From contig NZ_NVEC01000017.1 in NCBI RefSeq assembly GCF_002571225.1, positions 76,145-140,144 of the forward strand: a DNA stretch of 64,000 bases, read 5' to 3'. Both the position numbers and the translations under genes were made by a program. This DNA is from Bacillus sp. AFS059628 (GTDB lineage Bacteria > Bacillota > Bacilli > Bacillales > Bacillaceae_G). This document shows, one piece after another, positions 1 through 64,000 of the stretch (position 1 is its first letter; every line of letters begins with the position of its first letter). The notes below the pieces were generated by a model. That model was not told the DNA's origin. It saw nothing but the letters and a program-made list of their open reading frames with translations, and ran no database searches.

Positions 1-115
1 GAACCGAGTAACGCTGTAGTGACTAATCTCTTTGCTGGCGTCATCTTTCTTTTATGAACAAAATTCGTACCATGAGCGATCATCGGTTGATACCAATAGT
101 TTCTAAAGTGATTCA
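1..115 (-). CDS. hypothetical protein, N-terminal part only (runs off the window edge)
   Basis: An open frame starts at the ATG at 113-115, preceded by the strong ribosome binding site AGGGGG seven bases upstream, and continues without a stop to the window edge. The 38 visible residues begin MNHFRNYWYQPMIAHGTNF and continue with a basic stretch (HKRKMTPAKR) followed by hydrophobic residues (LVTTALLGS). That could be the start of a signal or membrane segment, but too little is visible to name a family. Confidence 0.6.
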
Positions 116-190
116 TCAAAATCCCCCTAAAGATATCTAATTATTCAGTGGACGATTATATAATGAATAATTCCGAGAGTGTCTATCATA

Positions 191-1621
191 TTAAGGAACG
201 ATTTCAAAAATAGTACCTTTGTTCAAATCCGTTACTTTCATAGAACCGTAAACCCCTAAATATAATCTAGTTTGATCTAAATTTGTTCCTAAACTCATAA
301 AATAAGCTGCCTGCTCACCGAAATCATAATGGGTTTCAATAACATGAAAGTCATTATGTTTACCATGCGTACCAGCTCTAGAATATGCTAACGCACCTTT
401 TACTAGAGACTGCGATTTTTCTTTTTTAGCAAGATCAGTAAACACAATACTACCAGTCAAACTAGGAATTGCAGTTCCCATATACGGCTGAACACCAGTA
501 AGTGAAGTTCCGTCAAATTTATCTGGTCTGGAATCTTTATGATAATAACTAATTAGAGGCTGTATACGCTGTACTGATGTTTCTATAGTTTCATTATAAT
601 AAGCCATTATTCTCTCATCTAAAGTTGGATTCTCAGAACAGTGCCTTATAAAAGAAGTTGGTAATTCTCCTTCCCATCCTCTCCAACCAAAATTAATGAA
701 TCCATATTGATCGAGAGTAACTCTCATTAAATGAGTTTGGACAAGTTCGGTAACTGGTATTGGTTTATATTGAACAAAAGAAAAAATAGACTCTACAATA
801 TCCTGTCCGACATTACCAGTATATTTGATATGTTGATTATAAAACCTCTGAAATGAAATACCTGTTATATTACGTACGCCTTTTGCAATGACTGTAAGTG
901 TTTCTTGTATAGATAAAGGAAGTTCATTAAAGCGTGTAACTACTGGAGGATTGGTTATGAATGTATCTCTACTTACATCGATTTCAATTATTTTACCCGC
1001 TATTTCTAAATCATCCTGACTTAAATTAAACGGATCATAGCCTGAACCACCATCTCCATTTGTAAAAACAAGTTTTCCAGTCTCAGGTGAAAAGTTTAAG
1101 CTGTTTACGCCGTTATGATTAAAAAATGGTCTTCTTATATTAAGTAAAATTCTTCTTTTTTGAGGTTTACCGTTTGATTGTAAAATCCATTCTTCAATTG
1201 TATCGATATGATCATATTGAGTATCTCTATTTGTCCACTTTAAGTTTAAAGTTTTTTTGTCACAAGGATTCGGTTTAAATTGTTTTGAAAGCGCTCCTGG
1301 TCCTTGAGTCCCGGCTACTGAATAATGAAGATAAAATAAGCCATTATGATTAAATTGCGGATGAAACGCTAGTCCTAGTAAGCCGCGTTCATCATAACCG
1401 CTACTAGCAACACCTTCTTCAAATGTACCTAATTTAATAATTCTGTGACGAATATTTAAAAATGTCTTTATATCTCCGTCTCCTATGTAAAAAACTTCTC
1501 CTAATTGAGTTGCGATAAATAGCCTTTCGGTCGTTTCACCTGGAAGTATAGCTGTTTTTATTACAGTCGGTAAATTTAAGTTATGAACGATGGGCCGTAA
1601 ACGAATCTTAACGTTTGTCAA
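191..1621 (-). CDS. PQQ-dependent sugar dehydrogenase-like protein (beta-propeller, GSDH family)
   Basis: A 476-residue protein starting at TTG (1619-1621) behind a GGGGGG ribosome binding site. It shows features of the glucose/sorbosone dehydrogenase beta-propeller: GLLGLAFHPQFNHNG near residue 80, GVNSLNFSPETGKL near 170 and FTNGDGGSGYDPFN near 187, the last typical of the calcium/PQQ-binding face. No signal peptide is evident, which is unusual for this often secreted family. Members oxidise aldoses or related alcohols, but the substrate here is unknown, and many Bacillus members have no demonstrated PQQ use. It appears to be a single-gene unit; the next gene upstream runs the other way. 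Confidence 0.7.
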   Translation of the reverse strand: MTNVKIRLRPIVHNLNLPTVIKTAILPGETTERLFIATQLGEVFYIGDGDIKTFLNIRHRIIKLGTFEEGVASSGYDERGLLGLAFHPQFNHNGLFYLHYSVAGTQGPGALSKQFKPNPCDKKTLNLKWTNRDTQYDHIDTIEEWILQSNGKPQKRRILLNIRRPFFNHNGVNSLNFSPETGKLVFTNGDGGSGYDPFNLSQDDLEIAGKIIEIDVSRDTFITNPPVVTRFNELPLSIQETLTVIAKGVRNITGISFQRFYNQHIKYTGNVGQDIVESIFSFVQYKPIPVTELVQTHLMRVTLDQYGFINFGWRGWEGELPTSFIRHCSENPTLDERIMAYYNETIETSVQRIQPLISYYHKDSRPDKFDGTSLTGVQPYMGTAIPSLTGSIVFTDLAKKEKSQSLVKGALAYSRAGTHGKHNDFHVIETHYDFGEQAAYFMSLGTNLDQTRLYLGVYGSMKVTDLNKGTIFEIVP

Positions 1622-1822
1622 TTAACTTCCCCCCTTTTTATATCTTTTATATAGAAGAATATGATTAGAGTAGATTAATTAGTATCAAAACTATAGCCAT
1701 GAAGTCGCAATATCTCTGTTCGTACAAGCCTGTCTTCTCCTTAGCATCAATTAACTTACATTCCTTTTTATTACATTTCTTGATATGATATAACTATAAA
1801 ATATAAATTAGGGGGACAATCC

Positions 1823-2080
1823 ATGGCAATCCTACTACAAATCATCGTACCACTTATATGTGCAATATACTTGTTTACCCTCTATCGCAATGGAACATAC
1901 GGATCAGCTTCATTCCTCTTAGCAGTCATGATAGGAATTTTCGGTTTAGAGAATATCTTTCAATATGCTAGTTTAACGGATCATGCTGTATATCCGTATT
2001 GGGGAAGTTTGAAGGCTATAATCTTTATTTTATCCGTGGTGTTTATATTCAAAAGAACACCCACTCTATATAATAATTAA
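1823..2080 (+). CDS. small integral membrane protein, function unknown
   Basis: An 85-residue hydrophobic protein with about three predicted membrane segments (residues about 2-20, 30-48 and 62-78). The GGGGG ribosome binding site sits six bases before the ATG. It is followed 38 bases later by a Nudix gene on the same strand, so the two may be co-transcribed. No family-defining motif was recognised. Confidence 0.65.
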   Translation: MAILLQIIVPLICAIYLFTLYRNGTYGSASFLLAVMIGIFGLENIFQYASLTDHAVYPYWGSLKAIIFILSVVFIFKRTPTLYNN

Positions 2081-2118
2081 CATTTATTTAAAGCTTATTT
2101 TTAGGAAGAGGTTATACA

Positions 2119-2568
2119 ATGAGAGCGCCATATCAAGTATTAATATTTCCTTATATAATAAATGAAGATTCTATTCAATACGCTATTTTTAACCGAAGTG
2201 ATTATGGTTATTGGCAAGGAATTGCTGGTGGTGGAGAAGATGGTGAGACTCCTATTGAATCAGCAAAACGGGAAGCGTTTGAAGAGGCTGGTATTTTAAG
2301 AGAATTTCCTTATATACAATTAGATTCTGTGTCTTCACTACCAGTAGAAGATGTAGTTGGAGAATTTCTTTGGGGAGATGATGTTTATGTAATAAAAGAA
2401 TTTTCTTTTGGAGTTCAAGTTTCTACAAAAAACATTTCATTATCCAAAGAACACTTCAATTACAAGTGGTTATGTTTTGAGGAAGCAGTAACGCTTTTAA
2501 AGTGGGATAGTAACAAAACAGCATTATGGGAATTAAACAAAAGATTATTAAAGCAATTAAAGTATTAA
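2119..2568 (+). CDS. Nudix hydrolase
   Basis: A 149-residue protein with a complete Nudix box (G-x5-E-x7-REUxEExGU) at about residues 36-58, ending REAFEEAGI. Nudix enzymes cleave nucleoside diphosphates linked to another group, with divalent metal bound by the REExEE glutamates. The substrate cannot be read from the sequence. Ribosome binding site GGAAGAGG lies before the ATG. It is probably in one short transcript with the membrane-protein genes on either side. Confidence 0.85.
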   Translation: MRAPYQVLIFPYIINEDSIQYAIFNRSDYGYWQGIAGGGEDGETPIESAKREAFEEAGILREFPYIQLDSVSSLPVEDVVGEFLWGDDVYVIKEFSFGVQVSTKNISLSKEHFNYKWLCFEEAVTLLKWDSNKTALWELNKRLLKQLKY

Positions 2569-2644
2569 ATAAAACAAGAATTAAACAACTTCAAACTATT
2601 ATTTTCCCCTTGGTATTTGTATTTTAAAAAGGTAGGTGTTATAT

Positions 2645-2824
2645 ATGTCCTTAAATATTATATCGATAGTATCTATAATAATTTGGATTGTGTTAATTAC
2701 AGAACTAATAAAACCTTCAAAAGAACAAAATGGGCGAAAAATAGTAACTTTATTATCTGCTGGTTCTCTATCAACTCTTATTTTAACGATTTCATTCATT
2801 CAAAACATCCCGTTTTGGAACTAA
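2645..2824 (+). CDS. small two-helix membrane protein
   Basis: A 59-residue protein, starting at the ATG at 2645 because GGTAGGTG lies eight bases upstream; an upstream in-frame GTG (2636) is part of that binding site. It has two hydrophobic segments (about residues 3-20 and 37-55) around a charged loop (KPSKEQNGRK). It closes the rightward transcript, followed directly by a strong terminator hairpin. Function unknown. Confidence 0.55.
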   Translation: MSLNIISIVSIIIWIVLITELIKPSKEQNGRKIVTLLSAGSLSTLILTISFIQNIPFWN

Positions 2825-2856
2825 TTATGATTTAACTAACAAAATTATCTATAAAT

Positions 2857-2889
2857 AAAAAAGATTAGGAGCAAATCCTAATCTTTTTT
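2857..2889. terminator. bidirectional intrinsic terminator
   Basis: A 10-bp stem (AAGATTAGGA / TCCTAATCTT, 2861-2870 and 2876-2885) with a 5-base loop, flanked by an A-run on the left and a T-run on the right. It lies between convergent genes and can serve both. Confidence 0.85.
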
Positions 2890-2890
2890 A

Positions 2891-4006
2891 TTATTCAATT
2901 GCACCAGCAACGTCATAATCGTTTAAATCTAATTCAATTGGTTGTCCGAGTGCTAATTTAGCAAGTTCTGAACCTAAATATGGACCAGCTGTTAAACCTG
3001 AAGCTCCTAATCCGTTTGCTACAAGAATACCGTCGAAGTTAGGAAGTGGTCCGATAACAGGTAAGAACCCTGGAGTAAACGGTCTAAATCCAACTCTCGT
3101 TTCAAGCATAGTACCATCTTCTAAACCAGGTGCAACCGTTAATGCTTTATGGAATACTTCATGTAAACCACCTGCTGTTATACGATGATCGAAGCCAGTT
3201 TCGTTTTCATGAGTAGCACCAATTACGACATGACCATTGTCAAACGTTAAAATGTATTGATCGTTTGGCGGCATAACAACTGGCATATTTTCGGTTGCTG
3301 TATTTTCCGTTTGCAAATGAACAATTTGTCCTTTTTGGAACGTAACTAAGAAATTGATTCCTAATGGATTCAAGATTTCATTCGCCCATGCCCCTGCAGT
3401 TACAATTACCTTTTCCGCTACCATTGTTTCGTCATTTACTTTAACTCCAGTAATATGATTACCTTCACGGACTAATACTGCATCTCCTTTTATAAAAGTT
3501 GCACCATGTTTTTTCGCAGCACTTATTAATGCGTTACGCAATGATCTTCCGTTTACTCGTGCAGCGCCACTAATATGAACAGAACTATATTCTTCTGATA
3601 ATGCTGGGAATAATTTTTTCGTTTCTTCAGCTGATAAACGTGTAATTTCTCCAATCTCTGGTGCATCTTCACGTCGTTTATAAGCTCGTTCTTCCATTTT
3701 ATCTAACTTTTTCTCATCAATATGTAAACTAATTGCACCTACACGCTTGTATCCTGTATCCGTTTCACCGTCTTCTTCTAATTGCTGAATTAAAGAAGAA
3801 TAGTAACGTGCACCGCCTTTAGCAATTTTATACCACGCTTTATTACGACGCTGTGAAAGCCATGGACATACAATACCAGCCGCTGCATCAGTTGCTTGAC
3901 CTAGTTGTTGACGATCCACGATAGTAACATTCACACCTGCTTTAGCAAGATGATAAGCAGTAGACGCTCCTAAAATACCGGCTCCAACTACAATATACGA
4001 TTTCAT
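2891..4006 (-). CDS. FAD-dependent amino acid oxidase/dehydrogenase family protein (DAO family)
   Basis: 371 residues, starting at the ATG at 4004-4006 because AAAAGGTG lies just upstream; a GTG three codons earlier belongs to that binding site. The N-terminus has the Rossmann dinucleotide-binding motif VVGAGILGASTAYHLAKAG with the downstream acidic VDR. The C-terminus has the DAO-type FAD motif RVGFRPFTPGFLPVIG and GLGASGLTAGPYLG. Proteins of this kind (DadA, glycine oxidase, sarcosine oxidase relatives) oxidise amines or D-amino acids. The exact substrate cannot be told from sequence alone. It appears to be a single-gene unit. Confidence 0.8.
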   Translation of the reverse strand: MKSYIVVGAGILGASTAYHLAKAGVNVTIVDRQQLGQATDAAAGIVCPWLSQRRNKAWYKIAKGGARYYSSLIQQLEEDGETDTGYKRVGAISLHIDEKKLDKMEERAYKRREDAPEIGEITRLSAEETKKLFPALSEEYSSVHISGAARVNGRSLRNALISAAKKHGATFIKGDAVLVREGNHITGVKVNDETMVAEKVIVTAGAWANEILNPLGINFLVTFQKGQIVHLQTENTATENMPVVMPPNDQYILTFDNGHVVIGATHENETGFDHRITAGGLHEVFHKALTVAPGLEDGTMLETRVGFRPFTPGFLPVIGPLPNFDGILVANGLGASGLTAGPYLGSELAKLALGQPIELDLNDYDVAGAIE

Positions 4007-4132
4007 TTTAAACACCTTTTCTCTTTTGCTAATTATTTAAATATAAGAACATACTTTAGTATACTGAAAGGAATCCTTTTTTCAATGTGCTAAGCATAAT
4101 TAATTGTTGCATCATTGTGACTTTCCTAGTCA

Positions 4133-4786
4133 TTATTTTTTCTTCTTACGGAATAATTCAATTGTTTTATATCCTTGTGAAAGAATTTCAATCATTTTCT
4201 CAAGACGTTTTTCACGTGTTTTTTCTTGTTTTACAGAAAATAAATTACGTGCCCAATCTTTTTGATATCCAGGTGTTAAACTTTGATAAAACGTAAGTTC
4301 ATTCGGATGATTAACCAATAATGCTTCCACATCTTTAATACGATCTGCATAATCAGCAACACATTGACTCATAGCAGGCGTTTTCTTCTCTTTTTTCTTT
4401 TCACGCTTTAAGCCTACAACAGTAAAGATATCATCCATACTTACCATTCGTGCAAATTTAATATCACTCTGTCCTACATACCCATCTTCGCCAACGCTTA
4501 ATGCAGGAAACATCTCATCACGGTGAATAAACGTACTATAACGAGAATTACCTTTTTTCGGATACGCGAAGAATATGTAGCCTTTTTCAATTAGTAATTC
4601 TTCATTACTAATAATAAAATTCATTTGTTTCACCATTTCATCAAGTGTTTCTACAAAAATAAAAATGGCATCATGATCTTTGGAAAATGCAGTTTCTTTT
4701 CCTGTAAAAATGTCATAATCACTAGGTTCATTAATCACGACCATATTTGAATACTTATTAAGTTTCAATTTATCAATAATTGACAT
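4133..4786 (-). CDS. YdeI/OmpD-associated family protein
   Basis: 217 residues with ribosome binding site AAAGGAAG before the ATG. The C-terminal part (about residues 155-215: SLTPGYQKDWARNLFSVKQ then TREKRLEKMIEILSQG) matches the conserved helix block of the YdeI/OmpD-associated (OmdA) domain. The N-terminal half is unlike it and ends in a lysine-rich linker (KREKKKEKK, about residues 127-135). Some YdeI family members are linked to bacteriocin resistance, but no function should be assumed here. Confidence 0.65.
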   Translation of the reverse strand: MSIIDKLKLNKYSNMVVINEPSDYDIFTGKETAFSKDHDAIFIFVETLDEMVKQMNFIISNEELLIEKGYIFFAYPKKGNSRYSTFIHRDEMFPALSVGEDGYVGQSDIKFARMVSMDDIFTVVGLKREKKKEKKTPAMSQCVADYADRIKDVEALLVNHPNELTFYQSLTPGYQKDWARNLFSVKQEKTREKRLEKMIEILSQGYKTIELFRKKKK

Positions 4787-4893
4787 AAAAATCTTCCTTT
4801 ACATTCAAAATTCATTGTTCATACTGTTCTAGTGTATTATATCTATTAAGAAAATTAAACTTTAATAGTTGCTTTAAATCAAAATTAGTAAAA

Positions 4894-4920
4894 TAGCCGA
4901 TTCTGTATAAGAATCGGCTA
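4894..4920. terminator. hairpin, probable terminator (copy 1 of a repeated stem)
   Basis: A perfect 11-bp stem TAGCCGATTCT / AGAATCGGCTA with a 5-base loop, just downstream of the acetyltransferase gene. The U-run on the minus strand is weak (TATTTTACTAATTTT). The same stem occurs again at 10733-10759. Confidence 0.65.
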
Positions 4921-4933
4921 GCTATTCGTTTCA

Positions 4934-5701
4934 TCATAACTCAATAGCAAATAAAGTATATAAAAACTCCCTATATTGATCTTCTGTAATTACACGTTTC
5001 GCTTTTTCCTCACGAATCATTTCAGTTAAACTAGTATTCGTTAAAGAGATATGGCCATAGTCCGTCAATTTCACCGCAATTGGTCCCTTATTAAAAACAG
5101 ATTTCTCATCTTCTATTACTCTTTTTTGAACATCGTTCACTACTACTTCATCGATGATACGATTATAAAAAGCATGACAAACTTTCCAATCTCCATTCGT
5201 ATCTTTTCTTTCTAAAACGTAATTTCCTTTACTTGTGTCTCGTTTTTTCACTCGATACGAACCATTTTTAGAGGAAACAGACTCTCCAGTAAAAGGTACG
5301 GGGATTAAAGGTACTAATGAAGCAATACCTACATCAATTAAGTATCGTTCGTTAGCGTAATTTAAAATAATCGTTATATGTCCATCTTCAAGTGCCCATG
5401 TGTTTATATCATTTTTATATACGGTTCCAAGGACAAGTTGTACATCATAACCACACTCTTTTAAAAAGTAGTAAAAAAGAGTATTTAATTCATAACAAAG
5501 TCCGCCGCGGGATGTAGTTAAAATTTTATTCTGTAAATTTTCCATAGTAATTGTATTCGCATTACGTGCTATAACATCTAAATTCTCAAATGGTATAGTG
5601 TGTGCAAATGCAAAGAGAATTGAATTTAATTCTTCAAATCTCACTTCAGTACGGTTTGCAAGTTTCAACCTTGTAAACATCTTTTCTTTTAGACTTGTCA
5701 T
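4934..5701 (-). CDS. nat: arylamine N-acetyltransferase
   Basis: 255 residues, starting at ATG 5699-5701 behind AAGGGGTG; a GTG three codons upstream is within the binding site. The NAT family triad is visible: cysteine in RGGLCYELN (about residue 69), histidine in GHITIILNY (about 108) and aspartate in YLIDVG (about 123). These enzymes transfer acetyl from acetyl-CoA to aromatic amines and hydrazines. The family usually has about 255-280 residues, so this is full length. It is monocistronic; a perfect 12-bp palindrome lies 91 bp upstream. Confidence 0.9.
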   Translation of the reverse strand: MTSLKEKMFTRLKLANRTEVRFEELNSILFAFAHTIPFENLDVIARNANTITMENLQNKILTTSRGGLCYELNTLFYYFLKECGYDVQLVLGTVYKNDINTWALEDGHITIILNYANERYLIDVGIASLVPLIPVPFTGESVSSKNGSYRVKKRDTSKGNYVLERKDTNGDWKVCHAFYNRIIDEVVVNDVQKRVIEDEKSVFNKGPIAVKLTDYGHISLTNTSLTEMIREEKAKRVITEDQYREFLYTLFAIEL

Positions 5702-5791
5702 AATCAGCACCCCTTAACATGTATAAGTTAAAATAGTATATGCTGATTGTAAATTTGATGGGGTACTGAAACAATGTACATTTCGTTTAAC

Positions 5792-5803
5792 TGTACCGGT
5801 ACA
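5792..5803. promoter_or_regulatory. perfect palindrome TGTACCGGTACA, possible operator
   Basis: A 12-bp perfect palindrome 91 bp upstream of the nat start codon and in the gap after the mepB-like gene. Its shape fits a dimeric repressor site; TGTAC half-sites are common for GntR/MocR-type regulators. This is inference only. Confidence 0.35.
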
Positions 5804-5839
5804 AAAAGTCTAACTCACAAGGTTACTTAAAACAAGAAG

Positions 5840-6343
5840 CTACGAATACAAATGTAATAGTTTATCTGTAGGTAAATTATTATGATTGCTTAAATCAACA
5901 AAATATTGAAGTTGCCACATTTGGCTCTTTTTCGCTTGGTTGTTCTCAGGGGTATCCCAAATTGGATACACTCTCATAGCCATCTTCCCTTTTTGACTTT
6001 GTGTTTTTAATATTTTTTCTTTAAGAAGAATTTCTTTAGGGAAAATAAATTGTCCTAGTTTATTTTTATCTATACAAGTGATAACTAAAAGGTCAGGAGC
6101 AGTGTCATAAAAAAATGCTTGATTATGCATATTGTCATCTTTCTCCCAAAAAGAAACGAATTGCCCAATTTTATTCGGGGTAATTTTTGATATTCTAAAA
6201 CGAATACTTTTATGATTTAAATGAAATAAACATCCCGCATATTCAGCGTTTTGCTGTTCTTCTTTTAGATTCGTGATTATTAATTTGTTAGGTTTGTAAA
6301 TTATATTGTTTAAATTTCGGATTATATCATTAAATTTGTTCAA
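5840..6343 (-). CDS. MepB family protein
   Basis: 167 residues if translated from the TTG at 6341-6343, which has AAGGGGGA seven bases upstream; the in-frame ATG at 6364 has no binding site. The conserved blocks of the MepB family are present: NAEYAGCLFHLN, SIRFRISKITPNKIGQFVSFW, APDLLVITC, GQFIFPKE and KGKMAMRVYPIWD. MepB is encoded next to the MepA multidrug efflux pump in Staphylococcus, but its own function is not known. No efflux gene is adjacent here. Confidence 0.8.
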   Translation of the reverse strand: MNKFNDIIRNLNNIIYKPNKLIITNLKEEQQNAEYAGCLFHLNHKSIRFRISKITPNKIGQFVSFWEKDDNMHNQAFFYDTAPDLLVITCIDKNKLGQFIFPKEILLKEKILKTQSQKGKMAMRVYPIWDTPENNQAKKSQMWQLQYFVDLSNHNNLPTDKLLHLYS

Positions 6344-6451
6344 GAAAACTCCCCCTTTATTCATTTCTTAGTTTATCACAAACGTCAGTTCTTCTATATC
6401 GTATATAATCATGAACTAAGTGAAATGAGGGAATTTAGCAGGATATAATTA

Positions 6452-6820
6452 TTACTTTAATGTACTTAGTTTTTCAATTGCTTGTTGTTCAGTTGATAAG
6501 TAAAAAATATCTCTACCTTTATTACATTCATAAATAAAATCCTTTAAGCTTTTACTAGTATACATAGAGAAATCTCCAACAATAGCAAACTTTACCTTGT
6601 AGTTTATAAACTTTTGAAGAATATCGCCCGCAAGACGTGTCTTTAAATCAAAGAAGTCTTCGCTTATTAAAGATTTTGGGATAATAATATGTTTCGCATC
6701 TACCTCATATTGAACTGTTGCCATAGTATCTAATGCAGACTGAACATCCGATATTAATACCTTATCGTTTCTAATGACCGCAATATTGATTCCATCGATT
6801 ACTACTTTCTTTACCTCCAT
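6452..6820 (-). CDS. DUF4180 domain-containing protein
   Basis: 122 residues with the ribosome binding site AAGGGGTGGG before the ATG. The sequence matches the DUF4180 family from end to end: a beta-rich N-terminus, then SEDFFDLKTRLAGDILQKF, YKVKFAIVGDFS and FIYECNKGRDIFYL. Function is unknown. No transmembrane segment or signal peptide is present. Confidence 0.75.
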   Translation of the reverse strand: MEVKKVVIDGINIAVIRNDKVLISDVQSALDTMATVQYEVDAKHIIIPKSLISEDFFDLKTRLAGDILQKFINYKVKFAIVGDFSMYTSKSLKDFIYECNKGRDIFYLSTEQQAIEKLSTLK

Positions 6821-7020
6821 AGTCCCACCCCTTTATAATTTACACAGTATAAGTAAAATTGTTTTACAAAACTTCGTATTAATCATAGATTAAATTAGCC
6901 GCAGCTATTAAAATCGCTTCTATTTTTTTGTAAATATATATTTTTTATTATTAATACGGTCAATGAAATTAATGATAGTTTCTCTTTTTTATATTTTTGA
7001 ATATATATATGAAATTGCTT

Positions 7021-7716
7021 TTACTTGTTATAAAAATGTTGTGGAGTAACATAACTTAACAAACTATCCAAAGTGTTAATCTCGGCATATGGTTGTATTT
7101 GGGTAGTATTCTTGATTTTCTGAGGGTTAAACCACACACCTTTTATATTTGCATTTTGAGGACCAGCAATATCCTTTTCTAAGTCATCCCCAACAAATAA
7201 AGTATTTTCCGGCTGTAAATTTAGCTTATTTAATGCTAGTTCGAATATACGTTTATCAGGTTTACTAAATCCCACTTCTTCAGAAATAATGATTGTTTCA
7301 AAATACCTATTTAAATTCGTGTTAAATATTTTAGCTTTTTGCCTCTGAGTTGAGCCATTTGTTATAATTCCAACTTTAAATTGCTTCTTTATTTGATTTA
7401 AGAAATGAATAGTATTTTGGTCTATTGAAAAACATCTAGGGAAACTATTATTCCAAAAATCTTGGATGTAATTGTGTGGCAATCTATATTTCGGCGCGAA
7501 TTCATCAAATAATGATTCTAAAACTATCGTTTTATCGCTAATACCGTATTCCCTTTTATCGTATTCTTTGAATTTCTGTAACATAGTGTTTTTAACTGTG
7601 TCACTAACATCCTCATAACACTTTTCTAAAACTAATAAAAATAAGTTATCTAGTGCCTTATCCCTATCAAGTAACGTATCATCTAAATCAAACAACATTG
7701 CTTTGTAACCAATCAT
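7021..7716 (-). CDS. HAD superfamily hydrolase (YjjG-like, subfamily IA)
   Basis: 231 residues with all HAD motifs: motif I FDLDDTLLD (residues 9-17), motif II IITNGS (about 114), the lysine of motif III in GFSKPDKRIF (about 148) and motif IV LFVGDDLEKDIAGP (about 172). Subfamily I members carry a helical cap between motifs I and II, as here. The closest overall pattern is YjjG, a house-cleaning nucleotidase, but other phosphatases share it. Ribosome binding site AAAGGGTG. Monocistronic. Confidence 0.8.
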   Translation of the reverse strand: MIGYKAMLFDLDDTLLDRDKALDNLFLLVLEKCYEDVSDTVKNTMLQKFKEYDKREYGISDKTIVLESLFDEFAPKYRLPHNYIQDFWNNSFPRCFSIDQNTIHFLNQIKKQFKVGIITNGSTQRQKAKIFNTNLNRYFETIIISEEVGFSKPDKRIFELALNKLNLQPENTLFVGDDLEKDIAGPQNANIKGVWFNPQKIKNTTQIQPYAEINTLDSLLSYVTPQHFYNK

Positions 7717-7972
7717 ATAATTTCACACCCTTTCTATATTTCCGTAGAGATCAAAAAAGTAATTAATATCAAAGGACTTGTAAAGAACAATATTCTAAGA
7801 GATAAATCGAAAGTCCTTTTCTGTTTGTTCTTTAATGTGAAAGCACACTATTTCGACTTGTTATATAAGCTTATAAACATCTTAAAAAAATACAATATTT
7901 TTGCCTTATGATTGTAGGTTTAATTCTGCAATAACAATACTTATAAAATGTTTACGGGAAAGTATTTAGATC

Positions 7973-8012
7973 ATATGTCTAGGTAATAAATTATTTTATT
8001 ACCTAGACATAT
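7973..8012. repeat. perfect 18-bp inverted repeat
   Basis: ATATGTCTAGGTAATAAA (7973-7990) and its exact reverse complement (7995-8012) around a TTAT loop. It sits in the 400-bp gap between bcrC (ending 8111) and the HAD gene. It lacks a U-run on either strand, so it is not a standard terminator. A shorter pair (TTGAATG / CATTCAA, 8050-8071) lies beside it. It may be a terminator, an mRNA-stabilising 3' hairpin or a repeat element remnant. Confidence 0.55.
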
Positions 8013-8110
8013 CCATTCCTTTTCGTCTTTATGGGGATGGATATGTGCATTGAATGTCTGAATCCATTCAACTTGTGGAAAATAGTAATGAGGATGAGAA
8101 AGGGCCATAC

Positions 8111-8710
8111 TCAAAATCCCTTTGATTTATTTTTTAATTGTAAAACACGTTCCTCTACTCTTTCATATTGAGTAAGTAATTGTTTGATAAAAGAAAATTT
8201 CGGTACTAACCAATAAGAAAACACCGCTGAAACACATCCTATTAAAGCCCCTATTGCAACATCAAAAGGATAATGAACCCCTACCCAAATACGAGAGATC
8301 GCTACACAAAATGCAAGTATAAACCATAACCATCCAGTTTTTTTACGAACAAGCCAAAACGAAAAGCAAATTGAAAAAAAGAGAATTGTATGGTCACTAG
8401 GAAATGAATTATCTACAGCATGGTCGACAAGTTTATTCACATCAGGCAATACTGCAAACGGTTGATAATTCAGATGAAATTTTCCCGCTATTTTTCCAAT
8501 TACCTCAGCAATTACAAAAGCAACCATCGCTTGAATAACCATCATCCTACTTTTTCTGGGTCCAGTAAACCAATAAGCTAAAATAATTAAAGCTAAAATA
8601 TATACCATATACTCTGCCAAAAATATCATGGTTGAGTTTAGGAATGAATAGTGTTTACCTAAATCATTAATTGCTCGAAAACTATCAATATTAAATTGAG
8701 AATAAATCAT
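8111..8710 (-). CDS. bcrC: undecaprenyl-diphosphatase, BcrC type (PAP2 family)
   Basis: 199 residues, starting at ATG 8708-8710 behind GGAGGGG. It has five to six membrane helices and the PAP2 active site: NSFPSDHT (about residue 95) and SRIWVGVHYPFD (about 140). The first PAP2 motif, normally K-x6-RP, is read as K-x6-QP, one change in a usually conserved arginine. The overall pattern, including NSFPSDHT and SRIWVGxHYP, closely follows B. subtilis BcrC. That enzyme recycles the cell-wall lipid carrier and gives bacitracin resistance at the outer membrane face. Confidence 0.8.
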   Translation of the reverse strand: MIYSQFNIDSFRAINDLGKHYSFLNSTMIFLAEYMVYILALIILAYWFTGPRKSRMMVIQAMVAFVIAEVIGKIAGKFHLNYQPFAVLPDVNKLVDHAVDNSFPSDHTILFFSICFSFWLVRKKTGWLWFILAFCVAISRIWVGVHYPFDVAIGALIGCVSAVFSYWLVPKFSFIKQLLTQYERVEERVLQLKNKSKGF

Positions 8711-8873
8711 TTTCAAACCCCTCCGTTTTAGTAAGTTGTTTTACTGATTGCCATATACCTTCATTACATGAATAGTTTTGATTATTGTACTAATCTAAAA
8801 ATACCAACCTTCTTGTACGCTTATAATTTTATTATGGGAAAAAAGGTTTAAATGGGACTTAACTCCTTCTTAA

Positions 8874-8987
8874 CTATGTGAGTGTACTGTTTTCTTCCTC
8901 TAACATGACGTTTTCACTTAAAAAATAAGCGGCATACCTTCGTAAATTTCGACTAACGTTTATAAACACGAGTTGAGAAGACGTCAT
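8874..8987 (-). pseudogene. remnant of a bacitracin-type (BceB/FtsX family) ABC permease gene
   Basis: Behind GGAGGGGCAGGAAG, an ATG at 8987 opens MTSSQLVFINVSRNLRRYAA then YFLS, which is the typical N-terminus of BceB/YxdM-type ABC permeases. After about 24 residues it diverges and stops at 8874, while the family has over 600 residues. The start overlaps (ATGA) the stop of an upstream frame ending TYFYEILKKVGGAGR, the arrangement normal for ATPase-permease pairs, and possibly the ATPase C-terminus. The locus is decayed. Confidence 0.55.
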
Positions 8988-9287
8988 CTTCCTGCCCCTC
9001 CCACTTTTTTTAAAATTTCATAAAAATAAGTATCACCATGAGCATGACATCTCCTTCTTCTTTCTTCTTTTTCACTATAATAAAAAAATAAAAAGGAAAA
9101 CATCGAATTTTCTTACAAACATTCGGGCATTCTTACAGTTTTGTCATTTTTCATGTTTACTGAAGAATCTAAAGCGGCGCTTAATCCTGATACTTATTAT
9201 ACTGGCAAGAGCCCTTATACAGCGGTGTATGGTGGTTTACAGGAACATGCACAGATAGCGGTGTTCAGAAAGGATATAAACAAATCA

Positions 9288-9512
9288 CTAATTTAGGGTA
9301 TGTTGAGCTATTGCTTGCTCATTCGTTTCGTAAATACCGATAATTTCAACTTCAAGGGTTTCCTTCTTATCCTCTGATTGCACTTTAACTTTGTCTCCTA
9401 CTTTCAAATTGTTTAATTCCGCTAATCTTTTTTCCATTAAAATGTCATTAAAATAAAAAAGATCATCACTTGGTTTAGTTAGAAAACTAAATGTACATAA
9501 GTACAACGACAT
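9288..9512 (-). pseudogene. fragment of an FtsX/MacB-type ABC transporter permease extracellular domain
   Basis: The 74-residue frame contains ILMEKRLAELNNLKVGDKVK then EDKKETLEVEIIGIYETNEQ, a signature of the MacB-like extracellular domain of FtsX-family permeases (the enzyme-like 'LKVGDKV...VVGIY' block). There is no membrane helix, no plausible start context and no room for the rest of the protein. It lies beside the BceB-like remnant at 8874-8987 and is best read as debris of the same or a related transporter locus. Confidence 0.5.
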
Positions 9513-9712
9513 GAAAACGCTTTGTTCCTAAATCCACTACTTATATTATTAGTTGCGTGAAACTCCTTCTTGAGAAAGGTTTTAATTTCTGAATATTCTG
9601 TTGACCGTGATAACATATTCAATTTACAATTTAATTGTGGTGTTCTTTCACAATTAAACTACTTAGAATACACTTCATTTATTTGAAAACAATTACAAAT
9701 AGAGGTGCTAAA

Positions 9713-10669
9713 ATGAAAAATAGAGTAAATCCAGAATTATTACAAGGATTAGAGATGTTTCCGGATCTCGATTTACGCCCGGAAAACTTGCAATCAATCA
9801 GAGAAGGAATAGCCCAAATGAGACCACCCACCGTTGTTGATGACTCCCTTTCGTTAACAGATAAAGTTATTGTTGGACCAGATGCTAATCCGTTACCATT
9901 AAGAATTTACCGTCCAAAATCAAATCATGAATCTTTACCTGTCTTATTATGGATACATGGTGGGGGTTATATCTTAGGTTCTATAGATGATAACGATGAT
10001 ACTTGTATGAGGTTTGCAAAAGAAGCTGGCTGTGTGGTCGTATCTGTAGACTATCGATTAGCTCCTGAACATCCTTATCCAGCACCAATCGAGGATTGTT
10101 ATGCAGCTTTAAAATGGATTGCTGATAATGCAGAGTCATTAAACATTGATTCGAATCGAATTGGGGTTGCAGGAGTAAGCGCTGGAGGTGGGCTAACAGC
10201 AGCATTATCATTATTAGCCCGAGATCGAAAATATCCTTCGATTTGTTTACAAATGCCACTCTATCCAATGATTGATGAGCGAAATAATACACCTTCGGCC
10301 AATGAAATTAAAGAGGGGTTTGTTTGGAATCAAAAGGCAAATGAAGCTGGCTGGAAAATGTATTTAGGAGAAATGTATGGAATGGATCAAATCCCTGCCT
10401 ATGCAGCGCCTTCTCGAGCTGAAGATTATAGCGACTTGCCATATACCTACACATTTGTTGGTCAATTAGATCCATTCCGCAGTGAAACATTAACCTATGT
10501 AAGCAAACTAGCGCAAGCTGGTGTTGATGTCGAATTTCATTTATATCCAAATGCCTATCACTGGTTTGAAGGATTAAATCCAAATGCTGATGTATCTATT
10601 TACGCTGTGAACGAAATGATACAAGCAGTAAAGACTGGTTTCAAAAGAGTATCTAAGGTTAAGGCTTAA
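9713..10669 (+). CDS. alpha/beta hydrolase, hormone-sensitive-lipase (HSL) type esterase
   Basis: 318 residues from the ATG at 9713 with GAGGTG upstream; the longer frame to 9635 has no binding site. It carries the HSL family oxyanion motif HGGGY (about residue 83), the nucleophile elbow GVSAGGG (about 154), the acid in GQLDPF (about 250) and the histidine in NAYHWFEG (about 280). These enzymes hydrolyse short acyl esters in the cytoplasm. It converges on the decarboxylase gene of the NRPS cluster and is separated from it by a strong hairpin, so there is no evidence that it belongs to the cluster. Confidence 0.85.
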   Translation: MKNRVNPELLQGLEMFPDLDLRPENLQSIREGIAQMRPPTVVDDSLSLTDKVIVGPDANPLPLRIYRPKSNHESLPVLLWIHGGGYILGSIDDNDDTCMRFAKEAGCVVVSVDYRLAPEHPYPAPIEDCYAALKWIADNAESLNIDSNRIGVAGVSAGGGLTAALSLLARDRKYPSICLQMPLYPMIDERNNTPSANEIKEGFVWNQKANEAGWKMYLGEMYGMDQIPAYAAPSRAEDYSDLPYTYTFVGQLDPFRSETLTYVSKLAQAGVDVEFHLYPNAYHWFEGLNPNADVSIYAVNEMIQAVKTGFKRVSKVKA

Positions 10670-10727
10670 TATCTTTACAAGAGAAACACTCATAAATAGC
10701 ATACATTTGTGAGTGTTATTATCGATT

Positions 10728-10764
10728 AGCAATAGCCGATTCTAAATAAGAATCGGCTATTGCT
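10728..10764. terminator. hairpin, bidirectional terminator (copy 2 of a repeated stem)
   Basis: A perfect 16-bp stem AGCAATAGCCGATTCT / AGAATCGGCTATTGCT with an AAATA loop between convergent genes. Its core is identical to the stem at 4894-4920. A second hairpin (AACACTCA / TGAGTGTT, 10685-10717) lies just before it on the esterase side. Confidence 0.7.
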
Positions 10765-10785
10765 ATGTAAAATCCACCTAATATA

Positions 10786-12240
10786 TCAAGGCTGAGAAAC
10801 AGATATAAGATGTTTAGACGAAGTGTTTATTTCCTCTGCTACTGCTTTTATGTTCATCATGATTTGAAGCATTTCTTCTATTGTTGTCCTTGGATTGATA
10901 GAGCAAAGTCGAATTACTACTTTTTCTTTCAATCTAGTCGTACTTAGCATAGCAAATCCTCTTTGATTAATTTCTTCCACCAATTTTTTGTTTATTTCAT
11001 GAATTGTATCTGTAGATGTTAGCTCACATGGAATATAACGAAAAGTAACAATTCCTAATTGGGCAGGTGTTACTACTTCCCAATCCTTTTCTTTCCTTAA
11101 AAACTCTTCAACTTGTTCAGCTAGCATAATGCCATGATCAATTGCCTCACGAAAAGCTGTAACTCCGAATGCTTTAAAAGAAAGCCATACTTTTAATGCT
11201 CTAAATCTACGAGAAAGTTCAATTCCACGCTCCCCAAAATTCACTTTTTCTTCTATATTGGTTTCCGTATCCTTAATATACTCCGGGATCATACGGAACG
11301 TTTCACTTAAATATTGGCTATTTTGAATGAGTACACAACCAACATCATAAGGCTGAAAAAGCCATTTATGCGGGTCTAACGTCAAAGAATCAGCACGATG
11401 AATTCCGCTTAACAACTCCCTTCCTTTTTCACTAAGAATTGCTGCAGCCCCATAAGCACCATCCACGTGTAGCCATATATCTTCATCACCACATACATCA
11501 GCCAATTCATCGAGGGAGTCCACCGCTCCGCAATTCGTTGTCCCTGCATTCGCAATAACACAGAATGGTTTTTTCCCTTTTAATCGATCTTCTTTTAATT
11601 GCTTTCTTAAAGTACTAACTGAAATTTTTAAATCTTCATCTGTCTCAATTCGGCAAATTTGATGCTGTTTAAAACCTAATACTTTAAGTGCTCGATCTAC
11701 AGAAAAATGAGTTTGGTTAGAGAAATACACAACCGCATTTTCTATGTCATTGTTCAGCTTGACCTGTCTCGCTACAGTAAGTGCAGTCAAATTAGCCATA
11801 GAACCGCCACTGACAAATAGTCCTTCAGCTGAATCAGGGAATCCTAGCATTAATTTTAACCAGTTAATTGTCGTTAATTCAATTTGTTCAGCACCTGCAC
11901 CTACTATCCAAGCTGTAGGAAATACATTAAACCCACTTGCTAAAAAATCTGCTACTACACCAACATAATTATTAGGACCTGGCACAAAAGCCATAAAATG
12001 AGGATGATCCACATGAGTAATTTGATTAAACACATTGTTATTAAGAAAATGAAGTAACTCATTTGGGTTAGATCCTTTTTCCGGAATCGTTTCAATTAGC
12101 TTGTCTCTAAAAATATTACTATCAATTGTTTCCGAAACTGGTTTACTTTTTAAATGATTCATATGATCAACAATCAGGTCAACCGCTTGATATCCTAACT
12201 GACGCATCTCTTCGGCTGATAACTGCAAGTTTTTTGTCAT
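10786..12240 (-). CDS. PLP-dependent group II decarboxylase (aromatic L-amino acid decarboxylase type)
   Basis: 484 residues, RBS AGGAG before ATG. It has the complete fold-type I decarboxylase pattern: HPHFMAFVPGPNNYVGVVAD, the phosphate-binding SGGSMANLTAL (about residue 144), HVDGAYGAAAIL (about 259) and the PLP lysine in LTLDPHKWLFQPYD (about 292). Members make tryptamine, tyramine or phenethylamine from aromatic amino acids; others act on glutamate or DOPA, and the substrate cannot be fixed by eye. The gene lies directly after the NRPS gene on the same strand. Since the NRPS ends in a condensation domain with no thioesterase, a free amine from this enzyme is the natural acceptor. A terminator hairpin lies between the two genes. 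Confidence 0.85.
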   Translation of the reverse strand: MTKNLQLSAEEMRQLGYQAVDLIVDHMNHLKSKPVSETIDSNIFRDKLIETIPEKGSNPNELLHFLNNNVFNQITHVDHPHFMAFVPGPNNYVGVVADFLASGFNVFPTAWIVGAGAEQIELTTINWLKLMLGFPDSAEGLFVSGGSMANLTALTVARQVKLNNDIENAVVYFSNQTHFSVDRALKVLGFKQHQICRIETDEDLKISVSTLRKQLKEDRLKGKKPFCVIANAGTTNCGAVDSLDELADVCGDEDIWLHVDGAYGAAAILSEKGRELLSGIHRADSLTLDPHKWLFQPYDVGCVLIQNSQYLSETFRMIPEYIKDTETNIEEKVNFGERGIELSRRFRALKVWLSFKAFGVTAFREAIDHGIMLAEQVEEFLRKEKDWEVVTPAQLGIVTFRYIPCELTSTDTIHEINKKLVEEINQRGFAMLSTTRLKEKVVIRLCSINPRTTIEEMLQIMMNIKAVAEEINTSSKHLISVSQP

Positions 12241-12263
12241 ATAGTTTACTCCTATTCTATTTA

Positions 12264-12289
12264 AAAAGGCGAGTTCTTGCTCGCCTTTT
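12264..12289 (-). terminator. intrinsic terminator between the NRPS and decarboxylase genes
   Basis: A 10-bp stem AAAAGGCGAG / CTCGCCTTTT with a 6-base loop followed on the minus strand by a T-run. It lies seven bases after the NRPS stop and only 23 bases before the decarboxylase start, leaving no room for a promoter downstream. The decarboxylase must be reached by read-through or from a promoter inside the NRPS gene. Confidence 0.75.
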
Positions 12290-12295
12290 CATTTT

Positions 12296-15200
12296 TTATA
12301 ATTTGTAATCACCGATTGCTTGTATTGGATTTTGAAGAATCATGTTGATTAACTGATGCATGTGATTCAATATTTCTTGTATTTTCGCTTCTTCATATAC
12401 GGTTTGATCATATCCAAACTTTATTGTAAGTTTCTCTTCAGGGAAGCACATAATTCCATACTTTACATGCGGCTCATCAACAACTTCGTAATCTGTGATA
12501 GCAAAATTTCTGTTTTCATTTGAAGAGAAGATAGCTTGGTTAGTTGGATAGTTTTCAAAAACCCAAAGATGGTCAGTCAACTGATTTTTTAATTCACTTT
12601 GCTTTTGTATATCAACAAATGAATAGTATGCATACTCATTACATTTCAATGTTTCTAGTTGTACTTTTTGCAGGAAATCTACAAAAGTTTGTGTTTCTGT
12701 CCATGCTAGTCGGATAGGTAAAACATTTGTGAATAGACCGAACATATTTTCAATTTCTTCTACTTCAGGAGGTCTAACTGATACGAGATTAGGTAATACT
12801 ACTTCTCTCGTTCCATTGTATTTGCCAAGCAATAATCCCCATACAGCTAGTAATGCTGTATTCATAGTTATATTGTTTTTAGTTACAAATGTCTGTAACT
12901 GACTAGTTAAATCCTTATCTAAGGTTAAATCCATAAAAGTGAAGTTTAACCCTTCACTTTTAGTTGGCACTTTCTTTTTAGGAATACTAGTCTTTCGATT
13001 GTATCCTGATAAATAATCCCGCCAAAAATGACGTGCTTTCTGATGGTCTTGTGCTAAAGTCCAGTCTATGAATGTTTCAAAAGGTTTTACCATAGGTAAC
13101 TCCGCCGTAGTTCCGGCATTTTTTGTTTCATAGAGCTGGAATAATTCGTCTATTAAAATGCTGACGCTCCAACCATCACATAATAGATGATGCGAACTCC
13201 AAACCACCTTATGCTCGTTATTACCTAGTTGGAATATACAGAGACGGTTCATGAGTTCATCATTTTTGAATCCTTGACTTAAATTTTCACTCATCCACTG
13301 GTCTAGGAATTCTTGCTGTTCTTGTTTCGTCATCTCAATCAAGTTTTTTATTTCTGAATTTATTTGAACATCATATAGAACAGCTTGCCAAGGTTTTGCT
13401 TGTTCATCTTGCACAATTATTGTTCTTAAAGAATCATGACGATCAACTAATTGTTGGAAACACTGAATAAAGAGTTTAATATCCAACTCCCCCTCAAGTG
13501 CCCAAATTATTTGTTCAAAATATGCATTTGTATCAGGTTCATTCGTAGCATGCTCATAAATAACTTCCTGGAAAGGTGCTAACGGGTAAATACGTTCTAT
13601 TTCTATATCCGGCATTTTTTCTTGTATTTTGTTAAGTGTATGTTGATTAAGTTGTTTATCTTTAACATTTAGTAATGTAGCTTTATTATCGTTCATTATG
13701 TTTACATCATTTGTTTGTGAACTTGAAAACTGGTCTAGCTTTTTAACAAATTGAACCATGTCGCTTAATATAGGAAATGAAAATAGATTTTTTGGTTCAA
13801 GCTCAAATCCTTGTCGATACAGTCTGACGGACACTTGAATCGCTTTTATCGAATCTCCACCTAAGGCGAAGAAATGATCATTTACTCCAACTTGATCTAT
13901 TTTGAGTACTTCTTGCCAAATACTAGTTAATATTTTTTCCATTTCAGTTTTTGGAGCAATAAATACTTCATTTTTTTGTTTCTCTGGAGTAGGGAGCGCT
14001 TTTCTATCTAACTTCCCGTTTGGAGTCAAGGGTAATTGTCCCAAATAAACAAAATAAGAAGGAATCATGTAATCTGGCAAGTGATCTCGCAAATGCTTTC
14101 GTAGTTCTGTTGTACTAATATTTTGCTCAGTTACCACATATGCAACTAAAAATTTTATTCCGTTCTCATCTGTTTGATCAATTACGACAGCATGTTCGAC
14201 TTGTTTATAAGTTAGAAGATAATGAGAGATTTCTTCTAACTCTACTCGAAATCCTTGAATTTTCACTTGGTAATCTTGGCGGCCTAAAAATTCAATATAT
14301 CCCTCAGAATGCATTTTTCCACAATCTCCTGTTTTGTATATAAGACCAAAATCAGGATGTGACACAAACGCTTCATTTGTTTTCTTTTCATCATTTAAAT
14401 ATCCTTTAGCAAGGCCAACTCCCCCGATATATAAATCTCCAATTACACCAACAGGGCACATTTTCTTTTCATAGTTCAACACATAATACGTTTGGTTTGC
14501 CAAGGGCATCCCGTATGGAATACTATTCCAATGTGATTCCACCTGTTTGACCGGATAATAAATTGACCAAATCGATGCTTCTGTTGCCCCTCCTAGTGAA
14601 ACTACTTCTGCAATCGGAAAATGTCGTTTTATTTTTTCTGGTAAAGAAAGCGGAATCCAATCTCCACTATGTAAAACTAAACGTAAAGAAGAATGTTCAA
14701 AATGAGAACCTACTTGATCCAATGCCAAATCCATGATTGCAGGCACTGTATTCCAAATTGTAATCCCTCTACGTTCGACAGTGCGGATTAATTCTTGCAT
14801 GTCTCTTGGATCACGAATCATTACCAACATTGCACCTGTGCTTAAAGCTCCAAAAATATCGTATACAGATAGGTCAAAACACATGGAAGAGATACCAATA
14901 ATACGATCATCTTCATTTACCTCATATTTTTGATTTATGTCTTGAATAGTATTTGTAACCGCTTGGTGAGTAATAATTACTCCTTTTGGTTTCCCTGTAC
15001 TTCCTGAAGTGTATATAATATAGGCAATATCTTCTGGACCAGCAATAGCGGGCATATCTTCTGTTGTATAAAATGACAAATGATTTTCTTCATAAAGACT
15101 AGGTTCTAATAAAAGTTTGCATGAGCTATTTTTAAAAATAAATGTTTGGCGATCTAAAGGATGATCGGGATCAATCGGAACATAAGCGGCACCTGCTTTT

Positions 15201-18200
15201 AAAATACCTAACATATTAACAATTGTGTCAACTCGCCTTTTTGCTAAAAGACCCACTTTGTCACCTAGACCAATGCCTTGCTCTTTTAAGAAGTGGGCAA
15301 TTTGATTGGAGCGTTTATGAAGTTCCGAGTATGTTAACCATTCTTGTTCAAATACCACTGCTACTTCATCCGGTGTACGTTTTACTTGGTCTGTAAATAA
15401 TTGATACAGAGTAGTTGAAGGTATTTTTTCTGTTGTTTCATTGTATTGCTTAATTAAAGTTTGATCCGATTCTTTCATCTGCAAAGATGTTATATCGCTT
15501 TGTTTCACCAATTGTTCCAATAAGTCAACAAATTGGGAAAACATTGCTTCTATTACATCAACATCAAACAACTCTTCAACATAGTTCCAGCTAATTAATA
15601 ACTCTCCATTTTTTTCAATTACTACATTATCCAAATACACTTGTGGAGTCCGAGCATGAATATAGCGAAGAGAACCAAGTTGTTCCCAAGAGAAAGCACC
15701 TGCACCTGCTAACATCGAGGTGAAAACGATTGGCATAACTGCTTTTGGCGTCATTTGATGATAACGAGTAAAATCTCGAATAAAGTTAACTCCATCGTAA
15801 TGACGATGTTCAAGGCCATCTAATAAAGTAGATTGCGTTTCTTTTACTCTAGTAAAGAAAGTTTGCTCTGGTTTTACATCAACATCCAATAAAATAAGCG
15901 ATGTGAAATCTCCAACAATCTGTTCTACTTCATCATGAACTGGATAACGGTTAAATACAGTCAAATTAATTGCTAATCGACGTTGATTACTCCAATATGC
16001 CAACACATCACCATATATTGTACAAAGTAGAGCGGAAGGTGTTACCTCTTTCTCTTGTGCTAACTTTCGTAGCTTTGTCCATTTTTCATTGTCCATGATT
16101 TTTGTAAGTGATTGGAATTTAGGAGTAGCAATCTCTGCTGGATCCTTTTTTAACAGCAAAGAAGGTGCAAACGGAAAGTCAGGAAGCTTACTTGTCCAAT
16201 AATCTTTTGCTGTTTTATATTCTTCACTTTGTTCCATTTCATCATAGATAAACATATAATCTTGAAAATCAAAAGATAGAGATTCTAATTTTTGATTTGG
16301 TTTATAATAATAATGCAACAAATCCTGTCCAACAATGTTCATGCTTGCTCCGTCCATTAATAAAGCATCGTATCGAAAACATAATAAATACGTGTCTTCT
16401 TTTAAAAGAAAGGCTTTTAATTCAAACAAAGGCCATTGCCCCAAAGGGAATACATGGTTAGTCATTCGAGAACGCTCTTCTTGTAAGCGAGCATTTTGAT
16501 TCCTATCATCTAAATCTATGAGACTCACTATTTCAATCTCGTAATCAGGAACGCTTTGTAATATTTGCTGTTTTCCCTCTGGTAAAATTACAGCTCGCAA
16601 CATTGGATGACGATGAATTACCTTTCGAAAACTTTTTGAAAGACGATTGATATCCAATGCTGTTTCATATTCAAAATATGTTTGAGGTGAAATACCACTT
16701 AATTCAAACTGTGAATTCCGTCCTAACATATACGCTGTCTGAACTTCTGTTAAGGAAAATGGCTTAGACAATTCTTTAACATGAGTTGGTCTACTTTCAA
16801 AGTTTTCCTCTTTATGCTCTAACTTTACACAAGAACTCAGTTGAGCGATTGTAGGGTGCTTAAAAAAATCTGTTGTACTTATTTTTAAGCAGTCTTTTCT
16901 TAGTAAATTAATTACCTGAAGTGCTTTAATGGATTCTCCTTTTAATGCAAAAAAATTATCATGAATACCGATTCCCTCAATCTCCATAACTTTTTCCCAC
17001 GCACGCACTAATTTTTGTTCAATTTCATTGCGCGGGGCAACGTATGGAATTGATACATAATCCGTTTGTGTTATATCCAATAACCTTTTTCTATCCACTT
17101 TTCCATTTGGATTCAATGGAATCTCTTCTACCTGAATCATTTTTTCAGGAATCATAAACTCAGGTAATTTATCACTTAAATATTTTCTGATTTCATCAAA
17201 AGACACTTTGCTATCGGATACATAGTAAGCAGCTAATAATTTCCTATTTCCATACACTTGATCAACAACGATAACTTGGTTTACTTCTGGATATTCCCTT
17301 AATTGAGTTTCGATTTCTCTTAATTCAATCCGATACCCCCGAATTTTCACTTGATGGTCCATTCGACCTAAATATTCAAGTTCTCCATTAGGCAACCAAC
17401 GAACGAGATCACCTGTATGATACATCATTTCTCCTGCCTTAAAAGGACTCGGTACAAATTTTTCATCTGTTAGTTTATTTTTACCAAGATACCCTCGTGC
17501 TACCGCTACGCCAGCAATGCAGAGTTCACCGGGAATTCCAAATGGTTTTAATTGGCCATACTTATTCAATATATAGGAATGATAATTCGGATTAGGTTTG
17601 CCAATCGTAACTTCTTTGGAAGTGCTTAAGTCTTTCACTGTTGCGCAAATGGTTGTTTCTGTGGGACCATAAATATTTAAAATTGTTGCTTCACTGATAC
17701 AACGAATTTTTTCAACCAAATCAATGGAAAATGCTTCTCCTGCTAATAAAATAGATTTTAAATCTTTTAGAAAATTTGCCCCTTCTGGATCACTCAAAAT
17801 CACTTCCATTCGCGATGGCGTTGATTCCCATAAATCCACCTTATGTTTTTTGACTAAATGAGCCAATTCTTTTGTTGCAAACTGCTCCTCTGTAGCAATT
17901 ACTACTTTTGAACCTTGCGTTAAAGGAAGACATATTTCTAACAAGGAAATATCAAAAGATACACTAGCAAGAAACAAGAATGATTGATTATCCTTTACTT
18001 TTTCTCTCATTACATTTAAAAAATGAACTAGAGATTTTTGTTCTATCATTACCCCTTTTGGATTTCCTGTCGATCCTGATGTGTAAATAACATAAGCCAA
18101 ATCATTAGGATTATGTTCTCGTACTAAATTACTTTCTTCACCTTGGAAAAGATATTCTTTATCAAGATACAGTACTTCACCCGCAAATTGTGGCAATACT

Positions 18201-19306
18201 TCCTCTGTTCGCTTACTAAGTAAATATTTTGCTTGACTATCTTGTAACATATATTCAATTCGTTCATTTGGATAGTTAGGATCAATTGGTAAATATGCTG
18301 CACCTGCTTTTAAAATTCCCATCATACCAATAATCATTTCTAATGACCGATCTACCATAACGCCAATAATACTTTCTTTTGAAACACCTTTACTTTGAAG
18401 AATAGAAGCCAATTGATTCGCTTTCTTATTCAATTCTCTATATGTCAAAGATTGATCATTACAAACAACAGCAATTTGATCTGGAGTTTTTAATACTTGC
18501 GCTTCAAACAAATCTTGAAATGATTGAAACAAGTCTATGCCCGTTTGAAAAGTATTCAATCCTTCTAGCAACTCTTTTTCTTCTTCTGCAATAATACAAA
18601 TATCTTTCAATGCCAAATTCGGGTTTTGTGAAACTTGTTTTAAAACATAACAATACGAATTGGCAAACTGTTGCAAAGAAGAGAATGAATGGGACTTGCA
18701 AGCAATTTGAAATTCAAATTCATTATGTATTTCATTCCATTTTCTTCGTATCCATAGGGCTAAATTATTCTCTGCGTATTCTTCTAGCGAATTTTCATTA
18801 TGTAATCCTTCCATCCCGATTACAATTTGAAAAGGAGTTAAATTGTGTTTAACTAATAATTCAGAGAGCGGATACTCCTGATTTTCATACCCGAATAAAG
18901 TCGTTTGTTCAATCTCATTTACTAATTGTTTAAAGGTGTGATGCGGATGGATTTCACTTCCTAAAGGAATCAACTTATTAAGATTCTCACTTTGTTCAAG
19001 ATTCTTTTCAATGATAGGAATACCAATAGTAATTCTTTCTTGATCTGTATAATGTGCCAAACAAACCCTTAAAGCGGCTTGAAACCAGCTAAATAATAAT
19101 AAATCTTGAGACCTACTTATTTTTTGTATATTTTTACTAAACTCTACATTCACTATGACTCGAACGTACTCACAAGGTGTTTCTTTATTTAGTTGGTAAT
19201 TGCTATTAAATACAGAAAAATCGAGAACCTCAGAAGATAATTGCTCCTTCCAAAACGCTTCTACTTCTTTATTTTCATGAATCGAACTTCGATCTTTAAT
19301 GTGCAT
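12296..19306 (-). CDS. non-ribosomal peptide synthetase, partial C - A - PCP - Cy - A(Cys) - PCP - C
   Basis: 2336 residues, RBS AGGGGGA. Residues 1-250 resemble only the second half of a condensation domain (EAFWKEQL, no HHxxxDG). A1 spans about 265-745 (YVIYTSGSTGNPKGV, NIYGPTETT, YHTGDLVRW, NGKVDRK); its pocket code reads roughly D-I-L-E-L-A-I-I-C, which matches no code I know. PCP1 has Ser792 in the unusual context LKGES. A heterocyclisation domain (about 845-1280) has the Cy signature D980-x4-D985-x2-S988 in place of HHxxxDG. A2 (about 1296-1772) gives the code D-L-Y-N-L-S-L-I-W(-K), the textbook cysteine code. PCP2 has Ser1819 in LGGDS. The C-terminal condensation domain (1902-2336) has HHLLCDG at 2039-2045 and NVLPIRL, so it is C rather than E. 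There is no thioesterase. Predicted product: aminoacyl-thiazoline, released onto an amine. Confidence 0.92.
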   Translation of the reverse strand: MHIKDRSSIHENKEVEAFWKEQLSSEVLDFSVFNSNYQLNKETPCEYVRVIVNVEFSKNIQKISRSQDLLLFSWFQAALRVCLAHYTDQERITIGIPIIEKNLEQSENLNKLIPLGSEIHPHHTFKQLVNEIEQTTLFGYENQEYPLSELLVKHNLTPFQIVIGMEGLHNENSLEEYAENNLALWIRRKWNEIHNEFEFQIACKSHSFSSLQQFANSYCYVLKQVSQNPNLALKDICIIAEEEKELLEGLNTFQTGIDLFQSFQDLFEAQVLKTPDQIAVVCNDQSLTYRELNKKANQLASILQSKGVSKESIIGVMVDRSLEMIIGMMGILKAGAAYLPIDPNYPNERIEYMLQDSQAKYLLSKRTEEVLPQFAGEVLYLDKEYLFQGEESNLVREHNPNDLAYVIYTSGSTGNPKGVMIEQKSLVHFLNVMREKVKDNQSFLFLASVSFDISLLEICLPLTQGSKVVIATEEQFATKELAHLVKKHKVDLWESTPSRMEVILSDPEGANFLKDLKSILLAGEAFSIDLVEKIRCISEATILNIYGPTETTICATVKDLSTSKEVTIGKPNPNYHSYILNKYGQLKPFGIPGELCIAGVAVARGYLGKNKLTDEKFVPSPFKAGEMMYHTGDLVRWLPNGELEYLGRMDHQVKIRGYRIELREIETQLREYPEVNQVIVVDQVYGNRKLLAAYYVSDSKVSFDEIRKYLSDKLPEFMIPEKMIQVEEIPLNPNGKVDRKRLLDITQTDYVSIPYVAPRNEIEQKLVRAWEKVMEIEGIGIHDNFFALKGESIKALQVINLLRKDCLKISTTDFFKHPTIAQLSSCVKLEHKEENFESRPTHVKELSKPFSLTEVQTAYMLGRNSQFELSGISPQTYFEYETALDINRLSKSFRKVIHRHPMLRAVILPEGKQQILQSVPDYEIEIVSLIDLDDRNQNARLQEERSRMTNHVFPLGQWPLFELKAFLLKEDTYLLCFRYDALLMDGASMNIVGQDLLHYYYKPNQKLESLSFDFQDYMFIYDEMEQSEEYKTAKDYWTSKLPDFPFAPSLLLKKDPAEIATPKFQSLTKIMDNEKWTKLRKLAQEKEVTPSALLCTIYGDVLAYWSNQRRLAINLTVFNRYPVHDEVEQIVGDFTSLILLDVDVKPEQTFFTRVKETQSTLLDGLEHRHYDGVNFIRDFTRYHQMTPKAVMPIVFTSMLAGAGAFSWEQLGSLRYIHARTPQVYLDNVVIEKNGELLISWNYVEELFDVDVIEAMFSQFVDLLEQLVKQSDITSLQMKESDQTLIKQYNETTEKIPSTTLYQLFTDQVKRTPDEVAVVFEQEWLTYSELHKRSNQIAHFLKEQGIGLGDKVGLLAKRRVDTIVNMLGILKAGAAYVPIDPDHPLDRQTFIFKNSSCKLLLEPSLYEENHLSFYTTEDMPAIAGPEDIAYIIYTSGSTGKPKGVIITHQAVTNTIQDINQKYEVNEDDRIIGISSMCFDLSVYDIFGALSTGAMLVMIRDPRDMQELIRTVERRGITIWNTVPAIMDLALDQVGSHFEHSSLRLVLHSGDWIPLSLPEKIKRHFPIAEVVSLGGATEASIWSIYYPVKQVESHWNSIPYGMPLANQTYYVLNYEKKMCPVGVIGDLYIGGVGLAKGYLNDEKKTNEAFVSHPDFGLIYKTGDCGKMHSEGYIEFLGRQDYQVKIQGFRVELEEISHYLLTYKQVEHAVVIDQTDENGIKFLVAYVVTEQNISTTELRKHLRDHLPDYMIPSYFVYLGQLPLTPNGKLDRKALPTPEKQKNEVFIAPKTEMEKILTSIWQEVLKIDQVGVNDHFFALGGDSIKAIQVSVRLYRQGFELEPKNLFSFPILSDMVQFVKKLDQFSSSQTNDVNIMNDNKATLLNVKDKQLNQHTLNKIQEKMPDIEIERIYPLAPFQEVIYEHATNEPDTNAYFEQIIWALEGELDIKLFIQCFQQLVDRHDSLRTIIVQDEQAKPWQAVLYDVQINSEIKNLIEMTKQEQQEFLDQWMSENLSQGFKNDELMNRLCIFQLGNNEHKVVWSSHHLLCDGWSVSILIDELFQLYETKNAGTTAELPMVKPFETFIDWTLAQDHQKARHFWRDYLSGYNRKTSIPKKKVPTKSEGLNFTFMDLTLDKDLTSQLQTFVTKNNITMNTALLAVWGLLLGKYNGTREVVLPNLVSVRPPEVEEIENMFGLFTNVLPIRLAWTETQTFVDFLQKVQLETLKCNEYAYYSFVDIQKQSELKNQLTDHLWVFENYPTNQAIFSSNENRNFAITDYEVVDEPHVKYGIMCFPEEKLTIKFGYDQTVYEEAKIQEILNHMHQLINMILQNPIQAIGDYKL

Positions 19307-19337
19307 TTTATCTTTATCCCCCTAATATTCATTTCTT

Positions 19338-20315
19338 CTACTCGTTAATTTTCAAGCCAACTTCAAGCCCATGGAGAAACACTTGGTGGTTATCCAAACA
19401 TAAAAATTGCTGAATCTCTTCAAATTTCATATGACCAACTGAACAAACCCCTAAATTTAATGTCTCAGCAACCATATTTAAGGTAGCAGTGATAATGCCT
19501 GACTCAATACAAGCATATAAATATCCATCTGAACCGTATTTCGGGATGGAAGCGTTCGCATTATAAACCAAATAAACTGAGAAGGCCGATTGAGTAAATA
19601 AATCCTGATTAACTAACTCATGATCACTTTTGATTACTTGATCAATGTTGTTTACAATCACAAGACTATTTTTTGATGGGTTATAATAATAAAATCCAGC
19701 TTTCATACTCTCTATACGTTTTGGTTTTACATAAACAAAGATATCAATGGGATAGAGCCCGCCTGCACTTGCGTAATGATAGTATATTTTTTCTTCCCTA
19801 ACCTGTTTTAGAGTTGATAAGAATCGGGAAAATTCTGAAAAACTAATTTGTTTTTCCATATCAAATTGACGACAAGACCTACGTTCCTTGATTATAGTGG
19901 GTAGCTCATCTGTTGTTTCAAGTTGAATTTCGGTTGACCGTGCAGCAACGTGCGTGCGATTTAATTGTTCACTCATATACTTATCTAACTCTTCTTTAGA
20001 AAAGCGAATCTGGTTGCTATATGGATTTGGAAAAATCTTTTCTTGTGAAGAAAATACTTCTCTTGGGTGTAATATGTTACTTACTAACACACGATTTTTT
20101 ATCATGAGCTCTATGGTTTTTTGTGTCTCTTCTACATTTCCTAACGAAAAGCGCTCTACTAGTTCACTGATTTTCACACCTTTTTGAGCCATAAAATAAA
20201 AATCAGGAAACCACTCAGACAGAATACCTGTAAATCTCATTTCCCCTATCAAAACTTCATTATGCAACTTCTCCCAATGCTTAATCGGAGACCAGTAGTA
20301 AATTTTCTCGCTCAT
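19338..20315 (-). CDS. SagB-type FMN-dependent dehydrogenase (putative thiazoline oxidase)
   Basis: 325 residues from the ATG at 20313-20315, which has GGAGG five bases upstream; the ATG four codons earlier overlaps that site. The C-terminal two thirds is a nitroreductase fold of the SagB group: ERRSCRQFDMEKQISFSEFS (FMN-phosphate arginines), HYASAGGLYPIDIFVYV (the SagB hallmark) and ESGIITATLNMVAETLNLG. Members oxidise azolines to azoles in thiazole/oxazole-modified peptides, and homologous domains do so in NRPS lines such as epothilone and bleomycin. It lies 31 bases before the NRPS gene, which contains a Cy domain loading cysteine, so thiazoline oxidation is the evident role. The first 110 residues are an unassigned helical domain. 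Confidence 0.85.
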   Translation of the reverse strand: MSEKIYYWSPIKHWEKLHNEVLIGEMRFTGILSEWFPDFYFMAQKGVKISELVERFSLGNVEETQKTIELMIKNRVLVSNILHPREVFSSQEKIFPNPYSNQIRFSKEELDKYMSEQLNRTHVAARSTEIQLETTDELPTIIKERRSCRQFDMEKQISFSEFSRFLSTLKQVREEKIYYHYASAGGLYPIDIFVYVKPKRIESMKAGFYYYNPSKNSLVIVNNIDQVIKSDHELVNQDLFTQSAFSVYLVYNANASIPKYGSDGYLYACIESGIITATLNMVAETLNLGVCSVGHMKFEEIQQFLCLDNHQVFLHGLEVGLKINE

Positions 20316-20791
20316 ATAATCCTCCATAAACGTTTAACTTATTTTGAAATGCAATTTTCTAATCTACAAAAATTTTTTTAGATTCTGCTCCTTGTCTCAT
20401 AGTGATTATAAATACATGCACTTTAACGAAACTTGAAAATAATGAAATAACTTTTTCTTCATTAAATTTTTTTATTTCATCATAAAAAATGATTTTTCTT
20501 TGGATATTTCACATCCTTTCCCATAGTAATCCTATAAGGTATAAACCATTTATAACATTGAGAATATTCATGTATTTCCAATGTGAAATTATTGTAATGG
20601 ATTGGAGAGCGGTTGAATATAGTTATTAAATCAAATAATGTTGAGAAAGTTTTATTTATTATATCGATAAAATTTTATGATGTAATTTATTACAAATAGA
20701 TTAAGAAAAGAGTTTTAAATTTTTCTTAATCAGTTAGTGTGAAGATATCACATACTATTACATACAATTGAGTTACTTACATTTCAAATTC
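20316..20791 (-). other. long upstream region of the NRPS cluster
   Basis: About 475 bp with no convincing gene. It holds a possible extended -10 element for the minus strand (TGTTATAAAT, -10 at 20549-20554) about 235 bp before the sagB-like start, and an 11-bp inverted repeat GATTAAGAAAA / TTTTCTTAATC (20699-20731). A 49-codon stop-to-stop frame (20359-20508) has coding-like composition but no start codon. I assign no function. Confidence 0.35.
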
Positions 20792-20835
20792 AAAATAGAG
20801 AAAAGACACCATTAAAGGTGTCTTTTCTCTATTTT
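20792..20835. terminator. strong intrinsic terminator hairpin
   Basis: A perfect 19-bp stem AAAATAGAGAAAAGACACC / GGTGTCTTTTCTCTATTTT with a 6-base loop. It isolates the NRPS cluster from transcription coming from the pullulanase side and could also end an unannotated transcript in the 20836-21090 gap, where I see no gene. Confidence 0.75.
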
Positions 20836-21047
20836 AATTCCATATACTTTTTACTCCTTTGTTATTTTTAAACGATTTGTAGGAATTAATACAACTCGAA
20901 CATTTAGCTCGTTATATGTTCGAATATATAATAAACATTATATGAATTACGAATGTATTTCATATAATTTTACAAATAAACTCAAAGATATCTTCTCCCC
21001 CTACTGTCACAATAGCAATAATCTATTGCTTATTTTTTTTATTAAAT

Positions 21048-21120
21048 TGTAATATAATTACAGTATGTGAAATTATATTACATTAACTTTAAAAACGAAG
21101 TGAGAATAACCTTTACTTCG
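21048..21120. terminator. inverted repeat and hairpin downstream of pullulanase
   Basis: A 12-bp inverted repeat TGTAATATAATT (21048-21059) / AATTATATTACA (21071-21082) is followed by a 6-bp hairpin CGAAGT / ACTTCG (21096-21101, 21115-21120) with a T-run on both strands. The hairpin is the likely terminator of the pullulanase transcript. The role of the inverted repeat is unknown. Confidence 0.5.
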
Positions 21121-21185
21121 CTTTTTTCATTTGCAATCCTTATTAACTTTGCTCAATTCAGTATTTATTTCCACACTCTTCGCTT

Positions 21186-23744
21186 TTATTTAATCGGTTT
21201 TTCTGATTTTAAAACAATGGAACTTAATGCAGGAACTTTAATTTTATTGTCATAGACAACATAAAGTGGTTTACTTCCCGCCTGCTTGCCATCTACTAGT
21301 ACTTTCCAAGGCCCTTTCGATGGAAGTATTATTTCAACAGCTTCTCTATTTGCATTGTGAGCCACTGTAAAGTATTCATGTTTATTTCCCTCTATTGTAT
21401 AAGCAACAGTATTTTTTGGAGCATCAATAAATGATACATGTGTTTTTATTTGCTCTGCAGATGTCATTCGAAAAGCTGAGTACTTTTTGCGTAATTCTAT
21501 TAAGCCCTTCATATAATCTACTTCATTATTAAATGCTGCACGGCGCAACCAGTCCATTTGGTTAATTGAATCAGGAGATTTGTAACTATTATGATCACCA
21601 TATTTCGTGCGCATAAACTCTTGTCCTGCATGTAAGAATGGAATACCTTGTGATGTTAATAAAATCGAAGAAGACAATTTATGCATTTGTTTTCGCACTT
21701 CTTCACTGTCATCTGGATTCGTCAACTCAAGTTTGTCCCATAATGTATGATTATCATGTGCTTCCACATAAGTTAGCACCTGCTCCGGATCTTGATAAGT
21801 AGACGAATTTTTATCGTAGTTAATGCCTGCCATAATGCCTTTTTTAATACGGTCTTCCATGTTTCCCTTTCCGTTTACAAAGCCATTTTCTTTCTCCTCA
21901 AACACACTTCCTTTTAATCCATCACGTATATTATCGTTAAAATGAGCAATCCCTTTCATTTTCTCAGCATTTTTTTGATTTGCTTTCAATTCCGCTGCAA
22001 GAGGTGTATTTAAATCCCAGCCTTCTCCATGCAATATAATAGAAGGATCAATTTGATTAACAGCTTTACGTATTTCATTCATCGTTTCATAATCATGAAT
22101 GCCCATTAAATCAAAACGGAATCCGTCTAAGTTATATTCTTTTGCCCAATATGTGACCGAATCCACCATAAATTTTCTCATCATTTTTCGTTCTGAAGCT
22201 GTATCATTTCCTACTCCAGTTCCATTTGCAAATGTTCCATCTTCATTGTAACGGTAATAATAACCTGGAACTAACTTATGAAAATTAGATTCAGCAGCAT
22301 TATACATATGGTTATATACTACATCCATTACAACACGAAGATTATTATCATGCAGCGTTTGAATCATTTGCTTTAATTCAGTTATTCGAACAGCTGGCTC
22401 ATATGGATTTGTAGAATAGGATCCCTCTGGAACGTTGAAATTTTTCGGATCGTATCCCCAGTTATATTGTGGTTCGTTTAAATTCTCTTCATTTACTGAT
22501 GCATAATCGAATATCGGTAACAACTGAACATGCGTAATACCAAGATCTTTCATATGATCAAGTCCTGTTTTCACACCTTCAGGCCCTCTTGTTCCTTTTT
22601 CTGTTACCCCTAAATACTTTCCTTTTTGTATAATACCACTTTCGGGCTGAATAGAAAGATCACGTACATGTAATTCATAAATAATAGCATCTTCCGGATT
22701 TTTAAATTTTGGCTTTTTGTTTACTTTCCATTTTTCCGGATTTGTTTCTTCTAAATCAACAACTGCCCCTTTATCTCCATTTACAGAAGCAGCACGTGCA
22801 TATGGATCAACTGCTTCTGTCCACTTATCCCCAATTTTCACCTTATACGTATAAAGGAGGCCTTTTTGGTTCCCTCTAAGTTCTGCTTTCCAAGTTCCTT
22901 TTTCATCTTGTTGCATGTTTATTTCAGTACCTATTTTATCGTTCCATTTTTTATATGTAACTAACTTCGCTTCACTCGCAGTAGGAGCCCATACACGGAA
23001 CTTCGTATGTTGTGGTGTATATATATTACCTAAATCGTTACCACCATAGTAAAATGAATGATCAAACCCCTCACTACGAATGACTTTACCGATTTCAGTA
23101 TTCGCATCAGCTACGTTTTCGATTTTAACTTTGTATGTCTGTTTTAAATCAATTTTCTGCTCCGTAATTATTTTCACCTTATTAGTAATATTTCCACTGC
23201 TTGTATCATAAGGACTAATATTCTTAATTTTAATGCTTTCAATTTCAATTTTCCGTTCCTTAATATGAAACGGGACATTAGTTGTTACAGTAATTTCATT
23301 GAAACTATCAATAGATGCTTTTTGAATGGATAGATCCGAAGAAGGCTTAGAATTATATACTTTATCATCACCAGAAAGAATCCACACTTCAGCACGACCG
23401 TCCTTTATATTTTCAATCCAACGATCGCCACCATCTTTTTCCCAATCATTTGTACGAATGATAAATCCTACACGATTATAGTCACCATCTATATTCATTT
23501 TAGCGTACTTTCCAAATTCATCTTCACCAGTAAATTCATATGATGTACCATTCGCATTTTCTCCCCATATCCAAAGGTTCCAGTCTTTTGTATTTCCAGA
23601 CTGTTCTTTGTAATGAATGATAACTTCAGTTGTTTTCGAATTTGAAACTGCCTTTACACTTTGAAAAGAGAAAACAGATGATAACATAACGATTATAGTA
23701 AGTAATAAAACTGATTTGTTAATTAATCTTTTTATCATTTGCAC
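21186..23744 (-). CDS. pulA: secreted type I pullulanase (GH13)
   Basis: About 852 residues. The start is uncertain: GTG at 23744 fits the AAAGGGTG binding site best, and ATG at 23738 is possible. A signal peptide (LINKSVLLLTIIVMLSSVF, cut after SVKA) is followed by a CBM41-like starch-binding domain (about residues 35-130), a beta domain, a CBM48 domain (FRVWAPTASEAKLVTYKKW) and the catalytic barrel. The type I pullulanase signature YNWGYDP is present, with the nucleophile in GFRFDLMGI, the acid in ILHGEGWD and VEAHDNHTLWDKL. It cleaves alpha-1,6 bonds in pullulan and branched starch outside the cell. Two CcpA cre sites lie upstream, predicting glucose repression. Confidence 0.92.
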   Translation of the reverse strand: MQMIKRLINKSVLLLTIIVMLSSVFSFQSVKAVSNSKTTEVIIHYKEQSGNTKDWNLWIWGENANGTSYEFTGEDEFGKYAKMNIDGDYNRVGFIIRTNDWEKDGGDRWIENIKDGRAEVWILSGDDKVYNSKPSSDLSIQKASIDSFNEITVTTNVPFHIKERKIEIESIKIKNISPYDTSSGNITNKVKIITEQKIDLKQTYKVKIENVADANTEIGKVIRSEGFDHSFYYGGNDLGNIYTPQHTKFRVWAPTASEAKLVTYKKWNDKIGTEINMQQDEKGTWKAELRGNQKGLLYTYKVKIGDKWTEAVDPYARAASVNGDKGAVVDLEETNPEKWKVNKKPKFKNPEDAIIYELHVRDLSIQPESGIIQKGKYLGVTEKGTRGPEGVKTGLDHMKDLGITHVQLLPIFDYASVNEENLNEPQYNWGYDPKNFNVPEGSYSTNPYEPAVRITELKQMIQTLHDNNLRVVMDVVYNHMYNAAESNFHKLVPGYYYRYNEDGTFANGTGVGNDTASERKMMRKFMVDSVTYWAKEYNLDGFRFDLMGIHDYETMNEIRKAVNQIDPSIILHGEGWDLNTPLAAELKANQKNAEKMKGIAHFNDNIRDGLKGSVFEEKENGFVNGKGNMEDRIKKGIMAGINYDKNSSTYQDPEQVLTYVEAHDNHTLWDKLELTNPDDSEEVRKQMHKLSSSILLTSQGIPFLHAGQEFMRTKYGDHNSYKSPDSINQMDWLRRAAFNNEVDYMKGLIELRKKYSAFRMTSAEQIKTHVSFIDAPKNTVAYTIEGNKHEYFTVAHNANREAVEIILPSKGPWKVLVDGKQAGSKPLYVVYDNKIKVPALSSIVLKSEKPIK

Positions 23745-23886
23745 CACATACACCCTTTCTTTAAATGGTATGAACGTTATATTCTGCTCGTACTACATTA
23801 CAGCTACTTAAATGAATCTAAAAATCTCTTTTATTTCACCCCCATATTGGCTGATTTCACATATGTATTTCAATGATCTTTTAATA

Positions 23887-23900
23887 CGAAAACGTTTGCA
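23887..23900 (-). promoter_or_regulatory. CcpA cre site 1, upstream of pullulanase
   Basis: On the minus strand TGCAAACGTTTTCG, matching the cre core TGNAANCGNWNNC, about 145 bp before the pullulanase start. Confidence 0.65.
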
Positions 23901-23984
23901 TTAATGTTTAAAAAAATAGGTTTGTTTATGTCTTCATATATTTGTAAATACTAAAAGATCAGGGAAATCATTATAAAGCAATCG

Positions 23985-24001
23985 TTTGTTATCGCTTTCA
24001 T
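23985..24001 (-). promoter_or_regulatory. CcpA cre site 2, upstream of pullulanase
   Basis: On the minus strand ATGAAAGCGATAACAAA, an exact match to the full WTGNAANCGNWNNCWWW consensus. A TATAAT lies 12 bases downstream (TTTATAATGATT, near 23970), so CcpA bound here would overlap the promoter. Confidence 0.75.
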
Positions 24002-24150
24002 TCTATAGCACTTTCTATTAAAAGGTCAATATATTATTAATCTTCTGTTTTTATGTGCTTTAAACCTTATATATGTGTCGTAACTTCATAAAGATAGACA
24101 ACCTAATTATTGCTTAGTAAGTCTATTTTCATTCATACATTGCTACATAA

Positions 24151-24188
24151 AAAACAGCTACTATCTTTAAAACGACAGTAGCTGTTTT
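24151..24188. terminator. bidirectional terminator after the neutral protease gene
   Basis: A 12-bp stem AAAACAGCTACT / AGTAGCTGTTTT flanked by A- and T-runs, between the protease stop and the pullulanase control region. Confidence 0.8.
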
Positions 24189-24229
24189 TTATAATGTAAT
24201 AATAAATGAATGATAACTATATTTCTAAC

Positions 24230-25933
24230 TTACTTAATTTTTGCTGCATCAAATGCCTTTTGAACTGCTTGAACTTCAGCTGTATTTGCTCCATATTTAT
24301 TCGTTGCCACTCGAATACATGCTGATCTTAATTCTTTAAAATTAGAAGTCATATTTAACTCATCTGTATTTGCATAATAGAAGATATCAAACATTTTATC
24401 TTCACCAATCCCTTTAACAGTTACTCCGTTATGAGTTCCACCTTTTGCAATAAGATACGCAACTTTATTAATAATGCTTGAATTAAAATGAACCCCACCT
24501 TGATCCCATCCATTAAAATCATTAAATTCACTGTAATCATCTGGATAAGGTACACCAAGTGAAGATGGAACAGAAGCCGGGTCTTCCATATCACGGAAAA
24601 CAGATCCAGTTTGTTCTCCCATCGTCCAGTTAAAACTTCCATTATTTACGTATTTCTCAATAGATGTTCCCATAATATCAGATAGTGCCTCATTAATCGC
24701 ACCAGATTCGCCGTAATATTCAAGATTAGATTCGCTAGAAGTAACAGCATGTGTAAATTCATGGCCAGCTACGTCATATGCCTTTACGATAGGATCTCCA
24801 TATACAAGCATACTTCCATTATTCGCACTTAAAGCATTCTGCCAATTTTTCGGATCATTCGTATCTCCGGAATCCCAAGCATGTACAACTGAAACTACCT
24901 TTTGTCCCTTATTATCAAAGCTATTACGCTTATATTTATCTTTATAAAAATCAAATACTTTTGTTGCTAAGTAATGAGCACTTACTGCTTTTGGATCGTT
25001 AAATGTTGTCGAAGTACTAGTTGCTAATGTACCAGGATAATAGCTTTCTTCTTTCGTAATATCTCTATAATTCACATCATATGTTTCGATTCCTTGCCCT
25101 CTTGTATAATCAGCAAGAGCATATTTGCCATTACTTTGTTTAGAGATACCAAATGTACGTGATATACCTAAATCATCTTTTCCTGTTCCAGTTAATGATG
25201 TAAGATTGCTTTTTTTACTTTTCTTTAATGCTCCAACTAGTTTTTCACTTGCTTTTAAGTTAGATTCTTGTACCATATTTTTTAACATATCACCATTTTG
25301 TGCATTTATTAAATAGGTTCCGGAAACATAGTTTGGTGTTGCAGCTTCAAATGTAACCTGGTATGCATTACTAGCTTGTCCATTATTTTCATCAACAAAA
25401 ATAACTTCTTTAACTTCTGGCTCAGAAATAAAATTGATATCGTTCCCGTACTTCGTATAAATATATTGTGTTGCTTCATCTTTTGATAGATTGATAGGTT
25501 TTTTCAATTCTTCTTGTTTTAAATTTTGCGCACTATCGCCTGAAACACTTTTAATAACACCGTTATTATCTACGTGTGCAGTTAATTGATGGCCATATAC
25601 TTCTTTCCCTTCGTATGTTTGCTGAATACGTACAAGTGTAGTCCCATCATATGAACCACGTTTTTGAAGAACTTTATAATCTACTCCTGTTTCTCCATTG
25701 ACTTGCTTTGGAGAAAGAGCTTGTTCTGTTTTCTCCTTCAGAGCATCTTTTACTACATTCTCTGGTGCTTTTTGTGACGGTTGTGTAAGTTCACCCGAAC
25801 GGAACGATTCTTCCTGAATTTGAACTTGTAGTTGATCTGTTTCCTCCGCATGACCTACTCCGTATGGTGCTACTGCTGTTAAAGCTAAACCTGTTGTTAA
25901 TGCTACCTTAGTTAATGTGTTTTTGTTTTTCAT
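24230..25933 (-). CDS. secreted neutral metalloprotease (bacillolysin, thermolysin family M4)
   Basis: 567 residues from the ATG at 25931-25933 with GAGGTG upstream. The signal peptide ends YGVGHA near residue 29. An FTP propeptide and PepSY-like segment (about 50-245) are followed by the M4 catalytic domain with the zinc site HEFTH in DVAGHEFTHAVTSSE, the third ligand in GAINEALSDIMG and the catalytic region GGVHFNSSIINK. It is a calcium- and zinc-dependent endopeptidase that matures outside the cell. A perfect PlcR box lies about 100 bp upstream, which places it in the quorum-sensing virulence regulon typical of the B. cereus group. It is monocistronic and has its own terminator. Confidence 0.93.
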   Translation of the reverse strand: MKNKNTLTKVALTTGLALTAVAPYGVGHAEETDQLQVQIQEESFRSGELTQPSQKAPENVVKDALKEKTEQALSPKQVNGETGVDYKVLQKRGSYDGTTLVRIQQTYEGKEVYGHQLTAHVDNNGVIKSVSGDSAQNLKQEELKKPINLSKDEATQYIYTKYGNDINFISEPEVKEVIFVDENNGQASNAYQVTFEAATPNYVSGTYLINAQNGDMLKNMVQESNLKASEKLVGALKKSKKSNLTSLTGTGKDDLGISRTFGISKQSNGKYALADYTRGQGIETYDVNYRDITKEESYYPGTLATSTSTTFNDPKAVSAHYLATKVFDFYKDKYKRNSFDNKGQKVVSVVHAWDSGDTNDPKNWQNALSANNGSMLVYGDPIVKAYDVAGHEFTHAVTSSESNLEYYGESGAINEALSDIMGTSIEKYVNNGSFNWTMGEQTGSVFRDMEDPASVPSSLGVPYPDDYSEFNDFNGWDQGGVHFNSSIINKVAYLIAKGGTHNGVTVKGIGEDKMFDIFYYANTDELNMTSNFKELRSACIRVATNKYGANTAEVQAVQKAFDAAKIK

Positions 25934-26030
25934 TTTTTCACCTCGTATAATTTTTAAAATAGAAAGCTTGTACAAAGTATACTTGCTGTTTATGTCGAAA
26001 AAAAGGGAAAATACACAATTTATGTAACAT

Positions 26031-26046
26031 TATGCAAAATTACATA
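26031..26046. promoter_or_regulatory. PlcR box
   Basis: TATGCAAAATTACATA, an exact match to the PlcR consensus TATGNAN4TNCATA, centred about 105 bp before the protease start. It lies inside a wider inverted repeat TTATGTAA / TTACATAA (26020-26047). A TATACT -10 (minus strand, 25976-25981) lies 50 bp downstream. Confidence 0.88.
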
Positions 26047-26105
26047 ATTTAAGGACGATGATATAAATAAAGAACAACACATATAAGTGGTTAATTTCAA
26101 TAAAA

Positions 26106-26129
26106 AAAGAGCTCCCTAAGGCGCTCTTT
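26106..26129 (-). terminator. intrinsic terminator of the sigma/anti-sigma transcript
   Basis: A 7-bp stem AAAGAGC / GCTCTTT followed on the minus strand by seven T residues, between the PlcR box region and the anti-sigma gene. Confidence 0.7.
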
Positions 26130-26186
26130 ACATACGATTATAAATCATAAATGCATTGTGTCATTTATTAGTATATGCTCGTCTCA

Positions 26187-26355
26187 TTAATTGTTTACTT
26201 GGTGATTTCTTTGCACATTAACCATTAAAAATCCGTTATCTAATACATTAAAATTCTTCGTTACTATTTGATTAGTAAATGAAAGAGAGAGTTAAAATAA
26301 TGTAAGAAAAAAACATGATAAAAGCAAACCAATAGATAAAGATAGCACTCGACAT
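26187..26355 (-). pseudogene. possible frameshifted small membrane-protein gene
   Basis: From the ATG at 26355 the frame reads MSSAIFIYWFAFIMFFSYI then ILTLSFIY before a stop at 26272. The neighbouring frame takes over at the same point (FTNQIVTKNFNVLDNGFLMV then NVQRNHQVNN) and stops at 26187, just before the terminator. The joined frames span 169 bases, one more than a whole number of codons. The shift falls in a CTCTCTTT tract. The ribosome binding site is weak. This may be a decayed gene or coincidence. Confidence 0.35.
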
Positions 26356-26390
26356 GTATTGTGTAATTCTTTTTTTTATATAAATTTGTT

Positions 26391-27356
26391 TTACTTATTT
26401 ACTTTTTTGGGATTAATTTGAAATTGCCCTTTCCAAGATCCAACTATTTTTCCTATTTTATTTATGTCTACATCTAATGTTAAAGGTTGTTTAAAGGAAC
26501 CTTTTCCTTCAGGACCTTCAACAAATGTAATGACACCTTCTGGTCTGTCTTTATCGCGAATGCCTACATGCTCTAACTTTTTTCCTTCTGACAATAATTC
26601 GAATGGTAAATTGTCTTCACCTTGAATAAATGATAATTGTGAAAACATACCATTTCCTGTGTTAAATGCAGGATTTTCTTCTTGTTGTCCGTTTACTTTT
26701 CCATCGCTTTTTATATCTAATCCATTTGTATCAAATTCAAATGGTATTAGAGTTCCATCGGCTTTTTCAACTCTATAATGAACAGATATACGTGCATCTG
26801 CCACATATAATTCTTTAAAATGTACAGTAATCCCCTGATCTGTTATCTTCTCATCCAGAGGCATGAACTTGCCATTTGACATTCCTTCTACCTCGTTATT
26901 ATTTTCATCTCTTATCCCTTCGTTGACTACCTCATCTTTAGAAACTTCATTAGCAAAGTAAGAAGCAATATTAGTTGCTGCAACTTGAACTTGTGGAATC
27001 ATAGCTATAGTAAAAATACCTACCGCAGCAACCACTGTATACATTAAGCGTTTTGATTTTTTATTCACATTTGAAAATACCCCATGCTTTCTTTCTGTCG
27101 TTTTATTTACGCTAAGTACATTATTAGACTCGTTATAATTTTTAAATGTTTGCCATGCTTTTTCAACATCAATATTTATTTCTGGAGTCTCATGAGCAAG
27201 TGTTGAATTTTCCCACTGACTTAATTCCGTTAGCTCAATTAATAAATTTTGACACTCCTTACATTTGTCTAAATGCTTTATAAATTGTTTTCTTTCCTCA
27301 CGGGAAAGCTCGCCATCAATAAATGATTGAATGGATCCCATTTCATAACAAGTCAT
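26391..27356 (-). CDS. anti-sigma factor with zinc-finger N-terminus and DUF4179-type region
   Basis: 321 residues. The N-terminus has the zinc-binding HxxxCxxC motif (HLDKCKEC, residues 28-35) of anti-sigma factors. A single membrane helix (LMYTVVAAVGIFTIAMI, about 105-121) is followed by an extracellular domain of the DUF4179 kind. It starts directly after the sigma gene stop (TAAATG), with GAGGGG in the end of the sigma gene as its binding site, so the two are translationally coupled. By family it holds the sigma factor at the membrane until a surface signal arrives. Confidence 0.85.
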   Translation of the reverse strand: MTCYEMGSIQSFIDGELSREERKQFIKHLDKCKECQNLLIELTELSQWENSTLAHETPEINIDVEKAWQTFKNYNESNNVLSVNKTTERKHGVFSNVNKKSKRLMYTVVAAVGIFTIAMIPQVQVAATNIASYFANEVSKDEVVNEGIRDENNNEVEGMSNGKFMPLDEKITDQGITVHFKELYVADARISVHYRVEKADGTLIPFEFDTNGLDIKSDGKVNGQQEENPAFNTGNGMFSQLSFIQGEDNLPFELLSEGKKLEHVGIRDKDRPEGVITFVEGPEGKGSFKQPLTLDVDINKIGKIVGSWKGQFQINPKKVNK

Positions 27357-27887
27357 TTATTTCCCCTCCATTTGTTCAAAAATTTTCCGGAACTTTAGTT
27401 TAGCTCGTGCCAACAATGTTCCAATAGACGAATCATCAACCTGAAGTACTTGCGCGATTTCTTTATATCGAAACCCTGAAAATTTCATTAATAATATCGT
27501 TCGATCTTGTTCTTTCATTTTTCGCAACACCATTTGTACTTTTGTAATTTCTTCTTTTCTAATCCATTCATCATCTAGTGACGAATCAATTTGAACTTCT
27601 TGATACTGGGTTTCTTTATCGATTCTTGCCTGATGTCTCTTTTCAGAACGAATGTAGTTATAGGCGACATAAGTAGAAGACTTTATAAGCCAAGCACGTA
27701 AATTTTCTATTGCTTTCCAATCTGAATGATACAGTTGCAAAAACACCTCTTGCGCTAATTCCTCAGCAACAGTCTGTTCTTTAATGATCCATATTATTTG
27801 TTTAACAACATACGCATAGTTTTGTTTAAACAACGCTTCAAATGTTATATGTGAAACATTCCTCTCTTCACTTTTTATTGTTTGCAT
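27357..27887 (-). CDS. ECF RNA polymerase sigma factor
   Basis: 176 residues from the ATG at 27885-27887; AGAGAGAGG lies ten bases upstream and earlier in-frame starts lack a site. Region 2 (EELAQEVFLQLYHSDWKAIE and RAWLIKSSTYVAYNYIRSEK) and region 4 (LLMKFSGFRYKEIAQVLQVD then DSSIGTLLARAKLKFRKIF) are both clear. It is similar in layout to SigX/SigV-type sigma factors paired with zinc anti-sigma factors. The target regulon cannot be read from sequence. Confidence 0.88.
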   Translation of the reverse strand: MQTIKSEERNVSHITFEALFKQNYAYVVKQIIWIIKEQTVAEELAQEVFLQLYHSDWKAIENLRAWLIKSSTYVAYNYIRSEKRHQARIDKETQYQEVQIDSSLDDEWIRKEEITKVQMVLRKMKEQDRTILLMKFSGFRYKEIAQVLQVDDSSIGTLLARAKLKFRKIFEQMEGK

Positions 27888-27974
27888 GTGAATAAAACCT
27901 CTCTCTCTTTTGATGCCTGCATTATAGAGAAACCAGAATGCTCGTTTTTGTGACAAAAAAATAATATTTTTATT

Positions 27975-27992
27975 ATGTACTATTACGTACAT
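27975..27992. promoter_or_regulatory. inverted repeat ATGTAC-N6-GTACAT upstream of the sigma gene
   Basis: Two 6-bp arms with a 6-bp spacer, 88 bp before the sigma start codon. A TATAAT for the minus strand lies between it and the gene (CTCTATAATGC, near 27925). It could be an operator; no regulator is identified. Confidence 0.35.
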
Positions 27993-28050
27993 TCATCATA
28001 TAAACAAATATTCATATTAATTAAAGGAAACTTTTTTCTCAATAACAACA

Positions 28051-28088
28051 TAAAACCCACTCTCAACTATTTTTAAGAGTGGGTTTTA
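28051..28088. terminator. intrinsic terminator after the GyrI-like gene
   Basis: A 13-bp stem TAAAACCCACTCT / AGAGTGGGTTTTA with a 12-base loop, 51 bp downstream of the GyrI-like gene stop. Confidence 0.75.
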
Positions 28089-28138
28089 TACTATTAAAAA
28101 ACAATTATTTTAATACCGCTTATAATTTATACTACTTA

Positions 28139-28618
28139 TTATTTGTTCTTTTTTATCGGCATAAATAAATCAACCTTTAATTTTCCTTCTAGGTCTTCTG
28201 CAACATTGTTCATACAAAACTCTAAATTATCCCTATCATAATCTGCACTATACTCACTATTTGGCAACCACATTGCATACAAATATTGATACACTTCACT
28301 TAATTTATGAGGTTCATCATAGAACTGATATAGAGCGTATTGACCTCCATCTACACATTTAAATTGCACATCCTGATTCGGTTCTTTTTCAAAGTTTTCA
28401 GGTACGGTAACGCACGCATCATGTCGGCACTTATGACTTGCAACAAATTCAGGATTATCTAATGAAATTCCGATAAATGATTGCTCTGGTGGATGTAGAT
28501 TATTTTCATTTGCCCATTGTAGTAACTTTTCCCAATGATCTTGTGGTTCAAAGTAACTACCAGTTCGTCTTATATATGCTACTTCTAATGGTGGTAATTT
28601 TTTTATAACAACTTTCAT
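28139..28618 (-). CDS. GyrI-like / AraC effector-binding domain protein
   Basis: 159 residues with GGGGAGAAG before the ATG. It is a stand-alone GyrI-like (SOUL/SHS2) domain: VVIKKLPPLEVAYIRRTGSY at the N-terminus, GISLDNPEFV, RHDACVTVPENF, GGQYALYQFY and EFCMNNVAEDLEGKLKVDLF at the C-terminus. Such domains bind small lipophilic molecules and occur either alone or fused to AraC-type DNA-binding domains; no DNA-binding domain is present here. Monocistronic. Confidence 0.8.
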   Translation of the reverse strand: MKVVIKKLPPLEVAYIRRTGSYFEPQDHWEKLLQWANENNLHPPEQSFIGISLDNPEFVASHKCRHDACVTVPENFEKEPNQDVQFKCVDGGQYALYQFYDEPHKLSEVYQYLYAMWLPNSEYSADYDRDNLEFCMNNVAEDLEGKLKVDLFMPIKKNK

Positions 28619-29066
28619 TTACATCTTCTCCCCTATAAATATGTACACTGTTTATTTAGCTTTCTTTAATATTTATTCCTTCTTAAATAAAAAGAATTCT
28701 CTAATCACATAAATTTCAATTGAAATATAATGGATCACCTTTATTTTATAACATATATAAAAATCCCGACTAATAATGTCCTATCAATTTATCATTAAAT
28801 AAATGTAAAAAAATGCTCCTATTCATTCATTTTTCATGCGTATGTATGTACATTTGTTAATTTATTCGATATATTATGTGTATTGAATGATTACGAAAAG
28901 CTTATTGGTCGCTTATACAGCACCTTATATTTTTATATCCGTGAAAACTACAAAATGTATGTAAATCCATTTGTCAAATGAATTTAATGCGGAAGGAGGT
29001 TTGTGGTTACTTCATCGGGATATAATAATCAGTTTTTTAACTGATAAAAATATAGGAGGCGACATA
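28619..29066 (+). other. intergenic region and long secY2 leader
   Basis: About 450 bp without a supported gene. Near the secY2 end it has a second strong binding site (GGAAGGAGGT, 28991-29000) not followed by a usable start at proper spacing, and a 7-bp hairpin ATCAGTT / AACTGAT (29028-29045) just before the real secY2 binding site. A possible promoter (TTGGTC and TATTTT, near 28905-28933) precedes it. Confidence 0.35.
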
Positions 29067-30371
29067 ATGTTTCGTACAATTTCAAATTTCATGAGAGTAG
29101 CTGAGATAAGAAGGAAAATCCTTTTTACATTAGCGATGTTAATCGTTTTTCGAATTGGCACGTTTATTCCAGTTCCTCATACTAACGCAGAGGTATTAAA
29201 AGTACAAGATCAAGCTAATGTTTTAGGTATGCTAAACGTATTTGGCGGAGGAGCATTGCAACACTTCTCAATCTTTGCTGTAGGTATTACACCTTATATT
29301 ACAGCTTCCATCATAGTACAATTACTACAAATGGACGTTATACCTAAATTTTCGGAATGGGCAAAGCAAGGAGAAATGGGCCGTAAAAAATCAGCTCAAT
29401 TCACTCGATACTTTACAATCATTCTCGCATTCATACAAGCCATTGGAATGTCTTATGGCTTTAATAATATAGCAGGTGGACAATTAATAACAGATCAAAG
29501 CTGGACTACATACTTATTTATTGCGACAGTTTTAACTGCAGGTACTGCATTTTTACTTTGGTTAGGTGAACAAATTACTGCTAATGGCGTAGGTAATGGT
29601 ATTTCGATGATTATCTTCGCAGGACTTGTAGCAGCGATTCCAAATGTTGCGAACCAAATTTATTTACAACAATTTCAAAATGCAGGTGATCAATTATTCA
29701 TGCACATCATAAAGATGGTTTTAATTGGTCTCGTAATTTTAGCGATAGTTGTCGGTGTTATTTACATACAACAAGCCGTGCGTAAAATACCGATTCAATA
29801 TGCGAAAGCTGTTTCAGGCAACAATCCATATCAAGGAGCAAAAAACACTCATTTACCTCTTAAAGTAAATAGTGCTGGTGTAATTCCAGTAATCTTTGCT
29901 TCTGCATTTTTAATGACGCCGCGTACAATTGCGCAGCTTTTCCCTGATTCAAGCGTATCAAAATGGTTAGTTGCTAATCTGGATTTCGCACATCCAATTG
30001 GAATGACACTTTATGTCGGTCTTATCGTTGCTTTTACATACTTCTACGCATTTATTCAAGTAAACCCTGAACAAATGGCTGAGAATTTGAAAAAGCAAAA
30101 TGGATATGTGCCTGGTATTCGCCCTGGTAAATCAACAGAGCAATATGTAACGAAAATTTTATACCGTTTAACATTTATCGGTGCAATTTTCTTAGGTGCC
30201 ATTTCAATTTTACCGCTCGTATTCACAAAAATTGCTACATTACCACCTTCTGCACAAATTGGTGGTACAAGCTTACTTATCATTGTCGGTGTAGCACTTG
30301 AAACAATGAAGACGTTAGAAAGTCAGCTTGTGAAACGTCATTATAAAGGGTTTATAAAGAAAGTAAATTAA
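29067..30371 (+). CDS. secY2: second SecY-type protein translocase channel subunit
   Basis: 434 residues from the ATG at 29067 with GGAGG nine bases upstream; the longer frame to 28971 lacks a site. It has the complete SecY architecture: an N-terminal amphipathic helix, ten hydrophobic segments, the plug region (MLNVFGGGALQHFSIFAVGI), TPYITASIIVQLLQ, the cytosolic loop GIRPGKSTEQY and a conserved C-terminus (MKTLESQLVKRHYKGF). It stands alone with no ribosomal-protein genes, no SecA2 and no accessory Sec glycosylation genes, so it is a paralogue of the housekeeping SecY. Which proteins it exports is unknown. Confidence 0.88.
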   Translation: MFRTISNFMRVAEIRRKILFTLAMLIVFRIGTFIPVPHTNAEVLKVQDQANVLGMLNVFGGGALQHFSIFAVGITPYITASIIVQLLQMDVIPKFSEWAKQGEMGRKKSAQFTRYFTIILAFIQAIGMSYGFNNIAGGQLITDQSWTTYLFIATVLTAGTAFLLWLGEQITANGVGNGISMIIFAGLVAAIPNVANQIYLQQFQNAGDQLFMHIIKMVLIGLVILAIVVGVIYIQQAVRKIPIQYAKAVSGNNPYQGAKNTHLPLKVNSAGVIPVIFASAFLMTPRTIAQLFPDSSVSKWLVANLDFAHPIGMTLYVGLIVAFTYFYAFIQVNPEQMAENLKKQNGYVPGIRPGKSTEQYVTKILYRLTFIGAIFLGAISILPLVFTKIATLPPSAQIGGTSLLIIVGVALETMKTLESQLVKRHYKGFIKKVN

Positions 30372-30374
30372 GTA

Positions 30375-30410
30375 AAAAACACAGTTGGTTATTTTTCCAA
30401 CTGTGTTTTT
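30375..30410. terminator. bidirectional terminator after secY2
   Basis: A 14-bp stem AAAAACACAGTTGG / CCAACTGTGTTTTT with an 8-base loop between convergent secY2 and the DMT transporter gene. Confidence 0.88.
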
Positions 30411-30417
30411 AATTCTA

Positions 30418-31335
30418 CTACATTTCTTTCTCAAATAATTTCCCTTGTTTGAAATAAGACCGGAGTGTGGATCGATTAGCTAAAAATACACCAACCAAAA
30501 TGAAACATGCACCTATTCCCATTGTAGGGTTTAAAGGTTCTCCTAATATAATATATCCTACTATAATAGCAATTAACGGTGATACGTATAACCACGTTGA
30601 CGGGAATACAGGATTTGTTTTTGATAAGAGCCAATAATATAATCCGTGCCCACCGATTGATCCGATAAAGATAAGATATAAAATAGGCCACTGTACACTC
30701 CATGAAGCTAGTGTAGTTACATTCGGTTGTTCTACTATGGCTGAGACGATTAGTAGTAATACTCCTCCATAAAACATTTGAATACCATTTATGAGAAATG
30801 GTGATACATTTTGTAAATCCGAAAGTATTTCTTTTGAGTAAATAGAGCCTATTCCGTAAAATAACTCTCCTATTATTAAAACAAAGCAAGCGATACTCCA
30901 TATGATACTTATTTCTTGGTGCATTCCTGGCAAAGAAACAAAAACAACACCTATTAGTGCAATAATTAAAGCTAGCAGTTGCTCCTTTTGTAATTTTGCC
31001 TTATTTCTCTTTGCCTGCAATAACAATATCATCATCGGTCCCGTAGCAGATAGCACAGCAGCTAGCCCTGAAGAAATATATTGTTCTGCCCAGTACAAAG
31101 TTGCGAATGTCATAAACGTTAAGCAAAAACCAGCATATATAATACGTTTTGAAAATACATGTGGCATTATTTCTTTTCGTTTTAACTTAAATATAATCAT
31201 CAAGATTACTCCTGCTAAAAAGAAACGAATTCCCGCTGAAAATAACGGGGGCGTTCCTGCTTCAATTCCAATTTTTATCGTTAAAAATGTTGTTCCGAAA
31301 ATAATACATACTAAAATATAATTGAAAATGATCAT
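30418..31335 (-). CDS. DMT superfamily transporter (two EamA domains)
   Basis: 305 residues with AAAGGAGG before the ATG. It has ten hydrophobic segments in two EamA repeats; the first repeat shows FLTIKIGIEAG, SAGIRFFLAGV and AVLSATGPMMILLLQA, and the second ends WLYVSPLIAIIVGYIILGEP. EamA transporters export amino acids or metabolites. The gene is divergent from a MocR-type regulator, with a repeat-containing 146-bp gap, so that regulator probably controls it. Confidence 0.85.
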   Translation of the reverse strand: MIIFNYILVCIIFGTTFLTIKIGIEAGTPPLFSAGIRFFLAGVILMIIFKLKRKEIMPHVFSKRIIYAGFCLTFMTFATLYWAEQYISSGLAAVLSATGPMMILLLQAKRNKAKLQKEQLLALIIALIGVVFVSLPGMHQEISIIWSIACFVLIIGELFYGIGSIYSKEILSDLQNVSPFLINGIQMFYGGVLLLIVSAIVEQPNVTTLASWSVQWPILYLIFIGSIGGHGLYYWLLSKTNPVFPSTWLYVSPLIAIIVGYIILGEPLNPTMGIGACFILVGVFLANRSTLRSYFKQGKLFEKEM

Positions 31336-31382
31336 TTTTCTTCCTCCTTTTTACTCTTAACATGAGTATAGAAGGTATGCTG

Positions 31383-31414
31383 TATAACAGTGTAACTATA
31401 TATATAACAGTTAC
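31383..31414. promoter_or_regulatory. direct-repeat operator between the DMT transporter and MocR genes
   Basis: TATAACAGT occurs at 31383-31391 and again at 31403-31411, exactly 20 bp apart (two helical turns), overlapping an inverted pair GTAACT / AGTTAC (31392-31397, 31409-31414). The minus-strand -10 of the transporter (TATACT, 31365-31370) lies next to it. MocR regulators such as GabR and PdxR bind direct repeats of this kind. Confidence 0.6.
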
Positions 31415-31426
31415 CTAAAATCATAG

Positions 31427-31455
31427 TTGATTCTATTTATATTTTTCGCTTTAAT
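31427..31455 (+). promoter_or_regulatory. promoter of the mocR gene
   Basis: TTGATT (31427-31432), 17-bp spacer, TTTAAT (31450-31455), 27 bp before the start codon. It lies just beside the direct repeats, which suggests autoregulation. Confidence 0.55.
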
Positions 31456-31481
31456 TAAATAAAAACGAAAAAGGTGAAACC

Positions 31482-32915
31482 ATGAAGATTGTCCTTCGTA
31501 AAGAATCCAACATACCGTATTACAGGCAAATATATATGCAAATCGTTGAAAGAGTGCAAAGTGGCATGCTTTCACATGGTGACTCACTTCCATCTTTACG
31601 CTCTATGGCTGAAGATTTACAGATTAGCCTATTAACTGTTCGTAAAGCATATAAGCAGTTAGAAAAGAAAGAATATATACGTATCCAGCAAGGAAAAGGT
31701 GCTTATATACATAAACATGTAAAGAAAGATTTCAAACCAATTCTGTATCAGTGGCAACAAACGAAAACAATTAATGTTATACGTTCTCAATACGCAATGA
31801 ATCAGCACCGGAAATATTATGATTTCTCTCAAGCGATTTTATATCCTCGTTTATTGCCAAACCCATTCTTGGCAGACGAAATGCATAAAATACTTCATAA
31901 AGACCAGATGATTCTAGCAACTTACGGGCCAATTCAAGGAGATTATGAACTGCGAGTTGAAATAGCAAATTACTTACACGAACACCAGCAATTAGTGACA
32001 GATCCATCCCAATTATTAATTACAAGCGGCGCTCAACAAGGAATTGATTTAATTGCTCAAACATTATTAAAACCTGGTGATATTGTATTAGTGGAAAGTC
32101 CGTGTTATAGTGCTGCACTTGATATTTTCATCAATAAAGGTGCTCAAATTATACCTATTTCTCTTGATCATCATGGCGTTCGCTCCGACTTAATCGATGA
32201 TATTTGTCAAAGTAAAAATCCCGTTTTATTGTATACGAATCCAACGTTCCAGAACCCAACAGGTACAGTAATGAGTAAAGAACGGAGAATGGAACTTATA
32301 GAACTAGCAGAGCTATATAAGTTTTTTATAATTGAAGATGATTCTTTCGGAGAAATATATTTTGAGGGCGCTACTGTCCCCTCTCCGATCAAAAATTTTG
32401 ATACGAATGGCCATGTAATATATATAAAAGGATTTAGTAAAACGTTAGCACCAGGGCTACGTATCGCATCTCTTATTGCTGATGGACCTATTTTCGAATG
32501 GTTATATGCTGTAAAAGGTTCAATGGATATCGGTAGTCCTTTATTAACACAAAAAGCACTTCTACCTTTTTTACGTGCAGAACGTATGAAAAACCATTTA
32601 GAAAAATTACGTACGGCTTTACAAATTAGGCGTGATATAATGATTAATATGTTATCAACACTTAAAGAAATACACTTTGAAATACCAAATGGTGGATTTA
32701 ATTTGTGGATTACACTTCCTGATTCGATTGATCCCTTTACCTTATTACAAAAAGCAAATGAAGTAGATGTCTCTTTTTTACCAGGGACAGCTTGTCTATT
32801 AAATAACGATACAAATAATAATCAATTAAGGCTTAGCTATTCTATGTTAAATGAAAAAGATATGTTGATTGGTTTAGAGAAATTACATGATACAGTACGA
32901 AACTATAAGCTATAA
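31482..32915 (+). CDS. MocR family transcriptional regulator (GntR HTH + aminotransferase-like domain)
   Basis: 477 residues, RBS AAAGGTG. The N-terminal GntR winged helix (GDSLPSLRSMAEDLQISLLT, VRKAYKQLEKKEYI) is followed by a fold-type I aminotransferase domain with TNPTFQNPTGTVMS, DDSFGEIYF and the PLP lysine in YIKGFSKTLAPGLR (about residue 312). MocR proteins use PLP, or PLP bound to an amine, as effector. The divergent DMT exporter is the likely target, perhaps for an amino acid or vitamin B6-related compound; that is inference from gene order. Confidence 0.87.
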   Translation: MKIVLRKESNIPYYRQIYMQIVERVQSGMLSHGDSLPSLRSMAEDLQISLLTVRKAYKQLEKKEYIRIQQGKGAYIHKHVKKDFKPILYQWQQTKTINVIRSQYAMNQHRKYYDFSQAILYPRLLPNPFLADEMHKILHKDQMILATYGPIQGDYELRVEIANYLHEHQQLVTDPSQLLITSGAQQGIDLIAQTLLKPGDIVLVESPCYSAALDIFINKGAQIIPISLDHHGVRSDLIDDICQSKNPVLLYTNPTFQNPTGTVMSKERRMELIELAELYKFFIIEDDSFGEIYFEGATVPSPIKNFDTNGHVIYIKGFSKTLAPGLRIASLIADGPIFEWLYAVKGSMDIGSPLLTQKALLPFLRAERMKNHLEKLRTALQIRRDIMINMLSTLKEIHFEIPNGGFNLWITLPDSIDPFTLLQKANEVDVSFLPGTACLLNNDTNNNQLRLSYSMLNEKDMLIGLEKLHDTVRNYKL

Positions 32916-32950
32916 AAGCATATGCACAATATCTTTAAGCTAAAAAGTAA

Positions 32951-32980
32951 ATACCCCAAAATATTTTAGTTTTGGGGTAT
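32951..32980. terminator. bidirectional terminator
   Basis: An 11-bp stem ATACCCCAAAA / TTTTGGGGTAT with an 8-base loop after the mocR gene. Confidence 0.8.
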
Positions 32981-33012
32981 AATGAAAAATTTTGAAAGAT
33001 ACTTAATCATTT

Positions 33013-33194
33013 TCATTCCACTTTTATTACAATCTTACCTCTAACATGTTGGCCTTCACTCAAAATATGAGCTTCTCTTACCCTTGCTTCATTAAACAGT
33101 ACAACTTTACGCTACTTTTAACAATTTGTTTTAAAACTTGTCTTTCTTTTAATTCTTCAATACTACCATATTGTTCTATAACAATTGCTTTCAT
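33013..33194 (-). pseudogene. zinc-type alcohol dehydrogenase / quinone oxidoreductase gene with large internal deletion
   Basis: An intact start (GGAGGAGAGAAA then ATG) opens MKAIVIEQYGSIEELKERQV, the usual N-terminus of medium-chain quinone oxidoreductases. About 50 codons later, in another frame, comes EAHILSEGQHVRGKIVIKVE and a stop, the usual C-terminus of the same family. Roughly 270 residues in between are missing. The gene is dead. Confidence 0.85.
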
Positions 33195-33390
33195 TTTCTC
33201 TCCTCCTTGCTGTTTATTTTAATAACATACAAATATTTCTCAAAATTTTTCCCCTTGAATTATCATAAACTTATTTTTGGGGGTAAATTGCGTAAGAAGC
33301 GTTGCAAGTTCCAAAACGAAACTTACAAACACCTTAGAATCTTTCAAAACTATATTTTAAATTTAATTCAAAAGAAATGGGGAGAACGCT

Positions 33391-34245
33391 ATGGCTGAAA
33401 AGATATTTAAAATAAACGGAATCGATATATGTACAGAAAGCTTTGGGAACCCTAAAAACCCAGCTGTTTTATTAATTATGGGTGCTACGTGTTCAATGGT
33501 TTATTGGGATGAAGAGTTTTGTGAACAGTTGGCTAACACGGGAAAATTTGTTATTCGTTTTGATAACCGTGATGTGGGACGCTCTGTTGCATACGAACCT
33601 GGTACTTCCAATTATACAGTTACACATATGGCAGAAGATGCGATTGGGGTACTTGATGCTTATCATATTAATCAAGCACATCTATTTGGTATGTCTTTAG
33701 GTGGTATGATCGCTCAAATTGCTGCTGTAAAACATCCTGAAAGAATTTTATCGTTAACATTATTAGCTACAAGTATAATAGGATCTGATGATAACACGCG
33801 CGATTTACCTCCGATGGATGAAAGAATTTTAACACATCACGCAAATGGCACGCATTTAGATTGGACAAATGATAAAGTTGTAGCTGAATATTTAGTTTCC
33901 GGATCTCGCCTATTATGTGGATCAAAACGAACTTTTGATGAAAAAAGAGTCTATAAACAAGTAAAACAAGAAATAGAACGAGCTAACAATTTATTAAGTA
34001 TGTTTAATCACGCTTTACTTCAAGGAGATGATGCATATGAAGGTGTGCTACACTCCATACAAGCACCTACATTAGTCATTCACGGGACGGACGATACTGC
34101 TCTCCCTTTCGAACATGGTCTCGCACTTATCGATGAGATTCCTAACTCAGCTCTATTAACTCTTGAAGGTGCCGGGCATGAGATTCACCCTGATGACTGG
34201 GAAGACATAATTCATGCTGTTACTGAACATACAGCTAAAATATAG
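33391..34245 (+). CDS. alpha/beta hydrolase
   Basis: 284 residues with GGGGAG before the ATG. It has the nucleophile elbow FGMSLGGMIAQ (about residue 103), the acid in VIHGTDDTALPFEHG (about 232) and the histidine in GAGHEIHPDDW (about 261). DNRDVGRS after strand four is typical of the group that includes aclacinomycin methylesterase (RdmC) and similar esterases. Substrate unknown. Monocistronic. Confidence 0.83.
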   Translation: MAEKIFKINGIDICTESFGNPKNPAVLLIMGATCSMVYWDEEFCEQLANTGKFVIRFDNRDVGRSVAYEPGTSNYTVTHMAEDAIGVLDAYHINQAHLFGMSLGGMIAQIAAVKHPERILSLTLLATSIIGSDDNTRDLPPMDERILTHHANGTHLDWTNDKVVAEYLVSGSRLLCGSKRTFDEKRVYKQVKQEIERANNLLSMFNHALLQGDDAYEGVLHSIQAPTLVIHGTDDTALPFEHGLALIDEIPNSALLTLEGAGHEIHPDDWEDIIHAVTEHTAKI

Positions 34246-34306
34246 ATAAATTACGAATAGAAGGAGTGCAGATTGTCGTGTGCCTCTTCTATTTGTTATA
34301 TAAAAA

Positions 34307-34340
34307 GCCCATCACTGTATCCATATGTATAGTGATGGGC
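34307..34340. terminator. bidirectional terminator between the hydrolase and parMR-like genes
   Basis: A 10-bp stem GCCCATCACT / AGTGATGGGC with a T-run on the minus strand after an A-rich flank. Confidence 0.8.
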
Positions 34341-34361
34341 AATACTTATATTTTTCTATGT

Positions 34362-34697
34362 TTAAAAAAACGGACAATCTAATTGATCAACAGCTTCCCA
34401 TGATTTTTTTTTTATATTATCGGTAGATTTATTTGCTTCTAATGGCACGTTTTTAAAGGGATTTACTTCAACTTTTAATAAGGATGATGGTTCCACGTAT
34501 AATGAGAAAACATGGCTACTAGGAATTGCTTTTGATACATCAATATCTCCTACTTGTTTAAAGAGTTGCTGCGCTGCAAAGAAAAAGAAATTAGTTGGGT
34601 TTGATTGTTTATTTAGCCATGCAAGCATTTCAGGTGATACTGACTTATGAATATTGATTTTCACTCGATCACCACGTTTATATCGCCTAGATCGCAT
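34362..34697 (-). CDS. ParR-like adaptor (probable ribbon-helix-helix DNA-binding protein)
   Basis: 111 residues, beginning 11 bases after the ParM-like gene on the same strand. The basic N-terminus (MRSRRYKRGDRVKINIHKSV) reads as a beta strand followed by helices (SPEMLAWLNKQSNPTNFFFF), as in ribbon-helix-helix ParR/Alp7R-type adaptors. The C-terminus is acidic-aromatic and ends DQLDCPFF, a plausible filament-binding tail. Family assignment relies partly on the neighbour. In type II partition systems ParR binds the centromere and couples it to ParM filaments. Confidence 0.6.
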   Translation of the reverse strand: MRSRRYKRGDRVKINIHKSVSPEMLAWLNKQSNPTNFFFFAAQQLFKQVGDIDVSKAIPSSHVFSLYVEPSSLLKVEVNPFKNVPLEANKSTDNIKKKSWEAVDQLDCPFF

Positions 34698-34708
34698 GCT
34701 TCCACCAA

Positions 34709-35878
34709 CTAACTTATCGTTAAATTTGTAAACCCTAACTCTTTTTGTTTATGTTCTCTATATTTTGGTGAACAAGTGTAGACTAATAATCCACGTGCAT
34801 TTGTAAATAATGGATTATCCACAAAGATTACATTTGTTAATCGTCCTTTTTGTTTTAAAATCATTTTTAAACTATTTTTAATAATTACTGCGCCCCCACC
34901 ATAAATAAATACGTATGGATCGTCCTTCATATCATCAATTTTATTTATGATATCCGTTGCGACACGCGCTGCTAACCCTAATAATGCCGGTTGTGACTCC
35001 TCAACTAGTAACGCATTTCTTGGGTGCTTTTCATTTAAATAAATTTGGTTAAACTCTGTAATACTATCAATCGTCTTTGTTGGATACTTCCGGTTCCATC
35101 TCGTAATAATTTGTAGTAACGTTTCTTTCACACCATATGATAAGCCCTTACTTAATTGTGGTCTAAAGTTAACACCTAGTGAAACTACTTCTTCTGTCGT
35201 CCCTGCGCCAATATCAAAAGATAATAATGTTTTATCAACAAAATCAATTTCTGAAACTTGATTTTGTTCACATTCTATTTTATGTTTTACAACATTTCCT
35301 TCTTCATCATATACAATGCCCCACGTCCCAGAAGCGCCCTCAGGTAGGCATTTACAATATTCGATAGAAATATTAATTGTCACATCACGTCCGTTAGGAT
35401 AATGGAATACAACCTTATGATTGCCCATATAACGTTTCGCATTTTCCGCAGCTATTTCTTGTGTAATAAGCTGCATAGGAAGAGCAACAGATAAATCATA
35501 TCGAATATTAATATGACTAGAAGTTGGACTTTGACGCATAGCACTTACCGCTAAACCAGATAAAATTGTAATAACCATTAACTCATCAGTTGACTTATTT
35601 GATTTCTTCTCAACCTCAGTACCTTTTAATTGATCTTGAATGACTTTTTCTCCAACGATATACCGCACGTTATTTAACATTAACGATGGAGAACTGATGG
35701 TCACGTCAATGTGATTTTCTAATTCAGATAAGGAAACATCTCCCTCATCTAACAATCCAGTAGGCTCTCCTATATATAAAGCATAAATACTCGGAATAAA
35801 AATAGGATCTTGCCCTTTCACCATTAACTTCAAACCGTTATTTCCTGCATCAGCACCAGCTTTTAATAGAATAGACAT
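34709..35878 (-). CDS. ParM-like actin-family ATPase (chromosomal)
   Basis: 389 residues, RBS AGGGGGTAG. It shows the actin/ParM nucleotide motifs: phosphate-1 AGADAGNNGLKLM (residues 7-19), phosphate-2 LLSFDIGAGTTEEVV (about 225) and the adenosine motif VFIYGGGAVIIK (about 317). Bacterial actins of this kind (ParM, AlfA, Alp7A) form filaments that push plasmid copies apart. The gene is followed by a ParR-like gene and preceded by repeats, so the whole type II partition layout is present, yet it lies between ordinary chromosomal genes with no replication gene nearby. Confidence 0.82.
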   Translation of the reverse strand: MSILLKAGADAGNNGLKLMVKGQDPIFIPSIYALYIGEPTGLLDEGDVSLSELENHIDVTISSPSLMLNNVRYIVGEKVIQDQLKGTEVEKKSNKSTDELMVITILSGLAVSAMRQSPTSSHINIRYDLSVALPMQLITQEIAAENAKRYMGNHKVVFHYPNGRDVTINISIEYCKCLPEGASGTWGIVYDEEGNVVKHKIECEQNQVSEIDFVDKTLLSFDIGAGTTEEVVSLGVNFRPQLSKGLSYGVKETLLQIITRWNRKYPTKTIDSITEFNQIYLNEKHPRNALLVEESQPALLGLAARVATDIINKIDDMKDDPYVFIYGGGAVIIKNSLKMILKQKGRLTNVIFVDNPLFTNARGLLVYTCSPKYREHKQKELGFTNLTIS

Positions 35879-35933
35879 AACTACCCCCTAAATTAATCTG
35901 ACATCCCTTCCAAATATATGCGAGCCCATTCTT

Positions 35934-35954
35934 TTACATTCAAATGTAATGTAA
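35934..35954. promoter_or_regulatory. TGTAA repeats upstream of the ParM-like gene
   Basis: An inverted repeat TTACATT-CA-AATGTAA (35934-35949) overlaps a tandem TGTAATGTAA (35945-35954), so three TGTAA half-sites lie in 21 bp. They cover the likely -10 of the parM promoter (minus strand TTGTCT, 17 bp, TACATT). This fits an operator for autoregulation by the ParR-like protein. It is much shorter than a typical parC centromere. Confidence 0.45.
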
Positions 35955-36087
35955 TTTTTTATAAAAGACAAAAACAAAATATTATATTATTCCTTTATCA
36001 TGTAAAAAGTATTTGACATAAAACTTTTCCAATTTTATACTATGTATGTAAAGAGTTTTTTACAAATATGGAGGTGTCATTTCTAAA

Positions 36088-36489
36088 TTGAATCATAAAA
36101 AAATCATTTTCATAATTATCGTCATATCATTAATCGGAATCCTCTTACATGGCGCATATAAATATATAACGGAAGGTTCAATTTTAGGCGGAACAATATT
36201 CGCTTTTTCGTTAATACTTGGCAATTTAATTAATCAAATTACTTGGGGAGATCCAAACGGAGTATCGGAAGAAAGCAAAGATGAAATGGGACAGCAAATC
36301 CAATATAAAAGTTTTAAAATTGCTTATTTTGTACTAATATGCCTTATGTTTTTTATTTTAGTATTATCAGAAGGATTTGCATTCCTATTACTCGATGAAA
36401 TAAAGAATCTTCCTCTTTTTATCGCTCTTTGCTCTTCATTCTTTATTTATCCTATTGTCGAACTAATAGTCGCAAAACAATATAAATAA
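36088..36489 (+). CDS. membrane protein with four predicted helices
   Basis: 133 residues from the TTG at 36088, with GGAGGTG eleven bases upstream. Hydrophobic segments lie at about residues 5-22, 32-50, 78-99 and 106-127; an acidic-polar loop (DPNGVSEESKDEMGQQIQ) separates the pairs. It is divergent from the ParM-like gene. No family was recognised with confidence. Confidence 0.65.
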   Translation: MNHKKIIFIIIVISLIGILLHGAYKYITEGSILGGTIFAFSLILGNLINQITWGDPNGVSEESKDEMGQQIQYKSFKIAYFVLICLMFFILVLSEGFAFLLLDEIKNLPLFIALCSSFFIYPIVELIVAKQYK

Positions 36490-36546
36490 AAAGATGAGAT
36501 TTTGTAAAGTGATAATAATGTTATTTAATTTTGATTTGAAAATATA

Positions 36547-36582
36547 AGAGCCTTGCTACAAATTATATTGTAGTAAGGCTCT
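36547..36582. terminator. bidirectional terminator
   Basis: A 15-bp stem with one G-T pair, AGAGCCTTGCTACAA / TTGTAGTAAGGCTCT, and a 6-base loop, flanked by A- and T-rich ends. Confidence 0.75.
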
Positions 36583-36699
36583 TTAAAGTTGTTTAATTTC
36601 TAACCTTTCAAATGAGATTGTAGACAAATATAAATAATAAATTTGTTTAAATCTTGTTCAACTAAAGCTCCCATTAGTTGAAGTTTAATTCTTCAAAAA

Positions 36700-37281
36700 T
36701 TATTGAGATTCTTCTAGAAAATTAAAATCATCATCAATAAGATCCTGTAAATACTCATCAAAGCTGTTTGCAATCACTTCATATTCATCAGGGTCGTGTA
36801 AAAAACGAATGATTTGACCACAAACCCCTTTGTCAGAAGGATTAAAATCAATATACAGCTTTGATGTTCCACCGTTGTTCATACAATCTGAAAAGTGAAT
36901 ATACGTGCCAGGGAGAAGTCCTTCTGGATTTATTTTAGAGTCAACAACATCCTCTTCATCTTGATATTCTAAAAGATAGGAGACGTCTTCCCCTTCTTTT
37001 GAACTTTCGATCATCTCCTGTGTAGAAAGCAAATAGTATGGATACTCTTCAACATCTGAACCTAAAATACATACCGTGACTTCGGTTTCTCCATATTTCC
37101 GCCAATATGTACCATCGATATTTTCAAGTAAACAGATTAATGATTCTGGACAATTCGGATATTTCAACCTTAATATATCAATATTCTCTTTTGTAGCACC
37201 GTATGCTTTATTTAGTGCTTCGAGATCATCTGTTGATAATGCTGCTTTCAAACCGTTTAAAAATTTGTTTACCAAATCCAT
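36700..37281 (-). CDS. SMI1/KNR4 family protein
   Basis: 193 residues from the ATG at 37279-37281 with GGGAGGG upstream; the longer frame to 37329 lacks a site. The family pattern is visible: YPNCPESLICLLENIDGTYW at about residue 38, EEYPYYLLSTQEM, and the conserved FSDCMNNGGTSKLYIDFNPS then GQIIRFLHDPDEYEVIANSF near the C-terminus. It is strongly acidic. In bacteria this superfamily is best known as immunity proteins against secreted polymorphic toxins, though other roles exist. No toxin gene is adjacent. Confidence 0.8.
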   Translation of the reverse strand: MDLVNKFLNGLKAALSTDDLEALNKAYGATKENIDILRLKYPNCPESLICLLENIDGTYWRKYGETEVTVCILGSDVEEYPYYLLSTQEMIESSKEGEDVSYLLEYQDEEDVVDSKINPEGLLPGTYIHFSDCMNNGGTSKLYIDFNPSDKGVCGQIIRFLHDPDEYEVIANSFDEYLQDLIDDDFNFLEESQ

Positions 37282-37371
37282 TATTTTACCCTCCCAATAA
37301 TCTAATATAAATTTTTTGTCTATATACATAACATATATAAGATTTGGCCTTTAACTGTTTTCACATCTAAT

Positions 37372-37800
37372 TTAATTAGTACCATTACGCTCTAGCTCTT
37401 CTCGATTAAAGTATTGTTCTAGTAACTCTTTACCTGTTTTGATTGTAGTATAGTACTCTCCACCATACAGTTTTCCTTCTGATGGATTGTGAAAATCTTC
37501 GTATTTCTTGAAGTCTTCATTTTCTTCAAATGATTTTTTTGCAAGGTCCATGTCTTCTGCTTCTATTTTAGCAAACAATCTACCTATACCGAATAACCCT
37601 TCATCATCAATACTTTCTTCTACAAGATAGTATTCCTCTTCCTCTATAGGTGTCATTTTACTTTTTCTAACAGAATATAGATGACCAGTTTCTTCTTCTC
37701 TTACCGTAATAAAAATCCAACCAACTCTTACAACTGTACAAGGTTCTAATCCTAATAGTGTATAGGCAACTACCTTTTGATCTTTCACATATTTCCCCAT
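37372..37800 (-). CDS. uncharacterised acidic protein next to the SMI1/KNR4 gene
   Basis: 142 residues with AAGGGGTAGG before the ATG. The N-terminal 50 residues (KYVKDQKVVAYTLLGLEPCT, VVRVGWIFITVREEETGHLY) look like a small beta-barrel with a lysine-rich strand (SVRKSKMTP). The rest is helical and acidic. It ends 90 bp before the SMI1/KNR4 gene on the same strand, so they are probably co-transcribed. I do not recognise a family. Confidence 0.6.
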   Translation of the reverse strand: MGKYVKDQKVVAYTLLGLEPCTVVRVGWIFITVREEETGHLYSVRKSKMTPIEEEEYYLVEESIDDEGLFGIGRLFAKIEAEDMDLAKKSFEENEDFKKYEDFHNPSEGKLYGGEYYTTIKTGKELLEQYFNREELERNGTN

Positions 37801-37889
37801 CTTACCTACCCCTTAATTCGTTTAATTTATACTATAACAATAGTCTCTTAAACATTTATCTGATCTAAGTGAATCTCATCTTTTTATAT

Positions 37890-38426
37890 TTACATTCCTT
37901 CAACTATCTTTTTTAATTTACTCACAGTCCGCCAATTCCTAACTGTAGCTGGTGTATGTAACCTCTGAAATTGATTCATTAATTTAGAGTTTCGAATGCT
38001 ATTTTTGAAAAACACGTACACTACATTTTCATCTATATAACAATCTTCAGTCTCATTTTTTTGCATAAGTAGCTGATCCTTTTCTTTTTCAGAAAGTTCA
38101 TTTGCTAAAAAGGCAACATGTATACTTTCTCCTTCAAGCAATGAATCGACTTCATAAGGACACCTTTTTATCATATTTATAAATTCAACATGTGTTCTTA
38201 ACATGACCGGAACATCAAACCCAAAAACGTTTTTAATTTCTGATTGTATTTGTTTATTTAAAAAATCAATATCTTTTTCAGATTCGAACACGATATTACC
38301 GCTTTGAATATATGTTTTTACTTGTTTTAACTCTATTGATTCAAACATTTGTTTTAAATCAGCCATTTTGATTATCTTATGCCCGCCTACATTAATTCCT
38401 CTTAGAAGCGCAATATAAATGGTCAT
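37890..38426 (-). CDS. DUF1697 domain-containing protein
   Basis: 178 residues, RBS AGGAGAAA. The family's N-terminal signature IALLRGINVGGHKIIKMADL and the following SGNIVFES are exact, and the C-terminus TPATVRNWRTVSKLKKIV is typical. DUF1697 proteins are widespread single-domain proteins of unknown function. Monocistronic. Confidence 0.9.
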   Translation of the reverse strand: MTIYIALLRGINVGGHKIIKMADLKQMFESIELKQVKTYIQSGNIVFESEKDIDFLNKQIQSEIKNVFGFDVPVMLRTHVEFINMIKRCPYEVDSLLEGESIHVAFLANELSEKEKDQLLMQKNETEDCYIDENVVYVFFKNSIRNSKLMNQFQRLHTPATVRNWRTVSKLKKIVEGM

Positions 38427-38476
38427 ATCATTTCTCCTTATTCAAATGTGTTTCACAATTGATGTAATAATATAAA

Positions 38477-38519
38477 AGATAAGAATCTTGCTACATTGTA
38501 TTGAAGTAAGTTTCTTATC
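38477..38519. terminator. imperfect hairpin after the frameshifted acetyltransferase gene
   Basis: Arms GATAAGAATCTTGCTACA and TTGAAGTAAGTTTCTTATC pair imperfectly, with T-rich sequence following on both strands. It likely ends the minus-strand transcript of the GNAT gene. Confidence 0.5.
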
Positions 38520-38533
38520 GTTTTTTAATTTCG

Positions 38534-38979
38534 TTATAGATCCGTTGACCTTTTAAACAAAGGTATATGCCCTCCACTAGGCCCATAAGCAACTCCAATT
38601 TTTTCCCATTCATATTTTTCATAATAGCCCTTAAGATCTGAAAATTTGTACCCTCTTTTTGCTGCTTCTAGCAGTCCATGATTCAATAATTTTTTGCCTA
38701 TAGATTTGCCCCTAAATTTTTCATCTACAAACAAACATGCTAGCCATGGACTCAAATCCTGACGACTATTTAAATCATTGCGAATTAATGCATACGTTCC
38801 GATAATCTTATCGTCTACTTTTGCTATGTAAAAACTCGGTATGCCATTTGAATTAGTTAAAGCATTAGTCATACAATCTTCATAAAAAGCACGCCCACCT
38901 TCCTCGCCCCATTCTTTCCAAAAAACATCTATTGCCTTATTAAATAAGTCATCCTTTTTAGTAATTGAATTATTTCCAT
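38534..38979 (-). pseudogene. GNAT acetyltransferase gene with a one-base frameshift near the start
   Basis: A good start (AGGAGG then ATG at 38977-38979) opens MEIIQLLKRMT and then stops. From the same place the next frame continues KDDLFNKAIDVFWKEWGEEG then GRAFYEDCMTNALTNSNG into a full GNAT core (IIGTYALIRND, LACLFVDEKFRGKSIGKKLL, GYYEKYEWEKIGVAYGPSGG). Adding one A to the five-A run at 38955-38959 restores a single frame (CTA AAA AAG GAT). A 112-residue protein from the internal ATG at 38872 would have no binding site and lack the first strand. It is a pseudogene, a phase-variable gene or a sequencing error. Confidence 0.8.
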
Positions 38980-39132
38980 AAAGCTAAGCCTCCTAAAAAA
39001 TTTTTTTAATGATTGTACAAATAACTAAAATTAATGCTTTTCAAGTATCTTTAATTTTTTATGTATCTAGCTATAATTTCTTCACTGTAAAATATAGCCT
39101 TTTAATATTTATTCTCTTATCGTTCTAAATAA

Positions 39133-39170
39133 AAAAACTTACTACTTTGTTACGCGAGGAGTAAGTTTTT
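39133..39170. terminator. intrinsic terminator after the GNAT gene
   Basis: An 11-bp stem AAAAACTTACT / AGTAAGTTTTT with a 16-base loop. Confidence 0.7.
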
Positions 39171-39177
39171 CTTCTCA

Positions 39178-39675
39178 TTATTTTATGATAGGTAAATGCA
39201 TTATAATTTGTTGACCAATTGGTCCCATTCTTCTAAAACCTTTATCTTGGAAGCCGACTTTTTTGTATAAATTTTGTGCAGGAATATTTTTTTCATTTAC
39301 AGCAAGTACAACTTCATTTTTTATCGAAAAATAACGTTGTACAAAGTCTTGTAATAGTACCAATGACTTTTTAGCATATCCTTTCCTTTGTCTATCGTAA
39401 TTTATAGAAAACGATGTTAAAAGTAATGCATCTGGATTGTCTGTGAACTCCTGTACTCTATCTCCCGTTTGCAATGCAAAAAGACCGACAGGTATCCCGT
39501 TGTAATCTAAAATAACAATCACATTTTTTGTACGATCACTCTTTGCTTTCTCCAATAATTCGCTCGGATCTGATGTGAATTGAACTTGTTCACTTGGTAA
39601 AGTAAATGTTTGTATAACTTCTTTATATTTTTCTTTATACGGAACTAATTGTATTTCCCCAGTATGTATGTTCAT
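39178..39675 (-). CDS. GNAT family N-acetyltransferase
   Basis: 165 residues from the ATG at 39673-39675 with GGGAGAG upstream. It has the GNAT acetyl-CoA motif A region (FSINYDRQRKGYAKKSLVLL) followed by EVVLAVNEKNIPAQNLYKKV and GFQDKG, the typical motif B. The substrate is unknown. It lies 24 bases after a lipoprotein gene on the same strand and may share its transcript. Confidence 0.85.
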   Translation of the reverse strand: MNIHTGEIQLVPYKEKYKEVIQTFTLPSEQVQFTSDPSELLEKAKSDRTKNVIVILDYNGIPVGLFALQTGDRVQEFTDNPDALLLTSFSINYDRQRKGYAKKSLVLLQDFVQRYFSIKNEVVLAVNEKNIPAQNLYKKVGFQDKGFRRMGPIGQQIIMHLPIIK

Positions 39676-39699
39676 GTTAAACTCTCCCATTTTTACTTA

Positions 39700-40056
39700 T
39701 TAACTTAAACCTTGTTGCACTTTAGAATGTACTTTTCCATCTAAAAAGGTAATTTCAACTAATGCAGTTGGATTGCTTCCCTTCCAAGCAAAAATTTGTT
39801 TAATTTGTGTAGAATCTTCTACACCTTCTTCTATAAGTAAATTACCATCAAAACCAATTAATTCTTTCACTTCTGTATAAGTCATTCCTTCATTTATATT
39901 CGAGAAATGATTTATATTAATAGTTTCTTTCTTCTCACTTTCCATCACAGTTGAAGAAGTCGCTGTTTGTTTTTTCACTTCTTTCTTCTGTTCACACGCT
40001 GTCATACTGAAACCTAAGCATAAACTACATAATATTAATGCGCTTTTTTTCATCAT
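39700..40056 (-). CDS. small lipoprotein, DUF3862-like
   Basis: 118 residues from the ATG at 40054-40056 with GGGAGGG upstream. The signal peptide ends in the lipobox SMTAC (cysteine about residue 20), so it is anchored in the outer face of the membrane. The mature part has the SmpA/BLIP-like fold pattern NINEGMTYTEVKELIG, then IFAWKG, ALVEITFLDGKVHSKVQQGL. Function unknown. Confidence 0.75.
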   Translation of the reverse strand: MMKKSALILCSLCLGFSMTACEQKKEVKKQTATSSTVMESEKKETININHFSNINEGMTYTEVKELIGFDGNLLIEEGVEDSTQIKQIFAWKGSNPTALVEITFLDGKVHSKVQQGLS

Positions 40057-40132
40057 AACAGTTGTCCCTCCCATAATAATTAAACCATATTTTCCCTTAA
40101 AAATAAACTGAATATTTAATATTATATTAGAA

Positions 40133-40158
40133 AACCCTGCACAATTTAGTACAGGGTT
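40133..40158 (-). terminator. terminator of the sleB operon
   Basis: A 7-bp stem AACCCTG / CAGGGTT with a 12-base loop, followed on the minus strand by TTTTCTAATAT, just after the last gene of the operon. Confidence 0.6.
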
Positions 40159-40168
40159 AAGGTTGCTT

Positions 40169-40765
40169 TTATTTATTCAAATGATTATTTGATTGGTCAT
40201 CCTGTTCTTTTCTTAGTTCTTGTTCTTCCTCTTTTGGTAATTGTTTATCATTATCTTTAATTGGATTCGTTTCTCGATTTTCAATCATGTCATTTGGAAC
40301 TTGTGGCATGACTCGGCCAACAATTGCAGCTAACTCATCTAGTATACCTTCGCCTGTTTTTCCTTTTTTAATTTGCTTTCCAATTTGTTTTAGTCTTTCA
40401 TACGTATCAACATCTGCTACAACGACTGCATTAGCACCATCAGGATCGTTTTTTAAACTTTCTGCAACAGAGTATTTAATGGACTCAACGCGAGTTCGAT
40501 CAAGTTTCGCTTTTACATCAATACCTACAATAGCATATTTACCGACTACTACGGCAGTTGCATCATTCACACCTGGCACACTCGCAGCTAAAGATGCTAA
40601 ATGGTCCGCTGCTTTTTCATTTGGCTTATTTGGTTTATTCGTGTAATTAACATTTTTCGTCGAAACATTTTTTTGCTCTGGTTTTTCGTTTGAATTGTCC
40701 TTTTTTCCTATACTACAGCCAGTTATAAATAAGCAAAGCATCAACATATATATTAGAATCTTCAT
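40169..40765 (-). CDS. YhcN/YlaJ family spore lipoprotein
   Basis: 198 residues from the ATG at 40763-40765. It has a signal peptide with lipobox FITGC (cysteine at about residue 17) and the YhcN/YlaJ core: AADHLASLAASVPGVNDATA, VVVGKYAIVGIDVKAKLD, SIKYSVAESLKNDPDGANAV and DVDTYERLKQ. The C-terminal tail is rich in Asn, Glu and Lys. It is the last gene of the sleB-ypeB operon, 27 bp after ypeB, and members of this family are found in the spore inner membrane and germination apparatus. Confidence 0.85.
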   Translation of the reverse strand: MKILIYMLMLCLFITGCSIGKKDNSNEKPEQKNVSTKNVNYTNKPNKPNEKAADHLASLAASVPGVNDATAVVVGKYAIVGIDVKAKLDRTRVESIKYSVAESLKNDPDGANAVVVADVDTYERLKQIGKQIKKGKTGEGILDELAAIVGRVMPQVPNDMIENRETNPIKDNDKQLPKEEEQELRKEQDDQSNNHLNK

Positions 40766-40791
40766 TATTCTCACCACTTTACTATTAAAGT

Positions 40792-42132
40792 TTAATCATA
40801 AATTTTTTCAACAGCTTGCATTTTCTTCACTTTTTCCTCTGCGCCGCTATTTGCATTAATGAAAATTTGATACGTATCTTTTCCTAATGTACCTACAAAT
40901 TCATAGCAAAGTACTTCGTTATGCAAATCATTTACTACGACTGCTTTACGTTCTTCCATAACTTTAACATCTGGATTGATTTTCTTTCTTGCTTCTGCTG
41001 CAGTTAGTTTAGATGATGGAACTGTTCGTTTTTGATGTGATGCTAAATATTCTTTTGCGGAGAATCCGACGATAGAACCGTCATCTAAAGCAATTTTCAT
41101 TTGGATTGCTTCTGGATAAATTCGTACACCATTTTCATTTACTACATACGTAAATACACCAACATTATCATATTGTGAACTATCAAAAAGCTCCATATTC
41201 TTAAACTTATGGTCCTTTAAGAATGTCAGACCTTTACTTCCTGCATCGTTTAAACTAATTTTCTGTTCTTTAATTTCTCGATTATTCATAACCCAAATTG
41301 GATATCCGCCTTTTCCGGTAATATCCATATAAAATTCATTATTCGTTGCTGGATCTTTTATTTTCACACTATAGAAAGATTCTTTCGCACCTTTTCCGCT
41401 TTTTTCAACTTCTACTTTTTCATTCCCTTTTAAATTCAAAAACGATTTTGCAATTTTCGCCGCTTCATCTTTAGAAATTGCCTTTCCTTCCGCTTCAAAT
41501 CCACCTTTTTTATTTTTTTGTGCACTTGTAAAGGTCGGTCCGAAGTTTGTAGATGAATACGACGTTACGTTTTTCTCTACTGTTTTTAATCCGTCAATAA
41601 TTGTATTGTCTGTAGGATCACGATTTGATGCGAGTGCCATCTCAACATCCATCCAGCGTAAATTATTTTTCAAAACAAGATGTTGCACTTTTCGTAACTC
41701 ATCTTGAATATTTCCTGCATTTGAATATAAAGTTTGTAACGTTTTGTATTCTTGATCATTTAACGGCTCTTTTTCTAAATCACGAATGGCTGCACGATAA
41801 CTAAAATCACCGATATTTGCTAAAAATTCTTCCGTTTTATTAAAAGGCATTAATGTTAAAGGCAGTTGTCCTACATCCGAACGAGCTACAGATGTTATTC
41901 TCCATACGTCTGCTAATGCAGGTGATAAAGATGCACGTGAATTCATCGCAAGCGTTGTTCCAATTTTGTCGTGCAATAAATCAACCTCATATGCTAAATC
42001 ATGAAACGCACGTTGATAACTATTTTCCGCTCGAATTAATACTGCATTCTTCTCTTGATGTTCTTTATAGCCCCAGTATCCTGTTCCGACTACACCGACT
42101 GTTAATAATACAATGATAATACCTCGTAACAT
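40792..42132 (-). CDS. ypeB: germination protein YpeB
   Basis: 446 residues with an N-terminal membrane anchor (GIIIVLLTVGVVGTGYWGY) and the long YpeB N-terminal helical region. It has three PepSY-like repeats in the C-terminal half (KAISKDEAAKIAKSFLNLKG, KISLNDAGSKGLTFLKDH, LTAAEARKKINPDVKV). YpeB is needed to keep SleB stable and held in place in the dormant spore. The gene follows sleB by 15 bp. The operon is expected to be under the forespore sigma G, though no clear promoter could be read. Confidence 0.93.
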   Translation of the reverse strand: MLRGIIIVLLTVGVVGTGYWGYKEHQEKNAVLIRAENSYQRAFHDLAYEVDLLHDKIGTTLAMNSRASLSPALADVWRITSVARSDVGQLPLTLMPFNKTEEFLANIGDFSYRAAIRDLEKEPLNDQEYKTLQTLYSNAGNIQDELRKVQHLVLKNNLRWMDVEMALASNRDPTDNTIIDGLKTVEKNVTSYSSTNFGPTFTSAQKNKKGGFEAEGKAISKDEAAKIAKSFLNLKGNEKVEVEKSGKGAKESFYSVKIKDPATNNEFYMDITGKGGYPIWVMNNREIKEQKISLNDAGSKGLTFLKDHKFKNMELFDSSQYDNVGVFTYVVNENGVRIYPEAIQMKIALDDGSIVGFSAKEYLASHQKRTVPSSKLTAAEARKKINPDVKVMEERKAVVVNDLHNEVLCYEFVGTLGKDTYQIFINANSGAEEKVKKMQAVEKIYD

Positions 42133-42147
42133 AGTTCCACCTCCGCT

Positions 42148-42909
42148 CTATTTACAGAAAATATGTTTCCCAATCTTTTTAATTTGTGGACGAGTCCAAA
42201 TCCATTTACTTGTTGCAGTATCTGGATTGAAATAATACAATGCATTTCCTGTTGGATCCCATCCATTAATTGCATCTAATACAGCTTTTTTCGCTGTTTC
42301 ATTTGGCGTTAAATAGATTTGTCCGTCTGCTACCGCGGTAAATGCTCTTGGCTCAAAGATGACACCCGAAACGGTATTTGGGAACGATGCACTTGTAACC
42401 CGATTTAAAATAACTGCAGCTACTGCAACTTGTCCTAAGTACGGCTCACCACGAGATTCTCCATATACTGCGTTTGCCATAAGCTGAATGTCATTTTGAG
42501 AATAACCATTTGGAACATTTGTCCCTTTATTTTGAGATGGTTTATTCTCTTGTGCAGTACCACCACTATTTCCTTTATTAGAAGTTGACTTATCATACTT
42601 CGTTGCTTTTACGAGCATTTGCTTCGTTTTAGCTCCAGCTAAACCATCGACAGGTAATCCGAATTTCTCTTGGAAATTTCGAAGTGCCCAGTATGTACCC
42701 CATCCGAAAACACCATCCACTTTTCCCGTATAATATCCGTTATATTTCAAACGAGATTGCAGTTCAATGACATCTTCGCCAGATGCCCCTCTTTGAATGA
42801 CTTGGTTAGAAAAAGCTTCTACATTTTTCAGTTGTATACTACTGACCATTAAAGATAGTCCTATGAACGCAAGTAAAACTGCTATTTTAAAAATAGCTTT
42901 TTGGCGCAT
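42148..42909 (-). CDS. sleB: spore cortex-lytic enzyme SleB
   Basis: 253 residues, RBS AAGGAGGG. The signal peptide (FKIAVLLAFIGLSLMVSSI) is followed by a peptidoglycan-binding domain (about residues 38-98: GASGEDVIELQSRLKYNGYY, GVFGWGTYWALRNFQEKFGL), a Ser/Asn/Gly linker and the Hydrolase_2 catalytic domain (about 135-253) with the glutamate in NAVYGESRGEPYLGQVAVAA. SleB is a lytic transglycosylase that cuts muramic-delta-lactam cortex during germination. Length and order (sleB then ypeB) are as usual for Bacillus. Confidence 0.95.
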   Translation of the reverse strand: MRQKAIFKIAVLLAFIGLSLMVSSIQLKNVEAFSNQVIQRGASGEDVIELQSRLKYNGYYTGKVDGVFGWGTYWALRNFQEKFGLPVDGLAGAKTKQMLVKATKYDKSTSNKGNSGGTAQENKPSQNKGTNVPNGYSQNDIQLMANAVYGESRGEPYLGQVAVAAVILNRVTSASFPNTVSGVIFEPRAFTAVADGQIYLTPNETAKKAVLDAINGWDPTGNALYYFNPDTATSKWIWTRPQIKKIGKHIFCK

Positions 42910-43053
42910 AATTTTCCCTCCTTAATTATGTAAATGATTTCTTGGTTATGTTTTGTAAAAGCCTCGCTTTTATGTAAAGAAGACAAAAAAATCCAAACTC
43001 ATATCGTTGAAAAAATATGTAAACAATATAAAAAAATATAAAAGGAGTTCATC

Positions 43054-43386
43054 ATGAAAACATTGTTAAAGCGGGTCGCACTCGTCATTTTATTTATCAC
43101 AACATGTTCAAATATATATACTGTCCCATCAATGGTTTATGCGCAGCCTCCGTATGCTAAATGGGGAAAACTTGCTGTAGAAAAGACGAAAGAACAATAC
43201 CCAAAAGCGCAGATTATTGATTACCTTCATATAGGTAGAAAACCGAAAACCGTTCAAATAACAGTTGAAAAATTCAAATTGTGGCTACGTGAGGATGGAA
43301 AAGAATATGGCGTTTTTGTTGATGTTGAATTTGAAACGAAGACGGAGAAATTTATAAAGATAACGTTTCAGAAGACGAGTAGATAA
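43054..43386 (+). CDS. secreted DUF3889 protein
   Basis: 110 residues, RBS AAAGGAG. The signal peptide (VALVILFITTCSNIYTVPSM, cut near VYAQ) is followed by the DUF3889 pattern PYAKWGKLAVEKTKEQYPKA, IIDYLHIGR and VQITVEKFKLWLR. Function unknown. It diverges from the sleB operon. Confidence 0.75.
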   Translation: MKTLLKRVALVILFITTCSNIYTVPSMVYAQPPYAKWGKLAVEKTKEQYPKAQIIDYLHIGRKPKTVQITVEKFKLWLREDGKEYGVFVDVEFETKTEKFIKITFQKTSR

Positions 43387-43390
43387 AATG

Positions 43391-43433
43391 AAAGAACCCG
43401 CAGTGTTTATATTTTAAACAGTGCGGGTTCTTT
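43391..43433. terminator. strong bidirectional terminator
   Basis: A 12-bp stem AAAGAACCCGCA / TGCGGGTTCTTT, then one mismatch and a 6-bp inner stem, between convergent genes. Confidence 0.88.
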
Positions 43434-43483
43434 CATTTCTAAACTCCATTCCTATATTTACACCTTTCATACATTCTGTCTGC

Positions 43484-44401
43484 TTATTTAAACCTATACT
43501 GCTCCTGTACATGCTCAATAAACAATTTCAATGGAATAAGTCCACGTTTTGGCATATGACTACTTATAACAGCAACAAGCTCTAACTGTGGAATGACAAC
43601 GATGTATTGCCCGCCATATCCCATAGCAAAGTATATACAATACGGTATGTGAAATCTTTCGTTATTCAAAACCCACCAGTGATATCCATACGCCCCTACA
43701 TGTTCATACGTTTCAAATAGAGCTGTACTTGATTCTTCTATCCATTTCGATGATACAATTTCATTCCCCTGCCAATATCCATGCTGCAAGCATAATATTC
43801 CGAGCTTTAATAAATCTTTAGATTTCATTTTCATACCGAAACCGCCAACATGTATACCTTGCGGATCTTGTTGCCACTCATACTCGGTAATTTCTAATGG
43901 ATCAAATAAATATTTTTTCGCAAACTGTTCTGTCGGCATTCCAGTAGCTTCTTGAATAATATAGCTCAGCAAGTGAGAAGACCCTGAGTTATAATTCATT
44001 TTTGTAGCTGGTTCTTCCATTATTGGTTTTTCTATTATGTACTGCACCCAGTTTTCCGATTCTACAAAATCATTTGGGAACACTACTCCATTTCCGAACT
44101 CTTTCCAATCCTCACCTGTAGTCATCGTTAATAGATGATAAAGAGTCAAATCCCGCTTTTCATTAGATACATTTTCAATCCACTCTATAATCGGTGTATG
44201 TATATCATTTATATATCCTTTATCAATTGCAATACCAATTAATATAGATACAATGCTTTTTGTAATCGAGTTTATTTTAAATAGATTATTTTCACACTCT
44301 AACGTTTTATAATATTTAGTTGTTAACTCACCTTTTTGATAAACAAGAAATGTATTTACTTTTTTCTTTTCAAATTTATTTTCTAGTTGCTTGAAATCCA
44401 A
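43484..44401 (-). CDS. serine hydrolase of the beta-lactamase/penicillin-binding (class C-like) family
   Basis: 305 residues if started at the TTG at 44399-44401, which has GGAGGT six bases upstream; an ATG 18 codons earlier has no site. The catalytic SxxK is in INSITKSIVS (about residue 45), and the YxN motif is in MNYNSGSSHLLSYI (about 135). A late GGQYIVVIPQ may replace the KTG strand. Such proteins are esterases, D-amino-acid peptidases or of unknown function; there is no signal peptide, so a cytoplasmic esterase role is more likely than a penicillin target. Confidence 0.8.
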   Translation of the reverse strand: MDFKQLENKFEKKKVNTFLVYQKGELTTKYYKTLECENNLFKINSITKSIVSILIGIAIDKGYINDIHTPIIEWIENVSNEKRDLTLYHLLTMTTGEDWKEFGNGVVFPNDFVESENWVQYIIEKPIMEEPATKMNYNSGSSHLLSYIIQEATGMPTEQFAKKYLFDPLEITEYEWQQDPQGIHVGGFGMKMKSKDLLKLGILCLQHGYWQGNEIVSSKWIEESSTALFETYEHVGAYGYHWWVLNNERFHIPYCIYFAMGYGGQYIVVIPQLELVAVISSHMPKRGLIPLKLFIEHVQEQYRFK

Positions 44402-44535
44402 AACTTTACCTCCAATTAAATCATTACCTAATTTATTATATCTTGTAGCTTTCATTAAAACATACTTGTGTTCAAATAAAAAACAAACCTGCCAGTTAAT
44501 CTGGTAACTATGTCAAAGACATATTAAAAAAGAGA

Positions 44536-44622
44536 TTAAGCAATTAGAAGCTGATTCCTATTTTGAATGGGAGTCAGCTTCTTTAAGTTCCACTAATATC
44601 GATAATTGTTATAGTAAACCAT
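44536..44622 (-). mobile_element. IS3-family transposase (orfB) C-terminal remnant
   Basis: The minus strand reads VYYNNYRY-stop-WNLKKLTPIQNRNQLLIA-stop. This is the characteristic C-terminus of IS3-family OrfB (YNNYRYQWxLKKxTPxxYRNxLL), with one CAG changed to TAG. Nothing else of the element remains here. The sequence also folds as a hairpin (GAAGCTGA / TCAGCTTC). Confidence 0.75.
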
Positions 44623-44683
44623 ACTTTCTTTAAATGCGAAAGAGCAACCTGTTTTTTAGACAAGTCACTCTTTAAATTATTTA

Positions 44684-45017
44684 TTAATTTACTTTTTCGT
44701 TTGATAAATTAGTTCGCCACTCATTCGTTGGTGTAAGATAACTAATTATTCTTTCATCGATTAAATCTACTAGTTTATTCTCATATGTATTTCTATAAGG
44801 TTTAGGAAGTTCTTCTAGCTAACGTTCCTTTCCAAATTTCAAAAAGAGTAACCTCATTTGGATTATCAATATTATCTGAAAGAACAGCACTTACAAAAGC
44901 TAGTTCATGTTCCATCGCTCTCATATTAGCAGATAGTGGTTCTTTGAATTCTTCCTTTTTCCCACTTTTAATTCGAAATCTTCTATAGAGAATTACGTTT
45001 TTGTTATTATAACTCAT
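44684..45017 (-). pseudogene. antibiotic biosynthesis monooxygenase (ABM) family gene, frameshifted
   Basis: From the ATG at 45017 one frame gives VILYRRFRIKSGKKEEFKEP, then NPNEVTLFEIWKGT, the ABM core, but then runs into a stop at 44802. A second frame continues EELPKPYRNTYENKLVDLID, ERIISYLTPTNEWR and stops at 44684, as expected for the family's C-terminus. A few codons after WKGT appear lost together with the frame. It follows the DUF3994-like lipoprotein gene. Confidence 0.8.
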
Positions 45018-45057
45018 CCATATCAAAATTCATGTAAAACCTTTTTTAAAACAATAT

Positions 45058-45987
45058 CTACTTCTGTCTTTCTACTTCTAATTTGTTACCTTTATTATCT
45101 ACCATTCTTAAAGAACCTGCTCTGAGAAACTCAACTGTATAATCTACTACCGCATTCATTTGTCTAGCATCTATCTTCTTACCATCTTTAACAAATTCAG
45201 TAGGAATCAAAGTTACTTGCTTCTTATCTGCATTATATAACCACGTACCTGTCATATGGTTGTCTTCATAAGAAGTCTTACCAGTATCATCATAAGCCGT
45301 GAATGAATTATCTTCTCTAAAGTCTAAACCTTTATGAAACTCAGAACCTCTGTAACTACCCCACGAGCCAAATAACTCTTTACCGTCTGCGGATATTTGC
45401 ACATTATCATCATCGGATTTAGCAGTTGAAGGAGTATCAGTTTTTGTCCCTGTATCAAAACCAAGAGCGTTTGCTTTTTTTACTGTGGCATCTTCAATTG
45501 GTTTGAAACCAGCTTTCCAATAACCATTACCTTCTTTGATTAACTCCATTGATTCTTTTGCTTTTGACTTATCTATGTCTTTAGCATTCGTTTTTGCCAT
45601 TTTAGCTTGAATTGCATATGCTTTACTATAACAGTCTACCGCCTTTAATATTTCTTTATGTGAGTCTTGATACTCTTTAGGCGGTTCTATTTTATCAAAC
45701 TTGGTAATAGTCTTTTGTAACTCAGCTTCTTCTTTTACCAACCCTTTTACTAGATCCTTTTCGTCCTTCGTTTTATCTAATGCTATCTCAGTTATAGAAG
45801 AAATTTTATTCATTAATTCAGAAGATAAACCAGTCATACGAACTGGATACTGCTCTTTTGATAACTTATCCTTAGTTTCTGACTTAGACTCTACTTTTTC
45901 TTTTGGTTTTGCGTCAATTTTATCAGTACCACAACCTGCCAATAACATAATCGGTATCGCAAAACTTACTAGTTTCTTTGCTTTCAT
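45058..45987 (-). CDS. lipoprotein, DUF3994-like
   Basis: 309 residues, RBS AGGGGAGG. The signal peptide ends in the lipobox LLAGC (cysteine residue 19). A charged helical domain (about 40-180) is followed by a low-complexity linker (TKTDTPSTAKSDDD) and a beta-rich C-terminal domain (LFGSWGSYRGSEF, FREDNSFTAYDDTGKTSY, MTGTWLYNADKKQVTLIPTE) of the kind found in DUF3994 lipoproteins of the B. cereus group. Function unknown. IS3 debris lies on both sides. Confidence 0.65.
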   Translation of the reverse strand: MKAKKLVSFAIPIMLLAGCGTDKIDAKPKEKVESKSETKDKLSKEQYPVRMTGLSSELMNKISSITEIALDKTKDEKDLVKGLVKEEAELQKTITKFDKIEPPKEYQDSHKEILKAVDCYSKAYAIQAKMAKTNAKDIDKSKAKESMELIKEGNGYWKAGFKPIEDATVKKANALGFDTGTKTDTPSTAKSDDDNVQISADGKELFGSWGSYRGSEFHKGLDFREDNSFTAYDDTGKTSYEDNHMTGTWLYNADKKQVTLIPTEFVKDGKKIDARQMNAVVDYTVEFLRAGSLRMVDNKGNKLEVERQK

Positions 45988-46305
45988 TATGTATCCTCCC
46001 CTTAGAAAACATTGTAATTATTTTACATATTGTACCATAACATAAATTTTATAAATAAGATATGAAATTTTCTCATAATTAATAGGGATTTTGAGTGTTT
46101 TAACAAAATGAAAACAAGTTTATGATTGTAGTAAATCCCGCTCTGTCTGCTTTTAAAAAATTCCCCTTATTGGTTCCTCAGTGTTTTGGAGCACTTTTTA
46201 CGACCTCAAAACAATAAGACTTAACTTTTTTATTTTTACTTTAATAACACCCTACTCCATTCTTGTCTATTTATTTTCTAATTTGAATACATCTATCAAA
46301 TTTAG

Positions 46306-46383
46306 TTATACCGCTAAATCGTTGTACATTTGAATTGTTTTGAAGTTTTTTATCTCTTTAGTTGAAAATATTATTTTACTCAT
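46306..46383 (-). mobile_element. IS3-family orfA N-terminal remnant
   Basis: Behind AGGGGACATC, an ATG opens MSKIIFSTKEIKNFKTIQMY and soon stops; in the neighbouring frame the sequence reads NSNVQRFSGITKF. Together they resemble the start of IS3-family OrfA proteins (xxIFSxKEIKxLxxNxNVxxVSxxSITY). Only this N-terminal piece remains. The rest of the 46.0-46.4 kb gap holds nothing I recognise. Confidence 0.45.
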
Positions 46384-46428
46384 GATGTCCCCTAATCCCC
46401 ATATCTTGAAATTCAAGTATATAAAAAA

Positions 46429-46474
46429 TACCCGTAGTAAAAACACTCGTTTTCAAGTGTCTTAACTACAGGTA
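46429..46474. terminator. terminator of the kyn operon
   Basis: An imperfect long hairpin (TACCCGTAGT ... ACTACAGGTA, with an inner ACACT / AGTGT stem), 35 bp downstream of kynA. Confidence 0.65.
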
Positions 46475-46508
46475 CCAGTTTACAGTTCATTACTGACAGT
46501 TTTCTTTT

Positions 46509-47348
46509 TTATAATTTCGTGCGAACATTCCAAAGCTCTGGGAAGAAACATTGATCAAGTACTCGTTTTAAATACGATACACCAGAAGAGCCGCCTGTTC
46601 CCATTTTATGTCCGATAATGCGTTCCACCGTTTTCATATGACGGAAACGCCATTGTTGTAGCCAATCTTCGATATCAATTAATTTTTCAGCAAGCTGATA
46701 TAAGTTCCAATATTTTTTCACATCGGCATACACTTCTAACCATGCTGCTTCTACCGTTGCATCTTCTTCATAAGGCTGTGTAATATCACGATTTAACACA
46801 TCTTTATGAATAGGGAATCCTTCTTTTACAAGTGCTTGAATTGCCACATCATACAAACTTGGTGCATGTAGCGCTGTATAAAGTCGAGCGTGTAATTCTG
46901 GATCTTTTTCATAAATTTTTAATGCATGTGGTGTTTTATAACCAAGCGCATACTCAATCATACGGTATTGATACGATTGAAAACCTGAAGCTTGACCGAG
47001 CGAGTCACGAAACTCAATGTACTCTGATGGCGTTAATGTCGCAAGAATATCCCAAGATTGAATAATTTGAGACTGAATTTTTGATACACGTGCTAACATT
47101 TTAAAAGCTGGTTGTAATTTATCTTGTTTAATAGATTCAATTGCTGCGTTTAACTCATGTAAAATAAGTTTCATCCAAAGTTCACTTGCTTGGTGAATTA
47201 CGATAAATAACATTTCATCATGATGGTCTGATAATCTCTTTTGAGAAGATAGTAAACTATCTAATTGTAAATACTCCCCATACGTCATATTCTCTTTAAA
47301 GTCCGTATGAATCCCTTTTTCCATAATTACCTTTTCATTTTCTTTCAT
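46509..47348 (-). CDS. kynA: tryptophan 2,3-dioxygenase
   Basis: 279 residues from the ATG at 47346-47348 with AAGGGGCG upstream; a TTG three codons earlier is less likely. It has the heme dioxygenase pattern: [78 protein letters not shown] and [10 protein letters not shown]. It opens the indole ring of L-tryptophan to N-formylkynurenine. It is the last gene of kynUBA, 32 bp after kynB. Confidence 0.96.
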
Positions 47349-47380
47349 ATTAGCCAAACGCCCCTTTTATATATTTCTAC

Positions 47381-48010
47381 TTATATTGGTCTAATAACTG
47401 CTCGAACTGGACTGCCATCTGCCTCTGTTAAGGCAAGTGGTAATGCGATCAATTCATAATCGCCATCTGCTACGTGATCTAGTACGACATTTTCTAAAAT
47501 GTGTATGCCATGTTGAAATAATTGATGATGTGCTGCTAATTCTTTATCATCTAATGGATCAACTGATGGTACATCCACTCCGATTAAACGTATACCTTTT
47601 TCTGAAAGAAATGGTGCTATATCCGCACGTAAATGCGGGATTACATCTGGGAATTCATTCGCTTTACCATGTGAAGATGTGCGTAACAACAACCGTTCTA
47701 CGCCTTCTAAATGAAAGTTTTCCAATTCCTTTTTCCCGATGCTTTCAAGATTCGAAACATCTATGATACGCGCTGGTCCGACATAAACTTGAACATCTAA
47801 GTCTATTACTTTCTTTCCTTCATTATCAAAATGAAACGGTGCATCAATATGAGTGCCTGTATGAATACTCATCGTTAACTTTCCGACATTTACTGAACCA
47901 CTCTCTTCTTTTGACCATGAAACTTTATACGAGAATGGTGTATCCCCTGGCCAAGTAGCAATATCATTATTTAGCGGTTGTGAAATATCAATCCACTCTG
48001 ATGTTTTCAT
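47381..48010 (-). CDS. kynB: kynurenine formamidase
   Basis: 209 residues. The metal-binding motif of the family, HTGTHIDAPFHFD (about residues 51-63), is exact; the rest follows bacterial KynB (WIDISQPLNNDIATWPGDTP, GVDVPSVDPLDDKELAAHH). It hydrolyses N-formylkynurenine to kynurenine and formate. It begins two bases after the kynU stop, so translation is coupled. Confidence 0.95.
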   Translation of the reverse strand: MKTSEWIDISQPLNNDIATWPGDTPFSYKVSWSKEESGSVNVGKLTMSIHTGTHIDAPFHFDNEGKKVIDLDVQVYVGPARIIDVSNLESIGKKELENFHLEGVERLLLRTSSHGKANEFPDVIPHLRADIAPFLSEKGIRLIGVDVPSVDPLDDKELAAHHQLFQHGIHILENVVLDHVADGDYELIALPLALTEADGSPVRAVIRPI

Positions 48011-48012
48011 AC

Positions 48013-49299
48013 TTAGGCCACAACCTCTCGTTTATTTTCAAACTGCTTATACTCTTCATTTTTCATTATTTTCTTTAATATTTGTACAGATTTCCATACT
48101 TCTTCGTATGTGTTATATAAAGCGACCGGTGCAAGTCTTACTCCATTAGGTGCACGGAAATCAGGGATAACTCCATTTGCTTTTAACGCTTTACAAATGC
48201 GTGCTGCTTCTGCATGCTCTAAATAAATGTGACCGCCTCGTTTTTCATCCTCAAATGGATTTCCAATTGTAAATCCGAAATCTTTTAATTCATGATCAAT
48301 CAAATTAAGCATGTATCTTGTAATATGTAATGATTTTTCGCGTAAACGTTCTATACCAGCATCTTTAAACATTTCAAGAGAACCGATTAAAGGTGCAGTA
48401 CTTAATACGTGTGGTGTCCCAATTTGATAAGCACCTGCATGATCAGCAGCTGTTAATGTATGTTCCATATCAAACTGCTTATCTTTTCTAGAACTAAACC
48501 AACCTGATAATCCCGGAAGTCTATTAAAGTGCTTTTTATTTACATAAAGCCCTGCAACACCACCAGGTCCCGCATTTAAGTATTTATAATTACACCAAAT
48601 CGCGAAATCAACATCCCACTCTTTGAAATGATGCGGAATGGAACCGATTGAATGACATAAATCAAATCCAATATGAATACCACGCTCATGAGCTTCCATT
48701 GTTAAACGTTTCATATCAAGAATTTGTCCACTTCTATATAGTACAGAAGGCAATAAAATTAACGCGATGTCATCTGTCATTGCTTGAATAATATCATCTT
48801 CAGAAAGTGTTCTACCGTCTCGGCTCTTCACTCGTACTAAATGCTCATCTGGATCTAGGCCCTTTAAACGAATTTGACTTTGAAGTGCATATATATCTGA
48901 CGGAAATGTTAATTCATCAGCAAGGATTTTTGTACGTATTCCTTTCGGCTCATAAAACGTCGCAATTACTTGGTGAATATTCGTCGTTGTGGAACCGGTT
49001 ACAATTGTTTCTTCCGGTAAAGCTCCAATAAGAGGCGCAGTCAATTCACCTAATTTCTCTGAAAGGAAAAACCACGGATGCTCTCCTTCAGTCCAGCCGT
49101 CAATTCCATACTCCTTCCATGAATCGAGCAACGTAAGTAATGATTTCTCTGCTCTTTTTGAAAGTAGCCCTAATGAGTTTCCATCTAAATATATCGTTCC
49201 TTCTTTTTTATAGAATTCAGTTTGAAAATCTTTCAGTTCATCATGTTTATCACATTCAAGCACATATTCATAACTCGGTTGAAATGGTTCTTTATACAT
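48013..49299 (-). CDS. kynU: kynureninase
   Basis: 428 residues, RBS AGAAGGTGA. It is a PLP fold-type I enzyme: [19 protein letters not shown] near the N-terminus, [15 protein letters not shown] with the PLP-binding aspartate, and the Schiff-base lysine in [20 protein letters not shown] (about residue 237). It splits kynurenine to anthranilate and alanine. It is the first gene of the operon, with a promoter overlapping tandem repeats between it and the divergent tetR gene. Confidence 0.95.
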
Positions 49300-49342
49300 G
49301 GTGTCACCTTCTTTTAATTTTCTTTTTATTCTAACTAATTGA

Positions 49343-49416
49343 AATATATCACCTTACTTGATATAACGTCAATGATATTATGTCAGTTGACTTTATATGT
49401 GAATTTCTTTTACAAT
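49343..49416. promoter_or_regulatory. divergent kynU/tetR promoters with two tandem 14-bp repeats
   Basis: GATATAACGTCAAT (49360-49373) is followed directly by GATATTATGTCAGT (49374-49387). The kynU -35 (TTGACG, minus, 49367-49372; -10 TATATT 49343-49348, 18-bp spacing) lies in the first repeat, and the tetR -35 (TTGACT, plus, 49387-49392; -10 TACAAT 49411-49416) begins at the end of the second. One repressor bound here could shut off both promoters. Confidence 0.65.
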
Positions 49417-49458
49417 ACAGTTATATTTTCAGATATTTCAGTATAAAGAGGTGATTCT

Positions 49459-50070
49459 TTGAAAAACAGTACTCTTTCATCAAGAAAACACCGCTCCTTA
49501 GAAACAAAGAAAAAACTATTACACTCTGGTTACACTATTTTTATACGTAACGGATTTCAAAAAACGACAATTACACAAATTATTAAACATGCAGAAACCG
49601 GTTATGGAACGGCATATGTATACTTTAAAAACAAAGATGACCTCCTCATCGTTTTAATGGAAGATGTCATGAATCAATTTTATGATATTGCCGAGCGCTC
49701 CTTTTCACCTCAAACAAAAGAAGAAGCATATAAAATGATTCAAAATCAAGTTAGAGCATTTCTGCAACTAGCAAAGAAAGAACGAGCTATTCTACAAGTA
49801 GTAGAAGAAGCGATCGGATTATCAAAAGAGATACGTCAAAAATGGGACGAGATACGGGAACGCTTTATAAACAATATTACGCAGGATATTACCTACTCTC
49901 AAGAAAATGGATTAGCACAGCCTGAATTAAATAAAGAAATTGTAGCACGTGCTTGGTTCGCAATGAATGAGATGTTTCTTTGGACGATTGTGAAAAATGA
50001 TAAAAAATTAGAGTTAGAAGAGATAGTACATACATTGACGGAAATGTATACGACCGGGTTATATAAATAA
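49459..50070 (+). CDS. TetR family regulator, probable regulator of kynUBA
   Basis: 203 residues from the TTG at 49459 with GAGGTG upstream. The N-terminal TetR helix-turn-helix is clear (LLHSGYTIFIRNGFQKTTIT, IIKHAETGYGTAYVYFKNKD). The C-terminal domain is helical, as usual for ligand binding. It is divergent from kynUBA across a 159-bp gap with shared control elements, so it most likely senses tryptophan or a kynurenine-pathway metabolite. Function is inferred from position. Confidence 0.85.
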   Translation: MKNSTLSSRKHRSLETKKKLLHSGYTIFIRNGFQKTTITQIIKHAETGYGTAYVYFKNKDDLLIVLMEDVMNQFYDIAERSFSPQTKEEAYKMIQNQVRAFLQLAKKERAILQVVEEAIGLSKEIRQKWDEIRERFINNITQDITYSQENGLAQPELNKEIVARAWFAMNEMFLWTIVKNDKKLELEEIVHTLTEMYTTGLYK

Positions 50071-50094
50071 CACACCTTCAATAAATAAGGTGTG
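50071..50094 (+). terminator. intrinsic terminator of the tetR gene
   Basis: An 8-bp stem CACACCTT / AAGGTGTG with an 8-base loop followed by CTATTTTA, immediately after the stop codon. Confidence 0.75.
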
Positions 50095-50141
50095 CTATTT
50101 TACATTTATAAAAATATTTTATCTGGGTATGGTAACTAATA

Positions 50142-50600
50142 TTAATTTTCTTTATTATAAGCAGTTTCTACACATTCTGCTAGACGCTCCATTTGTTCCA
50201 TAGTCAAGCCTCGTGAAATCCAACCTGTTAACTTATACATAATTTTATAATAAAAATTACTAGGTTCATATTCTGAAATTAATGTTAGTGCTGTACCTTC
50301 CTCATCTTCTTCTAACATATAAGTCATCGCTGAATAACCTTGCTTCATTTCACTTCCTAGCGAAATAATATGTGGTGCATCGTATTCAATGATTTCTACT
50401 TCTGCCTCAATTATTTTCTTACCGACTTTTTGAACAGAGATATATGTATCTCCTACACATGGATTCTCTTTATCCATATTTGAAGGATAACGATTTTCTA
50501 TTATAAACGTATTCCATTCTTTTATTTTTTCATCTTCTACAATATAGTCACAAACTACATCAATTGGTGCTTTTATTACTATTTCTAGTGCGAAACTCAT
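50142..50600 (-). CDS. SRPBCC family protein (polyketide cyclase/START-like)
   Basis: 152 residues from the ATG at 50598-50600 with GAGAGGGG upstream. The family pattern is visible: ALEIVIKAPIDVVCDYIVED, KEWNTFIIENRYP, GKKIIEAEVEIIEYDAPHII, and a C-terminal long helix (GLTMEQMERLAECVETAY). It is a hydrophobic-pocket ligand-binding fold; ligand unknown. Monocistronic. Confidence 0.8.
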   Translation of the reverse strand: MSFALEIVIKAPIDVVCDYIVEDEKIKEWNTFIIENRYPSNMDKENPCVGDTYISVQKVGKKIIEAEVEIIEYDAPHIISLGSEMKQGYSAMTYMLEEDEEGTALTLISEYEPSNFYYKIMYKLTGWISRGLTMEQMERLAECVETAYNKEN

Positions 50601-50726
50601 TAAACTGCCCCTCTCAAATACCCTATCCAATTCTATATTAACTAAATCATTATGCCATATTTTATATAGTGAAATACAAGTAGAATTTTAACTTTTATTT
50701 TGAGAATGCTTATTGTCATAAGAAAA

Positions 50727-50966
50727 TCATTTAAAATATTTTATAAACGATACAATAATTAAAAATAAAGCAACAAGTAGTAAAGCAATTCCTATACTCC
50801 TATTTTCTGTTTCTTTATTTTTGAAATTTTGTACCCCCATACTAACTAACATAAATCCTAACAGTGTTTGTAAAATTAGTACACTTTGTTTCGAAGCATC
50901 ATCCCAACTATAAATGGAATACCCCATTACAATAATTGCAAGTAAAATTGTTAAGATTCTATTCAT
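50727..50966 (-). CDS. small membrane protein, DUF3953-like
   Basis: 79 residues from the ATG at 50964-50966 with AGGAGGG upstream. It has three hydrophobic segments: MNRILTILLAIIVMGYSIYS, SVLILQTLLGFMLVSMGVQN and IGIALLLVALFLIIVSFI. The pattern is that of DUF3953 (YczI-like) proteins of Bacillus. Function unknown. Confidence 0.65.
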   Translation of the reverse strand: MNRILTILLAIIVMGYSIYSWDDASKQSVLILQTLLGFMLVSMGVQNFKNKETENRSIGIALLLVALFLIIVSFIKYFK

Positions 50967-51098
50967 ACGTAAATCCCTCCTATAAAAGAAGCCACTAAGT
51001 TTCCTTAGCGACTTTCTTAACAATTTATATTTACAAAATTGCTTTTTATGAATTTGATATAGGTCCAAAGAATTTCCTAGCCAATATAACGACTTATG

Positions 51099-51356
51099 TC
51101 AGTACACCTTTTCTTTATTCATTCTACTTACAATCCCAACTATAAATTTATATTCAATCCTCCTCTTCTTACCCTTTTTAAACCCTTCTTTCGTATCGAA
51201 AATAAAACATGATTTCCGAAACCAAATTCGTACATATAAAGACTCAAAATAAATAGGTTTTATAATTCCTCGTTCCTCAAGTTCAGTTCCATCTGTATTT
51301 TCTGTTTCTGTTCGAACGAACCACCTATTTCCAATACCAATTTCAATATACTTCAC
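51099..51356 (-). CDS. DUF3977 family protein
   Basis: 85 residues from the GTG at 51354-51356 with AAGGGGGA upstream. KYIEIGIGNRWFVRTETEN, YFESLYVRIWFRKSCFIFDT and KEGFKKGKK match DUF3977 proteins of the B. cereus group. It is basic at the C-terminus and lacks a membrane segment. Function unknown. Confidence 0.7.
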   Translation of the reverse strand: MKYIEIGIGNRWFVRTETENTDGTELEERGIIKPIYFESLYVRIWFRKSCFIFDTKEGFKKGKKRRIEYKFIVGIVSRMNKEKVY

Positions 51357-51469
51357 ATAAGTCCCCCTTTCGGAAATTTATTTTCAACTATTTTATTATT
51401 TCCCCGGCAAGCGCACATTCCGACAGAACATGAGCTCACAAAGAAAAAAGTAGATTACAAAAATCTACT

Positions 51470-53320
51470 TTATAGCTTATATTTCTGCATTCGTTTATAA
51501 AATGTACTTCGAGGTACATCTAACAGTTTTGCGGCTAACGAAACATTTCCGTTCGTCTTTTCTAGCGCTTCAATCATGCTATCACGCTGTATTCTTTCAC
51601 GGAAATTTAATGTATGCTCTGTTTTATTTTCTGCTTGCAATGCAAGTTGATGTTGATTTCCCATTATTGTTTGTAATAAAAAAGAGATTTGTTTTTCACA
51701 TATTTCCCGTCCTTGCGACAAAATGTAAATACGTTCTAATACATTTAATAACTCTCGAATATTTCCGGGCCATGTATGCTGTAAAAATTGATTACAGATA
51801 CTCTTTGGAAATACAACATTCCAATCTTTTTGTTCACAAAAATGTTGTATGAAGTACGGAATATCCTCTATTCTTTCTATTAACGATGGAACATATAGCG
51901 GATACACATGTAAACGATAGTATAAATCTTGACGGAATTTCCCTTCTTCTACTAATCGCAATAAATCTTTATGTGTCGCAGTAATGATACGAATATTTAC
52001 TGGTATCTCTTTTGAACTGCCAATTGGGGTTACTGTTCGTTCTTGTAAAACACGCAATAATGCGACTTGCATCTCTGGCGGCACTTCACCAATTTCATCT
52101 AAAAATATTGTACCACCGTCTGCTTGCTCGAATTTCCCTTTATATCCGTGGCGCCGCGCACCTGTAAATGCACCTTCAGCATAACCGAATAATTCACTTT
52201 CCATTAATTCTTTCGGCAATGAACCGCAGTTAACAGCTATAAAAGGACCATTTTTTCTTGGACTATTTTCATGAATCGCTCTCGCTACATATTCTTTCCC
52301 TACACCTGTTTCACCACAAACATATACACTAACGTCAGTTGGAGATACTAGCTTAATTTCGTCTAAAGTATGTTGAAATGCATCGCTTGTCCCAATAACT
52401 CCAGGGAAAGTAATTCCGTTTATAGATGGGGAAGTAGAAAATACATTTCCTTGTTTATTTTCCTTTACATAAATACATTTCCCAATCATTCTATCATTAC
52501 TATATACTGGTACCTCTAACTTAGGTTTCAATCCATTTTGCATTAGATCTTCAAGTTTCATTCGTGACCAATTAGAAACTCGTTCTCGAACCTTCTTGCT
52601 TGCAGAAACGATAACATCACGATGATTACAAATAACAACTTGTTCATCACTGTCAACTACATCTAAAAAACGATGGATTAAATGTAATTCATTTTGATGC
52701 ACTCGAATACTACATTCACGTTCAATCGCATGTGCAATCGAAGTTACCATCCCGAGCATATACGGATGGGAAAATTCAATTGGACAAGAGAAATCTAGAA
52801 CTCCTATTAATTTCCCGTCATCATTATGAATGGGAGCAGCCGCACAGCTCCAGCTATGAGATGCGACAGAATAATGCTCTGTACCACTTATCATAATAGC
52901 CTCTTCAATCTGTAACGCGGTTCCTATCGCATTTGTACCAACAGCTGCTTCCGTCCATTTCACACCTTCAATGAAGTTAATGTGTTTCGCTCGTTTCAAC
53001 GTTTGTTGATTTCCACTTAACGATAGAACGTAACCGTCTGGATCAATTAATAATGCCATCATTTGCAGTTCATCAATGGTTTTTCTCATTTTTTGTATTA
53101 GAGGTATTGCTATATCTAGGAAGATTTCACTCTTTTTCTTTTGATCCTGAAAAATATTAGAAGACAAAATTTTCTGACCTTTATTCATATGAGGATTCAC
53201 ATTTGCTTGTTTACATCGATGCCATGACTCTGAAATTCTTTCGTTAATACGTTTCGAATCAAGGACTCCTTCATCAACAAACTTTTTCCATGTATGTAAG
53301 TAAAACGGTGAAGCTAACAT
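51470..53320 (-). CDS. acoR: sigma-54-dependent activator of acetoin catabolism
   Basis: 616 residues, RBS GGGAGATG. It has an N-terminal sensor region with a GAF domain (about residues 75-205: KWTEAAVGTNAIGTALQIEE, SCAAAPIHNDDGKLIGVLDF), a sigma-54 interaction AAA+ domain (about 310-545) with Walker A GETGVGKE, the GAFTGA loop (EGAFTGARRHGYKGKFEQAD) and Walker B GGTIFLDEIGE, and a C-terminal Fis-type helix-turn-helix (ALEKTNGNVSLAAKLLDVPR). It would activate acoABCL at the -24/-12 promoter at 62294-62310. Unusually it is 4 kb away from that operon, with five other genes in between on this strand. Confidence 0.93.
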   Translation of the reverse strand: MLASPFYLHTWKKFVDEGVLDSKRINERISESWHRCKQANVNPHMNKGQKILSSNIFQDQKKKSEIFLDIAIPLIQKMRKTIDELQMMALLIDPDGYVLSLSGNQQTLKRAKHINFIEGVKWTEAAVGTNAIGTALQIEEAIMISGTEHYSVASHSWSCAAAPIHNDDGKLIGVLDFSCPIEFSHPYMLGMVTSIAHAIERECSIRVHQNELHLIHRFLDVVDSDEQVVICNHRDVIVSASKKVRERVSNWSRMKLEDLMQNGLKPKLEVPVYSNDRMIGKCIYVKENKQGNVFSTSPSINGITFPGVIGTSDAFQHTLDEIKLVSPTDVSVYVCGETGVGKEYVARAIHENSPRKNGPFIAVNCGSLPKELMESELFGYAEGAFTGARRHGYKGKFEQADGGTIFLDEIGEVPPEMQVALLRVLQERTVTPIGSSKEIPVNIRIITATHKDLLRLVEEGKFRQDLYYRLHVYPLYVPSLIERIEDIPYFIQHFCEQKDWNVVFPKSICNQFLQHTWPGNIRELLNVLERIYILSQGREICEKQISFLLQTIMGNQHQLALQAENKTEHTLNFRERIQRDSMIEALEKTNGNVSLAAKLLDVPRSTFYKRMQKYKL

Positions 53321-53370
53321 TGTATCATCTCCCTATTCATTGTTTTGGAGATCTGTAAAAACATACTTTT

Positions 53371-53399
53371 ATTATAAAACTGTATAAAAGCGTTTTCAA
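53371..53399 (-). promoter_or_regulatory. acoR promoter with overlapping cre site
   Basis: On the minus strand TTGAAA (53394-53399), 17 bp, TATAAT (53371-53376). A cre-like site TGAAAACGCTTTTA (53385-53398) covers the -35 with one mismatch to TGNAANCGNWNNC. This predicts glucose repression of the activator gene. Confidence 0.72.
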
Positions 53400-53443
53400 T
53401 AAATCTAGAAAGACGACACAAATATGTTAATAATTTGAATATC

Positions 53444-53617
53444 TTAATGCGCTTCTTTATTCTTTTTTAGTAAAACTATATTTTGTATGATAGACGCAAA
53501 GAAAACACATGACCAAAACCACTTTTGTGGATTGCCGTTTATAAAGAAAACTATCAACGCTATTGCAAATAAAATAGTGGATGCTAAACTAAAATATAAT
53601 TTTGTTTTCATTCCCAT
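53444..53617 (-). CDS. small membrane protein, 57 residues
   Basis: The ATG at 53615-53617 opens MGMKTKLYFSLASTILFAIA then LIVFFINGNPQKWFWSCVFF and ends KKNKEAH. It has two membrane helices around a short polar turn with a basic C-terminus. GAAGAGTG upstream serves as binding site, 17 bp after the stop of the NIPSNAP gene. It appears to be the last gene of the DeoR-led transcript. Function unknown. Confidence 0.6.
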   Translation of the reverse strand: MGMKTKLYFSLASTILFAIALIVFFINGNPQKWFWSCVFFASIIQNIVLLKKNKEAH

Positions 53618-53634
53618 TATGCATCACTCTTCAA

Positions 53635-53973
53635 TCACTTTACAGTACATACTAACTCTTCATTTTTTAACTCTAATATGTACTTCTGTAAAACATATTC
53701 TCTTCCGCCATGTTTTTCATACCACTCATGTATTCTGTTAACATGTATCTTGTCGTTTCTAATTTTCGATTTAATGTCTTTATACTGGTCATAACTATCA
53801 TATTCCCATATGGCGAATATTTCTGTTGTTCCATCATTATTATCTTTCATCCAGCGTCCTATTAACCTGGAACCATGCTTTAATTGATTGGGTAAGTTCG
53901 TGTTAGTAAAATGCTCATTAAATGTTTCTACAAATTCATTCTTTACTATATAGTACTTTCTTCTGTAAAACAT
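53635..53973 (-). CDS. NIPSNAP family protein
   Basis: 112 residues, RBS AGAGGTG. The dimeric alpha-beta barrel pattern FYRRKYYIVKNEFVETFNEH, LPNQLKHGSRLIGRWMKDN and TEIFAIWEYDSYDQYKDIKS is that of NIPSNAP proteins. Function unknown. It starts four bases after the GNAT gene stop, in one transcript with the DeoR and GNAT genes. Confidence 0.8.
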   Translation of the reverse strand: MFYRRKYYIVKNEFVETFNEHFTNTNLPNQLKHGSRLIGRWMKDNNDGTTEIFAIWEYDSYDQYKDIKSKIRNDKIHVNRIHEWYEKHGGREYVLQKYILELKNEELVCTVK

Positions 53974-53977
53974 CCCA

Positions 53978-54529
53978 CTACACCTCTTTTATGAATCTTC
54001 CCATTACAACCGTATTATAATACTTCCCATCCGACAGTCTTTTATCATATTTCAAAATACCTTCTACTTCAAAACCTAATTTTTTATACAGCTGAATGGC
54101 TTTTTCATTTGTCTCTAACACTTGTAATGATATCTTTTTTACTTCATTTTCATTAGCCCACTGAATAGATTGTTGCAAGAGACTCTTCCCGATTCCATAT
54201 CCCCAAAACTCTCTTAAAATACAAACGCCAAACTCTACTTTATGGGATAATCTTTTCAAATTTGATCCTTCACATCTTGAAAACCCTACAATTTGGTTGT
54301 GCACTTCTGCAACTAAAAAGAGATTCTTCACCTCTTCACTATCTGCTTTTATTCTTTTTTGAAAACCTATTTTATCTATAAATCCCTCTCCAGCTTCTCT
54401 ATCCATATTTTCAGTTTCGCCATCGATCTGAACTCTAATCTTCGATAATTGCTCCGCATCCGTTTCAGCTGCTGAACGAATTGTGTAAGTTAATCCATTT
54501 ATATGAAACTCTTGTTCTTTTATAATCAT
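53978..54529 (-). CDS. GNAT family N-acetyltransferase
   Basis: 183 residues, RBS AAAGGAG. The acetyl-CoA site is visible in FGVCILREFWGYGIGKSLLQ and the following KKISLQVLETNEKAIQLYKK, LGFEVEG; the C-terminus (GKYYNTVVMGRF) is typical of the RimJ/PaiA-like group. Substrate unknown. It follows the DeoR gene by 12 bp. Confidence 0.87.
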   Translation of the reverse strand: MIIKEQEFHINGLTYTIRSAAETDAEQLSKIRVQIDGETENMDREAGEGFIDKIGFQKRIKADSEEVKNLFLVAEVHNQIVGFSRCEGSNLKRLSHKVEFGVCILREFWGYGIGKSLLQQSIQWANENEVKKISLQVLETNEKAIQLYKKLGFEVEGILKYDKRLSDGKYYNTVVMGRFIKEV

Positions 54530-54541
54530 TTTAAACTCCTT

Positions 54542-55312
54542 TTAAATGCAGTCTATTGATGCTATCAAAATTTCTTTGCCTTGTTTCTCAAATTGTTGAA
54601 TCATTTCTTTAGGAGCTTCTTCATCTGTTATTATAAGTTCAATTTCTCTCAGTGACTCTCCTTTAATAAAGCAATCTCTTCCAAGTTTAGCATGCGGAGC
54701 TAAACAAATATTTCTTCTAGCAATTTTACTTACTGTTTTTCCAAAATAAGCAACTTCCGGCGTTGTAGTACTTATACCATTCAATGAAATGCCAACACCT
54801 GTAGAGAAATAAATATCAATTGATAACCTACTGATCATTTCAGAGGCAAGTGTATCTGTCATATTTCCTGATGGTTTCATCTTTCCACCAATTAAATACG
54901 TTTCTACATTCTTATAATCCCGTAACTTACTAGCAATTTCTAAAGCATTCGTAATCACTGTAAATGACGTTTCAGGTAAATACTTTAACATTGCATAATG
55001 GATAGAAGCTCCGCCAATAAAAACGGAATCTCCTTCTTGTATGTAGGATGCAGCAACTTTCGCAATCGCTTCTTCACCTAGTGAACTATCACGATAACAT
55101 TTCGATGGTTCAGCAGTTAAATTTCTTACTCTAGTAAGTTCGATTGCACCTCCATGTGTTCTTTTTAACAAGCCATCCTTCTCCATAATAGACAAATCTC
55201 TTCTTATAGAATCAATAGACATATCGAAACTTTCCGCAAGATCTTTAGCAATTACCCTTCCGTTTTTCTTAAGTAATTCTAAAATTTTCTCTCTACGCTC
55301 TTCAGTAAACAT
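54542..55312 (-). CDS. DeoR family transcriptional regulator
   Basis: 256 residues, RBS GCGGTGG. The N-terminal DeoR helix-turn-helix is exact (RREKILELLKKNGRVIAKDL, DMSIDSIRRDLSIMEKDGLL, KRTHGGAI). The C-terminal sugar-phosphate-binding (DeoRC) domain has GEEAIAKVAASYIQEGDSVF, TVITNALEIASKL, YLIGGKMKPSGNMTD and the terminal ELIITDEE. These regulators sense phosphorylated sugars or nucleosides. No sugar gene is adjacent; it heads an operon of GNAT, NIPSNAP and a small membrane protein. Confidence 0.88.
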   Translation of the reverse strand: MFTEERREKILELLKKNGRVIAKDLAESFDMSIDSIRRDLSIMEKDGLLKRTHGGAIELTRVRNLTAEPSKCYRDSSLGEEAIAKVAASYIQEGDSVFIGGASIHYAMLKYLPETSFTVITNALEIASKLRDYKNVETYLIGGKMKPSGNMTDTLASEMISRLSIDIYFSTGVGISLNGISTTTPEVAYFGKTVSKIARRNICLAPHAKLGRDCFIKGESLREIELIITDEEAPKEMIQQFEKQGKEILIASIDCI

Positions 55313-55507
55313 GTATCCACCGCCGTCATTGAAGATTCTGAAACTTTATTTTTATTTTAATTATATGCATGTCTCTTCCGTTTTACAATATTTTCAATTC
55401 TTATTCACTCTGTTTTATTCAGCTTTTTCCCTCTTTCTATTCCATTTCCTTCCTATTCATGTAAAATTATTCCTATGTTTTACTTTTTAACACAGAAAGA
55501 AATTATT

Positions 55508-55999
55508 ATGAAATCTATAATGAAAGTAACTTGTACAGCATTATTATTTACAGGACTTATGGCAGGATGTAGTGGGAATACTGCACCGAAACAAGAAAAG
55601 AGCGCTCTTGAAAAAAATGCAATGCACTATGGGGAAATAGTTAAAAATGAATACTATAGAGCAACTGTTGAAAATGCTAAATTCGAAAAAATAGACAAAG
55701 AGTGGCGTCTCACAGCTCGTGTTACTATAAATAACGCTCGTGCTGACGGACAAACGATAGATCTTTCAGAAATAAAATATTTCATAAAAGATGAAAAAAC
55801 GGGTAAAAAATACGAAGGTGAAGTTATACAAAATGAAAATGCTAAAAAGGTTCCATCTGAGTTTTCTTTAACTAGCGACATTGAATTTAATATGAAAACT
55901 TCACCAAAAGATTTAAATCATATATATTTATACATAGATAGCAAAGCTGCGCCGTTAACAGATACATATTGGAAACTTGATAATTTAGCATCTAAATAA
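55508..55999 (+). CDS. lipoprotein of unknown function
   Basis: 163 residues from the ATG at 55508 (weak binding site AGAAAGAAA). The signal peptide ends in the lipobox LMAGC (cysteine about residue 21). The mature domain is a beta-sandwich-like sequence (WRLTARVTINNARADGQTID, YFIKDEKTGKKYEGEVIQNE, FSLTSDIEFNMK). It resembles small Bacillus lipoproteins with Ig-like folds. Its stop overlaps the convergent DUF4085 gene by eight bases. Confidence 0.7.
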   Translation: MKSIMKVTCTALLFTGLMAGCSGNTAPKQEKSALEKNAMHYGEIVKNEYYRATVENAKFEKIDKEWRLTARVTINNARADGQTIDLSEIKYFIKDEKTGKKYEGEVIQNENAKKVPSEFSLTSDIEFNMKTSPKDLNHIYLYIDSKAAPLTDTYWKLDNLASK

Positions 56000-56684
56000 A
56001 AAACAGTCCTATAAGACTGTTTTTTATTTGTAAACTTATCTCAAGCAGTACGCCTTTTGCACAAATCGTCACTTCTTCAAATGGACAATCAAATAAAACA
56101 CCCAATTCGAACCCTTCATTCGTAAGATCTATTTCATGACATAACCACCAAGCACCTTCAAAATCTTCCGGAATAGAACATTTCGTTACCCCTGTAAAAG
56201 TTACTTGCAGTTTATCAAATTCACTGAACGTACCGCTGCAATCCAAAGCAATAATTAGCGTATCTTTTGATAATCTCTCTACTGATTTGACCACACTATC
56301 ATGTAGTGAGTATTCATGTAGTTTAACGACATTCTGCGCGAGCTTTTCTTTTATAATATTATAATTATCTATACAAGCTTGTTCTAAATCATTCATTCTT
56401 TTCTCATAATCTTCAGTCCACTCAAGCATAAGTTTCTTTAACTTTTCCGATGGGTATTCTGAATTAATTGTATTGTCATGAATATATGGATGTAATGACT
56501 TAGGGAGAAACTTTAATAAATCTTCTTTCTTTTCTTCCACGTCTTCTCTTAAACTTTGCTTATAATCTATTCCTAACTTTTCGCTCTCTCGTAACATCTC
56601 TTCCCATTCTTCTACTGTTTCTGGAAAAATTAAAAATCCAGATACTTGCATTTCTTTATACCAATCTTTATTAAAATACTTCAA
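55992..56684 (-). CDS. DUF4085 family protein
   Basis: 230 residues. The start MKYFNKDWYKEMQVSGFLIF and the acidic helical N-terminal half, followed by LHEYSLHDSVVKSVERLSKD, DCSGTFSEFDKLQVTFTGVT and WWLCHEIDLTNEGFELGVLF, match DUF4085. The last residues (NSLIGLFFI) are encoded by the terminator hairpin of the convergent lipoprotein gene, so the two genes and the terminator overlap. Function unknown. Confidence 0.75.
   Translation of the reverse strand: MKYFNKDWYKEMQVSGFLIFPETVEEWEEMLRESEKLGIDYKQSLREDVEEKKEDLLKFLPKSLHPYIHDNTINSEYPSEKLKKLMLEWTEDYEKRMNDLEQACIDNYNIIKEKLAQNVVKLHEYSLHDSVVKSVERLSKDTLIIALDCSGTFSEFDKLQVTFTGVTKCSIPEDFEGAWWLCHEIDLTNEGFELGVLFDCPFEEVTICAKGVLLEISLQIKNSLIGLFFI
55998..56025. 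terminator. terminator shared with the end of the DUF4085 gene
   Basis: An 11-bp stem AAAAAACAGTC / GACTGTTTTTT with a 6-base loop, immediately after the lipoprotein stop and inside the last codons of the convergent gene. Confidence 0.8.
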
Positions 56685-56905
56685 AGACTTTCCCCCTAAA
56701 ACATTTTAACATCCAACAAAGGCAATACATCTATTTATTATATCATTCCAATAACCGTTTTTTCTAAAGAAAAAATACAAAACTGTAAATATTCCGCCTA
56801 TTATTTCTAAAACTTCAGAATATTTACAATAGTAGATAATTAGAATACATTTTACTAGTACAAAGATTCACCTGTACAAAAATCTAAACAAAAAGGGATG
56901 GTTAT

Positions 56906-57502
56906 ATGTTGAAGAAATTAGTAGCAGGTACATTAGTAGCGGGATTTGCATTAACTGTAGGACTAGGAGTAGCGAGTGCTGAAGAAAAAAGTAACACAAT
57001 TAAGTCTTTTGATTATTTAAAAGTGGATGAACAGAATGTTAATTCACTTACAAAAGTAAGTGATCAGGATAAGAAAGATATCCAAATTACTATGGTATTA
57101 CCAGAGCAAAATGAAAATGGAGATTGGTTAGCTTACGGTTTTACTAGCCGTGAAACATTAGATGCTTATATTGAAAAGGATAAAAAAGCACTTAAAAATA
57201 AAATTAATCCTTTAGGTAGCGGTGCTGGTAGTACTGATTTTTATGAACATAAAGATAAAGGTGGCCAATATATTTACTGGAGCAGCGGTTTTAAAAACTT
57301 ACCTTCTAGCTGGAATGACAGAATTTCTTCTGTAAGTACAGCATCGCCTTCAGCGAGTTATTCAACGACACTTTGGGAGCACACTTCAACACAAGGCTAT
57401 GGAAAAGGTGTTGTATTCAAACATGCTGATTGGTACGGTAAAACTGCTAATTTAGCTGCTGATTGGAATGATATTACTTCAGCGATTGATGTAAAAAAAT
57501 AA
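56906..57502 (+). CDS. secreted beta/gamma-crystallin-like protein
   Basis: 198 residues with AAAGGGATGG before the ATG. A typical signal peptide (VAGTLVAGFALTVGLGVASA) is followed by a charged segment and, from about residue 110, two Greek-key-like repeats: FYEHKDKGGQYIYWSSGFKN then PSSWNDRISSVST, and TLWEHTSTQGYGKGVVFKHA then ADWNDITSAIDV. WND-x-xS resembles the calcium-binding (N/D)(N/D)xx(S/T)S motif of microbial beta/gamma-crystallins. It may be a stress or calcium-binding surface protein; it could also belong to the related protease-inhibitor group. It stands next to, but opposite, the aco operon. Confidence 0.65.
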   Translation: MLKKLVAGTLVAGFALTVGLGVASAEEKSNTIKSFDYLKVDEQNVNSLTKVSDQDKKDIQITMVLPEQNENGDWLAYGFTSRETLDAYIEKDKKALKNKINPLGSGAGSTDFYEHKDKGGQYIYWSSGFKNLPSSWNDRISSVSTASPSASYSTTLWEHTSTQGYGKGVVFKHADWYGKTANLAADWNDITSAIDVKK

Positions 57503-57532
57503 TAGGATATTCAATTTTTTCTGTAAAAATTC

Positions 57533-57571
57533 AAACCACTATTCTCTTATTCATTTAGAGAATAGTGGTTT
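57533..57571. terminator. bidirectional terminator between the crystallin-like gene and acoL
   Basis: A perfect 15-bp stem AAACCACTATTCTCT / AGAGAATAGTGGTTT with a 9-base loop. Confidence 0.88.
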
Positions 57572-57584
57572 ATTATATTTCCAT

Positions 57585-58964
57585 CTAAGCATGTACAGCA
57601 TGTCCTATGGCTTGCAATAACGCTTCATGAATCGCTTCAGATAAAGTTGGATGCGCTGCAATATAATCTCTCATAATATCAGCAGTAACTTCCGTATGAA
57701 TCATTACGGTTCCTTGTCCAATCAGTTCGGTTGCACGAGGACCGATAATAGAAATACCTACAATTTCTTGATATTTAGGCTCCACAATAACTTTTACTTT
57801 ACCCGTTTGTTCTCCAATAATAAGCGCTTTTCCATTTGCTGAAAAAGGAAACTCCCCGATAAGAATATCACCATATTGCTCTCTTGCTAATTTTTCACTT
57901 AAACCGACACTGGCAATTTCTGGAGCTGTATAAATACAGCGAGGTACAGCATGGTAGTTTATCTTTACATCTTCTCCACTCGCGTGTAATGCTGCCGTAG
58001 TTCCTTCATGGAAGGCAACGTGAGCAAGCTGGATTCCGCCAATCACATCACCTGCTGCGTAAATATGTGATACATTTGTTTGCATATGTTCATTCACAGC
58101 AATTCCTTTATTTGAAAATTGAACACCCGCTTTTTCTAAACCTAATTTTTGCACACGTGGTTTTCGACCGACAGAAACGAGAACAAATTCCGGATTGACT
58201 ACTTGGATACTTCCTTCATATTCAAATGAAGCCTGCTGCTTATAATTATTTAATCCTTTTAAAGCTGCTTCTGTAAATATTTCTACGTTGTCATTTTCCA
58301 GTTTCTCTTTTAATATTTGTGCGATATCTCCATCTTCACCAGGTAATAATTGCGGTGCCATTTCAACAATCGTAACTTTTGTTCCAAGACGACTATAAAT
58401 ACTGGCAAACTCGCACCCTATTACACCACCACCAACGATTAACAATGATTTCGGTATATTTTCTAGGGACATTGCATGGCTACTATTTAAAATCCACTTC
58501 CCATCAAATGGAGCAAAAGGTAATTCAGTCGGTTCTGAACCTGCCGCAATAATGAACTGTTCTCCATCTACTACAATTTCTTTATCACCGTGTGTAACTC
58601 TCACACGATGATCCGTTTCAAATCTTGCTTTACCTTGTATAACTTTTATTTTATTTTTCTTCATTAAATATTGAATTCCTTGGACGAGCTGCGTTACGAT
58701 TTGTGATTTCCTCGCCTGTATTTGCTTCCAATCAACTGAAATACTTCCTTCGTTAAGCATAACTCCATAATGATTCGCTTCTCTCACAATGTCATGCACT
58801 TCTACACTTTCTAACAATGATTTCGTAGGCATACAACCAACATTTAAACAAGTCCCACCAAGATCAGCTTCATCAATAAGAGTGACTTCTTTTCCACTTT
58901 GAGCCGCGGTAATTGCTGCTACATAACCAGCAGGCCCACCTCCAATAACGACTAGTTTACTCAT
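57585..58964 (-). CDS. acoL: dihydrolipoyl dehydrogenase, E3 of acetoin dehydrogenase
   Basis: 459 residues, RBS AGAAGGTGAG. It has FAD binding VVIGGGPAGYVAAITAAQSG, the redox disulfide in GGTCLNVGCMPTKSL (about residues 37-51), NAD binding LLIVGGGVIGCEFASIYSRL, the second FAD motif IYAAGDVIGGIQLAHVAFHE and the catalytic HAHPTLSEAIHEA near the C-terminus. It reoxidises the lipoyl group of AcoC. It is the last gene of acoABCL, 15 bp after acoC. Confidence 0.95.
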   Translation of the reverse strand: MSKLVVIGGGPAGYVAAITAAQSGKEVTLIDEADLGGTCLNVGCMPTKSLLESVEVHDIVREANHYGVMLNEGSISVDWKQIQARKSQIVTQLVQGIQYLMKKNKIKVIQGKARFETDHRVRVTHGDKEIVVDGEQFIIAAGSEPTELPFAPFDGKWILNSSHAMSLENIPKSLLIVGGGVIGCEFASIYSRLGTKVTIVEMAPQLLPGEDGDIAQILKEKLENDNVEIFTEAALKGLNNYKQQASFEYEGSIQVVNPEFVLVSVGRKPRVQKLGLEKAGVQFSNKGIAVNEHMQTNVSHIYAAGDVIGGIQLAHVAFHEGTTAALHASGEDVKINYHAVPRCIYTAPEIASVGLSEKLAREQYGDILIGEFPFSANGKALIIGEQTGKVKVIVEPKYQEIVGISIIGPRATELIGQGTVMIHTEVTADIMRDYIAAHPTLSEAIHEALLQAIGHAVHA

Positions 58965-58979
58965 TCTCTCACCTTCTCT

Positions 58980-60179
58980 TTATAAAAGAATTGTTACAGG
59001 TTCTTCTAAATAACGTTTAATTGTGTGTAAAAATGCAGCTGCTGGTGCACCATCTAATACACGATGATCGAATGTTAAACTTAAAGGTAACATACTTCCT
59101 TTTCTTAATTTTTTCCCTTTATATACAGGAACATGTTCAATTGCCCCTACACCTAAAATACCAGTTTCAGGTGTATTTAATACTGGCGTAAAATATTCAA
59201 TACCGAAGCTACCTAAATTACTAATTGTAAAGGTTGTTCCTTGCATATCATCACTACTTAAACTCCCTGCTCGTGCCTTTTGTGCCACATTCTTAATCCC
59301 TTTAGATAGTTCTACTAAAGATAGATCATTTGCAAAGCGAATAGCTGGAACGACTAGTCCTTTTTCTAACGCGACCGCCATGCCTAAATGAACATGTTCA
59401 AATTGATGAATGGCATCATCTATATAAGCGCTGTTCATCTCTTTATGCTCTTTAAGCGCTAATACAACAGCACGAGAAACGAAATCCGTGATAGTTAGTT
59501 TGTTATCGTACCGTTTTTGTACAACTTCCGCTATTTCTTTATGTAAAGCTACTAAATCTGTAACATCCACTTTCATCGTTAATGTTAATTGCGCACTATT
59601 TTGTAGGCTTGCATGCATACGATTCGCAATTGCTTTTCGCATACCAGTAATAGGAATGACTTTACTTTCTTCTTGTTCAAGTATCTCTGGAATTATTACT
59701 CTTTCTTCAATCGCTTTTAATACGTCTACTTTTGTAATCCTTCCGCCGGGGCCTGTACCAACTAATGCCTCGATATCTAGATTTTCAGACTTTGCAATTT
59801 TCTTCGCTACAGGTGAAATTTTGATTCTTTGCTTCGCCACTTCTTTCGCATATGGTTCTGGATGTTGGATATTTTCAGGCTCAGGGTTAGGTATTTTTTC
59901 TTCTACAATATTTTTACTTTCATAGACTTCTACCTTTTCGTTCGGCTTACCGATATAGCAAATGACAGTGCCAGGTGGAACGCCCTCATCTTCACTTACA
60001 GCTATATCAATAACAGTTCCATCCGCTGGTGCTTCTATTTCCGTTTCGATTTTTTCTGAGTTAATACTAGCAATTAGTTCACCTTTTGCTACATGATCAC
60101 CTGCTTTAATATTCCAGCTCGTAATAATACCTTCTTTCATCGCCATACCTAACTTCGGCATTACAACTTCTACAGCCAT
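58980..60179 (-). CDS. acoC: dihydrolipoamide acetyltransferase, E2 of acetoin dehydrogenase
   Basis: 399 residues, RBS AAGGGAGAG. It has one lipoyl domain (residues 1-78, lipoyl lysine in SINSEKIETEIEAPADGT), a linker, a subunit-binding domain (about 118-155: SPVAKKIAKSENLDIEALVG then PGGRITKVDVLKAI) and the catalytic domain ending LSLTFDHRVLDGAPAAAFL with the DHRVLDG active site. It forms the core of the complex and passes acetyl to CoA. Confidence 0.95.
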   Translation of the reverse strand: MAVEVVMPKLGMAMKEGIITSWNIKAGDHVAKGELIASINSEKIETEIEAPADGTVIDIAVSEDEGVPPGTVICYIGKPNEKVEVYESKNIVEEKIPNPEPENIQHPEPYAKEVAKQRIKISPVAKKIAKSENLDIEALVGTGPGGRITKVDVLKAIEERVIIPEILEQEESKVIPITGMRKAIANRMHASLQNSAQLTLTMKVDVTDLVALHKEIAEVVQKRYDNKLTITDFVSRAVVLALKEHKEMNSAYIDDAIHQFEHVHLGMAVALEKGLVVPAIRFANDLSLVELSKGIKNVAQKARAGSLSSDDMQGTTFTISNLGSFGIEYFTPVLNTPETGILGVGAIEHVPVYKGKKLRKGSMLPLSLTFDHRVLDGAPAAAFLHTIKRYLEEPVTILL

Positions 60180-60206
60180 GTTTCTCTCTCCCTTCTCATC
60201 GTTTCA

Positions 60207-61241
60207 TTACACATGTAATAAAGATTGGTCTCCGATCATTTCTGATACAGTTTCAATTACTTTCTCCGGCGTTGGTAAATATAACTTTTCAAGTGGTGGA
60301 GAGAATGGAACTGGTGTATGTGGTGCTGTAATTCGTTTAATAGGCGCATCTAATAAATCGAATCCTTTATCCGCTACAATTGCCGCAATATCTGTTGCGA
60401 TACTACATCTTGGATTTGCTTCATCAATAACAATAAGACGATTTGTTTTTTCAACTGATGCTAAAATCGTATCTTCATCAAGCGGTGATAAAGAACGTGG
60501 ATCGATTACTTCTACTTCAAGTCCTTTTTTCGATAATTGCTCAGCAGCTGCAAGTGCTGTATGAACTTGTTTTCCAATTGCGACGATTGTTACATCAGAA
60601 CCTTCACGTTTTATATCTGCTTTTCCTAATGGAATTGTATAGTATCCTTCCGGCACTTTACCTTTCATATTGTAAAGTGTTTTATGTTCAAAGAAGATTA
60701 CTGGATCATCATCTTCAATTGCCGCTAATAATAAGCCTTTTGCATCATACGGAGTAGAAGGAACGACAACTTTTATACCTGGAATGCTCGTAAACAACGC
60801 ATATAAACTTTGCGAATGCTGTGCCGCTGCGCTAAATCCAGCACCATGCATCGTACGTACTGTAACTGGCACTTTCGCTTTACCACCGAACATATAGCGG
60901 AACTTTGCCCCTTGGTTTAATACTTGATCAAGACAACTACCGATAAAATCATTAAACATTAATTCAGCAATCGGACGTAGTCCTGTTGCCGCAGCTGCCA
61001 TCGCCGCTCCCATATAACCTGCTTCTGAAATTGGAGTATCTAAAATACGATTTCGGCCAAACTCTTGTACAAGTCCTTTTGTAACGCCGAGTACACCGCC
61101 CCATGCCTCATCATCTTGCAAGTGATCAACTTGTGCACCACCTGCAACGTCTTCTCCTATTAAAATTACGTTTTCATCACGACGCATTGAGATTTTCATC
61201 GCTTCATTAATTGCAGTTGACATACTTACTGTTCTAGTCAT
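60207..61241 (-). CDS. acoB: acetoin dehydrogenase E1 component, beta subunit
   Basis: 344 residues, RBS GGAGGGTG. Typical E1-beta features are visible: ENVILIGEDVAGGAQVDHLQ, GVTKGLVQEFGRNRILDTPI, SEAGYMGAAMAAAATGLRPI, and VRTMHGAGFSAAAQHSQSLY. With AcoA it forms the thiamine diphosphate-dependent E1 that cleaves acetoin. It is 17 bp after acoA. Confidence 0.95.
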   Translation of the reverse strand: MTRTVSMSTAINEAMKISMRRDENVILIGEDVAGGAQVDHLQDDEAWGGVLGVTKGLVQEFGRNRILDTPISEAGYMGAAMAAAATGLRPIAELMFNDFIGSCLDQVLNQGAKFRYMFGGKAKVPVTVRTMHGAGFSAAAQHSQSLYALFTSIPGIKVVVPSTPYDAKGLLLAAIEDDDPVIFFEHKTLYNMKGKVPEGYYTIPLGKADIKREGSDVTIVAIGKQVHTALAAAEQLSKKGLEVEVIDPRSLSPLDEDTILASVEKTNRLIVIDEANPRCSIATDIAAIVADKGFDLLDAPIKRITAPHTPVPFSPPLEKLYLPTPEKVIETVSEMIGDQSLLHV

Positions 61242-61258
61242 TATTTTTCACCCTCCTC

Positions 61259-62257
61259 TTATTTGTAAGAAACGTATACATCTTTTAATAACTCTTCATT
61301 CTCTGGATATGGACTATTTTCACTAAATTCAATTGATTTTTGCACTGCTTCATCTACTGCCCTTTCCATATCTACAAGCTCAGATTCAGTTAATAAAGCT
61401 TCATGAATTAAATACTTACGGAAATTCACAATCGCATCTTTTTCATTTAAATGTTCTTCTTTTTCTTCTGAAGTTTTATACGTTTGCGCTTCACCTTCGA
61501 AATGACCGTAATTTCGATATGTCATACATTCAATTATTGTTGGACCACCGCCATTACGCGCACGTTCTACTGCTTCTTCCGCCGCTTTATACACTGAAAG
61601 CAAGTCCTTTCCATCCACTTGAACACCTGGAATATTGTAAGCTTTCGCGCGATCTGCAATGGAATTACAACTTGAAGCATATTCAAATGTCGTTGCTTCA
61701 CCGTAACCGTTATTTTCTGCGATAAAAATAACTGGTAACTTCCAAATCGCAGCTAAATTAACCCCTTCATGGAATGTACCTTCATTATTTGCTCCGTCAC
61801 CGAAGAAACAAACACTTACATCTTTCGTTCCTTTATATTTAGCTGTTAATGCTGAGCCGCAAGCAAGTGGAAAACCTCCGCCTACAATCCCATTTGCACC
61901 AAGCATTCCTTTATCTAAATCAGCAATATGCATGGAACCGCCTTTCCCTTTACATAACCCTGTCGCTTTCCCAAAAAGTTCAGCCATCATCCCGTTTAAA
62001 TCACAACCTTTTGCGATACAATGCCCATGTCCTCTATGTGTACTTGTAATACTGTCACGATCCGTTAAGTGGGCACATACACCAACTGCTACTGCTTCTT
62101 CACCTGCGTATAAATGAACGAAACCTGGCAAAACGCCCTGCGCGAATAATTCATGCACCTTATCTTCAAACTTACGAATTTCTAACATTTTTTCATACAT
62201 CCAACGAGCTTGTTCTTTCGTAATTTCATTCCCTTTACTTTCAGTTGTTTTTAACAT
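61259..62257 (-). CDS. acoA: acetoin dehydrogenase E1 component, alpha subunit
   Basis: 332 residues from the ATG at 62255-62257 with GGAGGG upstream; the earlier in-frame ATG at 62284 lies at the predicted transcription start and lacks a site. The ThDP motif FFGDGANNEGTFHEGVNLAA then FIAENNGYGEAT (about residues 160-190) and the E1-alpha helical tail are clear, with STHRGHGHCIAKGCDLNGMM upstream. It is the first gene of acoABCL, behind a sigma-54 promoter. Confidence 0.95.
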   Translation of the reverse strand: MLKTTESKGNEITKEQARWMYEKMLEIRKFEDKVHELFAQGVLPGFVHLYAGEEAVAVGVCAHLTDRDSITSTHRGHGHCIAKGCDLNGMMAELFGKATGLCKGKGGSMHIADLDKGMLGANGIVGGGFPLACGSALTAKYKGTKDVSVCFFGDGANNEGTFHEGVNLAAIWKLPVIFIAENNGYGEATTFEYASSCNSIADRAKAYNIPGVQVDGKDLLSVYKAAEEAVERARNGGGPTIIECMTYRNYGHFEGEAQTYKTSEEKEEHLNEKDAIVNFRKYLIHEALLTESELVDMERAVDEAVQKSIEFSENSPYPENEELLKDVYVSYK

Positions 62258-62293
62258 GTTCAGCCCTCCTATTTTTTTGTTCATCTTTTATAT

Positions 62294-62310
62294 TGCAAGT
62301 ACTATGCCAA
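62294..62310 (-). promoter_or_regulatory. sigma-54 (-24/-12) promoter of acoABCL
   Basis: On the minus strand TTGGCATAGTACTTGCA. The GG (-24) and GC (-12) pairs are correctly spaced in TGGCAY-N5-TTGCA. It lies 37 bp before the acoA start and matches the need for AcoR. Confidence 0.88.
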
Positions 62311-62356
62311 ATTCTAATCCTTGATTTAATAGGTTTTCTCTTTTCTTTCAAAATAA

Positions 62357-62400
62357 AAAAGTGGACAAAATGAGACATCTGTCTCGTTTTGTCCACTTTT
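62357..62400. terminator. long inverted repeat: terminator of the DinB-like gene and possible AcoR site
   Basis: A 20-bp stem with one mismatch (AAAAGTGGACAAAATGAGAC / GTCTCGTTTTGTCCACTTTT) and a 4-base loop. It is followed on the minus strand by a T-run, so it can end the DinB-like transcript. Its centre GAGACA-TC-TGTCTC (62372-62385) is a dyad about 60 bp upstream of the -24 element, where an enhancer-binding protein site is expected. Confidence 0.7.
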
Positions 62401-62426
62401 GTTCACCTAATTTGAGAATTATTATT

Positions 62427-62906
62427 TTATTCAGGATCAAAACTCTTCTGTAACTTCCGGATGTAAATAATTTGACCTATATGATAAGCATTATGAGTTG
62501 TTACATTGGCTAATACTTCCCACCACTTTGCAGAAACAGGAAATCCAACTACGTCACTTTCAACCTTCTCTTCATCTATAAGCTTTTGCCATTGTAACAG
62601 TTTCTCTAGTAGTTTTTCTCTTAACTCATCGAAAGATTGATTATCTGAAAGCATAAAACTTTTGTTATTATCACCAATTGCGGGCACGGCATTCACATTT
62701 GATTCTTTGTATCTAGTTTGCCACGTTGAGTTCCAATACAGTAAGTGTTGTACAATTTCAGCTATACTATTACTCTCTTCATTCGGTTTCCAGAAAGCTT
62801 CCCTCTCTGATAAATCTTTCACTGCATCTGAAAATGGAATATACCAACTAGGATCGTTTGCATTCGCCAATAATTGATCTGCTAATACATCTTTCACATG
62901 GGCCAT
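62427..62906 (-). CDS. DinB family protein
   Basis: 159 residues, RBS GAGGGAAG. The four-helix DinB pattern with its metal-binding histidines is visible: SIAEIVQHLLYWNSTWQTRY (first His), and HNAYHIGQIIYIRKLQK near the C-terminus (two His). DinB-like proteins include thiol-dependent detoxifying transferases such as BstA relatives; the role here is unknown. Monocistronic. Confidence 0.85.
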   Translation of the reverse strand: MAHVKDVLADQLLANANDPSWYIPFSDAVKDLSEREAFWKPNEESNSIAEIVQHLLYWNSTWQTRYKESNVNAVPAIGDNNKSFMLSDNQSFDELREKLLEKLLQWQKLIDEEKVESDVVGFPVSAKWWEVLANVTTHNAYHIGQIIYIRKLQKSFDPE

Positions 62907-63100
62907 TTTTCTTCCCTCATTTCATTAACGTATTCATACTCACTTCTCTATATACGCTAAGTCCATATAATTCCCTCTTTTAAAAGTCGTTAAAAAAGCT
63001 CGTATAACATGAATGGGTACTTCTTTCAAAATGAATGATAGAATAATAGATTTTCTTATCATAACTCGTTATGATAAAAGAAAAAGAAAGCTGGCAGAAA

Positions 63101-63946
63101 ATGAACAAAAAAGTCGCAATTATTACAGGAGCCTCAAGTGGATTTGGACTATTAACTACACTCGAACTCGCAAAAAAAGATTATTTAATTATCGCTACAA
63201 TGCGAAACCTTGAAAAACAAGCGAACTTAATATCTCAAGCTACTCAACTCAACTTGCAGCAAAACATAACAGTTCAACAATTAGATGTAACCGATCAAAA
63301 CTCTATACATAACTTTCAATTATATATAAAAGAAATAAATAGAGTAGATCTACTTATTAATAACGCAGGATATGCAAATGGGGGCTTTGTAGAAGAAATT
63401 CCAGTAAAGGAATACCGTAAACAATTTGAAACGAACCTTTTTGGAGCTATATCAATTACTCAACTTGTATTACCTTATATGAGAGAACAAAAAAGTGGGA
63501 AAATCATTAATATAAGCAGCATTAGTGGTCAAGTTGGATTCCCTGGTCTATCCCCTTACGTTTCTTCAAAATATGCATTAGAAGGCTGGAGTGAATCCCT
63601 TCGTTTAGAAGTAAAATCTTTCGGAATAGATGTTGCTTTAGTGGAACCTGGTTCTTATAACACAAATATATGGGAAGTTGGTAAACAACTAGCTACAAAC
63701 CAATCTGATACCACTTCTCCTTACAAAGAATATATGAATAAAATACAAAAACATATTAATAGCGGCAGTGATACATTTGGTAATCCGATAGATGTTGCTA
63801 ATAAAATTGTAGAAATCGCTGAATCTAAGCGAACGAATTTACGATATCCGATTGGAAAAGGTGTAAAATTTATGATCTTTGCAAAGAAGATTCTTCCTTG
63901 GAGATTGTGGGAATACATTGTTTTGAGAACCTTTAAGAAAATGTAA
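63101..63946 (+). CDS. short-chain dehydrogenase/reductase
   Basis: 281 residues from the ATG at 63101; a start 30 bases earlier is possible, and neither has a strong binding site. The classical SDR motifs are present: TGASSGFGLLTTLELAKK (cofactor), LLINNAGYANGG, the catalytic serine in KIINISSISGQVG, YVSSKYALEGWSESLRLEVK (YxxxK) and VEPGSYNT. The size and the long C-terminal tail (WRLWEYIVLRTFKK) suggest an oxidoreductase of the group acting on lipids or steroids-like alcohols. Substrate unknown. Confidence 0.85.
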   Translation: MNKKVAIITGASSGFGLLTTLELAKKDYLIIATMRNLEKQANLISQATQLNLQQNITVQQLDVTDQNSIHNFQLYIKEINRVDLLINNAGYANGGFVEEIPVKEYRKQFETNLFGAISITQLVLPYMREQKSGKIINISSISGQVGFPGLSPYVSSKYALEGWSESLRLEVKSFGIDVALVEPGSYNTNIWEVGKQLATNQSDTTSPYKEYMNKIQKHINSGSDTFGNPIDVANKIVEIAESKRTNLRYPIGKGVKFMIFAKKILPWRLWEYIVLRTFKKM

Positions 63947-63985
63947 TAGACTTTTTGAAAACCATTTTGAAAGAGGTGCAATTAA

Positions 63986-64000
63986 ATGTTAGGTTTACCA
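63986..64000 (+). CDS. start of a further gene, cut by the window edge
   Basis: AGAGGTG lies seven bases before an ATG that opens M-L-G-L-P at the very end of the window, 39 bp after the SDR gene on the same strand. It is probably the next gene of the same transcript; nothing can be said about the product. Confidence 0.45.

Follow-up and report, generated by a model that had tools for sequence, protein, structure and literature searches.

Three head-to-tail genes on the minus strand of Bacillus sp. AFS059628, at positions 10786-20315 of the window (the whole 64,000-nucleotide stretch of DNA analysed here), almost certainly constitute a bacillamide D biosynthetic cluster (bmdCBA, or bac), with Ala-thiazole-tryptamide as its predicted product. 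This cluster is already known, and its presence, although genuine, is unremarkable for this bacterial group; an earlier sequence-only reading of the same DNA did not know that it had been described in Bacillus cereus itself. The window adds one more example of a widespread and much-studied cluster, and a further copy is of only modest help. Its small additions are a hairpin core kept in four clusters, DNA similarity that ends near the cassette edges, and low dS between genera; the hairpin and the hint of intergeneric transfer provide small testable points on the control and spread of the cluster. In the available text of PMC11133360, bacillamides are reported to be algicidal and bacillamide D to be cytotoxic to cultured cells, and little is known as to whether bacillamides have signalling roles within the Bacilli (PMC5686519).

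Gene and domain layout of the cassette

The order of transcription is oxidase, non-ribosomal peptide synthetase (NRPS) and PLP decarboxylase, with no internal stop in any of the three ORFs, whose place and strand are those given by the sequence-only reading. The first gene (19338-20315, minus strand, 325 aa) encodes a bmdC-like SagB-family FMN oxidase which, by homology, combines an RRE-like N-terminal domain with a nitro-FMN reductase domain, and which passes the NCBIfam SagB model TIGR03605 (152.4 bits, cut-off 78.4). The ORF caller placed its start at 20327; the second in-frame ATG, at 20315, is preceded by GGAGG at 5 nt, and the same layout is found in the related clusters of Bacillus atrophaeus and Priestia endophytica, making 20315 the better start. 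A 31-bp gap separates the oxidase gene from that of the bmdB-like NRPS (12296-19306, minus strand, 2336 aa; Pfam and PDB matches), and a 55-bp gap separates the latter from the gene for a bmdA-like PLP group II decarboxylase (10786-12240, minus strand, 484 aa), a putative tryptophan decarboxylase that passes PF00282 (245.7 bits, cut-off 27). Its PLP lysine is presumably residue 292, judging by the surrounding motif.

Scanned with Pfam in five pieces, the NRPS protein gives, in order, partial Condensation, AMP-binding, PP-binding, Condensation-type, AMP-binding, PP-binding and full Condensation matches, exactly the partial C-A-PCP-Cy-A-PCP-C order proposed earlier; the minus-strand row of SagB-type oxidase, NRPS and PLP group II decarboxylase is likewise borne out (TIGR03605, Pfam, PF00282). 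No thioesterase domain was found in the NRPS by Pfam. All NRPS domains lie on the minus strand. At the N terminus stands the C-terminal lobe only of a condensation domain (18566-19276, residues 11-247), matching positions 190-455 of the 456 in the Pfam Condensation profile and aligning in the NRPSs of all three relatives described below. It is followed by A1 (17099-18508, residues 267-736, with AMP-binding at 267-607 and a C-terminal part at 664-736), for which alanine is the predicted substrate, and by PCP1 (16829-17017, residues 764-826; Pfam PP-binding). The middle Condensation-type domain (15494-16756, residues 851-1271) is a heterocyclization (Cy) domain by its match to the structure 5t3e and by its DxxxxD sequence, which we take to be the Cy-domain motif. 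A2 (14012-15397, residues 1304-1765, with AMP-binding at 1304-1637 and 1696-1765), predicted to use cysteine, precedes PCP2 (13745-13930, residues 1793-1854; Pfam PP-binding) and a full terminal C domain (12299-13597, residues 1904-2336) with the motif HHLLCDG, which would release the chain by passing it to tryptamine.

Pfam scans of eleven flanking ORFs, covering those above about 120 aa (a small MbtH-like gene would fall below this size), revealed no MbtH, transporter or YcaO cyclodehydratase gene, which agrees, within that size range, with the earlier claim that transporter and MbtH genes are lacking. One flank carries alpha/beta hydrolase (9710-10669), PAP2 phosphatase, HAD hydrolase, DUF4180, MepB-like, arylamine N-acetyltransferase, OmdA/YdeI-like and FAD oxidoreductase genes, and the other a pullulanase, a thermolysin-type protease and a zinc-finger/DUF4179 gene (all by Pfam). 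The arylamine N-acetyltransferase gene (PF00797, 4934-5710) is on the cluster's strand, some 5 kb downstream; since bacillamide C is N-acetylated bacillamide D, a link between this gene and bacillamide C formation is conceivable.

Likeness to bacillamide enzymes and the predicted pathway

Among PDB sequences, the best match of the NRPS is the bacillamide synthetase BmdB (7ly7, 7ly4), at 1809.6 bits over residues 845-1858 (module 2), with linear gramicidin synthetase behind it at 1046 bits, and the Cy domain scores 793.8 bits with 5t3e, the structure of the heterocyclization domain of bacillamide synthetase. The oxidase scores 505.3 bits with BmdC, 48 bits with the next protein (3eo7) and only 17.4 bits with McbC. 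A SagB-type oxidase with a TIGR03605 match would favour a RiPP (TOMM) azole pathway, but these bit scores, the lack of a YcaO cyclodehydratase beside the oxidase among the eleven ORFs scanned and the synteny with bmdABC make that reading highly improbable, and it was rejected.

The bacillamide reading also agrees with what is published on individual residues. In BmdC, R145, R146, S147, R149, N236 and G294 contact FMN, Y260 belongs to the active site, and D225 and D231 form salt bridges with R1512 and R1513 of BmdB (PMC8795117, available text). All eleven residues are found at equivalent places in the window and in the three related clusters; as the BmdC numbering was anchored on RRSCR, R145, R146, S147 and R149 fit by construction, and the other seven make an independent test, with BmdB numbering anchored on the loop with Ser1534/His1535. 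Thr1196 and Asp1226, which we take to be catalytic residues of Cy domains, are also present in the window. As in bmd/bac clusters, the oxidase is thus a stand-alone BmdC-type protein with the FMN, active-site tyrosine and NRPS-interface residues, and the NRPS has the A-PCP-Cy-A-PCP-C order, with an extra partial C lobe at its N terminus.

In the proposed pathway, the decarboxylase would convert tryptophan to tryptamine; A1 would load alanine on PCP1 and A2 cysteine on PCP2, and the Cy domain would condense and cyclise the two into Ala-thiazoline on PCP2. Docked on A2, the oxidase would then turn the thiazoline into a thiazole with the chain still bound, and the terminal C domain would hand the chain to tryptamine, giving Ala-thiazole-tryptamide, i.e., bacillamide D ([M+H]+ 315.14).

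The same three enzymes make up bmdA-bmdB-bmdC of Thermoactinomyces vulgaris F-5595 (PMC8795117, available text; PDB 7ly4-7ly7, 5t3e), in which BmdB has the A1-PCP1-Cy2-A2-PCP2-C3 order of the window NRPS and the FMN, active-site and interface residues are also the same; protein identity is about 67-70%, measured on the Laceyella cluster as a stand-in, and the domain string given in that text has no entry for the C remnant present at the N terminus in the window. The pathway was reconstituted in vitro with the T. vulgaris enzymes, Ala, Cys and Trp yielding Ala-Cys(thiazole)-tryptamide, and the B. atrophaeus enzyme is stated there to be a tryptophan decarboxylase. In the available text of PMC11133360, the cluster cloned from B. 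cereus DSM 28590 runs from an oxidase gene of 1 kb through an NRPS gene of 7 kb to a decarboxylase gene of 1.5 kb, with a predicted terminator in the 55-bp gap before the last; it gave bacillamide D in E. coli, and tiny amounts in the native strain. By description, the window is alike in gene order, rough gene sizes and the 55-bp gap.

The decarboxylase, encoded beside the NRPS and carrying the PLP lysine, has 4obu as its nearest solved structure, followed by plant and animal aromatic decarboxylases, and these do not single out tryptophan. A bacillamide-type cluster making another member, with a different amino acid at A1 or with tyramine or phenethylamine in place of tryptamine, is nevertheless very unlikely in view of the adenylation pockets, whose residues were assigned manually to the usual code positions. 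That of A1 reads D-I-L-E-L-A-I-I-C, as in Laceyella and Priestia, with B. atrophaeus differing at one position, and that of A2 reads D-L-Y-N-L-S-L-I-W (+K) in all four clusters, presumably the classic cysteine code. Both agree with the Laceyella enzyme, whose partner oxidase is nearly identical, by eye, to BmdC of T. vulgaris, whose pathway uses Ala, Cys and Trp; in addition, the decarboxylase shares 85.4% identity with its counterpart in B. atrophaeus, a species whose enzyme is reported to act on tryptophan (PMC8795117). The earlier proposal of a bacillamide-like aminoacyl-thiazole amide of an aryl-ethylamine, made by a minimal three-gene pathway, is supported by the BmdB and BmdC matches in the PDB, the residues, the synteny and the literature, and may be made more specific, with alanine, cysteine and tryptamine as the building blocks and bacillamide D as the most likely product.

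Gap hairpin, PCP1 and functional state

The 55-bp gap between the NRPS and decarboxylase genes folds at -17.5 kcal/mol, compared with a mean of -5.1 for shuffled sequences (z -5.8; 0 of 200 shuffles as good). Folding and pattern comparison across four clusters place a hairpin at 12264-12289 on the minus strand of the window, with counterparts at 18045-18062 in both the B. atrophaeus and Priestia loci and at 18022-18040 in the Laceyella locus; its stem core, GGCGAG...CTCGCC, is unchanged and in the same place in all four, which come from several genera, and the core pattern occurs once in the window against a chance expectation of 0.00. No covariation was seen in the stem core, the four sequences having no core changes. 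The published reading of the element in the 55-bp gap is a predicted terminator (PMC11133360, available text). In the window a clear T run follows the stem core; this run is shorter in Priestia and broken in B. atrophaeus and Laceyella. A consensus terminator scan of the window gave 7 sites, with 5.2 expected, and listed the gap hairpin on the opposite strand only, because on the coding strand the stem takes up most of the T run. No Rfam family reached the gathering threshold in the window, so at that level the hairpin matches none of the RNA families already described. On these sequence features, we lean towards a role in attenuation or in RNA processing, and away from a complete stop of transcription.

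PCP1 reads FFALKGES (16931-16954, residues 785-792) where the three relatives have FFALGGES; the lysine, at a position with glycine in those relatives, is three residues before the arm-carrying serine, and might affect loading. The altered motif and the strong hairpin ahead of the decarboxylase would fit a cluster that is present but not working in this strain, either silent or weakened by one of these two features. Bacillamide masses were found in only 58% of predicted producer strains (PMC5686519), so that a cluster is not proof of product, and the native yield of one B. cereus strain was tiny (PMC11133360). Such a loss of function is nonetheless unlikely, since the three ORFs are intact and amino-acid changes have been held down, with dN/dS of 0.06-0.28 across NRPS domains (window versus B. 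atrophaeus and Priestia) and dN of 0.07-0.10 against dS of 0.63-0.75 in the oxidase and decarboxylase; moreover, the B. cereus cluster with its 55-bp gap and predicted terminator does yield the compound natively (PMC11133360, available text). In the same comparisons, the N-terminal C remnant (18566-19276) is the fastest-evolving part of the NRPS (dN/dS 0.25-0.28, versus 0.06-0.17 in the other domains), and is nonetheless kept in four of four clusters.

Related clusters, cassette edges and possible transfer between genera

A pattern-led scan of a species-genome collection with the oxidase confirmed three loci among 54 pattern-matching stretches, in B. atrophaeus (L001), P. endophytica (L002) and Laceyella sacchari (L003), all with the oxidase-NRPS-decarboxylase order of bmd/bac clusters. 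Identities to the window, in that order of species, are 83.2, 82.8 and 66.9% for the NRPS, 79.6, 78.7 and 67.2% for the oxidase, and 85.4, 86.0 and 69.5% for the decarboxylase. The comparison with B. atrophaeus that the sequence-only reading had proposed thus gives three proteins 79.6-85.4% identical in the same order, and synteny in related genomes, a further point that it had raised, is found in three other species. The B. atrophaeus NRPS is also 2336 aa long; its cluster differs from the window in its flanking genes and in PCP1, which has GGES.

According to the available text of PMC11133360, about two thirds of the B. cereus group genomes sequenced carry the bacillamide D cluster; judging by gene content, the window may itself belong to this group. 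A sample of 397 genomes from the order includes no close relative of the window (its tryptophan 2,3-dioxygenase gene matched 149 at threshold, the best at 78%), and three of the 397 had oxidase matches at the thresholds used, namely those of B. atrophaeus, P. endophytica and an embedded oxidase at 42% identity. The genus of B. atrophaeus had matches in 2 of 44 genomes (its own and the embedded case), the family of Priestia in 1 of 16 (Priestia itself) and, with the Laceyella oxidase as query, the family of Laceyella in 1 of 23 (Laceyella itself).

The cluster DNA similarity ends near the cassette edges. Window positions 1-25000 were compared with loci that extend at least 9.8 kb upstream of the cluster but only some 1.5 kb beyond its downstream end; similarity of the window to the B. 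atrophaeus and Priestia DNA (84.4-84.5%) begins about 58 nt ahead of the oxidase start and ceases some 16-20 nt short of the decarboxylase end. These two loci match each other at 94.4% over 9821-19513, and elsewhere only over 99 bp within the cluster. The Priestia and Laceyella loci have the next downstream gene in common, a convergent pyridine-nucleotide-disulphide oxidoreductase gene (L002 19746-20969, L003 19658-20959; 80% identical) that does not adjoin the cluster in either the window or B. atrophaeus.

Between B. atrophaeus and Priestia, dS is 0.15 for the NRPS, 0.21 for the oxidase and 0.13 for the decarboxylase, versus saturation for acoB and 4.33 for a secY-like gene, the only two controls. 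The secY-like gene of the window is possibly not the main secY, and its matched stretches contained stop codons in two relatives, so that the best-matching open stretch was compared. Cluster genes of the window show dS of 0.65-0.75 with B. atrophaeus, against saturation in both controls, and of 0.63-0.71 with Priestia, against 1.40 and 2.55, the weakest contrast. With dS between B. atrophaeus and Priestia so far below that of the control genes, the data point to movement of the cassette between genera, without proving it. It is possible, if rather less than probable, that a self-contained cassette of about 9.6 kb has passed between Bacillales genera with its own conserved RNA hairpin, which would set the level of the tryptamine-making enzyme relative to the synthetase. 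As for vehicles, a megablast search of 72,556 plasmid records with the 8,032-base NRPS-oxidase stretch gave no match, and among viral sequences four stretches fitted a pattern and none was confirmed.

BmdC-type oxidases also occur in other settings. In the NRPSs of Paenibacillus tianmuensis and Bacillus pseudomycoides (PMC8795117, available text), such an oxidase works with an A domain, as in the window, but as an RRE-like and Ox didomain inside the A domain, whereas the window oxidase is a separate protein. The embedded case from the genus of B. atrophaeus (L009 1-3936, also L014) is an NRPS with a BmdC-like oxidase, 42% identical, within an A domain, at a site which, by eye, is of the kind described in PMC8795117; as that text already reports such an insertion, the embedded RRE-Ox was set aside as a novelty. 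The B. atrophaeus genome itself holds a second oxidase match, a BmdC-like gene at 36% identity (L010 3-2422, also L015), which adjoins a gene with, by eye, Cy-like NRPS sequence running off the contig end.
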